Assembly: GCF_016586165.1 (NCBI RefSeq)
Contig: NZ_BCPR01000032.1
Span: 1 to 52,415, forward strand
Reading direction: 5' to 3'
DNA: 52,415 nt
Source of the DNA: Dyella sp. EPa41
GTDB taxonomy: Bacteria; Pseudomonadota; Gammaproteobacteria; Xanthomonadales; Rhodanobacteraceae
Of the stretch, positions 1 through 52,415 are shown in pieces. Each line of letters starts with the position of its first letter. Position 1 is the stretch's first letter. Position numbers and translations under genes: made by a program. Below the pieces are notes generated by a model. It did no database searches. It was not told the DNA's origin and was given only the letters and a program-made list of their open reading frames with translations.

Positions 1-165
1 GGCACGCTGGAATGGGTGCCGCTGGACCGCCTGATGGCACTGCCGATGTGGGAGGGCGACCGTCATTTCCTGCCGCTGGTATTCGACGAGGATCCGCGTC
101 CCTTCCACGGCGTGATGCCGTACAAGGACGGCCGCATGCAGTCGTGGGCGTTCTCCCGGTTGTGA
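1..165 (+). CDS. Nudix hydrolase, C-terminal fragment (cut by window edge)
   Basis: The frame is open from the first base to a TGA at 163-165 and gives the last 54 residues of a protein. The tail contains EWVPLDRLMALPMWEGDRHF and then FHGVMPYKDGR. I recognise this pattern from the C-termini of MutT-type Nudix hydrolases of the 8-oxo-dGTP diphosphatase kind in Xanthomonadales. The Nudix box itself lies outside the window, so catalytic competence cannot be judged. Its stop overlaps the GTG start of the next gene (GTGA), so the two are probably translationally coupled. Confidence 0.65.
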   Translation, partial: GTLEWVPLDRLMALPMWEGDRHFLPLVFDEDPRPFHGVMPYKDGRMQSWAFSRL

Positions 166-569
166 GCGCGGCCACCTTGATCCGCATCGTCGCCGCGGTG
201 ATCCGCGATGCGGATGGCCGCGTGCTGATGGTGCGCAAGCGTGGTGCCGAGGTGTTGCAACAGCCCGGTGGCAAGCGCGATGCAGGCGACCACGACGACC
301 TGCATACGCTGGCGCGCGAGCTGCACGAGGAATTGGGTTGCACCATGCGGCGCGAGAGCGCGCGCTGGCTGGGACGTTTCAGTGCGCCTGCGGCCAATGA
401 GCCGGGTCACCTGGTGGAGGCCGAGGTGTATCAGGTGTGCATCGAAGGATCGATCGAGGCGCGGGCGGAAATCGAGGAAGTCCGGTGGATCGACCCGGCA
501 ATGCCGGGCGATGTGTTGATCGCGCGGTTGAGCGGGGAGCAGATCCTGCCGCTGCTGGTGGATGCATAG
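162..569 (+). CDS. Nudix hydrolase with a variant Nudix box
   Basis: A 135-residue protein that would hydrolyse a nucleoside diphosphate linked to another moiety; the substrate is unknown. The order is beta-strand IRIVAAVIRDADGRVLMVRK, then QQPGGKRDAGDHDDL and ARELHEELGC, which together form the Nudix box (residues ~28-50). Compared with the consensus GX5EX7REUXEEXGU, the first Glu is Asp and one residue is inserted before REL; the metal-binding REXXEE part is intact. I chose the GTG at 162 because the frame upstream of it is the shadow of the preceding Nudix gene and the GTGA overlap is typical of coupling. An ATG at 12 would add 50 residues with no family resemblance. Confidence 0.75.
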   Translation: MSAATLIRIVAAVIRDADGRVLMVRKRGAEVLQQPGGKRDAGDHDDLHTLARELHEELGCTMRRESARWLGRFSAPAANEPGHLVEAEVYQVCIEGSIEARAEIEEVRWIDPAMPGDVLIARLSGEQILPLLVDA

Positions 570-572
570 TCA

Positions 573-588
573 TTCACCGCCGGGTGAA
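573..588. terminator. Short hairpin after the Nudix gene
   Basis: TTCACC-GCCG-GGTGAA is a perfect 6-bp stem starting 3 bases after the stop codon of the Nudix gene. There is no T-run, so it is at best a weak or factor-assisted terminator, or an mRNA 3'-end stabiliser. Confidence 0.35.
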
Positions 589-690
589 AGCGGTCATCTG
601 CTCCCGCGCACGCCCCGAATTTCAATGTCGATTTCGCGCTGCCAATCGGCCCGTCAAAAGCCGGCTGACGAGGCGAAAGGTGGGGCCGTA

Positions 691-715
691 GTCGCGCACA
701 GGGTGCGCTCCCACA
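691..715. repeat. REP-like singlet (CTGTGGGAGCGC family)
   Basis: The motif GTCGCGCACAGGGTGCGCTC followed by CCAC is the exact reverse complement of the unit found as an inverted pair at 18809-18832 and 18901-18924. The unit is itself partly palindromic (GTGCGC). It resembles the short GTGGGAGC-type REP elements of Pseudomonas and Xanthomonadales. Three copies in one 52-kb window, all intergenic, support a dispersed repeat. Confidence 0.75.
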
Positions 716-734
716 ACACCAAAGTGCGCCGGTG

Positions 735-1050
735 CTTCGCAGGGCGATGAGCCGCGCAGCGGCTCGAGCCTGTAACGGGCCCCTTATGGCCCGAGCGGTC
801 GGGAGGCGGAATAGCCCGAAGGGTGGCCGGCATGGAGGCCGGCCAGTGGATCGTCAGGGCAGGACGCCCTGTCGATCCACCCCGCCTCCCGGCCGCGCCC
901 CCGAAGGGGCGGGACATCAGGGTCGCCTTTCTCTTGGTGACTTCTCTTTGGCGAGACAAAGAGAAGTTACCCGCTCGCCGGCAGGCGAGCGGAAGCCCGC
1001 GGCAGGCGAGCACACTGGCGGAATCATCGGACGGGACGAAGACAACAAAC
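735..1050. repeat. Structured intergenic repeat mosaic
   Basis: This stretch between the Nudix gene and the FUSC gene is non-coding and packed with inverted repeats. (a) GTGGATCG at 846-853 pairs with CGATCCAC at 873-880, continued inside by CAGGGC/GCCCTG with a 5-base loop. (b) GGGAGGCGG near 805 is complementary to CCGCCTCCC near 884, enclosing (a). (c) GGTGACTTCTCTTTG at 936-950 pairs with CAAAGAGAAGTTACC at 957-971, giving a 15-bp stem with one wobble and a GCGAGA loop. I recall similar CTTTCTTTGG...CCAAAGAAAG blocks as dispersed repeats in other proteobacterial genomes. No open frame with a ribosome binding site is present. Confidence 0.6.
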
Positions 1051-1052
1051 AG

Positions 1053-3137
1053 TCACACCGTCGCGGCCGACTTATGCCGGTTGCGACCCGTGATATGCGC
1101 CAACGTATTCACGTTGTCCACCAATCGATCGGTAATGCGCATCAGCAGGTCGGCCGCCTGCCGGTCCTCCCCCATGTTGAGCAGCGCGGCATACGTGCGT
1201 TGCAAGCCGCGCAGGTCGGGCAGGCGCTCGGGCGTGCGCTGCATGCGCAGGGCGGAGGCGATCTCGTGCAGTGCGGAAGATGCATGGTCGACGAAGGCGC
1301 ACATTTCCGCCGTTTCCGGCAGGTTGTCGTGGTCGTCGATCAAGGCTTCCAGCGTCATCGCGGTGCGCGCCAGGCGATTGCCGTTGGCGAACAGGGCAGT
1401 GGCCAGTTCCAGCAGTGGTTGTGGCGTGCCCGGCTCCGAGCGCATGCGGTCCAGCGAGGCCTGCGCGTTGCTGCGGGCCGTGCGTGCCGCGGTGCGCGCC
1501 TCGCGGCGGCCATCGCGTCGCTCAGGACGCGCCAGAGCGTGCAGGTAGTCGGCGTACGCATCGAGCATGTCCGACAGCGCGGCGCGGGCGCGGCCGCGTT
1601 CCCAGGTGGGCCAGAGCACGTAGGCGAGCAGGGCGAAGCCGCTGCCGAGCGCGGTGTTGATCACGCGGTCGACCACGGCGTCGCTGGAATTCACGCCTTC
1701 CAAAGAGAGCAGGATGACCACCGTGCCGGTCAGCGCCGCTACCGCCACGCCATAGTGCGCGGTGGCAAGGTAGCGGAAGGACATGCACAGCACCGCCATC
1801 AGCGCGAGATGCGCCCAGGTCTCATGCGGCGTGACGTGCAGCAACGCCGTGGTGAGCACCAGGCCGAGCACGGTGCCGACCACGCGCAACAGGCCGAAGT
1901 TGAAGGTGGCCGCGAAGTCCGGGCGCAGCACGATGGCCGCGGTCATCGGCAACCAGTAGCCATGGGGCAGGGCGAGCTGTCGCGCGACGAACAAGGTGGC
2001 GCTCAGCGTGATGGCGCTGCGTACCGCATGGCGGAACGCCACCGAATGCGGCGTGAGATTGGCGCGCAGCGTGGCGCGCGCGGAACTGCTGCGCAGTGCG
2101 GCGGGCAGTGGGGTTTCGGCGGCGGCCGCGCGAAGTTCGCCGCGGCTGCCGGCCCAGTTCGCATTGCGCACCGCGGCGGCGAGCTGGCCGGATAGGGCAT
2201 GGATATGCGTGGCCAGCCCGTCCGCGTTGCCACCATCGCCTAGCAAGGCGTTTTCGCTGGCCTGCAGCGTTTGCAGCGCGCGTTCGGCTTGCGTCGGCGG
2301 TTCGCCGGTTTCCAGCGCATCGGCGATGGCGGCGAGCACGCGCGCCGCATCGCCACGGAACATCGCGTGGATGGATGCGCTGGCGCGCAGTTCCGCCATC
2401 GCGGTGAGCTCCAGGCGAATGCGTTCGGCCAGTTCAAGCAGCACGCCGAACGCTTCCATGGCGCGGCCGCGGGCGTGATGGCGACCGAGCAGCGTGTGCT
2501 GCAGCGTGGTCATGGCGTCGGTGAGCGCGGGCACGTCGGCATCGTCGTGCGCCTGCTGTCGCGCCAGCGAGGACAAGCCGCGATACACGGCGGCCAGCGC
2601 ATGGCGCTCCGGCCGGTAGCGCTGCAGCGGCCAGGCCGCGATGGAGAACATGGCCAGCAGCAGGCCGCCGGCGAAGATCAGGCTGGCCGCGCCGATCGCC
2701 TCGCTCCATGGTCGCGGCGTGGCGGCCGTGACCACGAGCAGGATCATGCTCGTCATGCCTACGCGGGTCATGTCCGGGCCGAACACCACCAACAGGCCAC
2801 CCAGGAAGCCGAACACGGCGGTGGCGACCAGCATCGGCATCAGCTGGTCGCCGATCAGGAAGCCGATCAACGAGGCCAGCCCCGCGGCGAGCGAGGCGAG
2901 GAGAAGCCGGGCCAGGCGTTGGCGGTAGGGGCCCGGCTGGTCGGAAAACATGGTGTCGAGCGCACCGGCCGCGATGCCGAGGCCGATGCCCGGATGGCCG
3001 CTGGCGAGCCCGACGGCCAGTGGAAGTATCACCGCCGCCGTGTTGCGGACCACCACGCGCACGGGCACGTCCGGCCGCTTGGCCGTCAACAGGCTGTCGA
3101 CGACCGTGGCGCGCAGGGAATATCCGCTCGTGGACAT
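1053..3137 (-). CDS. FUSC-family inner-membrane protein (YccS/aromatic-acid-exporter-like)
   Basis: A 694-residue protein with the duplicated layout of FUSC/YccS proteins. About six hydrophobic segments lie in residues ~30-190 (for example LLLASLAAGLASLIGFLIG and ASLIFAGGLLLAMFSIAAW). A soluble helical region ~195-365 follows, then a second membrane block ~380-530 containing GYWLPMTAAIVLRPD, the most conserved FUSC stretch, and a C-terminal soluble tail. Relatives include AaeB/p-hydroxybenzoate efflux components and YccS; the transported substrate here cannot be read. ATG at 3137 is the only sensible start. The gene stands alone, 81 bp downstream of the amidase gene on the same strand. Confidence 0.85.
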   Translation of the reverse strand: MSTSGYSLRATVVDSLLTAKRPDVPVRVVVRNTAAVILPLAVGLASGHPGIGLGIAAGALDTMFSDQPGPYRQRLARLLLASLAAGLASLIGFLIGDQLMPMLVATAVFGFLGGLLVVFGPDMTRVGMTSMILLVVTAATPRPWSEAIGAASLIFAGGLLLAMFSIAAWPLQRYRPERHALAAVYRGLSSLARQQAHDDADVPALTDAMTTLQHTLLGRHHARGRAMEAFGVLLELAERIRLELTAMAELRASASIHAMFRGDAARVLAAIADALETGEPPTQAERALQTLQASENALLGDGGNADGLATHIHALSGQLAAAVRNANWAGSRGELRAAAAETPLPAALRSSSARATLRANLTPHSVAFRHAVRSAITLSATLFVARQLALPHGYWLPMTAAIVLRPDFAATFNFGLLRVVGTVLGLVLTTALLHVTPHETWAHLALMAVLCMSFRYLATAHYGVAVAALTGTVVILLSLEGVNSSDAVVDRVINTALGSGFALLAYVLWPTWERGRARAALSDMLDAYADYLHALARPERRDGRREARTAARTARSNAQASLDRMRSEPGTPQPLLELATALFANGNRLARTAMTLEALIDDHDNLPETAEMCAFVDHASSALHEIASALRMQRTPERLPDLRGLQRTYAALLNMGEDRQAADLLMRITDRLVDNVNTLAHITGRNRHKSAATV

Positions 3138-3218
3138 GACGCTTCGTTCGCTCCTAAACGGACGCCATTGTGCCGTACCATGCCTGAAGCCTGCGCTACG
3201 ATTCCGGTGGCGGTGGTC

Positions 3219-3971
3219 TCAATCGGCGCCGGCACCAAGCTGCCGCGACAGCGCGTAGAGCACGCGCAGGTCCTGCGCATCCAGCTCATTGCCGTCCATG
3301 CCGCGGAAATGGTGGTGGAACGAGCGCACCGTGGCGGCCCGGTCGTCCAGCGGATAACCGATCAGGCCCAATGCCATCCACGGGTCGAAGCCCGGCGGCG
3401 GGTCGGCCAGCACGCCGCGCGGCCACAGGCCAAAGCCGGCGTCGGCCAGCAGCTGCCAGGGGAAGCGCGGTCCCGGGTCGTCCTTGCGTCCGGGGGCGAG
3501 ATCCTCGTGGCCGATGATCTGGGTGCGCGGGATGCGCAGCCGGTCGGTGAGGTCGGCCAGCAGGCGCAACAGGCTGTCGATCTGCGGCTGGGTGAAAGGC
3601 GAGTGCCCGTCGTTGTCGAGCTCGATGCCGATCGATGCCGAGTTGACGTCGGTGATGGTGCCCCAATGCCCCGCACCGGCATGCCAGGCGCGCCTGTCAT
3701 CGGACACCAGCTGATAGATGCGGCCGTCATGGCCCACCAGGTAATGCGAACTCACCGGGCCGCCGCTGTTCGCCGTGCGCAGCGTATGCAGCGCCTGTTC
3801 GGCGGATGCCTCGTCGGTGAAGTGCACCACGATCAGCACCGGGCGCCGCTGGTCGGCATTGGGCGAGGGTACCCATTGCGCGATGGGGTTGCGCACGGGT
3901 GCCGGCGCGCAGGCGCACAGCAGGAGCATCAGTGAGGACAGCAGCGCAAGCCGGGCATGGGTCGATGGCAT
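3219..3971 (-). CDS. amiD: Lipoprotein N-acetylmuramoyl-L-alanine amidase, AmiD-like
   Basis: A 250-residue zinc amidase of the Amidase_2 (AmpD/AmiD) fold that would cut the MurNAc-L-Ala bond in peptidoglycan or its fragments. The internal ATG at 3971 gives a clean lipoprotein signal (SSLMLLLCAC), so the mature enzyme should be anchored in the envelope; an upstream ATG at 4055 would add 28 residues that spoil the signal. Zinc-ligand candidates are the His in VLIVVHFTD, the His in IIGHEDLAPG and the Asp in KDDPGPRFPW; the Glu in IGIELDND fits the conserved active-site region. Length matches E. coli AmiD, but I see no C-terminal peptidoglycan-binding domain. It follows efpL but is separated from it by a terminator. 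Confidence 0.82.
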   Translation of the reverse strand: MPSTHARLALLSSLMLLLCACAPAPVRNPIAQWVPSPNADQRRPVLIVVHFTDEASAEQALHTLRTANSGGPVSSHYLVGHDGRIYQLVSDDRRAWHAGAGHWGTITDVNSASIGIELDNDGHSPFTQPQIDSLLRLLADLTDRLRIPRTQIIGHEDLAPGRKDDPGPRFPWQLLADAGFGLWPRGVLADPPPGFDPWMALGLIGYPLDDRAATVRSFHHHFRGMDGNELDAQDLRVLYALSRQLGAGAD

Positions 3972-4031
3972 GGCGGTCACGTCGCGACGGGATGGTGCGA
4001 AGCTGCCGCACCGCGCTGGCGAGGTCAAGCG

Positions 4032-4065
4032 AAACGAAAACGGCGCCCGGAACACCGGACGCCGT
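4032..4065 (-). terminator. Rho-independent terminator of efpL
   Basis: Read on the minus strand, ACGGCGTCCGG-TGTT-CCGGGCGCCGT forms an 11-bp stem with one mismatch and is followed by TTTTCGTTT. It begins 25 bases after the efpL stop codon and separates efpL from the amidase gene. Confidence 0.75.
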
Positions 4066-4089
4066 CGACGCTGCGAAACGAGTGAATGA

Positions 4090-4653
4090 TCAGGCGCGGC
4101 CGGCGAATTCGCCCGTCAGCGTGTTCACCCACACCTTCTCGTCGTTGGTGATGTACTCGGGCACCTGGATCTCGACGCCGGTGTTGAGCTTGGCGGGCTT
4201 GGTGCGCTTGGTGGCGCTGGCGCCCTTCAGTTCCGGCGCGGTGTCGACCACGGTGAGCGCGACGCTCGTGGGCACCTGCAGGCCGACCGGTGCATCGTCG
4301 ATCACCTGCACGTAATAGCCTTCGACGCCTTCCACGATGTAGCCGGCGTTGTCGCCCACCAGTTCAGGGCCCAGGGTGTACTGCGTGTAGTCCTCGTTGT
4401 CCATGAACACATAGGCGTCGCCGTCCATGTACGAGAAATTGGCCGCGCGGCGCAGCAGGTCCATTTCCTTGAGGTCGTCGTCGGCGCGCAGGCTCAGGTC
4501 GAACTTGCGACCGCCGGGAATCGAATACAGCGTGAAGCGGAAGGTGACGTTGCCGCCACGCGCGGTCGGCGAGCTGCGCTCGATGTCACGCACCTGGTAC
4601 ACGGTGCCTTCGTGTTCGATCACGTTGCCTTTCTTGACGTCGGAAGCTTTCAT
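4090..4653 (-). CDS. efpL: Elongation factor P-like protein EfpL (YeiP)
   Basis: A 187-residue three-domain EF-P paralogue that binds the ribosome between the P and E sites and relieves stalling. The N-terminal KOW-like domain carries the tip loop [13 protein letters not shown] has a modifiable Lys at this tip; here Arg32 occupies it, which is the hallmark of the EfpL/YeiP branch that works without EpmA/EpmB modification. The middle domain contains [20 protein letters not shown] and the C-terminal domain [14 protein letters not shown], both conserved in YeiP. Full length with an ATG start. Canonical efp must lie elsewhere. Confidence 0.93.
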
Positions 4654-4661
4654 GGGAGTCA

Positions 4662-4754
4662 GGGAATAGAGAATGGTGAATAGGGAGGAGTAAAAGCAGG
4701 GAGCGAGGCACGGGCGGGGCTTTCGCTATTCCCCATTCCCGATTCTCTATTCCC
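4662..4754. repeat. GGGAATAGAGAAT inverted repeat pair between the SDR gene and efpL
   Basis: The arm GGGAATAGAGAAT at 4662-4674 is perfectly complementary to ATTCTCTATTCCC at 4742-4754. Each arm continues inward with degenerate copies of the same unit (GGTGAATAGGG on the left; CTATTCCCCATTCCCG on the right). Runs of ATTCCC-type units are, to my recollection, a common intergenic repeat in Xanthomonadaceae. The right arm ends exactly at the SDR stop codon, so the transcript between the two genes can fold into a long stem. Confidence 0.65.
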
Positions 4755-5516
4755 TCACTTCGGCTGCAAACGCACCGCGCCGTCGAGACGGATGGTTTCG
4801 CCGTTGATGTAGCGGTTGCCCAGGATGAAGCCCACCGTGTTGGCGAATTCGTCGGGCTTGCCCAGGCGCGAGGGGAACGGGATGGAAGCCGACAGCGATT
4901 CCTGCACCTGAGGGGGCATGCCGTCCACCATCGGCGTCCAGAAGATGCCCGGCGCAATGGTCGCCACGCGGATGCCGAAACGCGACAGCTCGCGCGCCAT
5001 CGGCAGCGTCATGCCGACCACGCCACCCTTGGAGGCGGAGTAGGCGGCCTGGCCGATCTGGCCTTCGAAGGCGGCCACGGAGGCGGTGTTGATGATGACG
5101 CCGCGTTCGCCGTCCTCGCCTGCATCGTTGTTCTGCATCAGCGAGGCGCCGGCCTTGGCGACATTGAAGCTGCCCACCAGGTTCACCATCACGGTGGTGG
5201 CGAAGGTGCCGAGCGGCATCGGGCCTTCCTTGCCCAGCATGCGGCCGGCACCCAGGATGCCCGCGCAGTTCACCACCACATTGAGGCCACCCATGGCCTC
5301 GCGCGCGGCGGCGACATTGGCGCTCACGCCTTCCTCGGAGGTGACGTCGGTGCGATGGAAGTGACCGCCCAGCGCCTTGGCCGCTTCCTGGCCCTTTTCT
5401 TCGTTCACATCGAACAGGGCGACCTTGCCGCCGTTGGCGACCAGATACTGCGCCACCGCGTGGCCGAGACCGGAGGCGCCGCCGGTGATGATCGCCTTGA
5501 CCTGATTGAGCTGCAC
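4755..5516 (-). CDS. Short-chain 3-hydroxyacyl-CoA dehydrogenase (HSD17B10/FadB2-like SDR)
   Basis: A 253-residue classical SDR enzyme. It has the NAD-binding motif TGGASGLG (residues ~11-18), an Asp at the end of beta2 (ALFDVNEE) that favours NAD over NADP, the NCAG motif, the catalytic Ser in INTASVAAFEGQIG and the YSASK Tyr/Lys pair. IAPGIFWTPM and the C-terminal NRYINGETIRLDGA match the type II 3-hydroxyacyl-CoA dehydrogenase group. That group oxidises 3-hydroxyacyl-CoA, including 2-methyl-3-hydroxybutyryl-CoA of isoleucine breakdown. The start is GTG at 5516 with only a weak Shine-Dalgarno. The branched-chain role is inference, though it fits the leucine genes elsewhere in the window. 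Confidence 0.82.
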   Translation of the reverse strand: MQLNQVKAIITGGASGLGHAVAQYLVANGGKVALFDVNEEKGQEAAKALGGHFHRTDVTSEEGVSANVAAAREAMGGLNVVVNCAGILGAGRMLGKEGPMPLGTFATTVMVNLVGSFNVAKAGASLMQNNDAGEDGERGVIINTASVAAFEGQIGQAAYSASKGGVVGMTLPMARELSRFGIRVATIAPGIFWTPMVDGMPPQVQESLSASIPFPSRLGKPDEFANTVGFILGNRYINGETIRLDGAVRLQPK

Positions 5517-5742
5517 GGGAAGTCCGTAAAGCGGTTGGAAAACGCCAATGGTAGCCCAGCGGGCACCATCCGGTCCGCAAGGCCGCCGCAGGCGCCCGGG
5601 TGGGCGGCCGGCCTATCACCGATAGCCGTACTTAGAGCTTTTGTCGGCGCCGGTTATATCCATTTTCCGGGCTCTTTTTGCAGTGCAGCGGAGTAAAACC
5701 CAAAGAGTTGGCTACAGGCGCCGCCACGGGAGGAGGGCTGCC
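5517..5742. promoter_or_regulatory. Divergent intergenic region, SDR gene / large membrane protein
   Basis: 226 bp between two divergently read genes. It contains a TATATC -10-like box at 5655-5660 for the plus-strand gene, with only a poor -35 match 17 bp upstream, and a small CTATC-ACC-GATAG palindrome near 5613-5625. A strong GGGAGGAGGG ribosome binding site lies at 5728-5737. No clear operator for a known regulator is visible. Confidence 0.4.
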
Positions 5743-8700
5743 ATGGAGCTGGGGGAAGACAAGCCGCGACACGGCAAGGGACTCGCCCGCATCTTGCCGG
5801 TGCTGGTCCTGTGGCATGCGCTGTCCGTTGCATGCCTGCTGCCCGCGGGCGTGGCACGGGCGACGGACGCGCCCCCGGGCTATTTCATGACCACCTCGCA
5901 ATTGGCCGATCCGCTGAAGCCGTTTGCGCATCTGCCCAGCCATGCATCGGTGCGGGTGCAGGCCGCGGTCATCGCACTTCCCGATCCGCTGGAAACGCGC
6001 CTGGGGCGCGCCTTCGATGTCGAGGTCGGCGCCGTGATCAGCGCCTTCCAGGCCAGCGGTTACGCGCTGGACGGTTTCGCGCTGGCGTGGTCGCCGCGCA
6101 AGCCGGGCGATGGCGACAGCTACCCCGGCAGCGACGGCCCCGCACGCAACCTGCCCGGCGTGCTGTTGTTCCGGCATGACAACTGGCGTGGCTGCCATGC
6201 GCCGCCGGACCCCGAGGCCTTCTGCGGTTCGACCTACTACGCCTTGTTCGTGGTCGGCGAAACACCGACGTCCGGCGTGCATCCCGAGGCTTTCGACGTG
6301 GCCGCGCGCTGCGTGATGGCCGTGGACGGCATGCAGGACCTGGGGGCGGCTGCCGATGTCGCGTCGCTCGACTGCCACGCCATCGCCAAGGACGCCAAGT
6401 CGTCCGACGGGCTGATGAAAACGCTGGGCTGCGGGCGCCGGCTGGATGTCATTGGCCCATCCTTCTCCGGCTCGATGGAGTCGATGGCGGCGGCTCTCGG
6501 CAGGGTAGCTGCCGATGCCGCCGCCTGGACCTGCGCGGGTTCCGGGGCCCGCGGGCTCAAGATCCGCCTGGTGTCACCTTCGGCCAGCGTGGACGACAAC
6601 GAGAACATCAACTCCCACGCGTACCTCAAGGCGGCGGACGTGCCCTCGTTCAAGGTGTCGTTCGAGTACCGCGCGCTGGCCTACAGCGTGGCCGACCAGA
6701 TGGACACGGTGATGGACTACCTGGAGCCACGCCTCGGGCCCGATGGCAACGTGGTCGTGCTCAGCGAGGAGTCGAGCTTTGGCGAAGGCGCACGCCATCT
6801 CGCCACCGATCGTCTCGGCCCCCGCAATGCGATCTGCACGCGGCGCCACGAAGGAGAAAGCAGCGCCGGGCAGCATTGCTGGGGGCATCTGGTCAACGTG
6901 CAGTTTCCGCCCAATATCGCGGCGATCCGCGCCGAGCACGTGAAGGCCAGGCAGGACGAAGACGCGCAGCGCAAGCAATTCCTGCCCGATCGCCTGCTCG
7001 AACTCGACCTTACCGGCGTGGACAAGAGCGCGGACCAGCCGCCGACCTACCAGCCAAGCCTCACGTCGCGTTCGGACGAGCTCATGCTTTACCAGACGTT
7101 CGATGCGCTGAAGAAGTACATTCGTCCCGCCGCGGTGATCATCGTGGCGACCGACGTGCGCGACCGGTTGTTCCTGCTCAGCGAAGTCAGGGACCTGCTG
7201 CCGGGGTCGCTGCCCATCGTGCTCGAACAGGACAACCTGCTGGCGCATCCGGATTATCGCGACATCAGTCGCGGCAGCATCACCATGCCCGCCGGACAGA
7301 GCCTGATCTGCCTCAACAGCGACAACGAGCCGATGCCGTGCCCGCCGGGCGAAGGGAAACGGAGCCTGTCATCGACTGGCGAGGACACCTGGACATGTCC
7401 CCTGGTGCCGCGGCATTTCGCTTTCGCCACCGACTACGCCGCCAACATGTTTCGCGCCGCGGCGCGACTGGCGAGGCTGCAGTATCTGCCGGCGGAGAAG
7501 CAGGATACGTTCACCGCGGCCGATGAAACCTGGTTGGCGCCGCCGATGCTGGTGGCCACGCTCGCCGGCTTCCAGTACGTGGATATCCAGAGCAAGCCAT
7601 CGGACACGGCCATCGCGACAAGTCCCTGCAAGGCGAAGCCGCTGCCGCAGGGGCGGCAGGACATCCTCATCGTGGCCGACGCGCGCATCCAGTTGCAGGA
7701 GCCGGTGTACCTGGCGATGACCCTGTTCTTCGCCGTGATGCTCGCGGTGGCTTCGTGGCTCGCATGGAACGGACGCGACGTTTCGCTGGTGGCGTTTCCC
7801 GTATGCCGCCACGCTTTGCGATGGATGCGCGTGACGCCGAACGCCGCGGAACCGCTCCGCCACACCTCGTCGGGATGGCTTCTCGCGTGGCTGGCGTTTG
7901 CTCTCGCAGGGCTGGTGATTGCCGGTGCCAAGGTCATCACGATGCTGCCGCCGCCTTCCTATGGCGACACCAACCTCGCCCATGGACGTGACCCGTGGGC
8001 GTTGCTGGCGTTGTGCCTGGGCTATGGGTGTTTCGTCGCGTTCGCGGCCCTGCGCCTGCTCGACTGGAACGCGCACAGCAACGTGCTCTCCCAGGCCATG
8101 GGCGAGGATTCGCGCTTTGGCGTGCGCCTCAGGCAGCAGGGGCATTGGCATGCCGTGGCGGGCGCGCTGATCTTGCTGGTATGCCTGCCGCTGAGCGTCA
8201 ATGACATGACGCCCACCAACACCGATCACCCCTGGATTTCCGAGTTGAGCGGGATCTTCGCGTTGGGCGGAAGCGCCTTCTTCTTCGTGCTGCTGGGCGA
8301 GACCTTCGATCGCTGGCGGCGGACCTGCCTGGAACTGGCCAAGGTGATACCGCTGGTGCGCGAGAAGACGGGCCTGGCCGAGTGGCCCACGCCCTGCCTG
8401 CTCGATGAGCGCCCGCGCAGCCCGTTCAACATCGTCATGCGCAGCGACAACTACGATGCATGGCGCAGGCAACCGCAGTCGGCGTGGGCAGCGCAGACGC
8501 GAAGCCTGCTCGACCACGCGTGGCCGTTCGGCGCCGGTGGGCCGTCGTTCCCTGTCTGGCAGGCGCAACTGGTGTCGGAGATGAAACTGGCCGCGGCCGC
8601 CGTGCGTACATGCGCATGGTGCGCCGTGCTGGGCGCCACGCTGGCGTTGATGCTCATGCAGGTCTACCCGCCGGTCTACCCGCGGCTGCAGACCACCGCG

Positions 8701-8940
8701 GCCACCATCCTGCTGGGCCTGTCCTTCGCGGCCATCGTGTATGCCGTGCTGCAGTTGGAAAAGGACGCACTGCTGGGGCGCATGTTCACCGCCGACAAGG
8801 ATCACCTCACGCTGGGCGGGGCGTTGTCGGCGTTGTGGCCCAAGCTGCTGGCCTTCGGCTCCATCCTGGTGATGGTCTTCCTTCCCAGCGCATGGGACTG
8901 GGTGGGCGGACTGGTGAAGGCGATCAATTCGCTGCATTGA
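5743..8940 (+). CDS. Large uncharacterised receptor-like protein: periplasmic binding-protein-like domain plus eight membrane spans
   Basis: 1065 residues; I recognise no described family. The ATG at 5743 was chosen for the GGGAGGAGGG ribosome binding site; an earlier frame-open start at 5641 has none. A signal peptide (ILPVLVLWHALSVACLLPAG, cleavage near AVARA) leads to a ~600-residue exported domain. It has repeated strand/Rossmann-like segments: FVVGETPTSG (~168), DVIGPSFSGS (~235), VVVLSEESSFGEGA (~337), AAVIIVATDVRDRL (~463) and LPIVLEQDN (~490). VIGPxxSG followed by two alternating lobes resembles a type 1 periplasmic binding-protein (Venus-flytrap) fold. Several Cys pairs suit the periplasm. 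Eight hydrophobic segments follow at ~654, 711, 751, 802, 836, 952, 983 and 1033. A ~90-residue loop between spans 5 and 6 should be cytoplasmic. No kinase, GGDEF, HAMP or transporter motif is seen. Fold and sensing role are inferred. Confidence 0.6.
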   Translation: MELGEDKPRHGKGLARILPVLVLWHALSVACLLPAGVARATDAPPGYFMTTSQLADPLKPFAHLPSHASVRVQAAVIALPDPLETRLGRAFDVEVGAVISAFQASGYALDGFALAWSPRKPGDGDSYPGSDGPARNLPGVLLFRHDNWRGCHAPPDPEAFCGSTYYALFVVGETPTSGVHPEAFDVAARCVMAVDGMQDLGAAADVASLDCHAIAKDAKSSDGLMKTLGCGRRLDVIGPSFSGSMESMAAALGRVAADAAAWTCAGSGARGLKIRLVSPSASVDDNENINSHAYLKAADVPSFKVSFEYRALAYSVADQMDTVMDYLEPRLGPDGNVVVLSEESSFGEGARHLATDRLGPRNAICTRRHEGESSAGQHCWGHLVNVQFPPNIAAIRAEHVKARQDEDAQRKQFLPDRLLELDLTGVDKSADQPPTYQPSLTSRSDELMLYQTFDALKKYIRPAAVIIVATDVRDRLFLLSEVRDLLPGSLPIVLEQDNLLAHPDYRDISRGSITMPAGQSLICLNSDNEPMPCPPGEGKRSLSSTGEDTWTCPLVPRHFAFATDYAANMFRAAARLARLQYLPAEKQDTFTAADETWLAPPMLVATLAGFQYVDIQSKPSDTAIATSPCKAKPLPQGRQDILIVADARIQLQEPVYLAMTLFFAVMLAVASWLAWNGRDVSLVAFPVCRHALRWMRVTPNAAEPLRHTSSGWLLAWLAFALAGLVIAGAKVITMLPPPSYGDTNLAHGRDPWALLALCLGYGCFVAFAALRLLDWNAHSNVLSQAMGEDSRFGVRLRQQGHWHAVAGALILLVCLPLSVNDMTPTNTDHPWISELSGIFALGGSAFFFVLLGETFDRWRRTCLELAKVIPLVREKTGLAEWPTPCLLDERPRSPFNIVMRSDNYDAWRRQPQSAWAAQTRSLLDHAWPFGAGGPSFPVWQAQLVSEMKLAAAAVRTCAWCAVLGATLALMLMQVYPPVYPRLQTTAATILLGLSFAAIVYAVLQLEKDALLGRMFTADKDHLTLGGALSALWPKLLAFGSILVMVFLPSAWDWVGGLVKAINSLH

Positions 8941-8961
8941 GCCGTCGCGCATGGCGACGGC
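8941..8961. terminator. Hairpin between convergent genes
   Basis: GCCGTCGC-GCATG-GCGACGGC is a perfect 8-bp stem starting directly after the stop codon of the large membrane protein and 7 bases from the stop of the convergent acetyltransferase gene. Neither strand has a T-run. A shared, factor-assisted terminator is plausible. Confidence 0.5.
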
Positions 8962-8968
8962 CGGCGCT

Positions 8969-9535
8969 TCATCGCGCGAGCCATTCGCGAAAGGCCTGCG
9001 TCCCGGCGAGCTCGGGGAAGGGCGTCACGGGTCGTGGCGGATGCTCCGGCGCCTGCAGCTGCTTCTGCCACACGCCCACGTCCCACCATTGGCCGAGCTT
9101 GTAACCGCAGCTGCGCCAGACACCCGCCGGGGTGAACCCCATGGCGTCGTGCATCGCCACGCTGCTTTCGCCGGGCAGGGTGATCACGCCCACGGCCTGG
9201 TTGATGCCCTGCAGCCGCATCACGTCAAGCAAGGCAGCATAAAGCCGGCGCGCGATGCCGCGGCGGCGCGCATCGGCATGGACGTAGATGGACGTCTCGG
9301 CGATCCAGTCGTAGGCGGCGCGCTCGCGAAAACGACTGGCATAGGCGTAGGCCAGCACGCGGCCGTCCTCCTCCCAGACCAGCCATGGATATTGCCGAAG
9401 CCGCGTCACGATGCGCTCGCGCATCGCATCGGCGCCGGGCAGGTCGGTCTCGAAGGTCTCCACGCCGCGCAGTACCGAGGGCGTGTAGATGTCGTGGACG
9501 GCCGCGGCGTCGTCGGGGCGGGCGGTGCGGATCAT
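8969..9535 (-). CDS. GNAT N-acetyltransferase, phosphinothricin-acetyltransferase-like
   Basis: A 188-residue GNAT protein that transfers acetyl from acetyl-CoA to an amine. MIRTARPDDAAAVHDIYTP and VLRGVETFETD match the PAT/Bar branch (amino-acid and phosphinothricin-type acetyltransferases). YVHADARRRGIARRLYAALL is motif A with the acetyl-CoA pyrophosphate loop (RRRGIA). SVAMHDAMGFTPAGVWRSCG and GQWWDVGVWQ are typical of the branch. The ATG at 9535 overlaps the stop of the preceding gene (ATGA), making this the last gene of a coupled five-gene operon. The real substrate is unknown; activity on phosphinothricin is only a family-level possibility. Confidence 0.8.
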   Translation of the reverse strand: MIRTARPDDAAAVHDIYTPSVLRGVETFETDLPGADAMRERIVTRLRQYPWLVWEEDGRVLAYAYASRFRERAAYDWIAETSIYVHADARRRGIARRLYAALLDVMRLQGINQAVGVITLPGESSVAMHDAMGFTPAGVWRSCGYKLGQWWDVGVWQKQLQAPEHPPRPVTPFPELAGTQAFREWLAR

Positions 9536-9999
9536 GCGAGCGACTTCTCCATGCAGATGCTGAGAGGGTTGGCGCGATGGTCGCCAAAGGGCGCGCAGCG
9601 GCGATAGCCCGCGCGTTCGTAGAGCTCGAGCGCTTCGGCCTGCGCCGTACCGGTTTCCAGGCGGACCACCGTGTTTCCGCTGCGCCGCACTTCGCGCTCC
9701 AGGGCCTCGAGCAGTTGTTTGCCCAGGCCGAGGCCGCGACAGGCGGGCAGCACGTACATGCGCTTCACTTCCACGTAGTCGTCGTGGCGCACGCAGGCGC
9801 CGCAGGCCACCGGCGTGCCGTCGACGCGCGCCGTGAGAAAGGTCACATTCGGCTGCGTGAGTTCGTCGACCGACACCGGATGGATGTTGCCGGTGGGATA
9901 CAGCTCGGCGAGATAGCCGTCCAGTTGCTGGATCAGTGGCGCGACATCCACGGCCGTCGGGTCGTCGACTTCGAATTGCAGCACAGGCGGTTTCAGCAT
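9532..9999 (-). CDS. GNAT N-acetyltransferase
   Basis: A 155-residue GNAT protein. The acetyl-CoA motif is VKRMYVLPACRGLGLGKQLL, with the QxxGxG/A-type loop CRGLGLG; the C-terminal part has ALELYERAGYRRCAPFG. I used the ATG at 9999, which overlaps the last codons of the YdeI-like gene by 7 bases; the longer frame (start at 10041) only translates the neighbour's coding region. Substrate unknown. It is the fourth gene of the amidohydrolase/GNAT operon. Confidence 0.8.
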   Translation of the reverse strand: MLKPPVLQFEVDDPTAVDVAPLIQQLDGYLAELYPTGNIHPVSVDELTQPNVTFLTARVDGTPVACGACVRHDDYVEVKRMYVLPACRGLGLGKQLLEALEREVRRSGNTVVRLETGTAQAEALELYERAGYRRCAPFGDHRANPLSICMEKSLA

Positions 10000-10592
10000 G
10001 ATTCGTACTTCCAGTTGCGGCGCTTGCCTTCGGCCAGCCATTCCAGCGTGGTGGCCAGGCGCTTCTGGCGCGTGGCGTCCGTCTTCGCCTCGTTGATCCA
10101 GTCGATGTACTCGCGCTGGGCGCCCGGCGGAAGGCCTTCGAAGGCCTTGCGTGACGCTGCGTGCCCGCGCTGCGCAAAGGCCGCGGCGAGGTCATCGGGC
10201 ACCACCGCCGGCGCCTTGGCCGATGCCGCGCGCTTTGGTTTCACGCCGCCGTCGACCAGTGCCATGGCCTTCTTCACGTGCGCGACCAGGGTCTTCTTCG
10301 CGGGCAGGTCCTTCAACGTGGCGATCTTGCCGAACTGGCCCATGCCGTCGTCGCCCGCCTCGCCCACCACGTCCTTGTGCAGCCAGAAGCCGAAGCTGCA
10401 GTGCTGCTTGAAAGCGGCCATGTTGCACAGGAGCGAGCCCTTGTAGCTGAAGAAGGGCATGCTCCACTTCAGGCCTTCCTCCACCTCGGGGCAAGCCTCG
10501 TGCACGACCTTGCGCAGATGCTCCAGGATCGGCTGCGCGAAGGGCGCCGCCTTGGCGATATAGGCATCGACGCGTGGATCATGGCTGGCCAT
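9993..10592 (-). CDS. YdeI/DUF1801-family protein
   Basis: A 199-residue protein. The N-terminal half (PRVDAYIAKA, FAQPILEHLRKVVHE, GLKWSMPFFSYKGSLLCNMA) is the DUF1801/YdhG fold. The C-terminal half contains VPDDLAAAFAQ, FEGLPPGAQREYIDWINEAK and TRQKRLATTLEWLAEGKRRN, characteristic of the YdeI OmpD-associated family. Function is poorly known; homologues have been linked to stress or antimicrobial-peptide tolerance, and nothing in this sequence settles it. It starts 9 bp after the upstream GNAT gene and overlaps the downstream one. Confidence 0.8.
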   Translation of the reverse strand: MASHDPRVDAYIAKAAPFAQPILEHLRKVVHEACPEVEEGLKWSMPFFSYKGSLLCNMAAFKQHCSFGFWLHKDVVGEAGDDGMGQFGKIATLKDLPAKKTLVAHVKKAMALVDGGVKPKRAASAKAPAVVPDDLAAAFAQRGHAASRKAFEGLPPGAQREYIDWINEAKTDATRQKRLATTLEWLAEGKRRNWKYESC

Positions 10593-10601
10593 GATGAAAC
10601 C

Positions 10602-11087
10602 TCACAACTCGCGTAGATAGAACTGGTCGCAACTGAAATGACCGGTGCCGCCCATGGGAGCACACAAGGTGGTAAAGCCGTGTTTGCGATAGAGCGCCTG
10701 GGCCGCGTCCATGCCGGTCAGCGTTTCCAGATAGCAGCGGCGGAAGCCGTGCGCGCGTGCCGCGTCGAGACAGCGCAGCATCATCGCGCTGCCGGCGCCG
10801 ATGCCGCGCGCCTCGGGCAGGAAATACATCTTGCGCAGCTCGCAGACGCCTTCGTCGCCGCCTTCCAGCGGCGCCACGCCGCCACCGCCGATGACCGCGC
10901 CGTCCCGTTCCACCACGAAATAGGCGCTGCGCGGTCGCGCGTACGCTTCGTACATGGTGTCCACTTCGGCGTCGTGGATGGCGAAACCCGGGCCGTCGGC
11001 GCCGAATTCAGGCATCACGGCGCGGATGATGCGGGCCATGGCGGCGTTGTCGCGCGCCTCGATGGGGCGTATCAGGTAAGGGCTCAT
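10602..11087 (-). CDS. GNAT N-acetyltransferase
   Basis: A 161-residue GNAT domain. MSPYLIRPIEARDNAAMARI is the usual N-terminal strand-helix, CELRKMYFLPEARGIGAGSA is the acetyl-CoA binding motif (ARGIGAG), and LETLTGMDAAQALYRKHGF is motif B. The C-terminus (HFSCDQFYLREL) is typical of the small RimI-like acetyltransferases. Start ATG overlaps the stop of the amidohydrolase gene (ATGA). Substrate unknown. Confidence 0.82.
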   Translation of the reverse strand: MSPYLIRPIEARDNAAMARIIRAVMPEFGADGPGFAIHDAEVDTMYEAYARPRSAYFVVERDGAVIGGGGVAPLEGGDEGVCELRKMYFLPEARGIGAGSAMMLRCLDAARAHGFRRCYLETLTGMDAAQALYRKHGFTTLCAPMGGTGHFSCDQFYLREL

Positions 11088-12403
11088 GGCGTGTTCTGCG
11101 GGGTGCGGTAGACGGTGCCGTCCTTCATCACGAAGGCGGCCTGCTTGAGGTCGTCGATATGCGTGCTGGGGTCGCCGGTAAACGCGGCCAGGTCGGCACG
11201 CAAGCCCGGGGCGATACGGCCGAACTTGTCCTGCTGGCGCAGGATGCGCGCGGCCACGTCGGTGGCGGCATGCAGGGCCTGCGCCGCGCTCATGCCATCG
11301 CGCACCATGTTGGCCGGTTCGCGCCAGTTGTCGCCGTGGGTGAACACGCCCACGTCGCTGCCGTTGCCGATGGTGACGCCCAGCTTGAGCGCGGTGCGGA
11401 AGGCGCGCTCCGCTTCGCGCATGCGCGCGGTCGGCTCGCCCTGGCCCGGAACGTAGTGCTCGAAATACTGTGCGGTGGCTTCCACCGCGGTGAGCGTGGG
11501 CTCATACGCCACGCCGCGCTGCTTCATCAGGCGGAAGGTGGCCTCGCTGGCGCCGTAGCCGTGCTCGATGCTGTCCACGCCCGCTTCCACGGCCAGGCGC
11601 ACGCCTTCGTCGCTGGAGGCATGCGCGGCCACCGGGCGCCCGGACAGGTGTGCGGTGTCGACTATGGCCTTCATTTCCGCCAGCGACAGCGTCGGTTGCG
11701 TGCTGCCGTCGGCACCGACGCGATAATCGGCGTAGAGCTTGATCCAGTCGGCGCCGTGGCCCGCCTGTTCGCGCGTGGCGCGGATCGCTTCATCCACGCC
11801 GCTCACTTCCTGGGCGCCACCGGGAAGATCGATATCGGGGCGGAACCCGCGCGGGCCCGGTCCATAGCTTGCCGTCGCCACGATCGCGCGTGTCGCCACG
11901 AACAGGCGTGGCCCGGGAATCATGCCTTCGTCGATGGCGCGCTTGACCGAGACATCGGCGAAACCCGCGCCCTCGGTGCCAAGGTCGCGCAGCGTGGTGA
12001 AGCCGGCCATGAGCGTGGCGCGCGCATGCGCGGCGGCCTCGAGCGTGCGGTAATCCTGCGGCTCCTTCAGTACCTGATCGTTCCACAAGGTTTCGTTGTA
12101 GGGATGCAGGAACACGTGGGAATGCAGGTCGATCAGGCCCGGCGTCAGCGTGGTGCCGGGGAGGGCGATGCGTTGGGCGCTGGCCGGGGCGTTGATGGTG
12201 CCGAGCGGACCGACGGCGGCAATCGCGCCGTCATGCACCAGTACGGCCCAGCCCGCATGGGCCGCATCGCCTTCAGCCGTCCAAACGCGGTCGGGAACCA
12301 GCAGGACGTCGCCCTTGGCGGTTGCCGCCGTGGCCGCCGCCGATCCCGCCAACAGCACGGTGGCCAGCGCGCCACGCCACACTTTCCAACGATTCCACCG
12401 CAT
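11084..12403 (-). CDS. Secreted metal-dependent amidohydrolase (imidazolonepropionase/Xaa-Pro dipeptidase-like)
   Basis: A 439-residue TIM-barrel amidohydrolase with a signal peptide (WRGALATVLLAGSAAATAAT), so probably periplasmic. Metal-site residues: LIDLHSHVFLHP (HxH), WIKLYADY (candidate bridging carboxylated Lys), RPVAAHASS and DSIEHGYG (two His), GNGSDVGVF (Asp). The flanking beta-sandwich is present at both ends (LLVPDRVWTAEG; ADLAAFTGDP). These features place it with bacterial Xaa-Pro/Xaa-Arg dipeptidases and related cyclic-amide hydrolases, but specificity cannot be read. ATG at 12403 has GGGGA 7 bases upstream; a GTG codon directly precedes it. First gene of an operon with three GNAT genes and a YdeI gene. 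Confidence 0.82.
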   Translation of the reverse strand: MRWNRWKVWRGALATVLLAGSAAATAATAKGDVLLVPDRVWTAEGDAAHAGWAVLVHDGAIAAVGPLGTINAPASAQRIALPGTTLTPGLIDLHSHVFLHPYNETLWNDQVLKEPQDYRTLEAAAHARATLMAGFTTLRDLGTEGAGFADVSVKRAIDEGMIPGPRLFVATRAIVATASYGPGPRGFRPDIDLPGGAQEVSGVDEAIRATREQAGHGADWIKLYADYRVGADGSTQPTLSLAEMKAIVDTAHLSGRPVAAHASSDEGVRLAVEAGVDSIEHGYGASEATFRLMKQRGVAYEPTLTAVEATAQYFEHYVPGQGEPTARMREAERAFRTALKLGVTIGNGSDVGVFTHGDNWREPANMVRDGMSAAQALHAATDVAARILRQQDKFGRIAPGLRADLAAFTGDPSTHIDDLKQAAFVMKDGTVYRTPQNTP

Positions 12404-12467
12404 CACGGGTCCCCATGCGTCGAAGGCCCGATTCTAGCCAGATGGGGTGGGACGGAGCGAGGTGACT

Positions 12468-12842
12468 TCAGGGGGAGGCGCTGGCGATGGCGGCGGCAAG
12501 GGGCGCGCAATCGCCATCGGGCGCCGCCGTGGCGGCCACGCAGCTGCGGAACCCGGACGGCAGCGAAGTGAAGCTCATGGTGTTGCCTTCGGCGACGGTG
12601 AAGCGCCTGGGCGGCGAGGGGCAGGCCGTGCTGGCCGGCGCGCAGTCGTCGGCGACGACGGTGTAGTGGCATTGGCCGGTTTCGCTGCGCAGGCAGCGGA
12701 AGGTGGCGAGCTGGCCGATGACGTTCACCTGGCTGTAGACCACGTCGTGGCCGTTGGCCATGGCGTGCACGACGACGGTGCGTCCTCGTTCGCAGCCGGT
12801 GAGGCAAAGCAGCAGGCAGATCGATGCAATGAACTTGTTCAT
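12468..12842 (-). CDS. Small cysteine-rich lipoprotein in the LytS/LytTR operon
   Basis: A 124-residue protein beginning MNKFIASICLLLCLTGC, a good lipoprotein signal with Cys17 as the lipidated residue. The mature part holds six further cysteines (TFRCLRSETGQCHY, DDCAPASTACPS, RSCVAATAAPDGDC), enough for three disulfides, so a compact envelope domain is likely. I recognise no family. The ATG at 12842 follows a GAG Shine-Dalgarno; an ATG six bases earlier is also possible. It lies 41 bp behind the response-regulator gene on the same strand, suggesting co-transcription with the two-component system. Confidence 0.7.
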   Translation of the reverse strand: MNKFIASICLLLCLTGCERGRTVVVHAMANGHDVVYSQVNVIGQLATFRCLRSETGQCHYTVVADDCAPASTACPSPPRRFTVAEGNTMSFTSLPSGFRSCVAATAAPDGDCAPLAAAIASASP

Positions 12843-12883
12843 GATCATCTCGTGCGCGGTGGGGTGCGCGTCGTGGACGGGGC

Positions 12884-13645
12884 TTACATGTTCCGGAACA
12901 AAGCCATGAACGGCTGGCTCACCACCAGCGTCTCGGGCCGCTGCTTGAGCCGCAGCGTGCCCTTGCCCGTGTCGTCGCGCACGATGGACGCCACGGCGCG
13001 CAGGTTGACGATGGTGGAGCGGTGAATCTGCTTGAACGTGTTGGGGTCGAGCACGCCGGCCAGCTCGCGGATCGGCGTGCGCAGCAGCGCTTCGCCATCG
13101 GCGGTCATGGCAACGGTGTACTTGTTGTCGGCGCGGAAATAAGCCACGTCGTCCACCATGATCAGGCGCGTTTCGCGGCCGTTGCTGGCGGTGATCCAGG
13201 TGAGCGGGGGGCGCCCCGGGCCACCGCCGGCGCTGAGGTCGCGCAGCAGTGCGGCGAGCGTCGCGGCGTCCGGTACGGGCGTGGCGCGTGCCTTGATGCG
13301 TTGCACGGTGGCGGCCAGGCGTTCCGCCGTGATGGGCTTGAGCAGGTAGTCGATCGCACCGCGTTCGAACGCGTCCACGGCGTACTGGTCGTAGGCCGTG
13401 GTGAACACCACCTGCGTACCCGGGCTGGCCTCGCCCGCGGCGGCGGCGACTTCCAGTCCGCTCAGGCCCGGCATGCGGATGTCGAGGAAGGCGATGTCGG
13501 GGCGATGCAGGTCGATGGCTTCGAGCGCGCTGGCGCCGTCTTCGCATTCGGCGACGATCTCCAGCTCGGGCCAGGTCGTCGTGAGCAGTTCGCGCAACGC
13601 CGTGCGCAACAGCACTTCGTCTTCGGCGATGAGGGCCGTGGTCAT
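12884..13645 (-). CDS. LytTR-family response regulator
   Basis: A 253-residue regulator with a receiver domain (residues 1-~120) and a C-terminal LytTR DNA-binding domain (~150-253). The phosphoacceptor is Asp55 in IAFLDIRMPG; the acidic pair is AEDE at 7-10, the conserved Thr is in FTTAYDQYA and the Lys in DYLLKPI. The LytTR domain shows VDDVAYFRADNKYTVAM and FKQIHRSTIVNLRAV, the usual hallmarks. Its ATG overlaps the kinase stop (ATGA), and a small lipoprotein follows. Target sites are unknown. Confidence 0.92.
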   Translation of the reverse strand: MTTALIAEDEVLLRTALRELLTTTWPELEIVAECEDGASALEAIDLHRPDIAFLDIRMPGLSGLEVAAAAGEASPGTQVVFTTAYDQYAVDAFERGAIDYLLKPITAERLAATVQRIKARATPVPDAATLAALLRDLSAGGGPGRPPLTWITASNGRETRLIMVDDVAYFRADNKYTVAMTADGEALLRTPIRELAGVLDPNTFKQIHRSTIVNLRAVASIVRDDTGKGTLRLKQRPETLVVSQPFMALFRNM

Positions 13646-14943
13646 GACGTGGCCTCCGTGCTGTCCTTGGCGACGCGCACCGGCACGACGATGGTGCTGG
13701 CCACGCCTTCGGGCGCGTTGCTCACGACCGACAGCGAGGCTTCGGGGCCGTAGATCAGGCGCAGGCGTTCGCGCACGTTCTTAAGGCCGATGCCGGTGCC
13801 GCCACTGGCGCCGGTGAAGCCCAGGCCGTCATCCGCCACGGTGATCGCCACCTTGCCGTCGTCGCGGCGCGCGCGAATCCATACCGTGCCGCCACCGGGC
13901 TTGCGTTCCAGGCCGTGCTTGATCGAGTTCTCCACCAAGGTCTGCAGCATCATTGGCGGCAGCGAAATGGGGCGCAGCACGTCGGCCACGTCGATCTCCA
14001 GCGACAGGCGCGGGCCCATGCGCAGCTTCATGATCTCCAGATAGGCCCGCGTGCGTTCCAGTTCGTCGCCCACGGTCGACAACGCATCTTCGGTCAGCGG
14101 CAGCGAGTGGCGCAGGTAGTGGATCAAGTGGCCCAGCATCTGGTCGGCCTGGGCGGGGTCGGTGCGCGTGAGGTATTGCGCGCTGGCCAGCGTGTTGTAG
14201 AGGAAGTGCGGCTCGACCTGGGCGTGCAGCAGGTTCAGGCGGGCGACGGTGCGTTCCTTTTCGCTTTCCGACTGCGCGGCGCGCGCCTTCTCGTGGCGGC
14301 GCTTCTCGGCCACGCGGCGCGTGATGGCACGGGTGATCGCCTCGGCATTCTCCAGATTGGTGCCGTCGTCCACGCGGAACCAGTCGCTCCATGCGCCGGC
14401 TTCCGGCTCGCAGATGAGCGTCACGCTGCTGCTGCCGTCGCCCGGCGTCACCGTGGCGAAGATCTGGTTGCGCAGATGGCCGAACCAGGTGCCGGGATCC
14501 AGCTTTCCGAACGAACGATGGCCATAGGTGATCGGGCGCTGCACCTTGGCGCGGATCTGCAGGCTGTCGCGCGCGCTTTCCACTTCTTCCGTCCGTGGCA
14601 GTTCGCGGATGGCCGCGTCGAGCAGGTCGAACGACTCGTCGGCATCGAAGGGGATTTCCACGCGGCGGCGCTGGCGGTTGCCCAGCGTGTCGTCATCGAC
14701 GCGGCCTGCCACCAGGCGTACGCGGCGCAGGTGCGATACCGCGCCGGTGGCCACCATCAACAGCGCGATGAAGATCAGCAGTACGACCATGCCGCCCACA
14801 TCGTGATGGCGGAACGGCGGGCTGTCGGCGAGCACGAGGGCCACGAACAGGAGCACCAGGAACCACGCCACGACCAGTCGGGCAACGAATAGCAGGCTCT
14901 TCAACACGACACGACCCTGTGGAATGGTGTTGGGGTGGAGCAT
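13642..14943 (-). CDS. LytS/YehU-type sensor histidine kinase
   Basis: A 433-residue membrane kinase. Two transmembrane segments lie near the N-terminus (SLLFVARLVVAWFLVLLFVA and GGMVVLLIFIALLMVATGAV), with a very short periplasmic loop. A ~140-residue region follows, then the His_kinase domain with HAQVEPHFLYNTLASAQYL, where the His of the PHFLYN motif is phosphorylated. The ATPase part has LVENSIKHGL (N-box) and VADDGLGFTGASGGTGIGL (G-boxes). The ATG at 14943 has GAGG upstream; a longer open frame beyond it is only the shadow of the next gene. The very small extracytoplasmic part suggests sensing in or near the membrane. It pairs with the overlapping LytTR regulator. Confidence 0.88.
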   Translation of the reverse strand: MLHPNTIPQGRVVLKSLLFVARLVVAWFLVLLFVALVLADSPPFRHHDVGGMVVLLIFIALLMVATGAVSHLRRVRLVAGRVDDDTLGNRQRRRVEIPFDADESFDLLDAAIRELPRTEEVESARDSLQIRAKVQRPITYGHRSFGKLDPGTWFGHLRNQIFATVTPGDGSSSVTLICEPEAGAWSDWFRVDDGTNLENAEAITRAITRRVAEKRRHEKARAAQSESEKERTVARLNLLHAQVEPHFLYNTLASAQYLTRTDPAQADQMLGHLIHYLRHSLPLTEDALSTVGDELERTRAYLEIMKLRMGPRLSLEIDVADVLRPISLPPMMLQTLVENSIKHGLERKPGGGTVWIRARRDDGKVAITVADDGLGFTGASGGTGIGLKNVRERLRLIYGPEASLSVVSNAPEGVASTIVVPVRVAKDSTEATS

Positions 14944-15043
14944 ACCCAGCCTCGTCGCCACCGGAAGCCGTCTGGCGATGAAACGGGCCTCCGGGCGACG
15001 AAAGCGGGAAACGCCGGGACGAAATCCCCCGCGGGAAAGGGCG

Positions 15044-15673
15044 TTACGGACCGTAAAGCCCGCGGTGCGGGCCGTAGCGATACCACTCGGCGACGGCTTC
15101 AGGCAGCCGTTCGTCCAGGGGCAGGCCGATGGCTTCGCACATCGCCAGCGTGTCCAGCAGCGCAAGCTCCAGCGGGCCTTGCCCCGGCAAACCGGCATGT
15201 TCGCGCTCGAGCATCGCCTCGGCCAGCATCCGCTCGCTCCAGTCGTAAAGCGCGTCGGCCCGCTGGGACAGCTCGGCGACAAGCCAGGGGCGCAGCGGGT
15301 GATGGAGCACCAGGCCTTCGTCCTGCGCAAGCCGGCGTGCCAGCGCGGTGACTTCCGCGCCGATGCCGCGATACCACTCGGTATGTCCGGCGGCCGATGC
15401 AGGCACCACCAGCGGCGCGGGCGCGCGCTGGTCGATCCACGAGGTGAGAAACAGGCGTTCGATACGGCGTGCCTGCGCCACGCGATCCACTTCGATCAAC
15501 AGTCCGCGTTCAAGGTCGAAGAACTCGAAGAAGCGGCGGTGCAGCGTGCGAAAGCGTTGCAGCGGTTCGCGCGAGAAGCCGATCTTCAGCAGGTCTTCGT
15601 CGCGGCAGGGAAGCACGTAGACATACGCGCGTCCACGCGGGGCGAAGCGCGGCTCGATGAATTCCTCATCCAT
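15044..15673 (-). CDS. GIY-YIG-like (T5orf172/MUG113-type) domain protein
   Basis: A 209-residue protein. Near the N-terminus, AYVYVLPCRDEDLLKIGFS followed by REPLQRFRTLH has the spacing of a GIY-YIG nuclease core of the T5orf172/MUG113 type (YVYV...KIGFS...R). A Glu candidate lies in RIERLFLTSW. The C-terminal ~120 residues are helical (VTALARRLAQDEG, LPEAVAEWYRYG) and unfamiliar. Whether it is an active nuclease is unclear. I prefer the ATG at 15673; no good ribosome binding site supports any start. It stands between the kinase operon and liuE with no mobile-element context. Confidence 0.6.
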   Translation of the reverse strand: MDEEFIEPRFAPRGRAYVYVLPCRDEDLLKIGFSREPLQRFRTLHRRFFEFFDLERGLLIEVDRVAQARRIERLFLTSWIDQRAPAPLVVPASAAGHTEWYRGIGAEVTALARRLAQDEGLVLHHPLRPWLVAELSQRADALYDWSERMLAEAMLEREHAGLPGQGPLELALLDTLAMCEAIGLPLDERLPEAVAEWYRYGPHRGLYGP

Positions 15674-15754
15674 GGCAGGGGGCGGAGCAGTCGTCGCGAG
15701 GCGCCGGCGAGGGCAGGATGAGCCCATGCCGTCTCATCGCACCGGACTCGCCCA

Positions 15755-16654
15755 TCAGGCGGCAGTGCGGGCGCGCGTCACGCGGCTCGCCGTCTCCTTG
15801 TGCAATTGCCCGGCCAGCCACGCGCCGGTGGCGATCAGGATGTCCAGGTCGATGCCGGTGTGCAGTCCCAAGCCGTGCAGCATGTACACCACGTCTTCGC
15901 TGGCGACATTGCCGGTGGCGCCCTTGGCGTACGGACAACCACCGGTACCGGATACCGCGCTGTCCACCACGCGCACGCCTTCCTCGAGACAGGCAAGGAT
16001 ATTGGCGAGCGCCTGGCCGTAGGTGTCGTGGAAGTGCACGGCCAGCGCGGCCATCGGCACTTCCTGCGCCACGGCATGCAGCATCGCGCGCGCCTTGGCC
16101 GGCGTGCCGACGCCGATGGTGTCGCCCAGCGAGATCTCATGGCAGCCGAGCTCATGCAGGCGGCGCGCCACGCGCACCACGTCGTCCACCGGCACCTCGC
16201 CCTGGTAAGGGCAGCCAAGCACGGTGGAGACATAGCCACGCACTTTCACGCCGTCTTTCTTCGCGCGGTCGAGCACGGGCATGAAGCGCTCGATCGACTC
16301 GTCGATCGAAGCGTTGATGTTCTTGCGATTGAACGCTTCGGAGGCCGCGGTGAACACGGCGACTTCCGTCACGCCCACCGCCCGCGCCCGTTCGTAGCCC
16401 TGCTCGTTGGGCACCAGCACGGGAAAGCTCACGCCGAGCACCTTGCGGATGCCCAGGTAGACCTGTGCGGCGTCCGCCATCTGCGGCACCCATTTGGGGC
16501 TCACGAAGCTGGTGGCCTCGATGGAGCTGAGGCCGGTACTGGAGAGACGGTCGATCAACGCGATCTTCACGTCCGTCGGCAGCAGCGTCTTCTCGTTCTG
16601 CAGGCCGTCGCGTGCGCCGACTTCGACGATGCGTACGTGGTTGCTCGTGTTCAT
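15755..16654 (-). CDS. liuE: Hydroxymethylglutaryl-CoA lyase
   Basis: A 299-residue aldolase that splits HMG-CoA into acetyl-CoA and acetoacetate, the last step of leucine degradation. HVRIVEVGARDGLQNEK is the N-terminal catalytic motif with Arg/Asp, SSIEATSFVSPKWVPQMAD follows, and VHFHDTYGQALANI provides the metal-binding HxH. SAVSGTGGCPYAKGATGNVA contains the active-site Cys in the GGCPYA signature and the Asn ligand. Full length. It lies directly downstream of liuD on the same strand, 65 bp away. Confidence 0.95.
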   Translation of the reverse strand: MNTSNHVRIVEVGARDGLQNEKTLLPTDVKIALIDRLSSTGLSSIEATSFVSPKWVPQMADAAQVYLGIRKVLGVSFPVLVPNEQGYERARAVGVTEVAVFTAASEAFNRKNINASIDESIERFMPVLDRAKKDGVKVRGYVSTVLGCPYQGEVPVDDVVRVARRLHELGCHEISLGDTIGVGTPAKARAMLHAVAQEVPMAALAVHFHDTYGQALANILACLEEGVRVVDSAVSGTGGCPYAKGATGNVASEDVVYMLHGLGLHTGIDLDILIATGAWLAGQLHKETASRVTRARTAA

Positions 16655-16719
16655 GGTCGGAGCCTAGCGCGTTGGAGGTGCTGACAATGTTGAGGGGGTG
16701 TGGACAGCAACGGCGAAAC

Positions 16720-18717
<1,998 letters not shown>

Positions 18718-18806
18718 GCGGCTTCCGGGGTGGATGCGAAGCTGCCAAAACTAGCAGATTGGCGTGCCGTAGCCGATGCGCGGCGCAGCATGACAAGCCG
18801 CTTTTC

Positions 18807-18926
18807 CTGTGGGAGCGCACCCTGTGCGCGACTGCGGCGAGGCGTAATTCAGCAGGGGCTGTCCAAAGCTCGGCCACCGGGGTACTGACGGCACGCCGCG
18901 GTCGCGCACAGGGTGCGCTCCCACAG
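18807..18926. repeat. REP doublet (REPIN-like inverted pair)
   Basis: The left arm at 18807-18839 begins CCTGTGGGAGCGCACC; the right arm at 18894-18926 is its inverted copy. They match over 33 bases with one mismatch, and the central 24 bases (18809-18832 against 18901-18924) are perfect. The spacer is 54 bases. The unit is the same as the singlet at 691-715. The element lies between liuD and the cupin gene and would form a long cruciform or hairpin in the transcript. No RAYT transposase gene is present in the window. Confidence 0.85.
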
Positions 18927-18953
18927 AAGGGGAGAGGTCGGAGAGAGGATGGC

Positions 18954-19472
18954 TTACTCGCCCTCCCAATACCCCACCGCGAGCTCCGCCTTGCTCACGT
19001 GGCGAAAACCTTGCGGCTTGCCGTCGGCGGCCGGTGGGTATTCGGCCATGATGCCGAATTTGCCGGTATCGGGGTATTCGCAGATTTCCGGGGATTGCTT
19101 GGTACTGACGGCGAGATAACGCATTTCGGTGTCGCCGGTGTTGATGATCTGGTGCGCCGCCTCCGGGCCGCCCGGTGGGCAGGCGATCACGTCGCCTGCG
19201 CGGATGGCGTGGCGTTCCTCGCCGATGCGCACTTCGCCGGTGCCTTCGAGGATGAAGAACATCTCCTCGTTCACGCGATGGCAATGCAGCGGAAAGGCGC
19301 GCTTGCCCGGCGGCACGGCGGTGATGTTGTAGCCGAGTTTCTGTGCGCCGATCTGCGTGGAGAAGCGGCCCATGCGTGCTTCAAAGCGCTCGGCGGTCTC
19401 GCCCGTCGGGCCCATGCCGGGCGGAAAGGGCTGCAGTTCGACGTCGGCGATGTTCATGATCGGGCGTGGCAT
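18954..19472 (-). CDS. Cupin-domain protein
   Basis: A 172-residue single-domain cupin. Motif 1 is FPLHCHRVNEEMFFILEGTG, with the two His and the Glu of the metal site; motif 2 spans DVIACPPGGPEAAHQIINTG, with the third His. The start ATG at 19472 has GAGGA 8 bases upstream, which decides against longer frames. Cupins of this kind are often small dioxygenases or sugar isomerases, or simply binding proteins; the sequence does not tell which. It lies among the liu genes, and a metabolic role there is only suggested by position. Confidence 0.8.
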   Translation of the reverse strand: MPRPIMNIADVELQPFPPGMGPTGETAERFEARMGRFSTQIGAQKLGYNITAVPPGKRAFPLHCHRVNEEMFFILEGTGEVRIGEERHAIRAGDVIACPPGGPEAAHQIINTGDTEMRYLAVSTKQSPEICEYPDTGKFGIMAEYPPAADGKPQGFRHVSKAELAVGYWEGE

Positions 19473-19557
19473 GGCGGATGTCCTCGGGGTGGGATCGCCA
19501 GTATCCCCCCAACGCGTCGAGGTTGCCGGTGCGGGAAGCCACGGGCTCCCGCACGCT

Positions 19558-19950
19558 TCATTCAGGACGGTGGCAGACCGCTTCGACGTTGTGGCCATCG
19601 GGATCGAGTACGAAGGCGCCGTAGTAGTGCTCGTGATAATGCGGTCGCAGGCCCGGCGCGCCGTTGTCCTTGGCGCCCGCCGCGAGGGCGATGCGATGGA
19701 AGGCGTCCACCGAGGCGCGATCGGGTGCCGTGAAGGCGACATGCACGGGGCTTGCCGGATGACCGTTATGCGAGGTGCCGATCCAGAAGCTCGGCTTGCC
19801 ATCGGAGCCGAAGCCCGCATGATCGCCATCGCCGGTCTGTTCGGACGTCACTTCCATCACCAGCGTGGCGCCCAGGGGTTCCAGCACCTTTCGGTAGAAC
19901 TCGCGGCTGCGTTCGAAGCCGGAAACATGCAGGCCGATGTGGTCAAGCAT
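19558..19950 (-). CDS. VOC-family (glyoxalase/dioxygenase-like) protein
   Basis: A 130-residue vicinal-oxygen-chelate protein with two beta-alpha-beta-beta-beta modules. MLDHIGLHVSGFERSREFY gives the first metal His; VHVAFTAPDRASVDAFH and GAFVLDPDGHNVEAVCH carry the later metal positions (His and Glu). Single-domain members act as dimers and include lactoylglutathione lyases, dioxygenases and resistance proteins. The substrate is not readable. It is read in the same direction as the cupin gene 85 bp downstream and liuC 45 bp upstream. Confidence 0.82.
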   Translation of the reverse strand: MLDHIGLHVSGFERSREFYRKVLEPLGATLVMEVTSEQTGDGDHAGFGSDGKPSFWIGTSHNGHPASPVHVAFTAPDRASVDAFHRIALAAGAKDNGAPGLRPHYHEHYYGAFVLDPDGHNVEAVCHRPE

Positions 19951-19995
19951 GGCGTCACTCCTTATGGGCGATCGAAGCGCAAAGCCGGGTTCCTC

Positions 19996-20781
19996 TCAGC
20001 ACCAGCGCGGCGCGCGCTTGCCAAGGAAGGCGCCGAGGCCCTCCTGGCCTTCGTCCGAAACACGCAGGCGTGCGATCAGCGCGGCATTGTCGCGATCGAT
20101 GCGTTCGGCGTCTTCCTCGGTGGCGCCCGCCATGCGCAGGGCCAGCTGCTTGGCTTCGGCCTGGGCAGCCGGGCCGGCCTTGGCGAGCAGGGCGAGCGTG
20201 GCATGGACGGTTTCGTCCAACTGCTCGACGGGCACGCAACGATGCAGCAGGCCGATCGCCTGTGCGGTGGCGGCATCGAACAACTCGCCGGTGAGGAACA
20301 GGCGGCGCGCGTGGCGCAAGCCGATCGCATGGATGACGTAAGGCGAGATGACGGCGGGCACCAGTCCCAGCTTCACCTCGGTAAGACCGAAGCGCGCGCT
20401 GTCCACGCCAATGGCGATATCACAGCAGGCGATGAGCCCCACGCCGCCGCCGTAGGCCGCGCCATTGACGCGCGCGATGGTCGGCTTGGGAAGAAATTGC
20501 AGCGTGCGCATGAGGCTGGCGAGCCGCAGCGAGTCTTCGCGATTCTCCGCTTCGCCGGCCGAGGCCATGCCGCGCATCCAGTTGAGATCGGCGCCTGCCG
20601 AGAAGCTGGCGCCCTCGCCGCTGAGCACCACGGCGCGTACCGCCGCGTCCTTGCCCGCGGCGGCCAGCGCATCGGAGAGTTCCGCGATCAGCGCGTCGTC
20701 GAACGCGTTGTGCACCTGCGGGCGGTTCAGGGTGATGCGGCGGACACCGGCGTGGTCGGCGATAAGGATGTTGTCGGTCAT
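19996..20781 (-). CDS. liuC: Methylglutaconyl-CoA hydratase (enoyl-CoA hydratase family)
   Basis: A 261-residue crotonase-fold enzyme. Oxyanion-hole motifs are GEGASFSAGADLNWM and NGAAYGGGVGLIACCDIAIG; RFGLTEVKLGLVPAVISPYV follows, with the Glu position of hydratases occupied in TEVKLGL. Family members beside liuD and liuE hydrate 3-methylglutaconyl-CoA to HMG-CoA, so the assignment rests on sequence plus context. The ATG at 20781 has GGAGG 5 bases upstream; the in-frame start at 20805 adds 8 unlikely residues. Confidence 0.85.
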   Translation of the reverse strand: MTDNILIADHAGVRRITLNRPQVHNAFDDALIAELSDALAAAGKDAAVRAVVLSGEGASFSAGADLNWMRGMASAGEAENREDSLRLASLMRTLQFLPKPTIARVNGAAYGGGVGLIACCDIAIGVDSARFGLTEVKLGLVPAVISPYVIHAIGLRHARRLFLTGELFDAATAQAIGLLHRCVPVEQLDETVHATLALLAKAGPAAQAEAKQLALRMAGATEEDAERIDRDNAALIARLRVSDEGQEGLGAFLGKRAPRWC

Positions 20782-20845
20782 GGGGCCTCCATCGAATGAC
20801 AACATCTTAGGGCCGAACCGCTCCCGGCGTGATCACCGCGATCCG

Positions 20846-21937
20846 TCAGTCCTTCGCGGGAAGCACCAGGAATTCAGCGGCTTCCAACGCGGAGCCCTGC
20901 CAGTGGCCTGGAGCCACTTCGCGCCACCACGGCTGCACGCTTTCGACGCGCACCGGTTCGATCGCTTCGCCGAGTCGCGGCATCAACAGGCCTTCCGGTG
21001 CCTTGGCCAGCAGCACTTCCGCCGGTTCCGCCCACGGATGCATGGCGAGATTGAAGGTGCCCCAATGCACCGGCAGCAAGCGTCCGCTGCCAAGCTGGCG
21101 CCATGCGTCGATGGCGTTGTCGGGACCCAGGTGCACGCTGCCCCAGGACGGATGGAACGCGCCCACTTCGATCATCACCAGGTCAAACGGACCCAGTCGC
21201 CGGCCGATCTCGGCGAAGTGCGGCGAGAGCCCGGTGTCACCGCTGAAGAACACGGCATGCCGCTCGCCGCGCAACACGAAGGACGACCACAGCGTGGCAT
21301 TGCGATCGCCCAGGCTGCGACCGGAAAAGTGGTGCGAGGGCGCGGCCGTGATGGTGAGCCCGCGCGGCAGCGCAACGTGCTCCCACCAGTCGAGTTCGGT
21401 AATGCGCTCCGGCGGCACGCCCCAGGCTTCCAGGTGCACGCCGACGCCGAGCGAGGTGATGAAGGGCACGCGCAGCTTCGCCAGTTCACGAATGCTCGGG
21501 TAATCCAGGTGATCGTAGTGATCATGCGAGATCAGCACCGCATCGAGCGGCGGCAGCGCGCGGATGTCCACCGGCACGGGCTGGAAACGCTTGGGCCCGA
21601 GGAAAGAGAAGGGCGAGGCGCGTTCGCCCCACACGGGATCGGTGAGGATGCGCACGCCATCGATTTCCAGCAGCACGGTGGAATGGCCGAGCCAGGTGGC
21701 GCGCAGGCCGGTTTCGACCGGACGCGTCCAGGCGTTGCGTGGATCGAGCGCGGGCAACGGCCGGGCCGGCGTGCGTCCCTCGCCGCGGAACACGAAATCG
21801 ACCAGCGACGGCTGCTCGTCCGTTGCACGGGGCGTGCTGGCGGGATACGTATTGACGAAGCCGCCGCCGGCGTATTGCGCGGAAGCCTGCATGCGTTCAA
21901 GTCGGAGACCTGTCGCGTGTCGGGAAAACCAAGCCAT
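20846..21937 (-). CDS. MBL-fold metallo-hydrolase (NAPE-PLD/UlaG-like)
   Basis: A 363-residue metallo-beta-lactamase-fold hydrolase. The metal motif is AVLISHDHYDHLDY (HxHxDH); further ligands are in AAPSHHFSG, FFSGDTGLSP and LPVHWGTFNLA. The layout, with TWLGHSTVLLEIDGVRILTD before the HxHxDH, is that of the NAPE-PLD/YycJ-like group of phosphodiesterases, often annotated as L-ascorbate-6-phosphate lactonase-like. The substrate is unknown. I chose the ATG at 21937 (MAWFSRHATG); the longer frame runs into the feo promoter region. Confidence 0.82.
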   Translation of the reverse strand: MAWFSRHATGLRLERMQASAQYAGGGFVNTYPASTPRATDEQPSLVDFVFRGEGRTPARPLPALDPRNAWTRPVETGLRATWLGHSTVLLEIDGVRILTDPVWGERASPFSFLGPKRFQPVPVDIRALPPLDAVLISHDHYDHLDYPSIRELAKLRVPFITSLGVGVHLEAWGVPPERITELDWWEHVALPRGLTITAAPSHHFSGRSLGDRNATLWSSFVLRGERHAVFFSGDTGLSPHFAEIGRRLGPFDLVMIEVGAFHPSWGSVHLGPDNAIDAWRQLGSGRLLPVHWGTFNLAMHPWAEPAEVLLAKAPEGLLMPRLGEAIEPVRVESVQPWWREVAPGHWQGSALEAAEFLVLPAKD

Positions 21938-22183
21938 CGAAAGACCTCGTCGAGCGGAGGGGAGCCGGAGTCCGGCCGGACCATACGTGCGGAGCACGCC
22001 ATGTCCCGGTACTGCGGCGGGGATGGTTCTGCTATCGGGGCCGCGCGGGGCTTTCCCAAGGCGTCGCCGCCATTACCGTGTCGTTGGTTGGGTTTGGCCC
22101 GGGCGCAAGTCGCTGCGCCAGCAGCCTGGCCCCGGAATCCAGCGGCAACCGGCCGCGCTGCGTTCGGTGGGCGACTCGGATAC

Positions 22184-22202
22184 AATGCGAACCATTCTTA
22201 TT
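22184..22202. promoter_or_regulatory. Fur box over the feoABC promoter
   Basis: AATGCGAACCATTCTTATT differs at only 3 of 19 positions from the palindrome AATGAGAATCATTCTCATT, a typical proteobacterial Fur site. It overlaps a TACAAT -10 box at 22181-22186; the -35 is weak. The FeoA start lies 15 bases downstream. Iron-dependent repression of the operon is therefore very likely. Confidence 0.8.
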
Positions 22203-22216
22203 TGAATGGGTGGCCA

Positions 22217-22462
22217 GTGCGCCTGTCCGACTTGCCGAAAGGGGCTACTGCCGTGGTGGACCGAGTGGACGATGCTCATGCTTCCGACCCGATCGCGCAG
22301 CGCCTGCGCGACCTGGGGTTCGTGGCGGGGGAGCCGGTGCGCCTGGTGGCGGTCGGCCCCATGGGCGCCGACCCGCTGCTGATCCAGATCGGCTCGACGC
22401 GTTTCGCGCTGCGCCGCAATGAAGCGGCGCGCGTGTGGGTGAGCGTGGAGGCCGCGGCATGA
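22217..22462 (+). CDS. feoA: Ferrous iron transport protein A
   Basis: An 81-residue SH3-like FeoA protein that assists FeoB. VRLSDLPKGATAVVDRV opens the domain, AQRLRDLGFVAGEPVRLVAV is the conserved core and IQIGSTRFALRRNEAARVWV closes it. The start is GTG at 22217, preceded by GGGTGG; the long open frame upstream is a shadow of antisense genes. Its stop overlaps the feoB start (ATGA). Confidence 0.92.
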   Translation: MRLSDLPKGATAVVDRVDDAHASDPIAQRLRDLGFVAGEPVRLVAVGPMGADPLLIQIGSTRFALRRNEAARVWVSVEAAA

Positions 22463-24294
22463 GCGCGGGTACGCTGCGCATCGCCCTGGTGGGCAATCCC
22501 AATTGCGGCAAGACGGCGTTGTTCAACCAGCTCACCGGCGGTCGCCAGAAGGTGGCGAACTATGCCGGCGTCACCGTCGAGCGCAAGGAAGGCCGCTTCA
22601 CCGCGCCTTCGGGCCGCGTGCTGCAGGTGCTGGACCTGCCCGGCACCTACAGTTTCGACGCTGCCAGCCCGGACGAGCAGATCACCCGCGACGTGCTGGA
22701 AGGCAACTACCCGGGCGAAACGGCGCCGGACCTCATCGTCTGCGTGGCCGACGCCACCAACCTGCGCCTGCACCTGCGCTTCGTGCTCGAAGTGAAGCGG
22801 CTGGGCAGGCCGATCGTGCTGGCGCTGAACATGATGGATGCCGCGCGTCGTCGCGGCGTGGTCATTGATGTGCCCGAGCTGTCGCGCCGCCTGGGCATGC
22901 CGGTGGTGGAAACGGTGGCGGTGAAGCGCGATGGCGTGAAGGCCCTGATCGCTCGCGTGGACGGCGAGATTCCCGACGCCGCGCCGGCCCAGCCGGACGA
23001 CCCCGCCAGCCGTGCCGACCTGCATGCGCAGGTGCGCGAACTGCTCGCCGCCACGGTGACCATGCCGCGCGCCACCGCCGAGCTCGACGACGCGCTGGAC
23101 CATTGGGCGCTGCATCCGGTGTTCGGCCTGGCGATCCTGTCGGTGGTGATGTTCCTGGTATTCCAGGCGGTGTACGCGGCCGGCAAGCCGATGACCGACC
23201 TGATCGGCGACGGCTTCGGCTGGCTGGGCGAGCACGCCACCGCGTGGATGCCGGCCGGTCCGCTGCAGAGCCTGATCGTCGATGGCGTGTTCGGTGGCCT
23301 CGGCACGGTGGTGGGCTTTTTGCCGGAAATCCTGGTGCTGTTCTTCTTCATCCTCGTGCTGGAGGAATCGGGCTACCTGCCGCGCGCGGCGTTTTTGCTC
23401 GATCGGCTGATGGTGTCGGTGGGGCTTACCGGGCGTTCCTTCATCCCGTTGCTGTCCAGCTTCGCCTGCGCCATTCCCGGCATCATGGGCACGCGCAGCA
23501 TCACCGATCCGCGCGACCGCCTCGCCACCATCCTGGTCGCGCCGCTGATGACGTGTTCGGCGCGCCTGCCGGTGTATGCGTTGCTGATCGGCGCGTTCAT
23601 TCCCACGCGCAAGGTGTTCGGCATCTTCAACATGCAGGGCCTGGTGCTGTTCGCGCTGTATGCCGCGGGCATCATCGGCGCGATGGCCGTGGCCTGGGTG
23701 ATGAAGAAGCTGCGTCGCGATCGCAGCGAGCACGCGCTGCTGATGGAGCTGCCGTCCTATCGCCTGCCCAAGGTGCGCGACGTCGCGATCGGCCTGTGGG
23801 AGCGCGGCATGATCTTCCTCAGGCGCCTCACCGGCATCATCCTGGGGCTGACCATCCTGATGTGGTTCCTCTCCACCTTTCCGGCGGCGCCGCAGGGTGC
23901 GACGGGCCCGGCCATCGACTACAGCGCGGCGGGCTACATCGGGCGCGGCCTGCAATACGTCTTTGCGCCGCTGGGCTTCAACTGGCAGATCTGCGTATCG
24001 CTGATTCCGGCGTTCGCCGCGCGCGAAACGGCCGTCGCCGCGCTCGCCACGGTGTATGCGGTGGGCGGCGAGGGCACCGGCCTGGAGCAGGCGCTGGCCG
24101 CCAACTTTTCGCTGGCCAGCGCGCTGTCGCTGCTGGTGTGGTTCGCGTTCGCGCCGCAGTGCATGTCCACGCTCGCGGTGATCCGCCGCGAGACCAACAG
24201 CTGGCGCAACGTGGGCATCTCGTTCGGCTACATGTTCGCGGTGGCGTACGCGGCCTCGTTCCTCACCTACCAGATCACGAGCCTGCTCACATGA
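22459..24294 (+). CDS. feoB: Ferrous iron transporter FeoB
   Basis: A 611-residue inner-membrane Fe(II) transporter. The N-terminal G domain shows G1 VGNPNCGKTALFNQLTG, switch I around NYAGVTVERKEG, G3 DLPGTYSFD and G4 NMMD. The membrane part contains two Gate regions with the conserved Cys: SFACAIPGIMGTRSITDPRD followed by CSARLPVYALLIGAF, and IPAFAARETAVAALATVY. The length is that of the compact Xanthomonas-type FeoB, shorter than E. coli FeoB. It overlaps feoA upstream and the Cys-rich gene downstream by 4 bases each. Confidence 0.95.
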   Translation: MSAGTLRIALVGNPNCGKTALFNQLTGGRQKVANYAGVTVERKEGRFTAPSGRVLQVLDLPGTYSFDAASPDEQITRDVLEGNYPGETAPDLIVCVADATNLRLHLRFVLEVKRLGRPIVLALNMMDAARRRGVVIDVPELSRRLGMPVVETVAVKRDGVKALIARVDGEIPDAAPAQPDDPASRADLHAQVRELLAATVTMPRATAELDDALDHWALHPVFGLAILSVVMFLVFQAVYAAGKPMTDLIGDGFGWLGEHATAWMPAGPLQSLIVDGVFGGLGTVVGFLPEILVLFFFILVLEESGYLPRAAFLLDRLMVSVGLTGRSFIPLLSSFACAIPGIMGTRSITDPRDRLATILVAPLMTCSARLPVYALLIGAFIPTRKVFGIFNMQGLVLFALYAAGIIGAMAVAWVMKKLRRDRSEHALLMELPSYRLPKVRDVAIGLWERGMIFLRRLTGIILGLTILMWFLSTFPAAPQGATGPAIDYSAAGYIGRGLQYVFAPLGFNWQICVSLIPAFAARETAVAALATVYAVGGEGTGLEQALAANFSLASALSLLVWFAFAPQCMSTLAVIRRETNSWRNVGISFGYMFAVAYAASFLTYQITSLLT

Positions 24295-24590
24295 GTACCG
24301 GGCTGCTCGTCCAATACGTGATCGTCGGCGTGGTCGTGCTTTGCGGCGCGCTGATCAGCTTGCGCAAGCTGGCGCCGCAGCTCACCAGCCGCTGGCTAGC
24401 ATCGCTCGCATTGCACTTCGACCGCGCGGATCGTTCCGCCTGGCAGCGCTCGCTGGGCCGTCGCCTGCAACCGAAGCAGGCCACCGGTCATTGCAGCGAT
24501 GGCTGCAGCACCTGCGGTGCCTGCGGTCCCAAGCCGCCGGCCGCCGCGCACGCTGCGCAGCCGCTGGAGTTCCGCCCGCGCGCCAAGTGA
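24291..24590 (+). CDS. FeoB-associated small membrane protein with a Cys-rich tail
   Basis: A 99-residue protein in the FeoC position. One N-terminal transmembrane helix (VQYVIVGVVVLCGALISL) is followed by a basic linker and a cysteine cluster, GHCSDGCSTCGACGPK (CX3CX2CX2C). That cluster could bind Fe(II) or an iron-sulfur cluster. This resembles FeoB-associated Cys-rich membrane proteins and not the winged-helix FeoC of enterobacteria. Its ATG overlaps the feoB stop (ATGA). A role in FeoB regulation or iron hand-over is inferred from position. Confidence 0.8.
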   Translation: MSTGLLVQYVIVGVVVLCGALISLRKLAPQLTSRWLASLALHFDRADRSAWQRSLGRRLQPKQATGHCSDGCSTCGACGPKPPAAAHAAQPLEFRPRAK

Positions 24591-24592
24591 TC

Positions 24593-24620
24593 CGCAGGGC
24601 GCCGCATGGCGCCTGCGTTT
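24593..24620. terminator. Terminator between the feo operon and the convergent SRPBCC gene
   Basis: CGCAGGGCGCC-GCAT-GGCGCCTGCG is a 10-bp stem with one bulged G, followed by TTTGCC on the plus strand. It starts 2 bases after the stop of the Cys-rich gene, so it can terminate feo transcription; the T-run is short. Confidence 0.6.
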
Positions 24621-24636
24621 GCCGTTGCGGCGGGGA

Positions 24637-25593
24637 TCAGGCGTCGCCGGCCTGTTCGTAGCGCGCGAGATGGCGGCTGAAGATCGGCCAGAACGGCTGC
24701 GGCTGCCGTCCCGCCAGTCGATCGGCCAGCACGTCCAGGTGCGTATGCCAGCCGCCGCTGGTGGTTGCCATGTCGCCTGGCTGCAGACGGCTGTGGGTAA
24801 CCACGAGGCGTACCTCGTCGCCCTGCGGCGTCAGCTCGAAGCGGACTTCGGAAGGCTGCGCCGGATTGCCCCAGGTAAAGCCGAGCAGTCGCGGCGGATC
24901 GCATGCGGTGACCTGGTGCTGCGATGTCACCCCATCCGCGTGATCCTTGAAGCGCGCCGGTGCCGGCACCGGCGTGCGCGACAGCTGGATGTGGTGGAAA
25001 TGCAGCTCGAACCGGCTGCCCACGCCGAGCTCCATCGCGCCGCTGGACAGCCACTGGCCCCGCTTTTCCGACTCGGTCAGGTAGGCCCAGACGCGTTCGA
25101 TCGGTCCGGGCAGCAGGCGTTCGAAGCGCAGCGTGTCCGGCGCCACGAGCTGGCGGGTCGGCTGCTGGTGCAGGTTTTCCTCGAGGTGGCCAAGGATCAT
25201 GCCCCAGCCCTGCTGCGAGGCATCGGCCCAATCCGGCAGCACGTCCTCGTGGGTCAGCACGAGCTCGCAGCCTTTGCCGACCGGCGTGATGTCGATGGTC
25301 ACGCGGGTGACGGCGGGATCGAATTTCGGCACGGCGAAGGTGAACACCAGGCGGCGCGGACGATCGATCTCAAGGTATTCACCGACATGCTCCACATCCT
25401 CGCCATCGCGACGGGTAAAGCTGAAACGTCCGCCGACGCGGGGATCGATGTCCACCTTGACCATCTCGCCGCCGTCGGTGGCGAACAGCCATCGTCCGGC
25501 GGTGGAGGGATCGAGCCAGGCGTCGAAGACGCGCTCGGCGCTGGCGTCGAAGCGGCGCGTGAGGCGAAGGGAGCGGAGGGCTGTGGCGTTCAT
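24637..25593 (-). CDS. Tandem SRPBCC (AHSA1-like) protein
   Basis: A 318-residue protein made of two START/SRPBCC domains. Domain 1 begins RRFDASAERVFDAWLDPSTA and has EYLEIDRPRRLVFTF and LTHEDVLPDWADASQQGWG. Domain 2 begins ERLLPGPIERVWAYLTESEK and has ACDPPRLLGFTW, LVVTHSRL and SGGWHTHLDVL. These are the marks of the AHSA1 family that bacterial genomes pair with ArsR regulators. The domains bind hydrophobic ligands; which ligand is not known. The start overlaps the ArsR stop (ATGA), so the two form a coupled operon. Two fused AHSA1 domains are less usual than one. Confidence 0.85.
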   Translation of the reverse strand: MNATALRSLRLTRRFDASAERVFDAWLDPSTAGRWLFATDGGEMVKVDIDPRVGGRFSFTRRDGEDVEHVGEYLEIDRPRRLVFTFAVPKFDPAVTRVTIDITPVGKGCELVLTHEDVLPDWADASQQGWGMILGHLEENLHQQPTRQLVAPDTLRFERLLPGPIERVWAYLTESEKRGQWLSSGAMELGVGSRFELHFHHIQLSRTPVPAPARFKDHADGVTSQHQVTACDPPRLLGFTWGNPAQPSEVRFELTPQGDEVRLVVTHSRLQPGDMATTSGGWHTHLDVLADRLAGRQPQPFWPIFSRHLARYEQAGDA

Positions 25594-25958
25594 CGCGGCT
25601 TACCTTGGCTTGGAAGTGGGGGCTGGGCGAGATCCTCGGCCTTGAGCAGGGCGTCGAGTGCATCGAGCCGGCGGTTCCAGAACTGCTCGTAGAAGCGCAG
25701 CCATTCGTCGGCGGCTGCGAGTGGCGTGGGGTCCAGCCGGCAGACATGGGTGCGGCCGCGCACGGCACGCCGTACGAGGCCTGCGCGTTCCAGCACCTTC
25801 ACGTGCTTGGAAGCGGCGGCCAGCGACATGTCGAAGGGCGCGGCCAGTTCGCCGATGTTGCGGTCGCCCGCCGCCAGGCTGCGCAGCATGGCGCGCCGGG
25901 TGGGATCGGTGAGGGCCTGGAAGACGGCGTCGAGGGCGGGAGCGGAAGATTCAACCAT
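25590..25958 (-). CDS. ArsR-family transcriptional regulator
   Basis: A 122-residue winged-helix regulator. AVFQALTDPTRRAMLRSLAA and NIGELAAPFDMSLAAASKHV form the HTH; VLERAGLVRRAVRGRTHVCRL forms the wing. It lacks the CxC metal motif of ArsR/SmtB sensors, as expected for regulators paired with SRPBCC genes. I prefer the ATG at 25958: a TTGACA-17-GATATT promoter ends 7 bases before it, so the mRNA would start at or next to this codon. The alternative ATG at 25994 lies inside the -35 box. Confidence 0.85.
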   Translation of the reverse strand: MVESSAPALDAVFQALTDPTRRAMLRSLAAGDRNIGELAAPFDMSLAAASKHVKVLERAGLVRRAVRGRTHVCRLDPTPLAAADEWLRFYEQFWNRRLDALDALLKAEDLAQPPLPSQGKPR

Positions 25959-26006
25959 AAGGTTGAATATCTGCCCATCATGGTGAATTGTCAACCTTTT
26001 GGTTAA
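25951..26006 (-). promoter_or_regulatory. arsR promoter with two TCAACC-N4-GGTTGA operators
   Basis: Minus-strand promoter: -35 TTGACA (25994-25989), a 17-base spacer, -10 GATATT (25971-25966). Two palindromes flank it 40 bp apart: TCAACCATAAGGTTGA at 25951-25966, covering the start codon, and TCAACCTTTTGGTTAA at 25991-26006, covering the -35. The identical half-sites and the position make autorepression by the ArsR protein likely. Confidence 0.75.
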
Positions 26007-26012
26007 GCGTTC

Positions 26013-27431
26013 TCAGGCAGGCCGCCGATCGGCAATGCGAAGCACGGCGCGCTGGCGCCACAGGTCCCAGCACCAGGGGACCATCGCCAGCGCCAGCAGG
26101 AACGGGAGGGTCACGTCCTGCTGCACCACGGTGCGCAGCAGCGGCACCAAGAGAAAGATCCCGACGCGGAACACGTTGGGCGATACCCAGTCGCCGGTCG
26201 CCGAACGGCGCCAGAACCGCCGCAGGGCGAGCCAGGCGGCCGGCACCAGCGGCAGCAGGAAGACCAGGCTGTCGGGCTGCCATAGCTTGATGGCCGCGCC
26301 GGTCGCGCAGAGCAACGGCACCATCAACAGGTTCAGCCAGGGCCAGCGCACCGGCACGTGCTCAGGATGGCCGTGCCAGGCATCCAGCGGCAGGTACAGC
26401 ATCCACAGTGCCCAGAGCAGTCCCGGGGCGAGCGCAAGGCCCAGCAGCACGAACAACGGCGTGAGATCGAACGATGCGGCCTGCCCGGTGAGGTCGTTGC
26501 CGTTGGCCGGCGCGATGGCGATCAGCAGGCCGACGATCGCCGCGACCAGCAGCGCGCTCAGCCAGCGCGTCGCGCCAAGCGCCAGTCGCGCACGCGTCAC
26601 GCCGCCCTGCGTGGCATCGAGCCAGAACTGGACGCGACGGCGGTCGAAAGAGGCGGGCAGGTCGTTGAACTGCCCCTGGCAGAGGCGGGTGAGGAACCGG
26701 GCGCGCCGATGCACGGCCGATGGCATGAATCCCGCCATGAGCACCGACGGCCACGAGAACGGCTGCGAGCTTTCGCCCAGCAGCGAGCGGATCTTCCTCA
26801 CCGTGAAAGACTCGATGCCCACGCGGCGGCGCAGCGTTTCGTGATGCGCCCGCTGCAGTTCCCACGCCAGCTGCATGCGCCGCGAAAGACGCGCGAGCGA
26901 CGCGGCGTCGATGCGCGACTGCACGCGATCGAGGTCGAAGAAGCCGAGCAGCGCCTCCTGGGCATCGACCGGCATCGGCGGCACTTCCTGGAACAGGCGT
27001 TCCACGCAGCGCCAGCCGGTTCTTGCCTTTGCCTGCAGCGACCACAGCGCCGGCTGCGTGCGCAGCCATGCCAGCAAGGCATCGGCGTCGCCCTTCATGG
27101 CGAGTGCAATCGCTTCCTGCGCGATCGCATCGACGGCTTCCTGCGAGAGCAGCGGCTCGATCAGCGCGTTCTGCGCGGTGTCCTGCCCGTCTTCCTGCAG
27201 CGTGACGGGCTGCAGCGTTACGGGGGCATCCTGCTCCAGCGGGAACGCGGGTGCCTGACCGCCCTGCGAGCGGCACTGCGCCAGCGCGCGCTGGTACATC
27301 GCGTGCAGTTGCTGGAAACCTTCCGGATCCTCGTCGGGGCGCGTCGCGCGCAATCGCTGCGCGTAGGCCCGCTTGAGCGCGCGCTCGTCGGCGTCGCCCG
27401 CCAGGCCGAACCATTCCAGCGGTGAACTCAC
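26013..27431 (-). CDS. Membrane J-domain-like protein, partner of HscC (DjlB/DjlC-like)
   Basis: A 472-residue protein. Residues 4-50 resemble a J domain: PLEWFGLAGDADERALKRAY and RPDEDPEGFQQLHAMYQRAL. The diagnostic HPD is RPD (31-33), as I recall for this J-like subgroup. A soluble middle region follows, then about six C-terminal membrane spans (for example SALLVAAIVGLLIAIAP, WLNLLMVPLLCATGAAIKLW, LPFLLALAMVPWCWDLW). E. coli HscC likewise works with membrane-anchored DjlB/DjlC. The start is GTG, overlapping the hscC stop (GTGA). Whether the Arg in place of His still stimulates the Hsp70 ATPase is not clear. Confidence 0.75.
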   Translation of the reverse strand: MSSPLEWFGLAGDADERALKRAYAQRLRATRPDEDPEGFQQLHAMYQRALAQCRSQGGQAPAFPLEQDAPVTLQPVTLQEDGQDTAQNALIEPLLSQEAVDAIAQEAIALAMKGDADALLAWLRTQPALWSLQAKARTGWRCVERLFQEVPPMPVDAQEALLGFFDLDRVQSRIDAASLARLSRRMQLAWELQRAHHETLRRRVGIESFTVRKIRSLLGESSQPFSWPSVLMAGFMPSAVHRRARFLTRLCQGQFNDLPASFDRRRVQFWLDATQGGVTRARLALGATRWLSALLVAAIVGLLIAIAPANGNDLTGQAASFDLTPLFVLLGLALAPGLLWALWMLYLPLDAWHGHPEHVPVRWPWLNLLMVPLLCATGAAIKLWQPDSLVFLLPLVPAAWLALRRFWRRSATGDWVSPNVFRVGIFLLVPLLRTVVQQDVTLPFLLALAMVPWCWDLWRQRAVLRIADRRPA

Positions 27432-29119
27432 AGCGACTTCTCCAGGAGATCCATCGCATCGCCGAACAGGCGGCGATGCTCGCGTATCTGCAATTCATCC
27501 TGGCTGTCCAGCACGCTGCGGAACTGCATGATCCATTGCTGCAGCTGCTGGCGTGCCGATACGTATTCTTCGTACAGGCGCTCCGCACGCGCCAGCACGG
27601 CGAGGTTCTCCTGCTTGTCGCGCGGATGGATCTTGATGGCGTCGAGCGCCGCGAGGCGCGCGCGGATCTCGGTGGGATCGAGCACGCCGGGGTTCTGTTC
27701 CAGCACCAGTTCGTGGCGCGCACCGGTGGCCTGCAAGGTGGCTTCCACCTGCAGCACGCCGTTGATGTCGTAGGTGAAGCGCACTTCCACCGCATTCTCG
27801 ATGGCGGTGCGTCGCGCCGGCAGGGTGATGTTGAGCGAGCCGAGCTTGATGTTGCGCTCGACCATCGGGTTCTCGCCCTGGTAGACGTTGAGTTCCAGCT
27901 GCGTCTGGTGGTCCTGCACCGGCTGGAAGCTCTCCGCGCGGCTCACCGGCACGGTGCTGTTGCGGTGGATGATGGGCGCGAAGTATCCCTGCTGGCGGCC
28001 GCCGGCCTCGTCGCGCCGCGATACTTCGATGCCGAGTGTGTAGGGACACACGTCGGTGAGGATGATTTCGTCCAGCCGTGCGTCGCGCGCCTTCAGCCCC
28101 GACGCCACGCAGGCGCCGAGCGCGATCGCCTCGTCGGGGTTCACGTGCCGCAAGGGCAGGCGGCCGAACATGCGCGAGACCAGGCGCGCCACCAGCGGCA
28201 TGCGGCTGGCGCCGCCGACCAGCACGATCTCGTCCAGTTGCGCGGGTTGCAGGTTGGCGTCGCGCATCGCGCGTTCCAGCGGCGCGCGCAGGCGGTGCAC
28301 CAACGGTTCGCTCAGGCGCGCGAAGCGTTCCTCGTCGATATCCCAGGCGATGGCCTGTTCGCCATGCTGCCATTCGATGCTCGTGGCGCCACCGTTGCCC
28401 AGCTGGCGCTTGGCGACTTCCAGGCGACGGCGGAGCTGGCCGCGCTCCTGCGGCGACAGCTTGGCCTGGTCGATCTGCCGTTCGCTGCAGACGGCCATTT
28501 CCAGCACGTCGAGGAAATCCTCGCCACCGAGGAAGTTGTCGCCCGCGCTGGCATGCACTTCCACCACGCCTTCGAACATCTCCAGCACCGACACGTCGAA
28601 GGTGCCGCCGCCGAGATCGAACACGAGGAAGCGCGAACCATCGGGTTTTTCCTGCAGGCCGTAGGCCAGGGCGGCGGCGGTGGGTTCGTTGATCAACCGT
28701 TCCACGCGGATGCCCGCGAGCTCGCCCGCCGCGCGCGTGGCCTTGCGTTGCGCATCGGAGAAGTAGGCGGGAACGCTGATGACCGCCTCGGTCACCGTCT
28801 CGCCGCTGGCGGCCTCGGCGTCCGCGATCAAGGCGCGAAGGATCAGCGCCGACAGTTCCTCCGGGCGAAACACGTGCGGGCCCAGTCGTGTTTCGCGCGG
28901 CGTGCCCATCCAGCGCTTGAAGGTGGCCACGCTGGCGGTGGGATGGCTCACCATCCGGTCGCGCGCGGCCTGACCCACGATCACGTGTCCGGCGTCGTCC
29001 ACGCTCACCGCGGAAGGCGTGAGGTAGCCGCCCAGGGCATTGGGAAAGAGCACGGGGCCGTGTTCCCCATAGGTGCCGATGAGCGAATGCGTGGTGCCGA
29101 GATCGATGCCGACGATCAT
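27428..29119 (-). CDS. hscC: HscC-type Hsp70 chaperone
   Basis: A 563-residue Hsp70 of the short HscC class. ATPase motifs are MIVGIDLGTTHSLIGTY (phosphate 1), NEPTAAALAYGL (connect 1), FLVFDLGGGTFDVSVLEMFE (phosphate 2) and EIVLVGGASRMPLV (adenosine). The substrate-binding domain (DVCPYTLGIEVSRRDEAGG, FTYDINGVLQVEAT) is present, but the C-terminal lid is short and has no EEVD-like tail. I started at the ATG at 29119, where the family consensus begins; the longer frame is unsupported. The coupled downstream J-protein matches the E. coli HscC/DjlB/DjlC arrangement. Clients are unknown. Confidence 0.9.
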   Translation of the reverse strand: MIVGIDLGTTHSLIGTYGEHGPVLFPNALGGYLTPSAVSVDDAGHVIVGQAARDRMVSHPTASVATFKRWMGTPRETRLGPHVFRPEELSALILRALIADAEAASGETVTEAVISVPAYFSDAQRKATRAAGELAGIRVERLINEPTAAALAYGLQEKPDGSRFLVFDLGGGTFDVSVLEMFEGVVEVHASAGDNFLGGEDFLDVLEMAVCSERQIDQAKLSPQERGQLRRRLEVAKRQLGNGGATSIEWQHGEQAIAWDIDEERFARLSEPLVHRLRAPLERAMRDANLQPAQLDEIVLVGGASRMPLVARLVSRMFGRLPLRHVNPDEAIALGACVASGLKARDARLDEIILTDVCPYTLGIEVSRRDEAGGRQQGYFAPIIHRNSTVPVSRAESFQPVQDHQTQLELNVYQGENPMVERNIKLGSLNITLPARRTAIENAVEVRFTYDINGVLQVEATLQATGARHELVLEQNPGVLDPTEIRARLAALDAIKIHPRDKQENLAVLARAERLYEEYVSARQQLQQWIMQFRSVLDSQDELQIREHRRLFGDAMDLLEKSL

Positions 29120-29226
29120 CCCTGACAGTTCCCCCTGTAGGTACGGGCCCAGTGTACCCAAGGTTCCGTCGCCTACACCGCGAGACGACAACGCCGATAG
29201 AATCTGCCGGTCCCCAAGGAGCCGCC

Positions 29227-29400
29227 ATGCACCCGACCACGCCCGTCGACCCCTCCCTGCCCGCCGATGACGCCACGGCGAAGCACCCGCTGCGCCACCC
29301 GGCGGGCCACGGCCTGCTGAACAACGAAGAGGTCGCGGCGCAGGACGAGCTGCAGCACGAGGCGGCCTTGCGCGATTCGACCTTGCGCGTTCCGCGCTGA
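29227..29400 (+). CDS. Small hypothetical protein, 57 residues
   Basis: An AAGGAG ribosome binding site 5 bases before the ATG, and a TAGAAT -10-like box at 29198-29203, support a real small gene divergent from hscC. The product starts MHPTTPVDPSLPADD and ends ALRDSTLRVPR. It is hydrophilic, with an acidic, Glu/Gln-rich helix (NNEEVAAQDELQHEAALRD). There is no signal peptide, membrane span or family that I recognise. It ends 5 bases before the stop of the convergent DeoR-family gene. Confidence 0.6.
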   Translation: MHPTTPVDPSLPADDATAKHPLRHPAGHGLLNNEEVAAQDELQHEAALRDSTLRVPR

Positions 29401-29405
29401 CGCCG

Positions 29406-30209
29406 TTACACCAGCTGCGTCTTCACGCCCTTGGCGTCCAGCGCCTGCACGTATTCGGCGGGCGCGGCGGTATCGCTGATCACCAGATCCAGGTCGCTGA
29501 CCGGCGCGATGACCGACAGGCTGCGCTGGCCGAACTTGCTCGCATCCAGCACCGCGACGGTCTGGCGCGAGACGCGGATCATCAGCGCATTGAGCGAGGC
29601 TTCCAGCGGATCGGGCGTGGTCACGCCCACGTCCGGGTCCAGGCCGTCCACGCCCAGGAACAGGCGATCGGCGGACAGCCGTGACAGCGCCTGCTCGGCG
29701 TCGGGGCCGGCCAGCGAATAGGAGGTCTGGCGCAACAGGCCGCCGAGCATCATCACGCGCACCGACGGCAGCGCGGAAAGCTCCATCGCGATGTTCAGCG
29801 CGTTGGTGATCACCGTGAGCGAGGTCCACTTCTGCTGGCGGATCTGCCGCGCGATTTCCACCGTGGTGGAGCCGGAGTCGAGGATGATGGTGTCGCCGTC
29901 CTCGATCAGTCGCGCGGCGGCCTGGCCGATGCGGCGCTTCTGCGCGTGGTGGCGCGTTTCCTTGATGTTGAGCGGCGTGTCCAGCGTGGTGGACGCGGCG
30001 GGCAGGGCGCCGCCGTGCGAACGGCTGATGGCGCCCGCGCGATCAAGCGCCTCCAGGTCGGCGCGGATGGTGACGGCGGAAATGTCGAACAGTGCCACCA
30101 GCTCGTCCACCGTGACGCGGCCGTGCTGGTTCACCATCTCCACGATGCGACGGCGACGCTCTTCCACCAGCAGTTTGGGCGGTGGTGCAGCCTTGCGTCG
30201 GGTCGTCAT
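29406..30209 (-). CDS. DeoR/GlpR-family sugar regulator (AgaR-like)
   Basis: A 267-residue repressor. The N-terminal HTH is RRRRIVEMVNQHGRVTVDEL plus FDISAVTIRADLEALDRAG, the DeoR signature. The C-terminal effector domain has GDTIILDSGSTTVEIA, VITNALNIAMEL, RVMMLGGLLRQTSYSLAGP and FLGVDGLDPDVGVTTPD, which bind a phosphorylated sugar in this family. Closest in character to AgaR-type regulators. It is the last gene of the aldolase-amidohydrolase-deoR operon (ATGA overlap) and probably acts on the divergent promoter at 32398-32455. Confidence 0.9.
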   Translation of the reverse strand: MTTRRKAAPPPKLLVEERRRRIVEMVNQHGRVTVDELVALFDISAVTIRADLEALDRAGAISRSHGGALPAASTTLDTPLNIKETRHHAQKRRIGQAAARLIEDGDTIILDSGSTTVEIARQIRQQKWTSLTVITNALNIAMELSALPSVRVMMLGGLLRQTSYSLAGPDAEQALSRLSADRLFLGVDGLDPDVGVTTPDPLEASLNALMIRVSRQTVAVLDASKFGQRSLSVIAPVSDLDLVISDTAAPAEYVQALDAKGVKTQLV

Positions 30210-31465
30210 GGGTCCATTCCTAGGAGACGGGCGGCGTTGTCGTGGTACAGCTTGCGCAGGATCTCGCGCGGCAGGCCGACGCCGTAGATCGACCAGCGCC
30301 CCTGCGGCGGTACGGCGGCAGGAGCGTAATCGAAATATTCGTCTTCTGTCTCCAGGAAGCGGTAGTAGATCTCGTAGAGCTCATCGCCCAGCAGCTGCTG
30401 GGGCACGTCGTTGCCATAGGGCGCGGGCACGGCGTCGGTACCGAACAGGATGCGGTCCTGGTAGCGCTCGAAGAAGCGGCGCGCCATGCGCGGCTGGCGC
30501 CCCAGTTCGCTGATGCGCGCGCTGATGTCCACGTGCACGTTGGGATGGCGGTCCATGCAGGCGGCGATGGCGGCGAGGTCTTCCGCCTGGTTGCCAACAT
30601 GCATCAGCACGAAGGTGGTGCCCGGGTGGCGCGCGATCACTCGGTCGCGCGCCCTGAGCAGGTCGCGGTGGCTGGGGTATTCGGGGCCATAGAACGACCA
30701 GTCCGGATGTTTCGAAAGCTCTTCGTAGCGCTCGTTGGTGCTGTCGCCCGGCAGGAAGAAGGCCTCCGGGTCGGAGGTGTGGATGAACACCGGCATCCGC
30801 AGCGCCGCGCAGGTTTCCCACATGGGATCGAAGCGCGCATCGTCCACGCCCACCCGTTCGCCCTGGTCGATGCCTTCGCGCAGGTACAGGCCCAGCGTCT
30901 TCAGCAGCTTCAGCCCGGCGGCGCCGATGCGATGGGCGTGCTCGATCGCTTCGGCCTGCAGGCGCGGGTAGTCCGCTTCGGCGAACAGCGCGAACGACGG
31001 TTCCGTCATGGTGCGGAAGCGGCCGGGCGCCACGGCGTCGAAGCGGGCGATGGTTTCCTCCAGCCCGCGGCCGGTGCCGCCGGTGAGGTTGACCATGGTG
31101 CGGATGCCCTTGCGATCCATCAGCGGCAGCAGCTCGGCGGGGTCGGCGAAATAGCTCATCGCCTCGCCCAGCGACACGCCGCTGCGCGTTTCGCTCATCC
31201 AGCTCAGGTGGGTGTGCACGTCGATCACCGGAAAGGCCGGCTTCTCCACCCGCGTCACCGGCACGTGCAGCATGCTGCGCGGCTGGAAGTCGCTGAGCGG
31301 GAGCTGCTCGCCCCGCGGAGCGGCGGCGGTCTGCAGCGGATTCTTGCCGCTGCCGCCGGCCAGCATCGGCGGCGCGCAACAACCACAACCGGTGCGCGTG
31401 GTGGTGAGGGTGCGGCGGCGCTCGGGGTCGAGGCGCCGCCGGTCGCGTGGGGTCGCGCGCAACAT
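30206..31465 (-). CDS. Amidohydrolase_2-family metal-dependent hydrolase of the sugar locus
   Basis: A 419-residue TIM-barrel hydrolase. PVIDVHTHLSWMSE gives the HxH metal site, MPVFIHTSDPEAFF and FVLMHVGNQAEDLAAIAACM the two later His, and RILFGTDAVPAPYG the Asp. This is the amidohydrolase-2 (PF04909-like) family, not the NagA deacetylase family. ATG at 31465 has AGGA 7 bases upstream. It yields an ~80-residue N-terminal extension with an odd GCGCC cysteine cluster; a later start at MLHVPVTRVE would remove it. Its coupling to a DeoR regulator and an aldolase suggests hydrolysis of a sugar derivative, perhaps a deacetylase or lactonase step. The substrate is unproven. Confidence 0.72.
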   Translation of the reverse strand: MLRATPRDRRRLDPERRRTLTTTRTGCGCCAPPMLAGGSGKNPLQTAAAPRGEQLPLSDFQPRSMLHVPVTRVEKPAFPVIDVHTHLSWMSETRSGVSLGEAMSYFADPAELLPLMDRKGIRTMVNLTGGTGRGLEETIARFDAVAPGRFRTMTEPSFALFAEADYPRLQAEAIEHAHRIGAAGLKLLKTLGLYLREGIDQGERVGVDDARFDPMWETCAALRMPVFIHTSDPEAFFLPGDSTNERYEELSKHPDWSFYGPEYPSHRDLLRARDRVIARHPGTTFVLMHVGNQAEDLAAIAACMDRHPNVHVDISARISELGRQPRMARRFFERYQDRILFGTDAVPAPYGNDVPQQLLGDELYEIYYRFLETEDEYFDYAPAAVPPQGRWSIYGVGLPREILRKLYHDNAARLLGMDP

Positions 31466-31479
31466 CGTCACGTCCTGCG

Positions 31480-32397
31480 TCAGCGCGGGTAGCGCGCCAT
31501 GATCTCGTGCGCCTGGCGCGTCAACGCCACCGCCTGGTCGAACGGACGCAGCCACATGTTGCGGCCGAACATCACGCCGCTGGCGCCGCTCTGCATGTAG
31601 AACTCCACCTTGCGCAGCACGGCCTCGTCGTCGTCGTTCTTCTCGCCGCCGGAGAACAGCACCATGGTGCGGCCGGCCGAGCGCACCACGCGTGCGCAGC
31701 GCGCGCCGGCGTCTTCCTGCAGCTTGTCGTACGGCGCGGGCACGCTGGCCACGCTGTCATTGGGCTCGTGCAGCTTCACGATGTCGGCCCCCAGTTCCAG
31801 CGCCACGCGCGCGGCGTAGTCCTGCGCATACAGCGTATTGGTGCCGCCCTTGGCGTTCACCGCGCTGCCGCGCGGGTACGACCACAGCACCAGCGGCATG
31901 CCGAAGCGCTCGCAATCCTGGCGCACCTTCTCGAACTGGCGGAACTCGTCGTGCTGGCGCGGCGAGCCCACGTACATGGTGTAGCCCACCGCATCGGCGC
32001 CCAGGCGCACCGCATCTTCCACGGACGCGAACAGCGGCGAGGTCGCTTCCGCATCGCTGGGGATATTGGTCTTGCCGTTGAGCTTGAGGATCAGCGGCAC
32101 GCGGCCGCAGTACTCGGTCATGTACTTCTCGGCCAGGCCGATGCCCAGCGCGATGGCGGAAAAGCCGCCGGCCGCCGCGAGCTCGAACTGGTAGCCCGGA
32201 TCGACGGCCGGCGGGTGGGGGAAAAAGTCGGTCGGGCCGTGTTCCAGGCCCTGGTCCAGCGGCAGCACCAACAGCGAACCGTTACGCGGGCCGCTGCCGT
32301 ACAGCAGGCGCCACAGGCGGGTGCGCTTGCCATGCGAAAGGGGCAGCGAAGCCAGCTGGGTTGACGAAAACGAAGGTGCTTGCAAGTTGTGTTTCAT
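31480..32397 (-). CDS. Class I (Schiff-base) sugar-bisphosphate aldolase, FbaB/LacD type
   Basis: A 305-residue TIM-barrel aldolase of the DhnA/FbaB class. SLLVLPLDQGLEHGPTDF is the hallmark N-terminal motif. VPLILKLNGKTNI, GADAVGYTMYVGS, LGADIVKLHEPND (candidate Schiff-base Lys) and RTMVLFSGGEKNDD follow, and the C-terminal GASGVMFGRNMWL is the phosphate loop. It would cleave fructose-1,6- or tagatose-1,6-bisphosphate; the neighbouring kinase and SIS genes favour tagatose bisphosphate. It is the first gene of the minus-strand operon, 58 bp from the divergent SIS gene. Confidence 0.85.
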   Translation of the reverse strand: MKHNLQAPSFSSTQLASLPLSHGKRTRLWRLLYGSGPRNGSLLVLPLDQGLEHGPTDFFPHPPAVDPGYQFELAAAGGFSAIALGIGLAEKYMTEYCGRVPLILKLNGKTNIPSDAEATSPLFASVEDAVRLGADAVGYTMYVGSPRQHDEFRQFEKVRQDCERFGMPLVLWSYPRGSAVNAKGGTNTLYAQDYAARVALELGADIVKLHEPNDSVASVPAPYDKLQEDAGARCARVVRSAGRTMVLFSGGEKNDDDEAVLRKVEFYMQSGASGVMFGRNMWLRPFDQAVALTRQAHEIMARYPR

Positions 32398-32453
32398 TTC
32401 GAATACCGTGATATTGAGGTTTCGTTAGATTTCGTTTTACATCATATTTCATC
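32392..32453. promoter_or_regulatory. Candidate DeoR operator array in the divergent promoter
   Basis: The AT-rich 58-bp intergenic region and the adjoining first aldolase codons carry TTTCATT (32392-32398), TTTCGTT (32420-32426), TTTCGTT (32430-32436, exactly one helical turn later) and TTTCATC (32447-32453). Repeated TTTC(G/A)TT units are known for AgaR/GlpR-type DeoR regulators. TTGAGG (32414-32419), then an 18-base spacer and TACATC, is a weak plus-strand promoter over the boxes; TATGAT (minus strand, 32446-32441) could serve the aldolase operon. Confidence 0.6.
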
Positions 32454-32455
32454 AG

Positions 32456-33661
32456 ATGACCATGCCTGTCAAACCCGCCGCGAGTGTCTCGATGTTGGAT
32501 TCCCTGCAAGCCGCCCCTGTCGCCGAACAGCAGAGGCGTGGCTACACCGACACGCTGCGCGAGATCCTCCAGCAGCCCGTTACCTGGCGTGATACGGCCG
32601 CGCGGCTCGCCGATACCGGCACGCGCTCGATGCTGACCTCGCTGCTCGCCGCGCAGCCCGCGCACATCGTGCTGACCGGTTCGGGCAGCTCGGTCTACGT
32701 GGGCGAGTGCGTGGCGCCGGTACTGCAGGCGGCGCTGGGCATTCCCTGCATGGCGATTCCCGCCGGCACGCTGCTGACCTCGCGCCGCGGCGTGCTGCCG
32801 GGCGGGCGCGGCCTGCTGGTGTCGATCGCGCGCTCGGGCGACAGCCCGGAAAGCACCGGCGTGGTCGACCAGGTGCTGGCGGCGGAGCCCGGCTATGCGC
32901 ACCTCGCCGTGACCTGCAATGCGCGGGGCAAGCTGGCGACGCGCTACCGCGACGAGCCGCGCATGCATGTGCTGCAGCTGGACGAGCGCACCAACGACCG
33001 CAGCCTGGTGATGACCAGCAGCTTCACCAATCTGCTGCTGGGTTGCAGCGGACTGCGCCATGGCGCTTCGAGCGAAGGCGACGTGCGGCTGGCCGATGCC
33101 GCCGCGGCCGTTGCCGCCCAGCTGTTCGCGCGCTACGGCGATGCGCTGGGGCATGCCGCGGAACAGGCCGTGCCGGCAGCCGTCTATCTCGGCAGCGGCG
33201 CGGCGCTGGGTGCGGCGCGCGAATCGGCATTGAAGATGCTGGAGATGTCCGGCGGTGCCGTGCGCGTGTTGTCCGAAACCTTCCTCGGCCTGCGCCATGG
33301 CCCGATGTCGTGGCTCGACGAGCACTGCCTCGTCGTCGCGTTCCTCTCGGGCGAGCCCGGCGTGCGCGGTTACGAATACGACCTGCTGCGCGAGCTCCAG
33401 CGCAAGGGCCTGGGCGGCGCGCGCGTGGTGGTCGGCGAATCGATACCCGCGGACGTGGTCGGCCCCGGCGGCATCGCCATCGAATTGCCGGGGCTCTACG
33501 CGCTGGAGGAAGCACAGCAGCAGATGATCCACGTCGTCGTGGGTCAATTGCTGGCGTTCTTCCGCTGCCTGGCGCTGGACCAGCGCCCCGACGCGCCCTC
33601 GCAGGGCGTGCTCACGCGCGTGGTGGAGTCCTTCGCCATCCACGCGGAGGGCGGCGCATGA
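32456..33661 (+). CDS. Double-SIS-domain sugar isomerase/deaminase (AgaS-like)
   Basis: A 401-residue protein with two SIS domains, like the isomerase half of GlmS. SIS-1 has IVLTGSGSSVYVGECVAPVL and SIARSGDSPESTGVV; SIS-2 has YLGSGAALGAARESALKMLE and SETFLGLRHGPMSWLDE, the sugar-phosphate signature. AgaS proteins convert galactosamine-6-phosphate to tagatose-6-phosphate and ammonia; the tagatose-type kinase and aldolase nearby support the same role. The ATG at 32456 lacks a good Shine-Dalgarno (a second ATG lies 6 bases on), and the likely transcript start is only a few bases upstream. It overlaps the first PfkB gene by 4 bases. Confidence 0.82.
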   Translation: MTMPVKPAASVSMLDSLQAAPVAEQQRRGYTDTLREILQQPVTWRDTAARLADTGTRSMLTSLLAAQPAHIVLTGSGSSVYVGECVAPVLQAALGIPCMAIPAGTLLTSRRGVLPGGRGLLVSIARSGDSPESTGVVDQVLAAEPGYAHLAVTCNARGKLATRYRDEPRMHVLQLDERTNDRSLVMTSSFTNLLLGCSGLRHGASSEGDVRLADAAAAVAAQLFARYGDALGHAAEQAVPAAVYLGSGAALGAARESALKMLEMSGGAVRVLSETFLGLRHGPMSWLDEHCLVVAFLSGEPGVRGYEYDLLRELQRKGLGGARVVVGESIPADVVGPGGIAIELPGLYALEEAQQQMIHVVVGQLLAFFRCLALDQRPDAPSQGVLTRVVESFAIHAEGGA

Positions 33662-34584
33662 AATCCGTGCTGGTCGCCGGCGAGATCAATGCCGACCTGG
33701 TGTTCACCGGGTGCAACGAACTGCCGGCGTTCGGTCGCGAAGTGCTGGTGGAGGGCTTCCGGCAAGGGCCGGGCAGCTCGTCGATGATCTGCGCGATGGG
33801 CTTGGCGAAGCTGGGCGACGGCGTGCTGTTTGCCGGTGTCGCCGGGCAGGACGGCTGGGGCGATTACTGCATCGACGCACTGCGCGGTGCGGGCATCGAT
33901 ACCCAGGCCGTGCGCCGCGATGCAACCCTGCGAACGGGCCTCACGGTGGCACTGTCGGCGGCGCATGACCGCGCGCTGGTGACTTATCCCGGCGCGATCG
34001 ATGCCTTGCGTGCCGAAGACATCGGTGACGATCTGCTGGACCGGGCAGGTCACCTGCATGTGTCCTCGTATTACCTGCAGCGGAGCCTGCAATCCGGACT
34101 GGGCGCCTTGCTCGCCCGCGCCCGCGACCGTGGCGTCACCACCTCGCTCGATCCCGGTTTCGACCCGGCGCGGCACTGGGGTAGCGCGCTGCGCGAACTG
34201 CTGCCGTTGCTGGACGTGTTCCTGCCCAATGCCCTGGAAGCCTGCGCGATCAGCGGCGCAGCCGCGCCGCGACAGGCCTTGCGAAACTTCGCCAACGGCG
34301 TGACTCGCACGGTGATCAAGTGCGGCGCGGAGGGTGCCATCACGCTGGGTGACGATGGCGCTGTCCTCTCCGTGCCGGCGATCCGCGTCGATGCGGCCGA
34401 CAGCACCGGCGCGGGCGATTCCTTCGATGCCGGCTTCCTGCATGCGTGGCGGCGCGGACTGCCACTGCATGAATGCCTGCGCTGGGGCGCCGCGTGCGGC
34501 GGCCTCTCCACGCGAGGCGTCGGCGGCACCGCCACGCAGGCGGACGAAGCCGAAGTACGGCGGCTGCTGGCGGGCACGCCATGA
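33658..34584 (+). CDS. PfkB-family (ribokinase-like) sugar kinase
   Basis: A 308-residue PfkB kinase. N-terminal MKSVLVAGEINADLVFTGCN and the glycine-rich RQGPGSSSMICAMGLAKLG are PfkB motif 1; DAADSTGAGDSFDAGFLHAW is motif 2 with the catalytic Asp in GAGD. The subclass is closer to fructokinase/KDG-kinase proteins than to the LacC branch. It may phosphorylate the free hexose or amino sugar that feeds the SIS enzyme; this is inference. A GGAGG site lies 7 bases before the ATG, and the gene overlaps both neighbours (ATGA each). Confidence 0.85.
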   Translation: MKSVLVAGEINADLVFTGCNELPAFGREVLVEGFRQGPGSSSMICAMGLAKLGDGVLFAGVAGQDGWGDYCIDALRGAGIDTQAVRRDATLRTGLTVALSAAHDRALVTYPGAIDALRAEDIGDDLLDRAGHLHVSSYYLQRSLQSGLGALLARARDRGVTTSLDPGFDPARHWGSALRELLPLLDVFLPNALEACAISGAAAPRQALRNFANGVTRTVIKCGAEGAITLGDDGAVLSVPAIRVDAADSTGAGDSFDAGFLHAWRRGLPLHECLRWGAACGGLSTRGVGGTATQADEAEVRRLLAGTP

Positions 34585-35546
34585 TCACGGTCGCCGGGTT
34601 CAACACCGCGATCGATCATCTGTTCCTGCTCGATGCCCTGGTGCCCGGCGCCGTCCAGCGCGCTTCGCGCGCGGAGCTGTATCCCGGCGGCAAAGGCTTG
34701 CATGTGGCGCAGACCATCGCGGCGCTGGGCGAACGCGTGCAGCTGGTGGGGCTTACCGATGCCGCGCATCGCAACCTGATCGCCCGCCGCATGGCGGAGC
34801 GCGGCGTGCTGTTCCATGGCGTCGAGATCGACCAGCCGCTGCGCACCTGCATGGCGGTGCGTGAGCGCGAGGGGCGCTTCACCGAGTTGCTCAGCCCGGG
34901 GCCGGAGATATCCACGTCCACGCGCGAGCAGTTGCTGCGCACGTGGTGGCGTTGCGCCGAGGAGAGCGAGCTGCTGGTGATGTCGGGCAGCCTGCCACGC
35001 GGTTTTGGCCCCGATACCTATGCGCTGATGGTGCGACAGGCGACCGCGGCGGGCCTGCCCAGCCTGGTGGATGCCAGCGGCGAGGCCCTGCAGCACGCGG
35101 CCGATTCCGGCGCGCACCTGTTGAAACCCAATCGGGACGAAGCCTCCGGCCTCGCGAGTGGCCCGGTGCGCACGCTTCGCGACGCGGCCGGGGTGGCGCG
35201 CGCGCTGCATGTGCGTGGCATCGCGCAGCCGGTGGTGACGATGGGCGCGGAAGGCGCGGTGGCCTTCGATGGCCACCAGGCCTGGCATGCCTCGATCGCC
35301 CTGGCGCACAGCGCGAACACCGTGGGTTCGGGCGATTGCCTGCTGGCGGGCTTGGCGGTCGCGCTCAAGCGCGGCGAGCCGATGGACGTGGCGCTGCGCC
35401 TGGGCGTGGCCTGCGGCGCGGCGAACGCGCTGGACGAGGAAACCGGCTACGTGCGGCGGGAGTGCGTCGATGCGCTGCTGGGCCAGGTGCAGGTGCGAAG
35501 GCTGGAAGGCTGGGGCGACGGCGGATCAAACCAAGGCCGCGGCTGA
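34581..35546 (+). CDS. PfkB-family hexose-phosphate kinase, LacC/FruK-like
   Basis: A 321-residue kinase. ITVAGFNTAIDHLFLLDALV and RASRAELYPGGKGLHVAQTI show the NxAxD and GGKGxxVA patterns of the 1-phosphofructokinase/tagatose-6-phosphate kinase branch. LVMSGSLPRGF is conserved there, and SANTVGSGDCLLAGLAVALK carries the catalytic Asp and anion hole (GSGD). It would phosphorylate tagatose-6-phosphate (or fructose-1-/6-phosphate) to the bisphosphate cleaved by the aldolase. The start overlaps the preceding kinase stop. Confidence 0.85.
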   Translation: MITVAGFNTAIDHLFLLDALVPGAVQRASRAELYPGGKGLHVAQTIAALGERVQLVGLTDAAHRNLIARRMAERGVLFHGVEIDQPLRTCMAVREREGRFTELLSPGPEISTSTREQLLRTWWRCAEESELLVMSGSLPRGFGPDTYALMVRQATAAGLPSLVDASGEALQHAADSGAHLLKPNRDEASGLASGPVRTLRDAAGVARALHVRGIAQPVVTMGAEGAVAFDGHQAWHASIALAHSANTVGSGDCLLAGLAVALKRGEPMDVALRLGVACGAANALDEETGYVRRECVDALLGQVQVRRLEGWGDGGSNQGRG

Positions 35547-35616
35547 TCCGCGGCATATCGATGATTTTCGTGCTGCGGTGCAGGCAGCAGGCAACGCGAC
35601 AAGCGAGGTGGATGGC

Positions 35617-37650
35617 ATGAACGAAGTGCTTGGGGAAGGCCGCGACAGCGGCGTCATGCAGGGCAGGCGCGCACGGAAACTGTCGTCGCGTGCGCGCCTT
35701 GGCGTTGTCCTGGCATCCGCACTCGGCGTGGCTGCCGGGGTCGCATCAGCCGCACCGGCAGGCACGAGCTTCGGCAACGCCTCCATCGGCGTGCGCTGGA
35801 ACCTCGCCGACGGCAAGCTCGCCGACATGGTCGTAAGCGACCGCATCAATACGCTGGACATCCCGGTCAGCCAGCCGTTCGTGCTCACCTATCGCGATGG
35901 CCGCAAGCTCGACACCACGCAGCTGAAGCTGTTGTCGGCGCCGAAGGAGGGCAGGCTCAAGGCCGACCCCAAGGCATCGCGCGAAGCGGAACGCGTGCCA
36001 GGCCGCGCCATCAGCGCCACCTTCGGCGACGCCGAAGGTCGCCTGCGCATCGAATGGCAGTGGGTGCAGCGCGAGGGTTCGGACTACCTGCGCGAGATCG
36101 TGACGGTCACCGCGCTCAAGCAGGACGAGGACATCGCCCGCGTCGACCTGCTGCAGGCGAAGGCCGAGAGCACCGAAGTGGTGGGCTCGGTCTCCGGTTC
36201 GCCGGTGGTGGCCGGTCCCGACTACTTCGGCTTCGAGCATCCGCTCTCCTCCAGCGAGGCGTGGGGCAACCGCGTCAAGCTGTGGATCGACCGTGGCCTG
36301 CCGCTGCCCAAGGGCCAGTCGGTGACCTATTCGGCGGTGGTGGGCGCCACGCACGGCAACCAGCTGCGTCGCGACTTCCTTGCCTACGTGGAACGCGAGC
36401 GCGCGCACCCGTACCGCACCTTCCTGCACTACAACTCCTGGTACGACATCGGCTACTTCACGCCGTACACCGAGGCGCAGGCGCTGGAGCGCATCCATGC
36501 GTTCGGCGAGGAGCTGTCGGTCAAGCGCGGCGTGAAGCTCGATTCGTTCCTGTTCGACGATGGCTGGGACGACCGCAGCGGCAGCTGGAACTTCAGCAAG
36601 GACTTCCCGCACGGCTTCGCCCCGTTGCGCGACGCCGCCGCGAAATACGGCGCGGCACCGGGCATGTGGCTGTCGCCATGGGGCGGCTACGGCGCGCCGA
36701 AGCAGGAGCGCGTCAAGAGCGGCCAGGCCAACGGCTATGAAATCATCGATGGCGGCCTCGCGCTTTCCGGCCCCAAGTACTACCAGCGCTTCCACGACGT
36801 GACGCTGGACCTGGTGCGCAACGACGGCGTCAACCAGTTCAAGTTCGATGGCACCGGCAATGCGGACAAGGTATTCCCCGGCAGCCGCTTCAGCAGCGAC
36901 TTCGATGCCGCCATCGCGTTGATCGACGACCTGCGCAAGGCCAGGCCTGATCTCTACATCAACCTCACCACGGGCACATTGGCGTCGCCGTTCTGGCTGC
37001 GCTACGCCGATTCGATCTGGCGCGACGGCGAAGACGACTGGCATGCCGGCGTGGGCACCGAGCGCGAGCGCTGGATCACCTATCGCGACCGCGAGACGTA
37101 CCGCAACATCGTGGTGAAAGGCCCGCTGTTTCCGCTCAATTCGCTGATGCTCCACGGCATCATCTATGCGAAGGAGAACAAGCGCCTCAACACCGACCCG
37201 GGACATGACTTCGCCAACGAGGTGCATTCGTACTTCGGTGCCGGCACGCAGCTGCAGGAGCTGTACATCACGCCGTCGCTGCTCAGCAGCGCCGACTGGG
37301 ACATGCTGGCCGAGACGGCCAAGTGGTCGCGCGCCCATGCGCAGGTGTTGAAGGACACGCATTGGGTCGGCGGTGATCCGGGACGTCTGGACGTCTATGG
37401 CTGGGCCGCGTGGACGCCGGCCAAGGCGATCCTCACGCTGCGCAACCCCAGCGACCGTCCCCAACTGGCGGTGATCGACCTGGCCAGGCAGCTCGAATTG
37501 CCGCAAGGCGGTGTGCGCCGGTTCCAGGCCCGCAGCCCCTGGCAGGCGGATGCGTCGCAGCCACCGCGCGAACTGGACGCGGATCGGGCCCAGGCCATCG
37601 AGCTCGCGCCGTTCCAGGTGCTGACGCTGGAGCTGACGCCCAACCACTGA
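35617..37650 (+). CDS. Secreted clan GH-D glycoside hydrolase (alpha-galactosidase/alpha-N-acetylgalactosaminidase-like)
   Basis: A 677-residue secreted enzyme with a signal peptide (RLGVVLASALGVAAGVASA). A beta-sandwich domain precedes the barrel. Clan GH-D (GH27/GH36) features are LDSFLFDDGWDDR (~308), NQFKFDGTGN with Asp411 as candidate nucleophile, and YADSIWRDGEDD with Asp465 or Asp470 as candidate acid/base. A C-terminal beta domain ends near PFQVLTLELT. It would release alpha-linked galactose or GalNAc; I cannot tell which. Start: ATG at 35617 with GAGG upstream; ATG at 35656 gives an equally good signal peptide. It is read with the kinases upstream, 70 bp away. Confidence 0.75.
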   Translation: MNEVLGEGRDSGVMQGRRARKLSSRARLGVVLASALGVAAGVASAAPAGTSFGNASIGVRWNLADGKLADMVVSDRINTLDIPVSQPFVLTYRDGRKLDTTQLKLLSAPKEGRLKADPKASREAERVPGRAISATFGDAEGRLRIEWQWVQREGSDYLREIVTVTALKQDEDIARVDLLQAKAESTEVVGSVSGSPVVAGPDYFGFEHPLSSSEAWGNRVKLWIDRGLPLPKGQSVTYSAVVGATHGNQLRRDFLAYVERERAHPYRTFLHYNSWYDIGYFTPYTEAQALERIHAFGEELSVKRGVKLDSFLFDDGWDDRSGSWNFSKDFPHGFAPLRDAAAKYGAAPGMWLSPWGGYGAPKQERVKSGQANGYEIIDGGLALSGPKYYQRFHDVTLDLVRNDGVNQFKFDGTGNADKVFPGSRFSSDFDAAIALIDDLRKARPDLYINLTTGTLASPFWLRYADSIWRDGEDDWHAGVGTERERWITYRDRETYRNIVVKGPLFPLNSLMLHGIIYAKENKRLNTDPGHDFANEVHSYFGAGTQLQELYITPSLLSSADWDMLAETAKWSRAHAQVLKDTHWVGGDPGRLDVYGWAAWTPAKAILTLRNPSDRPQLAVIDLARQLELPQGGVRRFQARSPWQADASQPPRELDADRAQAIELAPFQVLTLELTPNH

Positions 37651-37658
37651 GCCACGCC

Positions 37659-37685
37659 GTCCGCCGGCGCGTGCCGCCGGCGGAC
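37659..37685. other. Strong intergenic hairpin between two glycosidase genes
   Basis: GTCCGCCGGCG-CGTGC-CGCCGGCGGAC is a perfect 11-bp GC stem with a 5-base loop, starting 8 bases after the upstream stop. No T-run follows, and the next gene's GGGGAGGAAG ribosome binding site lies 9 bases on. Likely roles are 3'-end protection of the upstream mRNA segment or partial attenuation. Confidence 0.6.
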
Positions 37686-37707
37686 CTGACACCCTGGGGA
37701 GGAAGCG

Positions 37708-39204
37708 ATGTCCACCTTCGATCCGACGCGACGCCAACTGCTGAAAGCCGCTGCCTGGCTGCCGCTGGCATCGGCCTGCGGACGCCTGGCGTTCGCGGGC
37801 GATGTTTCTCCGCCGGGCGCCGCGCAGGTGTCGCTCGTCGTGCATCCGGAACGCCTGGGCCGCGTCGTCAGCGACTCGCTGGCCGGGTTCAGCTACGAGA
37901 CCCAGCAGTTGGAGAACCCGGCATTCTTCTCCGCGGACAACCACGCGCTGGTGCGCCTGTTCCGCGATCTCAGCCCGCGCGGCGTACTGCGCATCGGCGG
38001 CAATAGCAGCGACTACACCGTGTGGACCGCGTATCGCGGTGAAGTGCCGGCGCAACGCACGCACAAGGGCGGACCGCAGCGACCGGTGCTGTTGAAGCCG
38101 GAAGCCTTGCACACCCTGGCTGGCTTCCTGCGCGCCACGGGCTGGAAGCTGGTGTTCGGCGTCAATCTCAAGATCGGCGTGCCGGCGATGGCGGTGGAGC
38201 TTGCGCAGGCGGTGCGGCAGATCGTCGGCGAGAACCTCATCGCCATCCAGATCGGCAACGAAGCGAACAACTACGAAGCGGACTACGGCGCGTTCGATCA
38301 GGCCTGGACACCTTATGCGAAGGCCATCCGCGATGCCGGCGTGCCCATTGCCGGCCCCGATACCGGCGCGAACACCGACTGGGTGATCGAATATGCCAAG
38401 CGGCATGCGGGCGAGAACGTCTTCCTCAGCCGCCACTACTACAAGGAGGCCGCGCCGCGCGGTTCCATCGCGGATCTGCTGGCGGGCGACGCCGGTTTCC
38501 ATGCCGAGGTCGAGCAGGCCATGCAGGCCGCCGACATCAGCCATCGGCCGTTTCGCCTCACCGAAGCCAACTCGTACTACCTCGGCGGCCGCGACGGTGT
38601 CAGCAACGTGTTCGCCTCCGCGCTGTGGGGTGCCGACTTCATGCTCGCCATGGCGCAGCGCGGCGTGGCCGGCGTTCATTTCCATGGCGGCACGCTCGAC
38701 TCGATCGAAGCGTCGCTCGGGCGTACGGCCGACGCCTCGGCGACGGCCACCGACCAGGCGGCACGCCGCGATGCGGTGACTTCGCGCTATTCGGCCATTG
38801 CCGGCGACGCCACGCTCGGCTTCCAGGCTCGCCCGCTGTACTACGGCATGCAATTGGCGCAGCAGTTCGCTGGCGCGCAGATGGTGGCTGCCGACCTCGA
38901 TGCGGCCGGCGTCAACCTGACAGCGTACGCGGCAATGCGTGGGCACGCGCTTCTCATCGCCTTGATCAACAAGGACGCCGGTCGCGACGCCACGGTGTCG
39001 TTGAACGGCCTGCGCGCCCGCGGCGAGGGGCGGCTCATGCGGCTGCGCGCGCCGGCGCTCGACAGCCGCAGCGGCTTGGTTTTCGAGGAGGGCGCCGATG
39101 CGGCGCATGCGGGACGCGAGGTGACCGTCGATGCGCGCGGCCGCTGCAGCGTCGTGCTGCCCCGCGGCAGCGCGGCCTTGCTACGTCTGGATCGTTTTGT
39201 CTGA
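37708..39204 (+). CDS. Tat-exported GH79-like glycoside hydrolase (beta-glucuronidase/heparanase type)
   Basis: A 498-residue enzyme. The N-terminus TRRQLLKAAAWLPLASACG is a twin-arginine signal, so it folds before export. The TIM-barrel region has FSYETQQLENPAFF, VLRIGGNSSDYTVW, AIQIGNEANNYEADYG with Glu185 as acid/base candidate, and FRLTEANSYYLGG with Glu286 as nucleophile candidate. This pattern matches GH79 (clan GH-A). The C-terminal ~120 residues form a beta-sandwich. Members remove beta-glucuronic acid from arabinogalactan, heparan-like or flavonoid substrates; the specific substrate is open. GGGGAGGAAG precedes the ATG. Confidence 0.75.
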   Translation: MSTFDPTRRQLLKAAAWLPLASACGRLAFAGDVSPPGAAQVSLVVHPERLGRVVSDSLAGFSYETQQLENPAFFSADNHALVRLFRDLSPRGVLRIGGNSSDYTVWTAYRGEVPAQRTHKGGPQRPVLLKPEALHTLAGFLRATGWKLVFGVNLKIGVPAMAVELAQAVRQIVGENLIAIQIGNEANNYEADYGAFDQAWTPYAKAIRDAGVPIAGPDTGANTDWVIEYAKRHAGENVFLSRHYYKEAAPRGSIADLLAGDAGFHAEVEQAMQAADISHRPFRLTEANSYYLGGRDGVSNVFASALWGADFMLAMAQRGVAGVHFHGGTLDSIEASLGRTADASATATDQAARRDAVTSRYSAIAGDATLGFQARPLYYGMQLAQQFAGAQMVAADLDAAGVNLTAYAAMRGHALLIALINKDAGRDATVSLNGLRARGEGRLMRLRAPALDSRSGLVFEEGADAAHAGREVTVDARGRCSVVLPRGSAALLRLDRFV

Positions 39205-39303
39205 AGACCTTCAGGGGACACCGCATCCGGCATGGCCGGCAGGTGGGCGTGGGTCTTGCGGAATCAGTGCGATGTCAATCCGAACAACGGGGAGAGTTGT
39301 TAC

Positions 39304-42300
39304 ATGAGCAAGCATGAGTTGATGAGCAGGAGCAGGCTGAGCCTGTTGATCGCAATGGCGCTGGCCAGTGGCGGCGTCTATGCGCAGTCCACGACCGGCA
39401 GCATTGTGGGGCAGGTGCCGACGGGCATGGGAGACACCGTCACGGTGCAGAGCGACAACGGCCTGCAGCGTGACGTGGCTGTCGACAATCGCGGCCGTTA
39501 CGCGGCCAACCAGCTGCCGCTGGGCAATTACAAGGTGACCCTCAAGCACAACGGCGAGGTCGTGCAGACCCGCGACAACGTATCGTTGCGCGTGGGCGTG
39601 TCCACCGATGTGTCCTTCGCCGGGGCGGCGGGCAACGCGAGGGAGCTGGAAGGCGTGAAGGTGACGGCCAATGCCCTGCCCGCCATCGACGTCACCAGTG
39701 TCGACTCGCGCACGGTAATCACCGCCGATCAACTGGCCCGCTTGCCGTTGAGCTTTTCGGCCGAAGCCGTGGCGCAACTCGCGCCCGGCGTGGTGAACAA
39801 CTCCGGTGGTTTCACCAGCGCCACGGGTGGTTCGCTGGTGAGCTTCGGCGGTTCGGGAGCCAACGAGAACGCGTACTACATCAACGGCTTCAACACGACC
39901 GATCCTTTGAAGTCCGAGGGTGGCATCACCTTGCCGTACGGCTCGATCGACCAGGAAGAGGTCTACACCGGCGGCTACAGCGCGCAGTACGGCCGCTCCG
40001 ACGGCGGCGTGCTGAACATGGTCGGCAAGCGCGGCACCAACGAATGGCATTTCGGCGGCATGGCGAGCTGGGAACCGGCATCGACGCGTTCCTCCGCCAG
40101 GAACTGGTACTACCAGAACGGCCAGCCGGATCCGCCGCTGCCCACCGGCACGCTGTATGACCCGCGCGAGCAGAACGAGTACTGGGTGACCACGTACGAC
40201 GCCTACGTGGGCGGGCCGCTGATCAAGGACAAGCTGTTCTTCTTCGCATCGGCCGAGATGGCGAAGAAGGAGGGCTCGTCGGTTGGCCCGGTCACGGGCT
40301 CGTCGCCTTATTCCGATTACAGCTATCACATGCCCAAGTGGTACGCGAAGCTGGACTGGAACATCAACGACAGCAACATCCTCGAGGTCACCGGCGCGTC
40401 CAACAAGCAGTCGTACGGCGCCGACCTGTACCGCTACGACTTCCAGAACATGGCGCCCGGAAAATTCGTGAGCCATGCGGACGGCACCAAGAACGGTGGC
40501 GACCTGTGGTCGGGCAAGTACACCGGCTACCTCACCGACAGCCTCACGCTGACCGCGCTGTACGGCAAGATGCGCACGACGGCGTTCCAGCAGCCGGTGG
40601 GCTATGACCCGGGTCTTGCCTACGTGGCGGGCATCACCGCACAGAATCCGGCCATCGTCGGCAGCCAGCCGCGCTACAACAACCAGACGACGTCCCAGCT
40701 CTACGATCCTTCGCGCGGCAACAGCGTGTCGAACCTGCGCATCAGCCTGGAATACAAGCTGGGTGATCACACGCTCACGGCGGGTATCGACAACCTGACG
40801 GCCGAAGCGCTCAACCAGGGCAAGGTTTCGTCGGGTCCGGGTTACACCTGGTCGTACGCGCATTCCAATTTTCCGCAGAATCCGATCGACCCGGGCCTGG
40901 GCGTGGGCGCGCCGGCCGACTTCGCCAATGGCCAGACGGGTTACTACGTGAAGAAGCTGGTCAACAGCCAGCTGGCCAACGTGAAGACGGTAGAGCACGC
41001 GCAGTACATCGAGGACAACTGGCAGGCGACCGACAAGCTGCTGCTCTCGCTGGGCATCCGCAACGACCAGTTCACCAACTACAACGCCGACGCGCAGCCG
41101 TACATCAAGCAGACCGCGCAGTGGGCGCCACGGCTCGGCTTCGCGTGGGACGTCAACGGCGATTCCAGCTTCAAGGTTTACGGCAACGTCGGCCGCTACT
41201 TCCTGGCCTCGCCGCTGGAGCCGGCGCTGAGCGCCGCCGGCGCCAGCCTCAGCACCACGCAGTACTTCACCTATAGCGGCATCAATCCGGATGGCACGCC
41301 CACCGGTCTCACCCAGATGTCGCCCCCGGTGTCGGCCAACAACAACTTCGGCATCCTGCCCGATCCCAAGACGGTGACCGCCAAGGACCTGAAGTCGATG
41401 TACCAGGACGAGTACATCCTGGGCTTCACCAAGATGCTCGGCACGTCATGGCTGTATGGTGCGAAGGCGACGCGACGCGTCCTGCGCAGCACCATCGACG
41501 ACTTCTGCGACGTCGACCTGATCACCGAGAAGGCGCAGGCGCTGGGCTACAGCGTCAGTTCGGTCAACAGCTGCTACCTCATCAATGCCGGCCGCGCCAA
41601 TACCTTCGTGGTGGTGGACGACGCGGGCCAGCATCACGACGTGAAGTTGAGCCGCGAGGAACTGGGCTTTCCGCCGGCCAAGCGCAAGTACTACGAGCTG
41701 GAAGCGTTCCTCGAGCATCCGTTCGATGGCACCTGGTACGGCAAGATCGACTACGTGTTCTCGCGCAGCTACGGCAACACCGAAGGCATGACGCAGTCGG
41801 ACGTGCAGTCCGACGGTCCGAACGAATCGGCCGACTGGGACAACGCGCCGATCATGGTCTACAGCAATGGCGACCAGGGCAACGATCATCGCCACCAGGT
41901 GAAGTTCAACGGCTACTACCAGGTCACGCCGGAGTGGCTGGTGTCGGGCAACTTCTCGTACATCTCCGGCGGCCCGAAGGTATGCCTGGGTCTGTTTCCG
42001 GGCGACAACCCGGACCCGGCCGGCTATGGCTCGTCGTACCACTTCTGCAACTTCGTGCCGGTGACCCCGGGCAGCATCGGCCGCCTGCCGGCCCAGAAGC
42101 AGCTCGACGTGGGCGTGAAGTACACGCCGGCCTTCGCGGCGCAGCGCCTGGGCTTCCATCTGGACGTGTTCAACGTGTTCAACAACCAGGCGGTGGTCAA
42201 CACCACACCGGCGCTGTATTCCAGCTCCGATGGCACGCCCAATCCGCTGTACGGTACGCCCAGGGTGATGCAGGCACCGCGTTACCTGCGCGTGTCGGTC

Positions 42301-42315
42301 ACCTACGACTACTGA
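39304..42315 (+). CDS. TonB-dependent outer-membrane receptor with carboxypeptidase-regulatory-like N-terminus (Oar type)
   Basis: A 1003-residue receptor. After the signal peptide (LSLLIAMALASGGVYA) comes a carboxypeptidase-regulatory-like module, TTGSIVGQVPTGMGDTVTVQ to LPLGNYKVTLKHNGEV. The plug follows (DVTSVDSRTVITADQLARLP, YYINGFNTTDPLKSEGG, YTGGYSAQYGRSDGGVLNMV), then a ~750-residue beta-barrel ending in an aromatic strand, LRVSVTYDY. Receptors of this type import or bind oligosaccharides in Xanthomonadales. Position among glycosidase genes suggests it takes up the glycan that the locus degrades. GGGGAG precedes the ATG. Confidence 0.9.
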   Translation: MSKHELMSRSRLSLLIAMALASGGVYAQSTTGSIVGQVPTGMGDTVTVQSDNGLQRDVAVDNRGRYAANQLPLGNYKVTLKHNGEVVQTRDNVSLRVGVSTDVSFAGAAGNARELEGVKVTANALPAIDVTSVDSRTVITADQLARLPLSFSAEAVAQLAPGVVNNSGGFTSATGGSLVSFGGSGANENAYYINGFNTTDPLKSEGGITLPYGSIDQEEVYTGGYSAQYGRSDGGVLNMVGKRGTNEWHFGGMASWEPASTRSSARNWYYQNGQPDPPLPTGTLYDPREQNEYWVTTYDAYVGGPLIKDKLFFFASAEMAKKEGSSVGPVTGSSPYSDYSYHMPKWYAKLDWNINDSNILEVTGASNKQSYGADLYRYDFQNMAPGKFVSHADGTKNGGDLWSGKYTGYLTDSLTLTALYGKMRTTAFQQPVGYDPGLAYVAGITAQNPAIVGSQPRYNNQTTSQLYDPSRGNSVSNLRISLEYKLGDHTLTAGIDNLTAEALNQGKVSSGPGYTWSYAHSNFPQNPIDPGLGVGAPADFANGQTGYYVKKLVNSQLANVKTVEHAQYIEDNWQATDKLLLSLGIRNDQFTNYNADAQPYIKQTAQWAPRLGFAWDVNGDSSFKVYGNVGRYFLASPLEPALSAAGASLSTTQYFTYSGINPDGTPTGLTQMSPPVSANNNFGILPDPKTVTAKDLKSMYQDEYILGFTKMLGTSWLYGAKATRRVLRSTIDDFCDVDLITEKAQALGYSVSSVNSCYLINAGRANTFVVVDDAGQHHDVKLSREELGFPPAKRKYYELEAFLEHPFDGTWYGKIDYVFSRSYGNTEGMTQSDVQSDGPNESADWDNAPIMVYSNGDQGNDHRHQVKFNGYYQVTPEWLVSGNFSYISGGPKVCLGLFPGDNPDPAGYGSSYHFCNFVPVTPGSIGRLPAQKQLDVGVKYTPAFAAQRLGFHLDVFNVFNNQAVVNTTPALYSSSDGTPNPLYGTPRVMQAPRYLRVSVTYDY

Positions 42316-42334
42316 TACGCCGCGTGCCGTCGTG

Positions 42335-42368
42335 CATCGCTCCTCGTGGTCATCCACGGGGAGCGATG
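42335..42368. other. Intergenic hairpin between receptor and metallophosphatase genes
   Basis: CATCGCTCC-T-CGTGG-TCAT-CCACG-G-GGAGCGATG folds into a 15-bp stem with one T-G pair and a 4-base loop, starting 20 bases after the receptor stop. There is no T-run. It may protect the abundant receptor mRNA or reduce read-through to the downstream genes. Confidence 0.6.
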
Positions 42369-42401
42369 GTCCATTCGGCGCGAGCGTCACGAGGAGCAGG
42401 C

Positions 42402-43604
42402 ATGAAGCATGGGTTGTTCGCGATGATGGTGTTGTGCGCGGGCCTGGTCCCGGGTGCCGGCGCCGTGGAAGCTGCACGCGCGAAGGCGGCATCGGATGAC
42501 GATCCGAATGTTCCCTATCGCACGTTCGACAGCACGCCGGCCATCACGATGGGGCCATTGCTGCTGGACATGTCCGATACCTCGGTGATCGTCGAATGGA
42601 TGACCGATGCGCCCAGCGACGGCAGGGTGAGTTACGGCGAAGGCAAGCTCGATCACGAGGCGGTCCCCCAGGTGGATGGCATGGTGCCGGTGGGAACGAT
42701 GCACCGCGTGGTCATCGACGGCCTGGCGCCGGGAAGCCATTACCAATACCGCGTTGCATCGCGAAGGGTGGTGGCGCTGAAGCCCTATTGGCCCGACATG
42801 GGGAAGACGGTGGAGAGCGCGACCGGCAGCTTCACCACCTTCGATGCCACGAAGAAAACCACGCGCTTGGCAACCATCACCGATACGCACGAGAACGTGG
42901 AACGCATCCGGGCATTGATGGGCCTGATCCACCAGGCGCCGGTCGATTTCGTCGTGCATACCGGCGACAGCCTCAACTATGTCGTCAGCGAAAACCAGAT
43001 CAAGGACCGCTTCCTCGACCCGATGGCGAGCGGCCTGCAGGCGAAGACGCCGCTGCTCTACGTGCGTGGCAACCATGACTATCGCGGCGAGATGGCGCGC
43101 TCGTTCGGCGACTACCTGCACGCGCAGGACGGCCGCTATGTCTACACGCGTGACGACGGGCCGCTGCACATGGTGATGGTCGATACCGGTGAGGACAAGC
43201 CGGACGGCACGAAGGTCTACGCCGGACTCAACAACCTGGGCGATTACCGCAGGCAGGAACTGGCATGGTTTCGCCATGTGCTCGCCGATGAGCCGCGCAC
43301 GAGGGCTGCTCCGTTCACCGTCGTGTTCGGCCACGATCCGGGTTGGGGCTGGGTCGATGGCCAGAACGATCGGTGGACGCAGGCGGCCAACCAGGCAAGG
43401 ATCGACCTGTTCATTGCAGGGCATGAGCACCATTTCCAGCACATCAAGCCTGGCGAGCGCGGCAACGACTTTCCCATCCTGGTGGTAGGGCAGGACCAGG
43501 TGGCGCGCGTGGAAGCGAGCGATACCGAGCTCACCGTCAAGGTAGTGGACCGCACGGGCAAGCTGGTCGATGCTTTCATCCTGCGCCGCAAGCCCAAGTC
43601 GTGA
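42402..43604 (+). CDS. Secreted metallophosphoesterase with FN3-like N-terminal domain
   Basis: A 400-residue exported protein (signal MKHGLFAMMVLCAGLVPGAG). A fibronectin-like domain (TSVIVEWMTDAPSDGRVSYG, GLAPGSHYQYRVASR) is followed by a calcineurin-like phosphoesterase with all metal motifs: LATITDTHEN, VVHTGDSLNY, YVRGNHDYRG, VVFGHDPGWG and IAGHEHHFQH. The domain order is that of purple-acid-phosphatase-like proteins. It may remove phosphate or a phosphodiester substituent from the imported glycan; this is inferred from position. GAGGAG precedes the ATG, and GH89 follows after 10 bp. Confidence 0.85.
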   Translation: MKHGLFAMMVLCAGLVPGAGAVEAARAKAASDDDPNVPYRTFDSTPAITMGPLLLDMSDTSVIVEWMTDAPSDGRVSYGEGKLDHEAVPQVDGMVPVGTMHRVVIDGLAPGSHYQYRVASRRVVALKPYWPDMGKTVESATGSFTTFDATKKTTRLATITDTHENVERIRALMGLIHQAPVDFVVHTGDSLNYVVSENQIKDRFLDPMASGLQAKTPLLYVRGNHDYRGEMARSFGDYLHAQDGRYVYTRDDGPLHMVMVDTGEDKPDGTKVYAGLNNLGDYRRQELAWFRHVLADEPRTRAAPFTVVFGHDPGWGWVDGQNDRWTQAANQARIDLFIAGHEHHFQHIKPGERGNDFPILVVGQDQVARVEASDTELTVKVVDRTGKLVDAFILRRKPKS

Positions 43605-43614
43605 GGTCGGCATC

Positions 43615-45825
43615 GTGAACCCGAATCCCGTGCATCGTCGTGGCCGCCTGGCCCTCCTTGCGGCCTTGTGCCTGGTGGCAAGCAGCGCGTTTGCCGGATT
43701 CGACACGGTGCCTGCACGGAACGCCCTGCAACGGCTGCTCCCGCGACACCAGGCGCAGTTCACGCTGGTCGCGCTGGAGGGCAAGGGGGCGGATCGCTTC
43801 GAGATCAGCGGCACCCCGGGTCACATCGTGGTGGCGGGAACGTCGCCGGCGACACTGCTGACGGGCGTGGAAACCTATCTGGAGCAGGTCACCCATACCA
43901 GCTTCGGCTGGCCCGGCGACAGCGTGGATCGCCTGCCTGTGATCTTGCCGGCACCCCCGTCGCCGATCAGCCGCATGTCGAAGGTGCCGGACCGCTTCGC
44001 GCTCAACGACGTCGACGATGGCTACTCCGATGCTTATCTCGACTGGCCCGGTTGGGAACACAAGCTCGACCTGCTGGCCTTGCACGGCATCAACGAAGTC
44101 TTCATGCCCATCGGCACGGAAGAGGTGTATCGGCGTACGTTGCGCGAGTTCGGCTACGACGACGCCCAGGTCCGCGCCTGGATTCCCGCGGCGGCGCACC
44201 AGCCCTGGTGGTTGCTGCAGAACATGTCGGCCTTCGGCGGGCCGATGTCGACGACGCAGTTCGCGCGTCGTACCGAACTGGCCAGGAAGATCGTGGCGCG
44301 CCTGCGCGAACTGGGCATGACGGCGGTGATGCCCGGCTACTTCGGCACGGTGCCGGCGGGCTTTGCCGAGCGCCACGCCGGCGTGCACGTGGTGGCACAG
44401 GGCGAGTGGGCCGGATTCACGCGGCCCGACTGGCTCGATCCGCGCGATCCGATGTATGCGCGCGTCGCCGCTGCCTTCTATCGCCACCAGCGCGAGCTGT
44501 TCGGCGACAGCACCCTGTACAAGATGGATCTGCTCCACGAAGGCGGCCGCGCCGGCGACGTGCCGGTGAACCTGGCCGCGCAGCATGTGATGCAGGCACT
44601 GCAGGCGGCCCATCCCGGCGCACGTTGGGTCATGCTCGGCTGGCAGCGCAACCCGCCCATCGCGGTGATCGACGCGGTGGATCACCAGCGGCTGCTGATC
44701 GTCGATGGCCTTTCCGATCGCCACGAAGGCCTGGACCGCGAACGTGACTGGCATGGCGCGCCCTACGCGTTCGGCGCGATCAGCAACTTCGGCGGACACA
44801 CCACGCTTGGCGCCAATACCGGCGTCTGGTTGTCGCGATTCCCCGCGTGGCGCGACAAGCACGACAGTGCATTGCGTGGCATCGCCTATATGCCCGAAGG
44901 CACCGGTACCGATCCGGCGGCCTTTGCCCTGTTCACCGCATTGGCATGGCAGGCCTTGCCGGCAGAACCGGCGCCTTGGTTCGCCGACTACGCTGTCTAT
45001 CGCTACGGCGGGCCCGACGAACACGCATCGGCTGCATGGCGGGTGCTTGCGGCAACGGCTTACGCGATGCCCTCGAATGGCTGGTCCGAGCCGCAGGACA
45101 GCCTGTTCAATGCGCGTCCCGATCTGGCCGTGCGCACGGCGGCGCGCTGGTCGCCGGAAAGCATGCGCTACGACGGCGCGCGCTTCGGCCAGGCCGTCTG
45201 CGAACTGCTGCAGGTGGAGCCAGCCTTGCGAAGCACCAGCGCGTACCGCTACGACCTGGTCGATGTGGCGCGCCAGGCGCTCGCCAATCAGGCGCGCGTG
45301 CTGCTGCCGCAGATCGGTGCGGCCTATGCATCCAAGGACGCCCCGCGATTCCGCACGCTCACCACGCAATGGTTGGGCGACATGGCCTTGCTCGACCGCC
45401 TGCTCGCCAGCGAACCGCATTTCCTGCTCGGAAGCTGGCTGGCGCACGCACGCGACGCCGCCGGCAATGATGAGGAGGCGGCCCAGCTGGAATACGACCA
45501 GCGCTCCCTCATCACCAGCTGGGGCGATCGCTCCGGCGCCGATCGCGGCGAACTGCACGACTATGCCAACCGCGAACTCTCGGGGCTCGTCAACGGGTTG
45601 TATGCGCCCCGCTGGCAGCGCTACTTCGATTCCTTGGCGGGCGCCTTGGACAAGGGGGCACCACCTGCGCCCATCGACTGGTTTGCCATGGAGCAGGCCT
45701 GGGCCCATGCGCGCGACGCGCAGCGAACGACGCCGCAGGGCGATGCCTGGCAGCTCGCGACCGAGGTCGCGACCCGGCTCGACCTCTGTCCGCGCGGCAG
45801 TCCATCGGGAGCGGGCTCACACTGA
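43615..45825 (+). CDS. Alpha-N-acetylglucosaminidase (NAGLU, GH89)
   Basis: A 736-residue exported exo-glycosidase (signal GRLALLAALCLVASSAFA). The N-terminal domain (FEISGTPGHIVVAGTSPATL, VTHTSFGW) precedes the (beta/alpha)8 barrel with WEHKLDLLALHGINEVFMPI, HQPWWLLQNMSAFGGPMS, KMDLLHEGGRAGDV (Glu309) and GIAYMPEGTGTDPAAF (Glu428). The two Glu positions correspond to the catalytic pair as I recall it for the family. The C-terminal all-helical domain is present. GH89 removes alpha-linked GlcNAc, as in heparan sulfate or alpha-GlcNAc-capped mucin glycans. The start is GTG at 43615 with GAGG 8 bases upstream. Confidence 0.9.
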   Translation: MNPNPVHRRGRLALLAALCLVASSAFAGFDTVPARNALQRLLPRHQAQFTLVALEGKGADRFEISGTPGHIVVAGTSPATLLTGVETYLEQVTHTSFGWPGDSVDRLPVILPAPPSPISRMSKVPDRFALNDVDDGYSDAYLDWPGWEHKLDLLALHGINEVFMPIGTEEVYRRTLREFGYDDAQVRAWIPAAAHQPWWLLQNMSAFGGPMSTTQFARRTELARKIVARLRELGMTAVMPGYFGTVPAGFAERHAGVHVVAQGEWAGFTRPDWLDPRDPMYARVAAAFYRHQRELFGDSTLYKMDLLHEGGRAGDVPVNLAAQHVMQALQAAHPGARWVMLGWQRNPPIAVIDAVDHQRLLIVDGLSDRHEGLDRERDWHGAPYAFGAISNFGGHTTLGANTGVWLSRFPAWRDKHDSALRGIAYMPEGTGTDPAAFALFTALAWQALPAEPAPWFADYAVYRYGGPDEHASAAWRVLAATAYAMPSNGWSEPQDSLFNARPDLAVRTAARWSPESMRYDGARFGQAVCELLQVEPALRSTSAYRYDLVDVARQALANQARVLLPQIGAAYASKDAPRFRTLTTQWLGDMALLDRLLASEPHFLLGSWLAHARDAAGNDEEAAQLEYDQRSLITSWGDRSGADRGELHDYANRELSGLVNGLYAPRWQRYFDSLAGALDKGAPPAPIDWFAMEQAWAHARDAQRTTPQGDAWQLATEVATRLDLCPRGSPSGAGSH

Positions 45826-45874
45826 CGGCGGCAGGCAGGGGCACGGCCTGATCATCCATGCATGCGCGGGCGCC

Positions 45875-45894
45875 GCCATCGCCGGTTCGATGGC
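45875..45894. terminator. Hairpin between convergent GH89 and liuB genes
   Basis: GCCATCG-CCGGTT-CGATGGC is a perfect 7-bp stem that ends exactly at the liuB stop codon, 49 bases after the GH89 stop. Neither strand has a T-run, so its terminator role is tentative. Confidence 0.4.
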
Positions 45895-47502
45895 TTACAT
45901 GCGGAACACGCCGTAGCGCTGCGCTTCGATCGGCGCATTGAGCGAAGCGGAAATCGCCAGCCCCAGCACGCGGCGCGTGTCGGCCGGATCGATGATGCCG
46001 TCGTCCCACAGGCGTGCGCTGGCGTAATAGGGGTGTCCCTGGCGCTCGTACTGCTCGCGGATCGGCGCCTTGAAGGCTTCCTCGTCCCCGGCGCTCCACG
46101 TCTTGCCGCTGGCTTCGATACCGTCGCGACGCACGGTGGCCAGCACCGACGCGGCCTGCTCGCCGCCCATTACGCTGATGCGCGAGTTGGGCCACATCCA
46201 CAGGAAGCGTGCGCCATAGGCGCGGCCGCACATGGCATAGTTGCCCGCGCCGAAGCTGCCGCCGATGACCACGGTGAACTTCGGCACGTGCGAGCACGCC
46301 ACGGCGGTCACCATCTTGGCGCCGTCCTTGGCGATGCCGGCGTTCTCGTACTTCTTGCCGACCATGAAACCCGTGATGTTCTGCAGGAACACCAGCGGCA
46401 CGTTGCGCTGGTTGCACAGCTCGATGAAGTGCGCGCCCTTGAGCGCGGACTCGGAGAACAGGATGCCGTTGTTGGCGATGATGCCGACCGGGTAGCCGTG
46501 GATATGCGCGAAGCCGCACACCAGCGTCTTGCCGTAGCGCGCCTTGAACTCGTGGAACTCCGAGCCGTCGACGATGCGCGCAATCACCTCGCGGATGTCG
46601 AACGGCCGGCGCGTGTCCTGCGGGATCACGCCGTACAGCTCCTCGGCCGGATACAGCGGCTCGCTCGGCGCCTTCAAGGCGAGCGGCATTGGCTTGCTGC
46701 GGTTGAGGCTGGCGACGATGTCGCGCGCAATGGACAGCGCATGCGCATCGTTCTCGGCAAAATGGTCGGCCACGCCCGACACGGACGTATGGACGTCCGC
46801 GCCACCGAGGGCCTCGGCATCGACCACTTCGCCGGTGGCGGCCTTCACCAGCGGCGGGCCGCCCAGGAAAATGGTGCCCTGTTCGCGCACGATGATGGTC
46901 TCGTCGCTCATCGCCGGCACATAGGCGCCGCCCGCGGTGCACGACCCCATCACCACCGCGATCTGCGGAATACCCAGGCCCGACATGCGCGCCTGGTTGT
47001 AGAAGATGCGGCCGAAGTGTTCCTTGTCGGGGAACACTTCGTCCTGCAGGGGCAGGAAGGCGCCGCCGGAGTCGACCAGGTAGATGCACGGCAGCCGGTT
47101 CTCCAGAGCCACTTCCTGTGCGCGCAGGTGCTTCTTGACCGTCATCGGGAAATAGGTGCCGCCCTTCACCGTGGCGTCGTTGGCGACCACCACGACCTCG
47201 GTGCCGTTTACCCGCCCGATGCCGGTGATGATGCCGGCGGCGGGCGCCGCATCGTCGTACATGCCGTGGGCGGCCAGCGGTGACAGTTCGAGGAACGGCG
47301 AGCCGGGATCGAGCAGGGCCCGGATGCGCTCGCGCGGCAGCAGCTTGCCGCGTGCGCTGTGCTTCTCGCGCGCCTTCTCGCCGCCGCCTTCGGCGCTGCG
47401 GGCGAGTTCCCGCTGCAGCTCCTCCACGAGGCCGCGCAGCTGCTTGCTGCTGGCCTGGAACTCGGGAGAACGGGGATCGATCTGCGACGGGATGACACTC
47501 AT
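45895..47502 (-). CDS. liuB: Methylcrotonyl-CoA carboxylase carboxyltransferase (beta) subunit
   Basis: A 535-residue carboxyltransferase, the usual family length. [20 protein letters not shown] opens it; [18 protein letters not shown] and [20 protein letters not shown] belong to the N-terminal half (acyl-CoA site). [20 protein letters not shown] and [19 protein letters not shown] belong to the C-terminal half (biotin site). The [11 protein letters not shown] motif separates it from propionyl-CoA carboxylase beta. I used the ATG at 47502 ([12 protein letters not shown]). It must work with LiuD, encoded 27 kb away on the same strand. Confidence 0.92.
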
Positions 47503-47592
47503 GGGGGAAGGGCTGCCGTTCGAAGGTAGCCTCACATGATAGTGGCCGGCGTCGTCCGGCTAAATCGGCGTCGCAGCATGGCGAACGCGCAC

Positions 47593-47626
47593 AAAAAAAC
47601 CGGCCGCACGAGGCGGCCGGTTTTTC
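47593..47626. terminator. Bidirectional rho-independent terminator
   Basis: CCGGCCGC-ACGAG-GCGGCCGG is a perfect 8-bp stem flanked by five As on the left and five Ts on the right that extend the pairing. On the minus strand it lies just after the stop of the small lipoprotein gene and ends its transcript upstream of liuB. Confidence 0.85.
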
Positions 47627-47643
47627 AGAAGTACACGAGGTAC

Positions 47644-47904
47644 TTAGTGACCCGCGGTCGTGGCCGGAGCCGGAGCAGCGGCCGTCGAAGCCGGAGCCGG
47701 GGCCGGCTGTTCGGCCGGAGCAGCAGCGGTCGAAGCCGGAGCAGCAGCCGGAGCTTCGGCAGCAGCCTTCTGAGCCTGTTCAGCGGAGCTCTGAGCCTGG
47801 TCAGCCGACTTCTGGGCGTCCTGCGCGGAATCCTGCGCGCCGTTGCTGCAAGCCGCCAGCAGCGCGACGAGCGCAGAGGCGAGAAGGGTACGCGTGAACT
47901 TCAT
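47644..47904 (-). CDS. Small Ala/Pro-rich lipoprotein
   Basis: An 86-residue protein with a clear lipoprotein signal, KFTRTLLASALVALLAAC. The mature chain has a short predicted coiled coil of Ala/Gln/Ser heptads (AQDAQKSADQAQSSAEQAQK), then a low-complexity Ala/Pro tail in which APASTAAAPA occurs twice. This recalls Lpp-like or entericidin-like envelope lipoproteins, but I assign no family. A near-ideal AAAGGAG site 7 bases before the ATG and a strong terminator suggest high expression. The long open frame upstream of this ATG has no support. Confidence 0.8.
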   Translation of the reverse strand: MKFTRTLLASALVALLAACSNGAQDSAQDAQKSADQAQSSAEQAQKAAAEAPAAAPASTAAAPAEQPAPAPASTAAAPAPATTAGH

Positions 47905-48017
47905 GTTGAATCTCCTTTGCCGTGGAATGCCGTTTGGCGGGCGTATTAATAGCGCTTTCGCGGAAAATGCGCCACATCTTTGTGTAAAGAGGGGAAAACG
48001 GTTAACCCCGCTTTCAT

Positions 48018-48041
48018 CGGCGACCGTAGGCCCGATCGCCG
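48018..48041 (-). terminator. Hairpin after the thiolase gene
   Basis: On the minus strand CGGCGATCG-GGCCTA-CGGTCGCCG forms a 9-bp stem with one G-U pair, 9 bases past the thiolase stop. No T-run follows; weak evidence for termination. Confidence 0.35.
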
Positions 48042-48050
48042 TAATCACCT

Positions 48051-49235
48051 TTAATCAAGGAGTTCCACCGCAACGGCGGTGGCTTCGCCGCCACCGATGC
48101 ACAGCGACGCCACGCCGCGCTTGAGGCCGCGGGTTTTGAGCGCGTTGAGCAGGGTGACCACCAGGCGGGCGCCGCTCGCGCCGATCGGGTGGCCAAGCGC
48201 GCAAGCGCCGCCATTGACGTTGATCTTGTCGCGCGGGATGTCCAGTTCGCGCATGGCCGCCATGGCCACCACGGCGAAGGCTTCGTTGACTTCGAACAGG
48301 TCCACGTCGGAGACCTTCCAGCCGGCCTTTTCCAGCACCTTGTGCAGCGCACCCACCGGCGCGGTGGTGAACCACTCCGGCTCCTGCGAATGGGTGGCAT
48401 GGGCCACGATGCGGGCCAGGGGGGCAAGGCCGCGGGCCTTGGCATCGTCCGCGGAGAGCAGCACCACGGCGGCGGCGCCATCGGAGATGCTGGAGGAGCT
48501 GGCGGCGGTGATGGTGCCGTTTTCCTTGCGGAACGCGGGCTTGAGCGTCGGGATCTTGCTGACGTCGGAGCGGCCCGGCTGCTCGTCGGTGTCGACCTGT
48601 ACTTCACCCTTGCGGCTGGCCACGGTGACCGGAACGATCTCTCCGGCGAAGGCGCCGGACTGCTGCGCGGCCTTGGCACGCTCCACCGATTCGGTGGAGA
48701 ACTTGTCCTGCTCTTCGCGGGTGAAGTGGTACTTGTCGGCGCACAGCTCGCCGAACACGCCCATCGCCTTGCCGTCGTAGGGATTGGTGAGGCCGTCCCA
48801 CGCCATGTGGTCGACCAGGGTGCCGTCGCCGTAACGGATGCCGGTACGGGCGTTGACCATGTGCGGCGCGTTGGTCATCGATTCCATGCCGCCGGCCACC
48901 ACGATGGCGGCCGAGCCGGCCTTGATCAGGTCATGGCCCAGCATGATGGCCTTCATGCCCGAACCACAGACCTTGTTGACCGTGGTGCAGCCGGCGGATA
49001 CCGGCAGGCCGGCGCCGATCGACGCCTGTCGGGCCGGGGCCTGGCCGAGGTTGGCCGGCAGCACGCAGCCCATGATCACTTCGCTCACGTCGGTCGGCGC
49101 CAGGCCCGACTGTTCCAGGGCCGCGCGGATCGCAGTGGCGCCCAGGGTGGGCGTGGGAACGCCGGTGAACTGGCCGAGGAAGGAGCCAATGGCGGTGCGC
49201 TTGGCACCGGCGATGACGACGCTGACATCCGACAT
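48051..49235 (-). CDS. Acetyl-CoA C-acetyltransferase (biosynthetic-type thiolase)
   Basis: A 394-residue thiolase that condenses or cleaves acetoacetyl-CoA. VIAGAKRTAIGSFLGQ opens it; the nucleophilic Cys is in NKVCGSGMKAIM, the acid/base Cys in GGGEATAV context (ASLCIGGGEA), and His residues in NEAFAVVA and NGGACALGHPIGASGA. The length and motifs are those of AtoB/PhaA. It can process acetoacetyl-CoA derived from the acetoacetate made by LiuE, although the CoA-transferase is not in the window. GGAG lies 6 bases before the ATG. Confidence 0.93.
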   Translation of the reverse strand: MSDVSVVIAGAKRTAIGSFLGQFTGVPTPTLGATAIRAALEQSGLAPTDVSEVIMGCVLPANLGQAPARQASIGAGLPVSAGCTTVNKVCGSGMKAIMLGHDLIKAGSAAIVVAGGMESMTNAPHMVNARTGIRYGDGTLVDHMAWDGLTNPYDGKAMGVFGELCADKYHFTREEQDKFSTESVERAKAAQQSGAFAGEIVPVTVASRKGEVQVDTDEQPGRSDVSKIPTLKPAFRKENGTITAASSSSISDGAAAVVLLSADDAKARGLAPLARIVAHATHSQEPEWFTTAPVGALHKVLEKAGWKVSDVDLFEVNEAFAVVAMAAMRELDIPRDKINVNGGACALGHPIGASGARLVVTLLNALKTRGLKRGVASLCIGGGEATAVAVELLD

Positions 49236-49440
49236 GGAAATCTCCGCAAGTACTTGATGGGGCTGAAAGTGCCCAAGGGGTAGCCGTGGAATTATCGCAG
49301 TCCGCGGCGGGCGGGGGCAAACCGGGCCGATTTGGTGCAGCCACGGGATCTTGCGCCCGTTTGGTTGCGATTTCGTTGTGCGACTATTCGACCCGACGTG
49401 CGTTGGTGGGACAGGGGACGTCATCGACGGGGTGAGGGCG
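49236..49440. promoter_or_regulatory. Divergent intergenic region, thiolase / autotransporter protease
   Basis: 205 bp between divergent genes. I see a ribosome binding site for each gene (GGAG for the thiolase; GGTGAGGGCG for the protease) but no convincing -35/-10 pair and no recognisable operator. A single TTTCGTT at 49373-49379 is probably chance. Confidence 0.35.
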
Positions 49441-52266
49441 ATGAAGACGGGTACTCGAGCATGGCCATGCCGGCGCACCGCCGTGCTGGCGGGATTGGCC
49501 CTTGGCCTCACGGCCTGCGGCGGTGGCGGCGGGGGCAACAGCAACACGCGTCCGGCGCCTGCACCTGCGCCAGCGCCGGCACCTGCGCCGCCACCCTCCA
49601 GCAGCGTGGCGCAACCGCCGATCGACGCCCAACTGGGCATTACCAGCACCTATGCCGCGCACGCCGCCGGCTACACCGGCTCCGGGGTCACCATCGGCAT
49701 CGTCGACACGGGCGTGATGTCCACTCACCCGGCACTGTCCGGAAGAGTCGTCAAGGAACTGGTCTACGTCGATCCGAGCACCAACAACCTGAAGGTCGAC
49801 GACGTCAACGGGCACGGCACCTTCGTGGCCGAGATCGCTGCAGGAACGCCGTTCGGCCAATTTGCCGGCGGCATCGCGCCGGGATCGAGCATCGTCTCGG
49901 CGCGCATCATCGACGACAACGCGCCGGACGATAACGGTTCGACGCCTCCGGCACCGGTCAGTTCGTCGGATGCCATTCCGCTGGGGCAGGTCAACGCGGA
50001 CCTCATCAACAGCGGCGTGAAGGTGATGAACAACTCCTGGGGCGGCATCAGCTGGAGCGCGAGCGACGGCGCGACGACCAAGGGTTTCCACGATGCCTAC
50101 AGCCCCTTCATCAATACGTGGGGCGGCCTGGTGGTGTTCGCCGCGGGCAACGATTCGCAAGCCAACCCGAGCACGATCGCCGCCTTGCCCAGCCTCGCGC
50201 CGGATCTGGCAAAGGGCTGGCTTACCGTCGTCGCGGTCGACAGCAACGCCCCGGGCAAGCTGGCGAGCTATTCGAACCAGTGCGGCATCGCGATGAGCTA
50301 TTGCCTTGCCGCGCCCGGCAGCGTGATCGTCAGCGGCAAGGGCGACACCACGACCGCCAACGAAACCTACTGGATCGTCGCCGGCACGTCGCTGGCGGCA
50401 CCGCAGGTATCGGGCGCGGCGGCGCTGGTGTGGCAGGCCTTTCCGTATTTCAGCAATGACCTCGTGCGGCAGACGCTGCTCGGTACGGCCGACCCGTTGG
50501 GTGGCTCGCAACCCAACGCTACCTTCGGCTATGGCGAACTGGATGTCGCCCGAGCCGTGAAAGGGCCAGCCCAGTTCAACTGGGGCGATGTCACCGTCAA
50601 CTTCAGCGGCAGTTCCACCTGGTCCAACCCGATTTCGGGTGCGGGCGGCCTGATCAAGCAGGGCACGGGCACGCTGACGCTGACCTACCCGGCGAGCTAC
50701 ACCGGCTTGACGCAGGTGCAGGGCGGCATGCTGGCCGCGGCGTCGCTGGCATCCAGCGTCAACATCGGCGCGCAGGGCGTGCTGACCAACACGGCCTCCG
50801 TCGGCGGCTCGGTGACGAATGCCGGCGTGCTGGCCCTGAACGCCACCGACATGACGATCCTCGGCAACTACACGCAGCAGGGCAACGGTCGTCTCGCGAT
50901 GCCGCTGGGGGCGATCTTCCACGTCGCCGGCACGGCCAGCCTCACCGGCGGCGATCTCTACATCACGGGTGTGCGGCAGGGTTATCAGGTCAACGCGCAT
51001 ACCGACGTATTGACGACCGGCGGTGGACTGACCGGCACGTTCTCCGCGCTGGACGTCGCCACCGGCGTGCTGCTGTCCGCATCGCTCAACTACGACGCCA
51101 CCGAGGCATGGTTGAACGTGAGCCAGGTGCAGGCAACCAACGTCACGGGCGTGACCTATACGCCGGCGTCCTACGGCGCGGCGCAGCGCGTGGACGGCGC
51201 GTTTGCGCAAATCAACGGCCAGGTGGCGCAGGGCACCGTCAGCGGATCGCCGACGACATCGGCGTTCGTCAACGGAGCGGCGTCGCTGCAGCAGGTCGCC
51301 ACGGCCAGCGCCTTGCAGCAGTCGCTGGAAAGCCTGTCCGGCCAGTTGCACGCCGCCAGTGCGGCGATGACGTTCGAGGCCATGGACGCGGGCACGCGCG
51401 CGCTGTCCGGTCGCTTCGACCAGCTGACCGACGCCACGCGCGCCGGCGGCTGGACACAGGCGCTGGATGGCTACGGAAGCCTGAGCCGCAGCGGCTTCGC
51501 GAATGTCGGCTATGACCTCAACGGTTGGATGGTCGGCCAGGACCGGCGCCTGGGCGCGAACGGCGTCGTCGGTTTTGCCGTGAGCCAGAGCCAGAACCTG
51601 GGTCGTCTCGATGAATTCGCCGACCAGGGCGCGAGCCACGCGGTCGAAGGCATGTTCTACGGCGGCGTGGTGGGCAACCAGTGGTACGCGATGGGGCGAT
51701 TGGGCGTCGGCACGTATCGCGAAGACATGCGCCGCCACATCGAGCTCGGCAGCGAGGTGCAGAACGTCGCCAGCGACACCCACGGCCGCTATGGCGTGGC
51801 CTATGGCGAAAGCGGGTTTCGTTTCTTGCTGGGCGCCATGCATGTGACGCCCTATGTCGACCTGCAGTACGCGGACATCCGGACCGATGGCTTCAACGAG
51901 GTCGGTGGCGACGGCTTCGGCCTCAAGGCAGGCTCGCAGACCATCGAACGATGGCAGGGCGGCGCGGGCGTGCGCGCCGGACGCGATTGGCCGCTGGCTG
52001 GCGGCGGCCAGCTCAGCCTGCAGGGTCATCTGCTCTGGCAGCGGGCTTTCAGCATGCGCGGCGCCATCCCTGACGCCAGCTTCGCCGCGCTCGACCAGTG
52101 GGCTCCCGTGGGTGGCATCGGTCTGTCCCGCTACGGCGGCGATGCCGGCCTGAGCCTGGACTGGATGATGTCGCCGCGATCCCGGCTGTCGCTGGGCTTC
52201 GACCGGTTCGTGGCCGAGTACGATCGGGGGCAGACGGAGACGCTGAGTTACCGTCTGTCGTTCTGA
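49441..52266 (+). CDS. Lipid-anchored subtilisin-family autotransporter protease
   Basis: A 941-residue type V autotransporter. The signal ends in a lipobox, GLALGLTAC (Cys26), followed by a Gly6 run and a Pro/Ala linker. The S8 protease domain (residues ~55-370) has a full triad: Asp89 in GIVDTGV, His125 in DVNGHGTFVA, Ser317 in AGTSLAAPQVSG; the oxyanion Asn is in VVFAAGND. A passenger beta-helix carries an autotransporter-associated repeat (GGLIKQGTGTLTLTYPASYT). The ~270-residue C-terminal beta-barrel ends LSYRLSF with the terminal Phe needed for outer-membrane insertion. Layout resembles Neisseria NalP, also a lipidated subtilisin autotransporter. Substrates are unknown. Confidence 0.92.
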   Translation: MKTGTRAWPCRRTAVLAGLALGLTACGGGGGGNSNTRPAPAPAPAPAPAPPPSSSVAQPPIDAQLGITSTYAAHAAGYTGSGVTIGIVDTGVMSTHPALSGRVVKELVYVDPSTNNLKVDDVNGHGTFVAEIAAGTPFGQFAGGIAPGSSIVSARIIDDNAPDDNGSTPPAPVSSSDAIPLGQVNADLINSGVKVMNNSWGGISWSASDGATTKGFHDAYSPFINTWGGLVVFAAGNDSQANPSTIAALPSLAPDLAKGWLTVVAVDSNAPGKLASYSNQCGIAMSYCLAAPGSVIVSGKGDTTTANETYWIVAGTSLAAPQVSGAAALVWQAFPYFSNDLVRQTLLGTADPLGGSQPNATFGYGELDVARAVKGPAQFNWGDVTVNFSGSSTWSNPISGAGGLIKQGTGTLTLTYPASYTGLTQVQGGMLAAASLASSVNIGAQGVLTNTASVGGSVTNAGVLALNATDMTILGNYTQQGNGRLAMPLGAIFHVAGTASLTGGDLYITGVRQGYQVNAHTDVLTTGGGLTGTFSALDVATGVLLSASLNYDATEAWLNVSQVQATNVTGVTYTPASYGAAQRVDGAFAQINGQVAQGTVSGSPTTSAFVNGAASLQQVATASALQQSLESLSGQLHAASAAMTFEAMDAGTRALSGRFDQLTDATRAGGWTQALDGYGSLSRSGFANVGYDLNGWMVGQDRRLGANGVVGFAVSQSQNLGRLDEFADQGASHAVEGMFYGGVVGNQWYAMGRLGVGTYREDMRRHIELGSEVQNVASDTHGRYGVAYGESGFRFLLGAMHVTPYVDLQYADIRTDGFNEVGGDGFGLKAGSQTIERWQGGAGVRAGRDWPLAGGGQLSLQGHLLWQRAFSMRGAIPDASFAALDQWAPVGGIGLSRYGGDAGLSLDWMMSPRSRLSLGFDRFVAEYDRGQTETLSYRLSF

Positions 52267-52300
52267 CCATCCGCAACGGCCTTTTCCCACACGAGTACTG

Positions 52301-52325
52301 TCCTGCGCGGTAGCCGGGCGCAGGA
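52301..52325 (+). terminator. Hairpin after the autotransporter gene
   Basis: TCCTGCGC-N9-GCGCAGGA is a perfect 8-bp stem 34 bases past the stop, followed by ACTTTCTG with only a short T stretch. It is a plausible terminator of moderate strength. The last 90 bases contain an ATG at 52351 in an open frame, too short to call a gene. Confidence 0.5.
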
Positions 52326-52415
52326 ACTTTCTGCGCAAGGTTGTGCGAATATGGAAAGAGGAGGTGCTGGCGGAGTCCAGTCGATCAAGGACCGCCGCGC
52401 TTGGATGGCACGGTT

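Follow-up and report, generated by a model that had tools for sequence, protein, structure and literature searches.

Type 1 periplasmic binding-protein domains, or Venus flytraps, are known in bacteria chiefly as soluble proteins that work with transporters or as the input domains of kinases, cyclases and chemoreceptors. Binding proteins of the LivJ type (Peripla_BP_6, PF13458) have two lobes, a set order of motifs in lobe 1 and a Ser...(Ser/Thr)...aromatic-Gly pocket signature, and they serve an ABC transporter. In the class C receptors of animals, such as those for taste and calcium, an exported flytrap that catches amino acids leads into a polytopic membrane domain of seven helices, and ionotropic glutamate receptors carry the same fold as N-terminal domains on a membrane protein. 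The fold, and the principle of placing a flytrap on a membrane protein, are already known; G proteins of the class C receptor kind are not known from bacteria. Bacteria also possess multi-enzyme conflict systems whose domains include caspase, alpha/beta-hydrolase, papain-like and lysozyme-like types and which bear NTPase hallmarks, as described by Kaur et al. 2020 (PMC7159879).

The protein described here is encoded by Dyella sp. EPa41 within a window (the whole stretch of DNA analyzed) of 52,415 nucleotides. It shares with the LivJ type the order of the lobe 1 motifs, the pocket signature and the two-lobed fold. However, it has no Pfam match, its flytrap contains insertions and measures about 610 residues against 344, and this flytrap is fused to an eight-span membrane domain, whereas LivJ-type proteins serve an ABC transporter. 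As in class C receptors, an exported flytrap precedes a polytopic membrane domain, and the calcium-sensing receptor tops the Foldseek list for the exported part. A preliminary description of the gene had pointed to these receptors, and the resemblance stands for the ectodomain fold alone: hydropathy gives eight spans instead of seven, a large loop separates spans 5 and 6, and no cysteine-rich linker domain was recognized by eye. The N-terminal domains of ionotropic glutamate receptors likewise place the flytrap fold on a membrane protein, but neither a second ligand-binding domain nor a pore motif was recognized by eye in the Dyella protein. The combination of a flytrap with this eight-span domain in bacteria falls outside Pfam and NCBIfam and was not met in the literature matches listed; none of the papers among those matches deals with such a receptor, and as some of the result sets were larger than the lists, absence from the literature is unproven. 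Since the outer part is flytrap-like and distant relatives often lie beside cell-wall-, lipid- and protein-cutting enzymes, this undescribed large membrane protein of a soil bacterium probably represents a type of sensor that has no name yet in bacteria. Fusing a flytrap to a large polytopic domain that has no recognized output module would add another way of sensing across the membrane, in which the domains follow each other as in class C receptors, and the recurrent enzyme neighbors provide a concrete hypothesis that is open to deletion and ligand-binding tests.

The window corresponds to contig C32 in a genome of 4.9 Mb, whose nearest named relative among those compared is Dyella japonica DSM 16301. 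The open frame extends from 5641 to 8940 on the forward strand, with its first ATG at 5743, and translation of 5743 to 8940 gives 1065 residues and a stop codon, the length reported earlier. Direct reading of the sequence places a purine-rich ribosome-binding site, GGGAGGAGGG, at 5728 to 5737 (+), five bases 5' of that ATG. The preliminary description had claimed a strong ribosome-binding site of the gene's own, and this is borne out, as are the motifs that it quoted: VIGPSFSGS (residues 236 to 244), VVVLSEESSFG, AVIIVATDV and LPIVLEQDN are all present. Compared with the copy in genome G078 (88% identity), the gene has a dN/dS ratio of 0.16; the ratios are 0.28 and 0.37 against the copies in G102 and D. 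japonica, which are 52 to 53% identical and for which dS exceeds 1. These ratios argue that the gene is real, and it is under purifying selection.

The encoded protein begins with a signal peptide (residues 1 to 40; 5743 to 5862, +), which by eye is of the Sec type, with an A-R-A site after residue 40 and a hydrophobic span at residues 17 to 35. The exported flytrap domain follows (residues 41 to 654; 5863 to 7704, +), in keeping with the roughly 600 exported residues first proposed, and then a membrane domain (residues 655 to 1046; 7705 to 8880, +) that was delimited by hydropathy and charge. Hydropathy gives one N-terminal span and, as had been claimed, eight C-terminal spans, at residues 655 to 673, 717 to 735, 752 to 770, 804 to 822, 832 to 850, 956 to 974, 985 to 1003 and 1028 to 1046. 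Eight C-terminal spans were likewise found in all six of the closest members, once two weak spans within the L036 member's exported domain are disregarded. Lysine and arginine residues within 15 residues of the span ends, each counted once, number 14 in the four presumed cytoplasmic loops and 3 in the three other loops plus the tail, and the loop between spans 5 and 6 (8293 to 8607, +) is therefore placed in the cytoplasm. The cytoplasmic position of this loop had been proposed before and fits these counts, but its length is 105 residues rather than about 90.

The assignment of the exported domain to the type 1 periplasmic binding-protein fold is supported by profile-profile and fold comparison, which agree with each other and with the fold proposed earlier. 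Against a LivJ-type profile, hhalign gave a P value of 1.7e-5, with controls, the sequence-level support coming from lobe 1 only; lobe 2 compared on its own gave no signal (P = 0.34), so that of the two halves only the first was matched by profile. Among 21 single binding proteins, 18, including LivJ itself (0.056), failed to outscore the best of 210 decoys. One of those decoys, scoring 0.12, is a LacI-type regulator as judged by its N terminus, and LacI-type regulators share the type 1 binding-protein fold. Of 30 binding-protein loci, 23 had a usable frame, and the final alignment kept the 19 of sufficient length; the first alignment had 19 rows, two of them empty. Flytraps head both fold-comparison lists (Foldseek and VIA), the N-terminal domains of NMDA and AMPA receptors among them, and no unrelated fold was matched confidently. 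No Foldseek match reached an E value of 0.001, and the structure model behind these comparisons is poor (mean pLDDT of 47 and pTM of 0.43, with two sequences); on that model, the exported domain has two alpha/beta lobes of type 1 topology. No binding protein turned up in HMMER searches of PDB sequences, even with the threshold at an E value of 10, whether with the single sequence, for which phmmer returned nothing at all, or with the family profile. The 12 PDB matches listed for the family profile (E values of 0.53 to 9.2), among them PNS1, ComA, a glycine receptor, presenilin and a cannabinoid receptor, were rejected as chance level.

Conservation within the family centers on the putative ligand pocket. 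The ligand contacts of LivJ include S79, T102, Y150, Y202 and E226, and the LivJ sequence was confirmed to have these residues at those numbers. In the hhalign alignment, S242 in VIGPSFSGS (6448 to 6474, +) corresponds to S79, S282 in LVSPSASVDD (6568 to 6597, +) to T102, and F346 in SEESSFGEGA (6763 to 6792, +) to Y150. All 16 members have Ser at the first position, Ser or Thr at the second and an aromatic residue (Phe, Tyr or Trp) at the third, and thus possess the equivalents of the Ser79, Thr102 and Tyr150 of LivJ-like amino acid binders. Pocket residues of lobe 2 were paired by eye because that lobe lacks sequence-level support. There, the highly conserved stretch VATDVRDRLFL (7144 to 7176, +) holds D471 and D474, both Asp in 16 of 16 members, and D471 falls near Y202; in VLEQDNLLAHP (7219 to 7251, +), D497 and H502 are invariant in the same 16, and D497 falls near E226. 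The conservation of S242, S282, F346, D471 and D497 suggests that the ligand of the flytrap is amino acid-like.

At an E value of 10, the whole protein matches no family in Pfam or NCBIfam, the cut-off of PF13458 included, and it goes unannotated because it lies outside the coverage of both collections. Nor do their profiles reveal a kinase, cyclase, transporter or other recognized output domain at that threshold. The lack of kinase, cyclase and transporter motifs noted in the preliminary description therefore holds at the profile level, and the profile search that it had recommended places the protein in no characterized transporter or enzyme family. The reading that we favor, with somewhat better than even confidence, is an inner-membrane receptor whose periplasmic flytrap signals via the eight-helix domain to cytoplasmic loops. 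We infer that the flytrap would close around a small ligand, which is probably an amino acid or a carrier of an alpha-amino-acid-like group, and that closure would be passed through the membrane domain chiefly to the 105-residue loop after span 5. The output in distant relatives would likely be tied to envelope- or protein-degrading enzymes of the same gene cluster. The same architecture could instead belong to a transporter or channel, the flytrap handing its ligand to the attached eight-helix domain or gating it, in the manner of transporters with a fused binding protein or of ionotropic glutamate receptors. The fusion of a binding domain to a polytopic membrane part fits that explanation, as do the fold matches to NMDA and AMPA receptor domains. 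However, we consider it unlikely, as no transporter or channel profile was found in Pfam or NCBIfam, the best PDB match of the family profile has an E value of 0.53, and the seven window neighbors scanned (a dehydrogenase, EF-P, an amidase, FUSC, two acetyltransferases and an amidohydrolase) include no ABC permease or ATPase.

Gene surroundings differ between the genus and its distant relatives. In the four genus loci (the window, L015, L016 and L002), the receptor gene lies between a dehydrogenase gene and an acetyltransferase gene, both on the opposite strand, and none of the kinds of degradative enzyme seen in distant relatives directly adjoins it. The gene had been said to stand alone, which holds within the genus; many distant relatives, in contrast, have hydrolase-type genes as neighbors. 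The third gene upstream in the window (3222 to 4055, -) encodes an N-acetylmuramoyl-L-alanine amidase (Amidase_2, E value of 8.1e-36). An Amidase_2 gene occurs upstream of the receptor on the opposite strand in all four genus loci, a position from which a functional link is not claimable.

Outside the genus, 16 loci were compared, with genes called by a rough custom caller and active-site motifs read by eye, and a hydrolase or hydrolase-like gene adjoins the receptor on the same strand in nine. In L017, the neighbor is an alpha/beta hydrolase whose best Pfam match (E value of 5.8e-5) is just under the cut-off. A small conserved protein is encoded on the receptor strand in L018 and L020, with a sub-cut-off match to a DUF900 hydrolase in L018. 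In L037, such a protein is followed by a metalloprotease on the same strand, and in L019 by a 973-residue protein with Amidase_2 and caspase matches and then by an HExxH metalloprotease without a Pfam match. This small protein is encoded directly downstream of the receptor in L037 (6302 to 7042, -), L019 (12045 to 12677, +), L018 (12452 to 13174, +) and L020 (12688 to 13356, +), and it is hydrolase-like, yet by eye it lacks the usual GxSxG nucleophile motif. Three loci of one genus (L036, L038 and L039) have a partner of 887 to 896 residues, which in L036 matches a muramidase (E value of 2.5e-61) and, below the cut-off, papain and hydrolase families; the L038 and L039 partners were assigned through their 87 to 88% identity to that of L036. 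The middle part of the 973-residue L019 protein is similar to the hydrolase part of the L036 partner. In L054, genes for a Tle1-like phospholipase, a lipoprotein and a peptidoglycan-binding protein (GH19 match below the cut-off) precede the receptor, and a PhoD-like phosphatase follows it. The remaining loci include four with ordinary neighbors: peroxidase and thioredoxin-like genes (L035), TauE (L042), ThiF and FtsZ (L051), and a response regulator and formyl transferase (L052). The sole enzyme neighbor of note in L040 is a subtilase on the opposite strand, and a contig end cuts one side of L041 and L053, with a VirJ-like gene several kilobases off in L041.

The link between receptor and degradative enzymes in relatives is thus recurrent but not obligatory. 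A search of 18 receptor genomes for homologs of the L036 partner found them in 6, the genome of the window not among these. The metalloprotease was found in 6 of 299 genomes of the order, two of which (G209 and G410) also have the receptor, although in G410 the two genes lie on different contigs; a search of the window's genome did not find it. Relatives of the C1-peptidase/hydrolase and of the metalloprotease are present on plasmids, and the receptor profile found nothing in five plasmid stretches or in five chromosomal partner regions. A dedicated receptor-enzyme partnership is weakened by the occurrence of the enzymes without the receptor and by the finding of the L036 partner in only those 6 of the receptor genomes searched.

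Several relatives of these enzymes were seen away from the receptor. D. japonica encodes an unlinked 953-residue protein (L098, 7353 to 10214, +) with peptidoglycan-binding and papain matches, similar to the L036 partner (35%), in the hydrolase part of the latter, and to the peptidoglycan-binding/GH19-like partner of L054 (43%); it therefore resembles partners from two unrelated receptor loci. The HExxH metalloprotease family, which has no Pfam match of its own, was also found in L099 (3679 to 7167), L101 (4667 to 8977) and L102 (6260 to 9580). It lies near Tle1-like phospholipase genes in L101 and L102, and in L099 it forms a fusion with a subtilase, next to a metallo-beta-lactamase-like gene. 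On a plasmid of the cyanobacterium Kovacikia minuta (L116, 5481 to 8471 and 9001 to 10630), a frame whose start resembles, by eye, the L019 amidase/caspase partner adjoins the metalloprotease, in a stretch with no receptor homolog.

These neighborhoods allow the favored receptor model to be extended. The protein may be a counterpart of class C receptors in design, with an amino acid-type flytrap driving the eight-helix domain; in fuller operons, it would activate or release cytoplasmic endolysin-, lipase- and caspase-/papain-type enzymes in a ligand-triggered envelope-degrading or suicide response, and the window copy would be the sensor half, its output unlinked or different. Put in this complete form, the proposal appears improbable to us. 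The enzyme repertoire beside distant receptors is similar to that of the conflict systems above, and no flytrap receptor is named in the sections of Kaur et al. 2020 (PMC7159879) considered here. We also give little credence to a receptor and release gate for self-lysis or defense, whose ligand would free endolysin-, phospholipase- and protease-like enzymes of the same operon in the cytoplasm. Its appeal lies in the same-strand degradative enzymes of L019, L036, L038, L039 and L054, which by eye lack signal peptides, and in a patchy distribution with several broken copies. However, no partner directly adjoins the window's gene, the enzymes also occur without the receptor, and the ordinary, contig-cut and L040 loci described above count against it; a search with PADLOC for a known defense gene gave only a chance-level HORMA match (E value of 0.039). 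That the receptor confers immunity to type VI secretion effectors (Tle1-like or GH19-like) or regulates them, as the phospholipase and peptidoglycan-binding genes of L054 could indicate, is most improbable, and is rejected as a general explanation, because TssB/VipA (PF05591) was found in only 3 of 18 receptor genomes, the window's not among them, with E. coli positive as a control.

The receptor itself is sparsely distributed. Matches were found in 4 of 20 genomes of the genus, in 7 (single sequence) or 8 (profile) of 197 genomes of the family, and in at least 9 of 299 genomes of the order, at least 4 of 321 of the class and at least 7 of 398 in a sample of the phylum. These tallies overlap and include the window's own genome, and the larger ones are lower bounds, as at most two or three candidates were scored per genome. 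No copy was found in the viral contigs and plasmids searched. The receptor is split into two frames in G091 (L018) and G405 (L038), cut short in G381 (L039) and in pieces in G593 (L041), and the matches in G873 and G037 are fragments. The frameshifted, cut-short or scattered copies in L018, L038, L039 and L041 suggest rapid gain and loss of the receptor, and some of them lie in genera that have an intact copy elsewhere. In L040 (7906 to 10122, -), a receptor relative ends at 739 residues, after the flytrap and without the membrane part. It sits behind a gene of 550 residues that has no Pfam match, in a stretch whose third-position G+C is below that of its surroundings.
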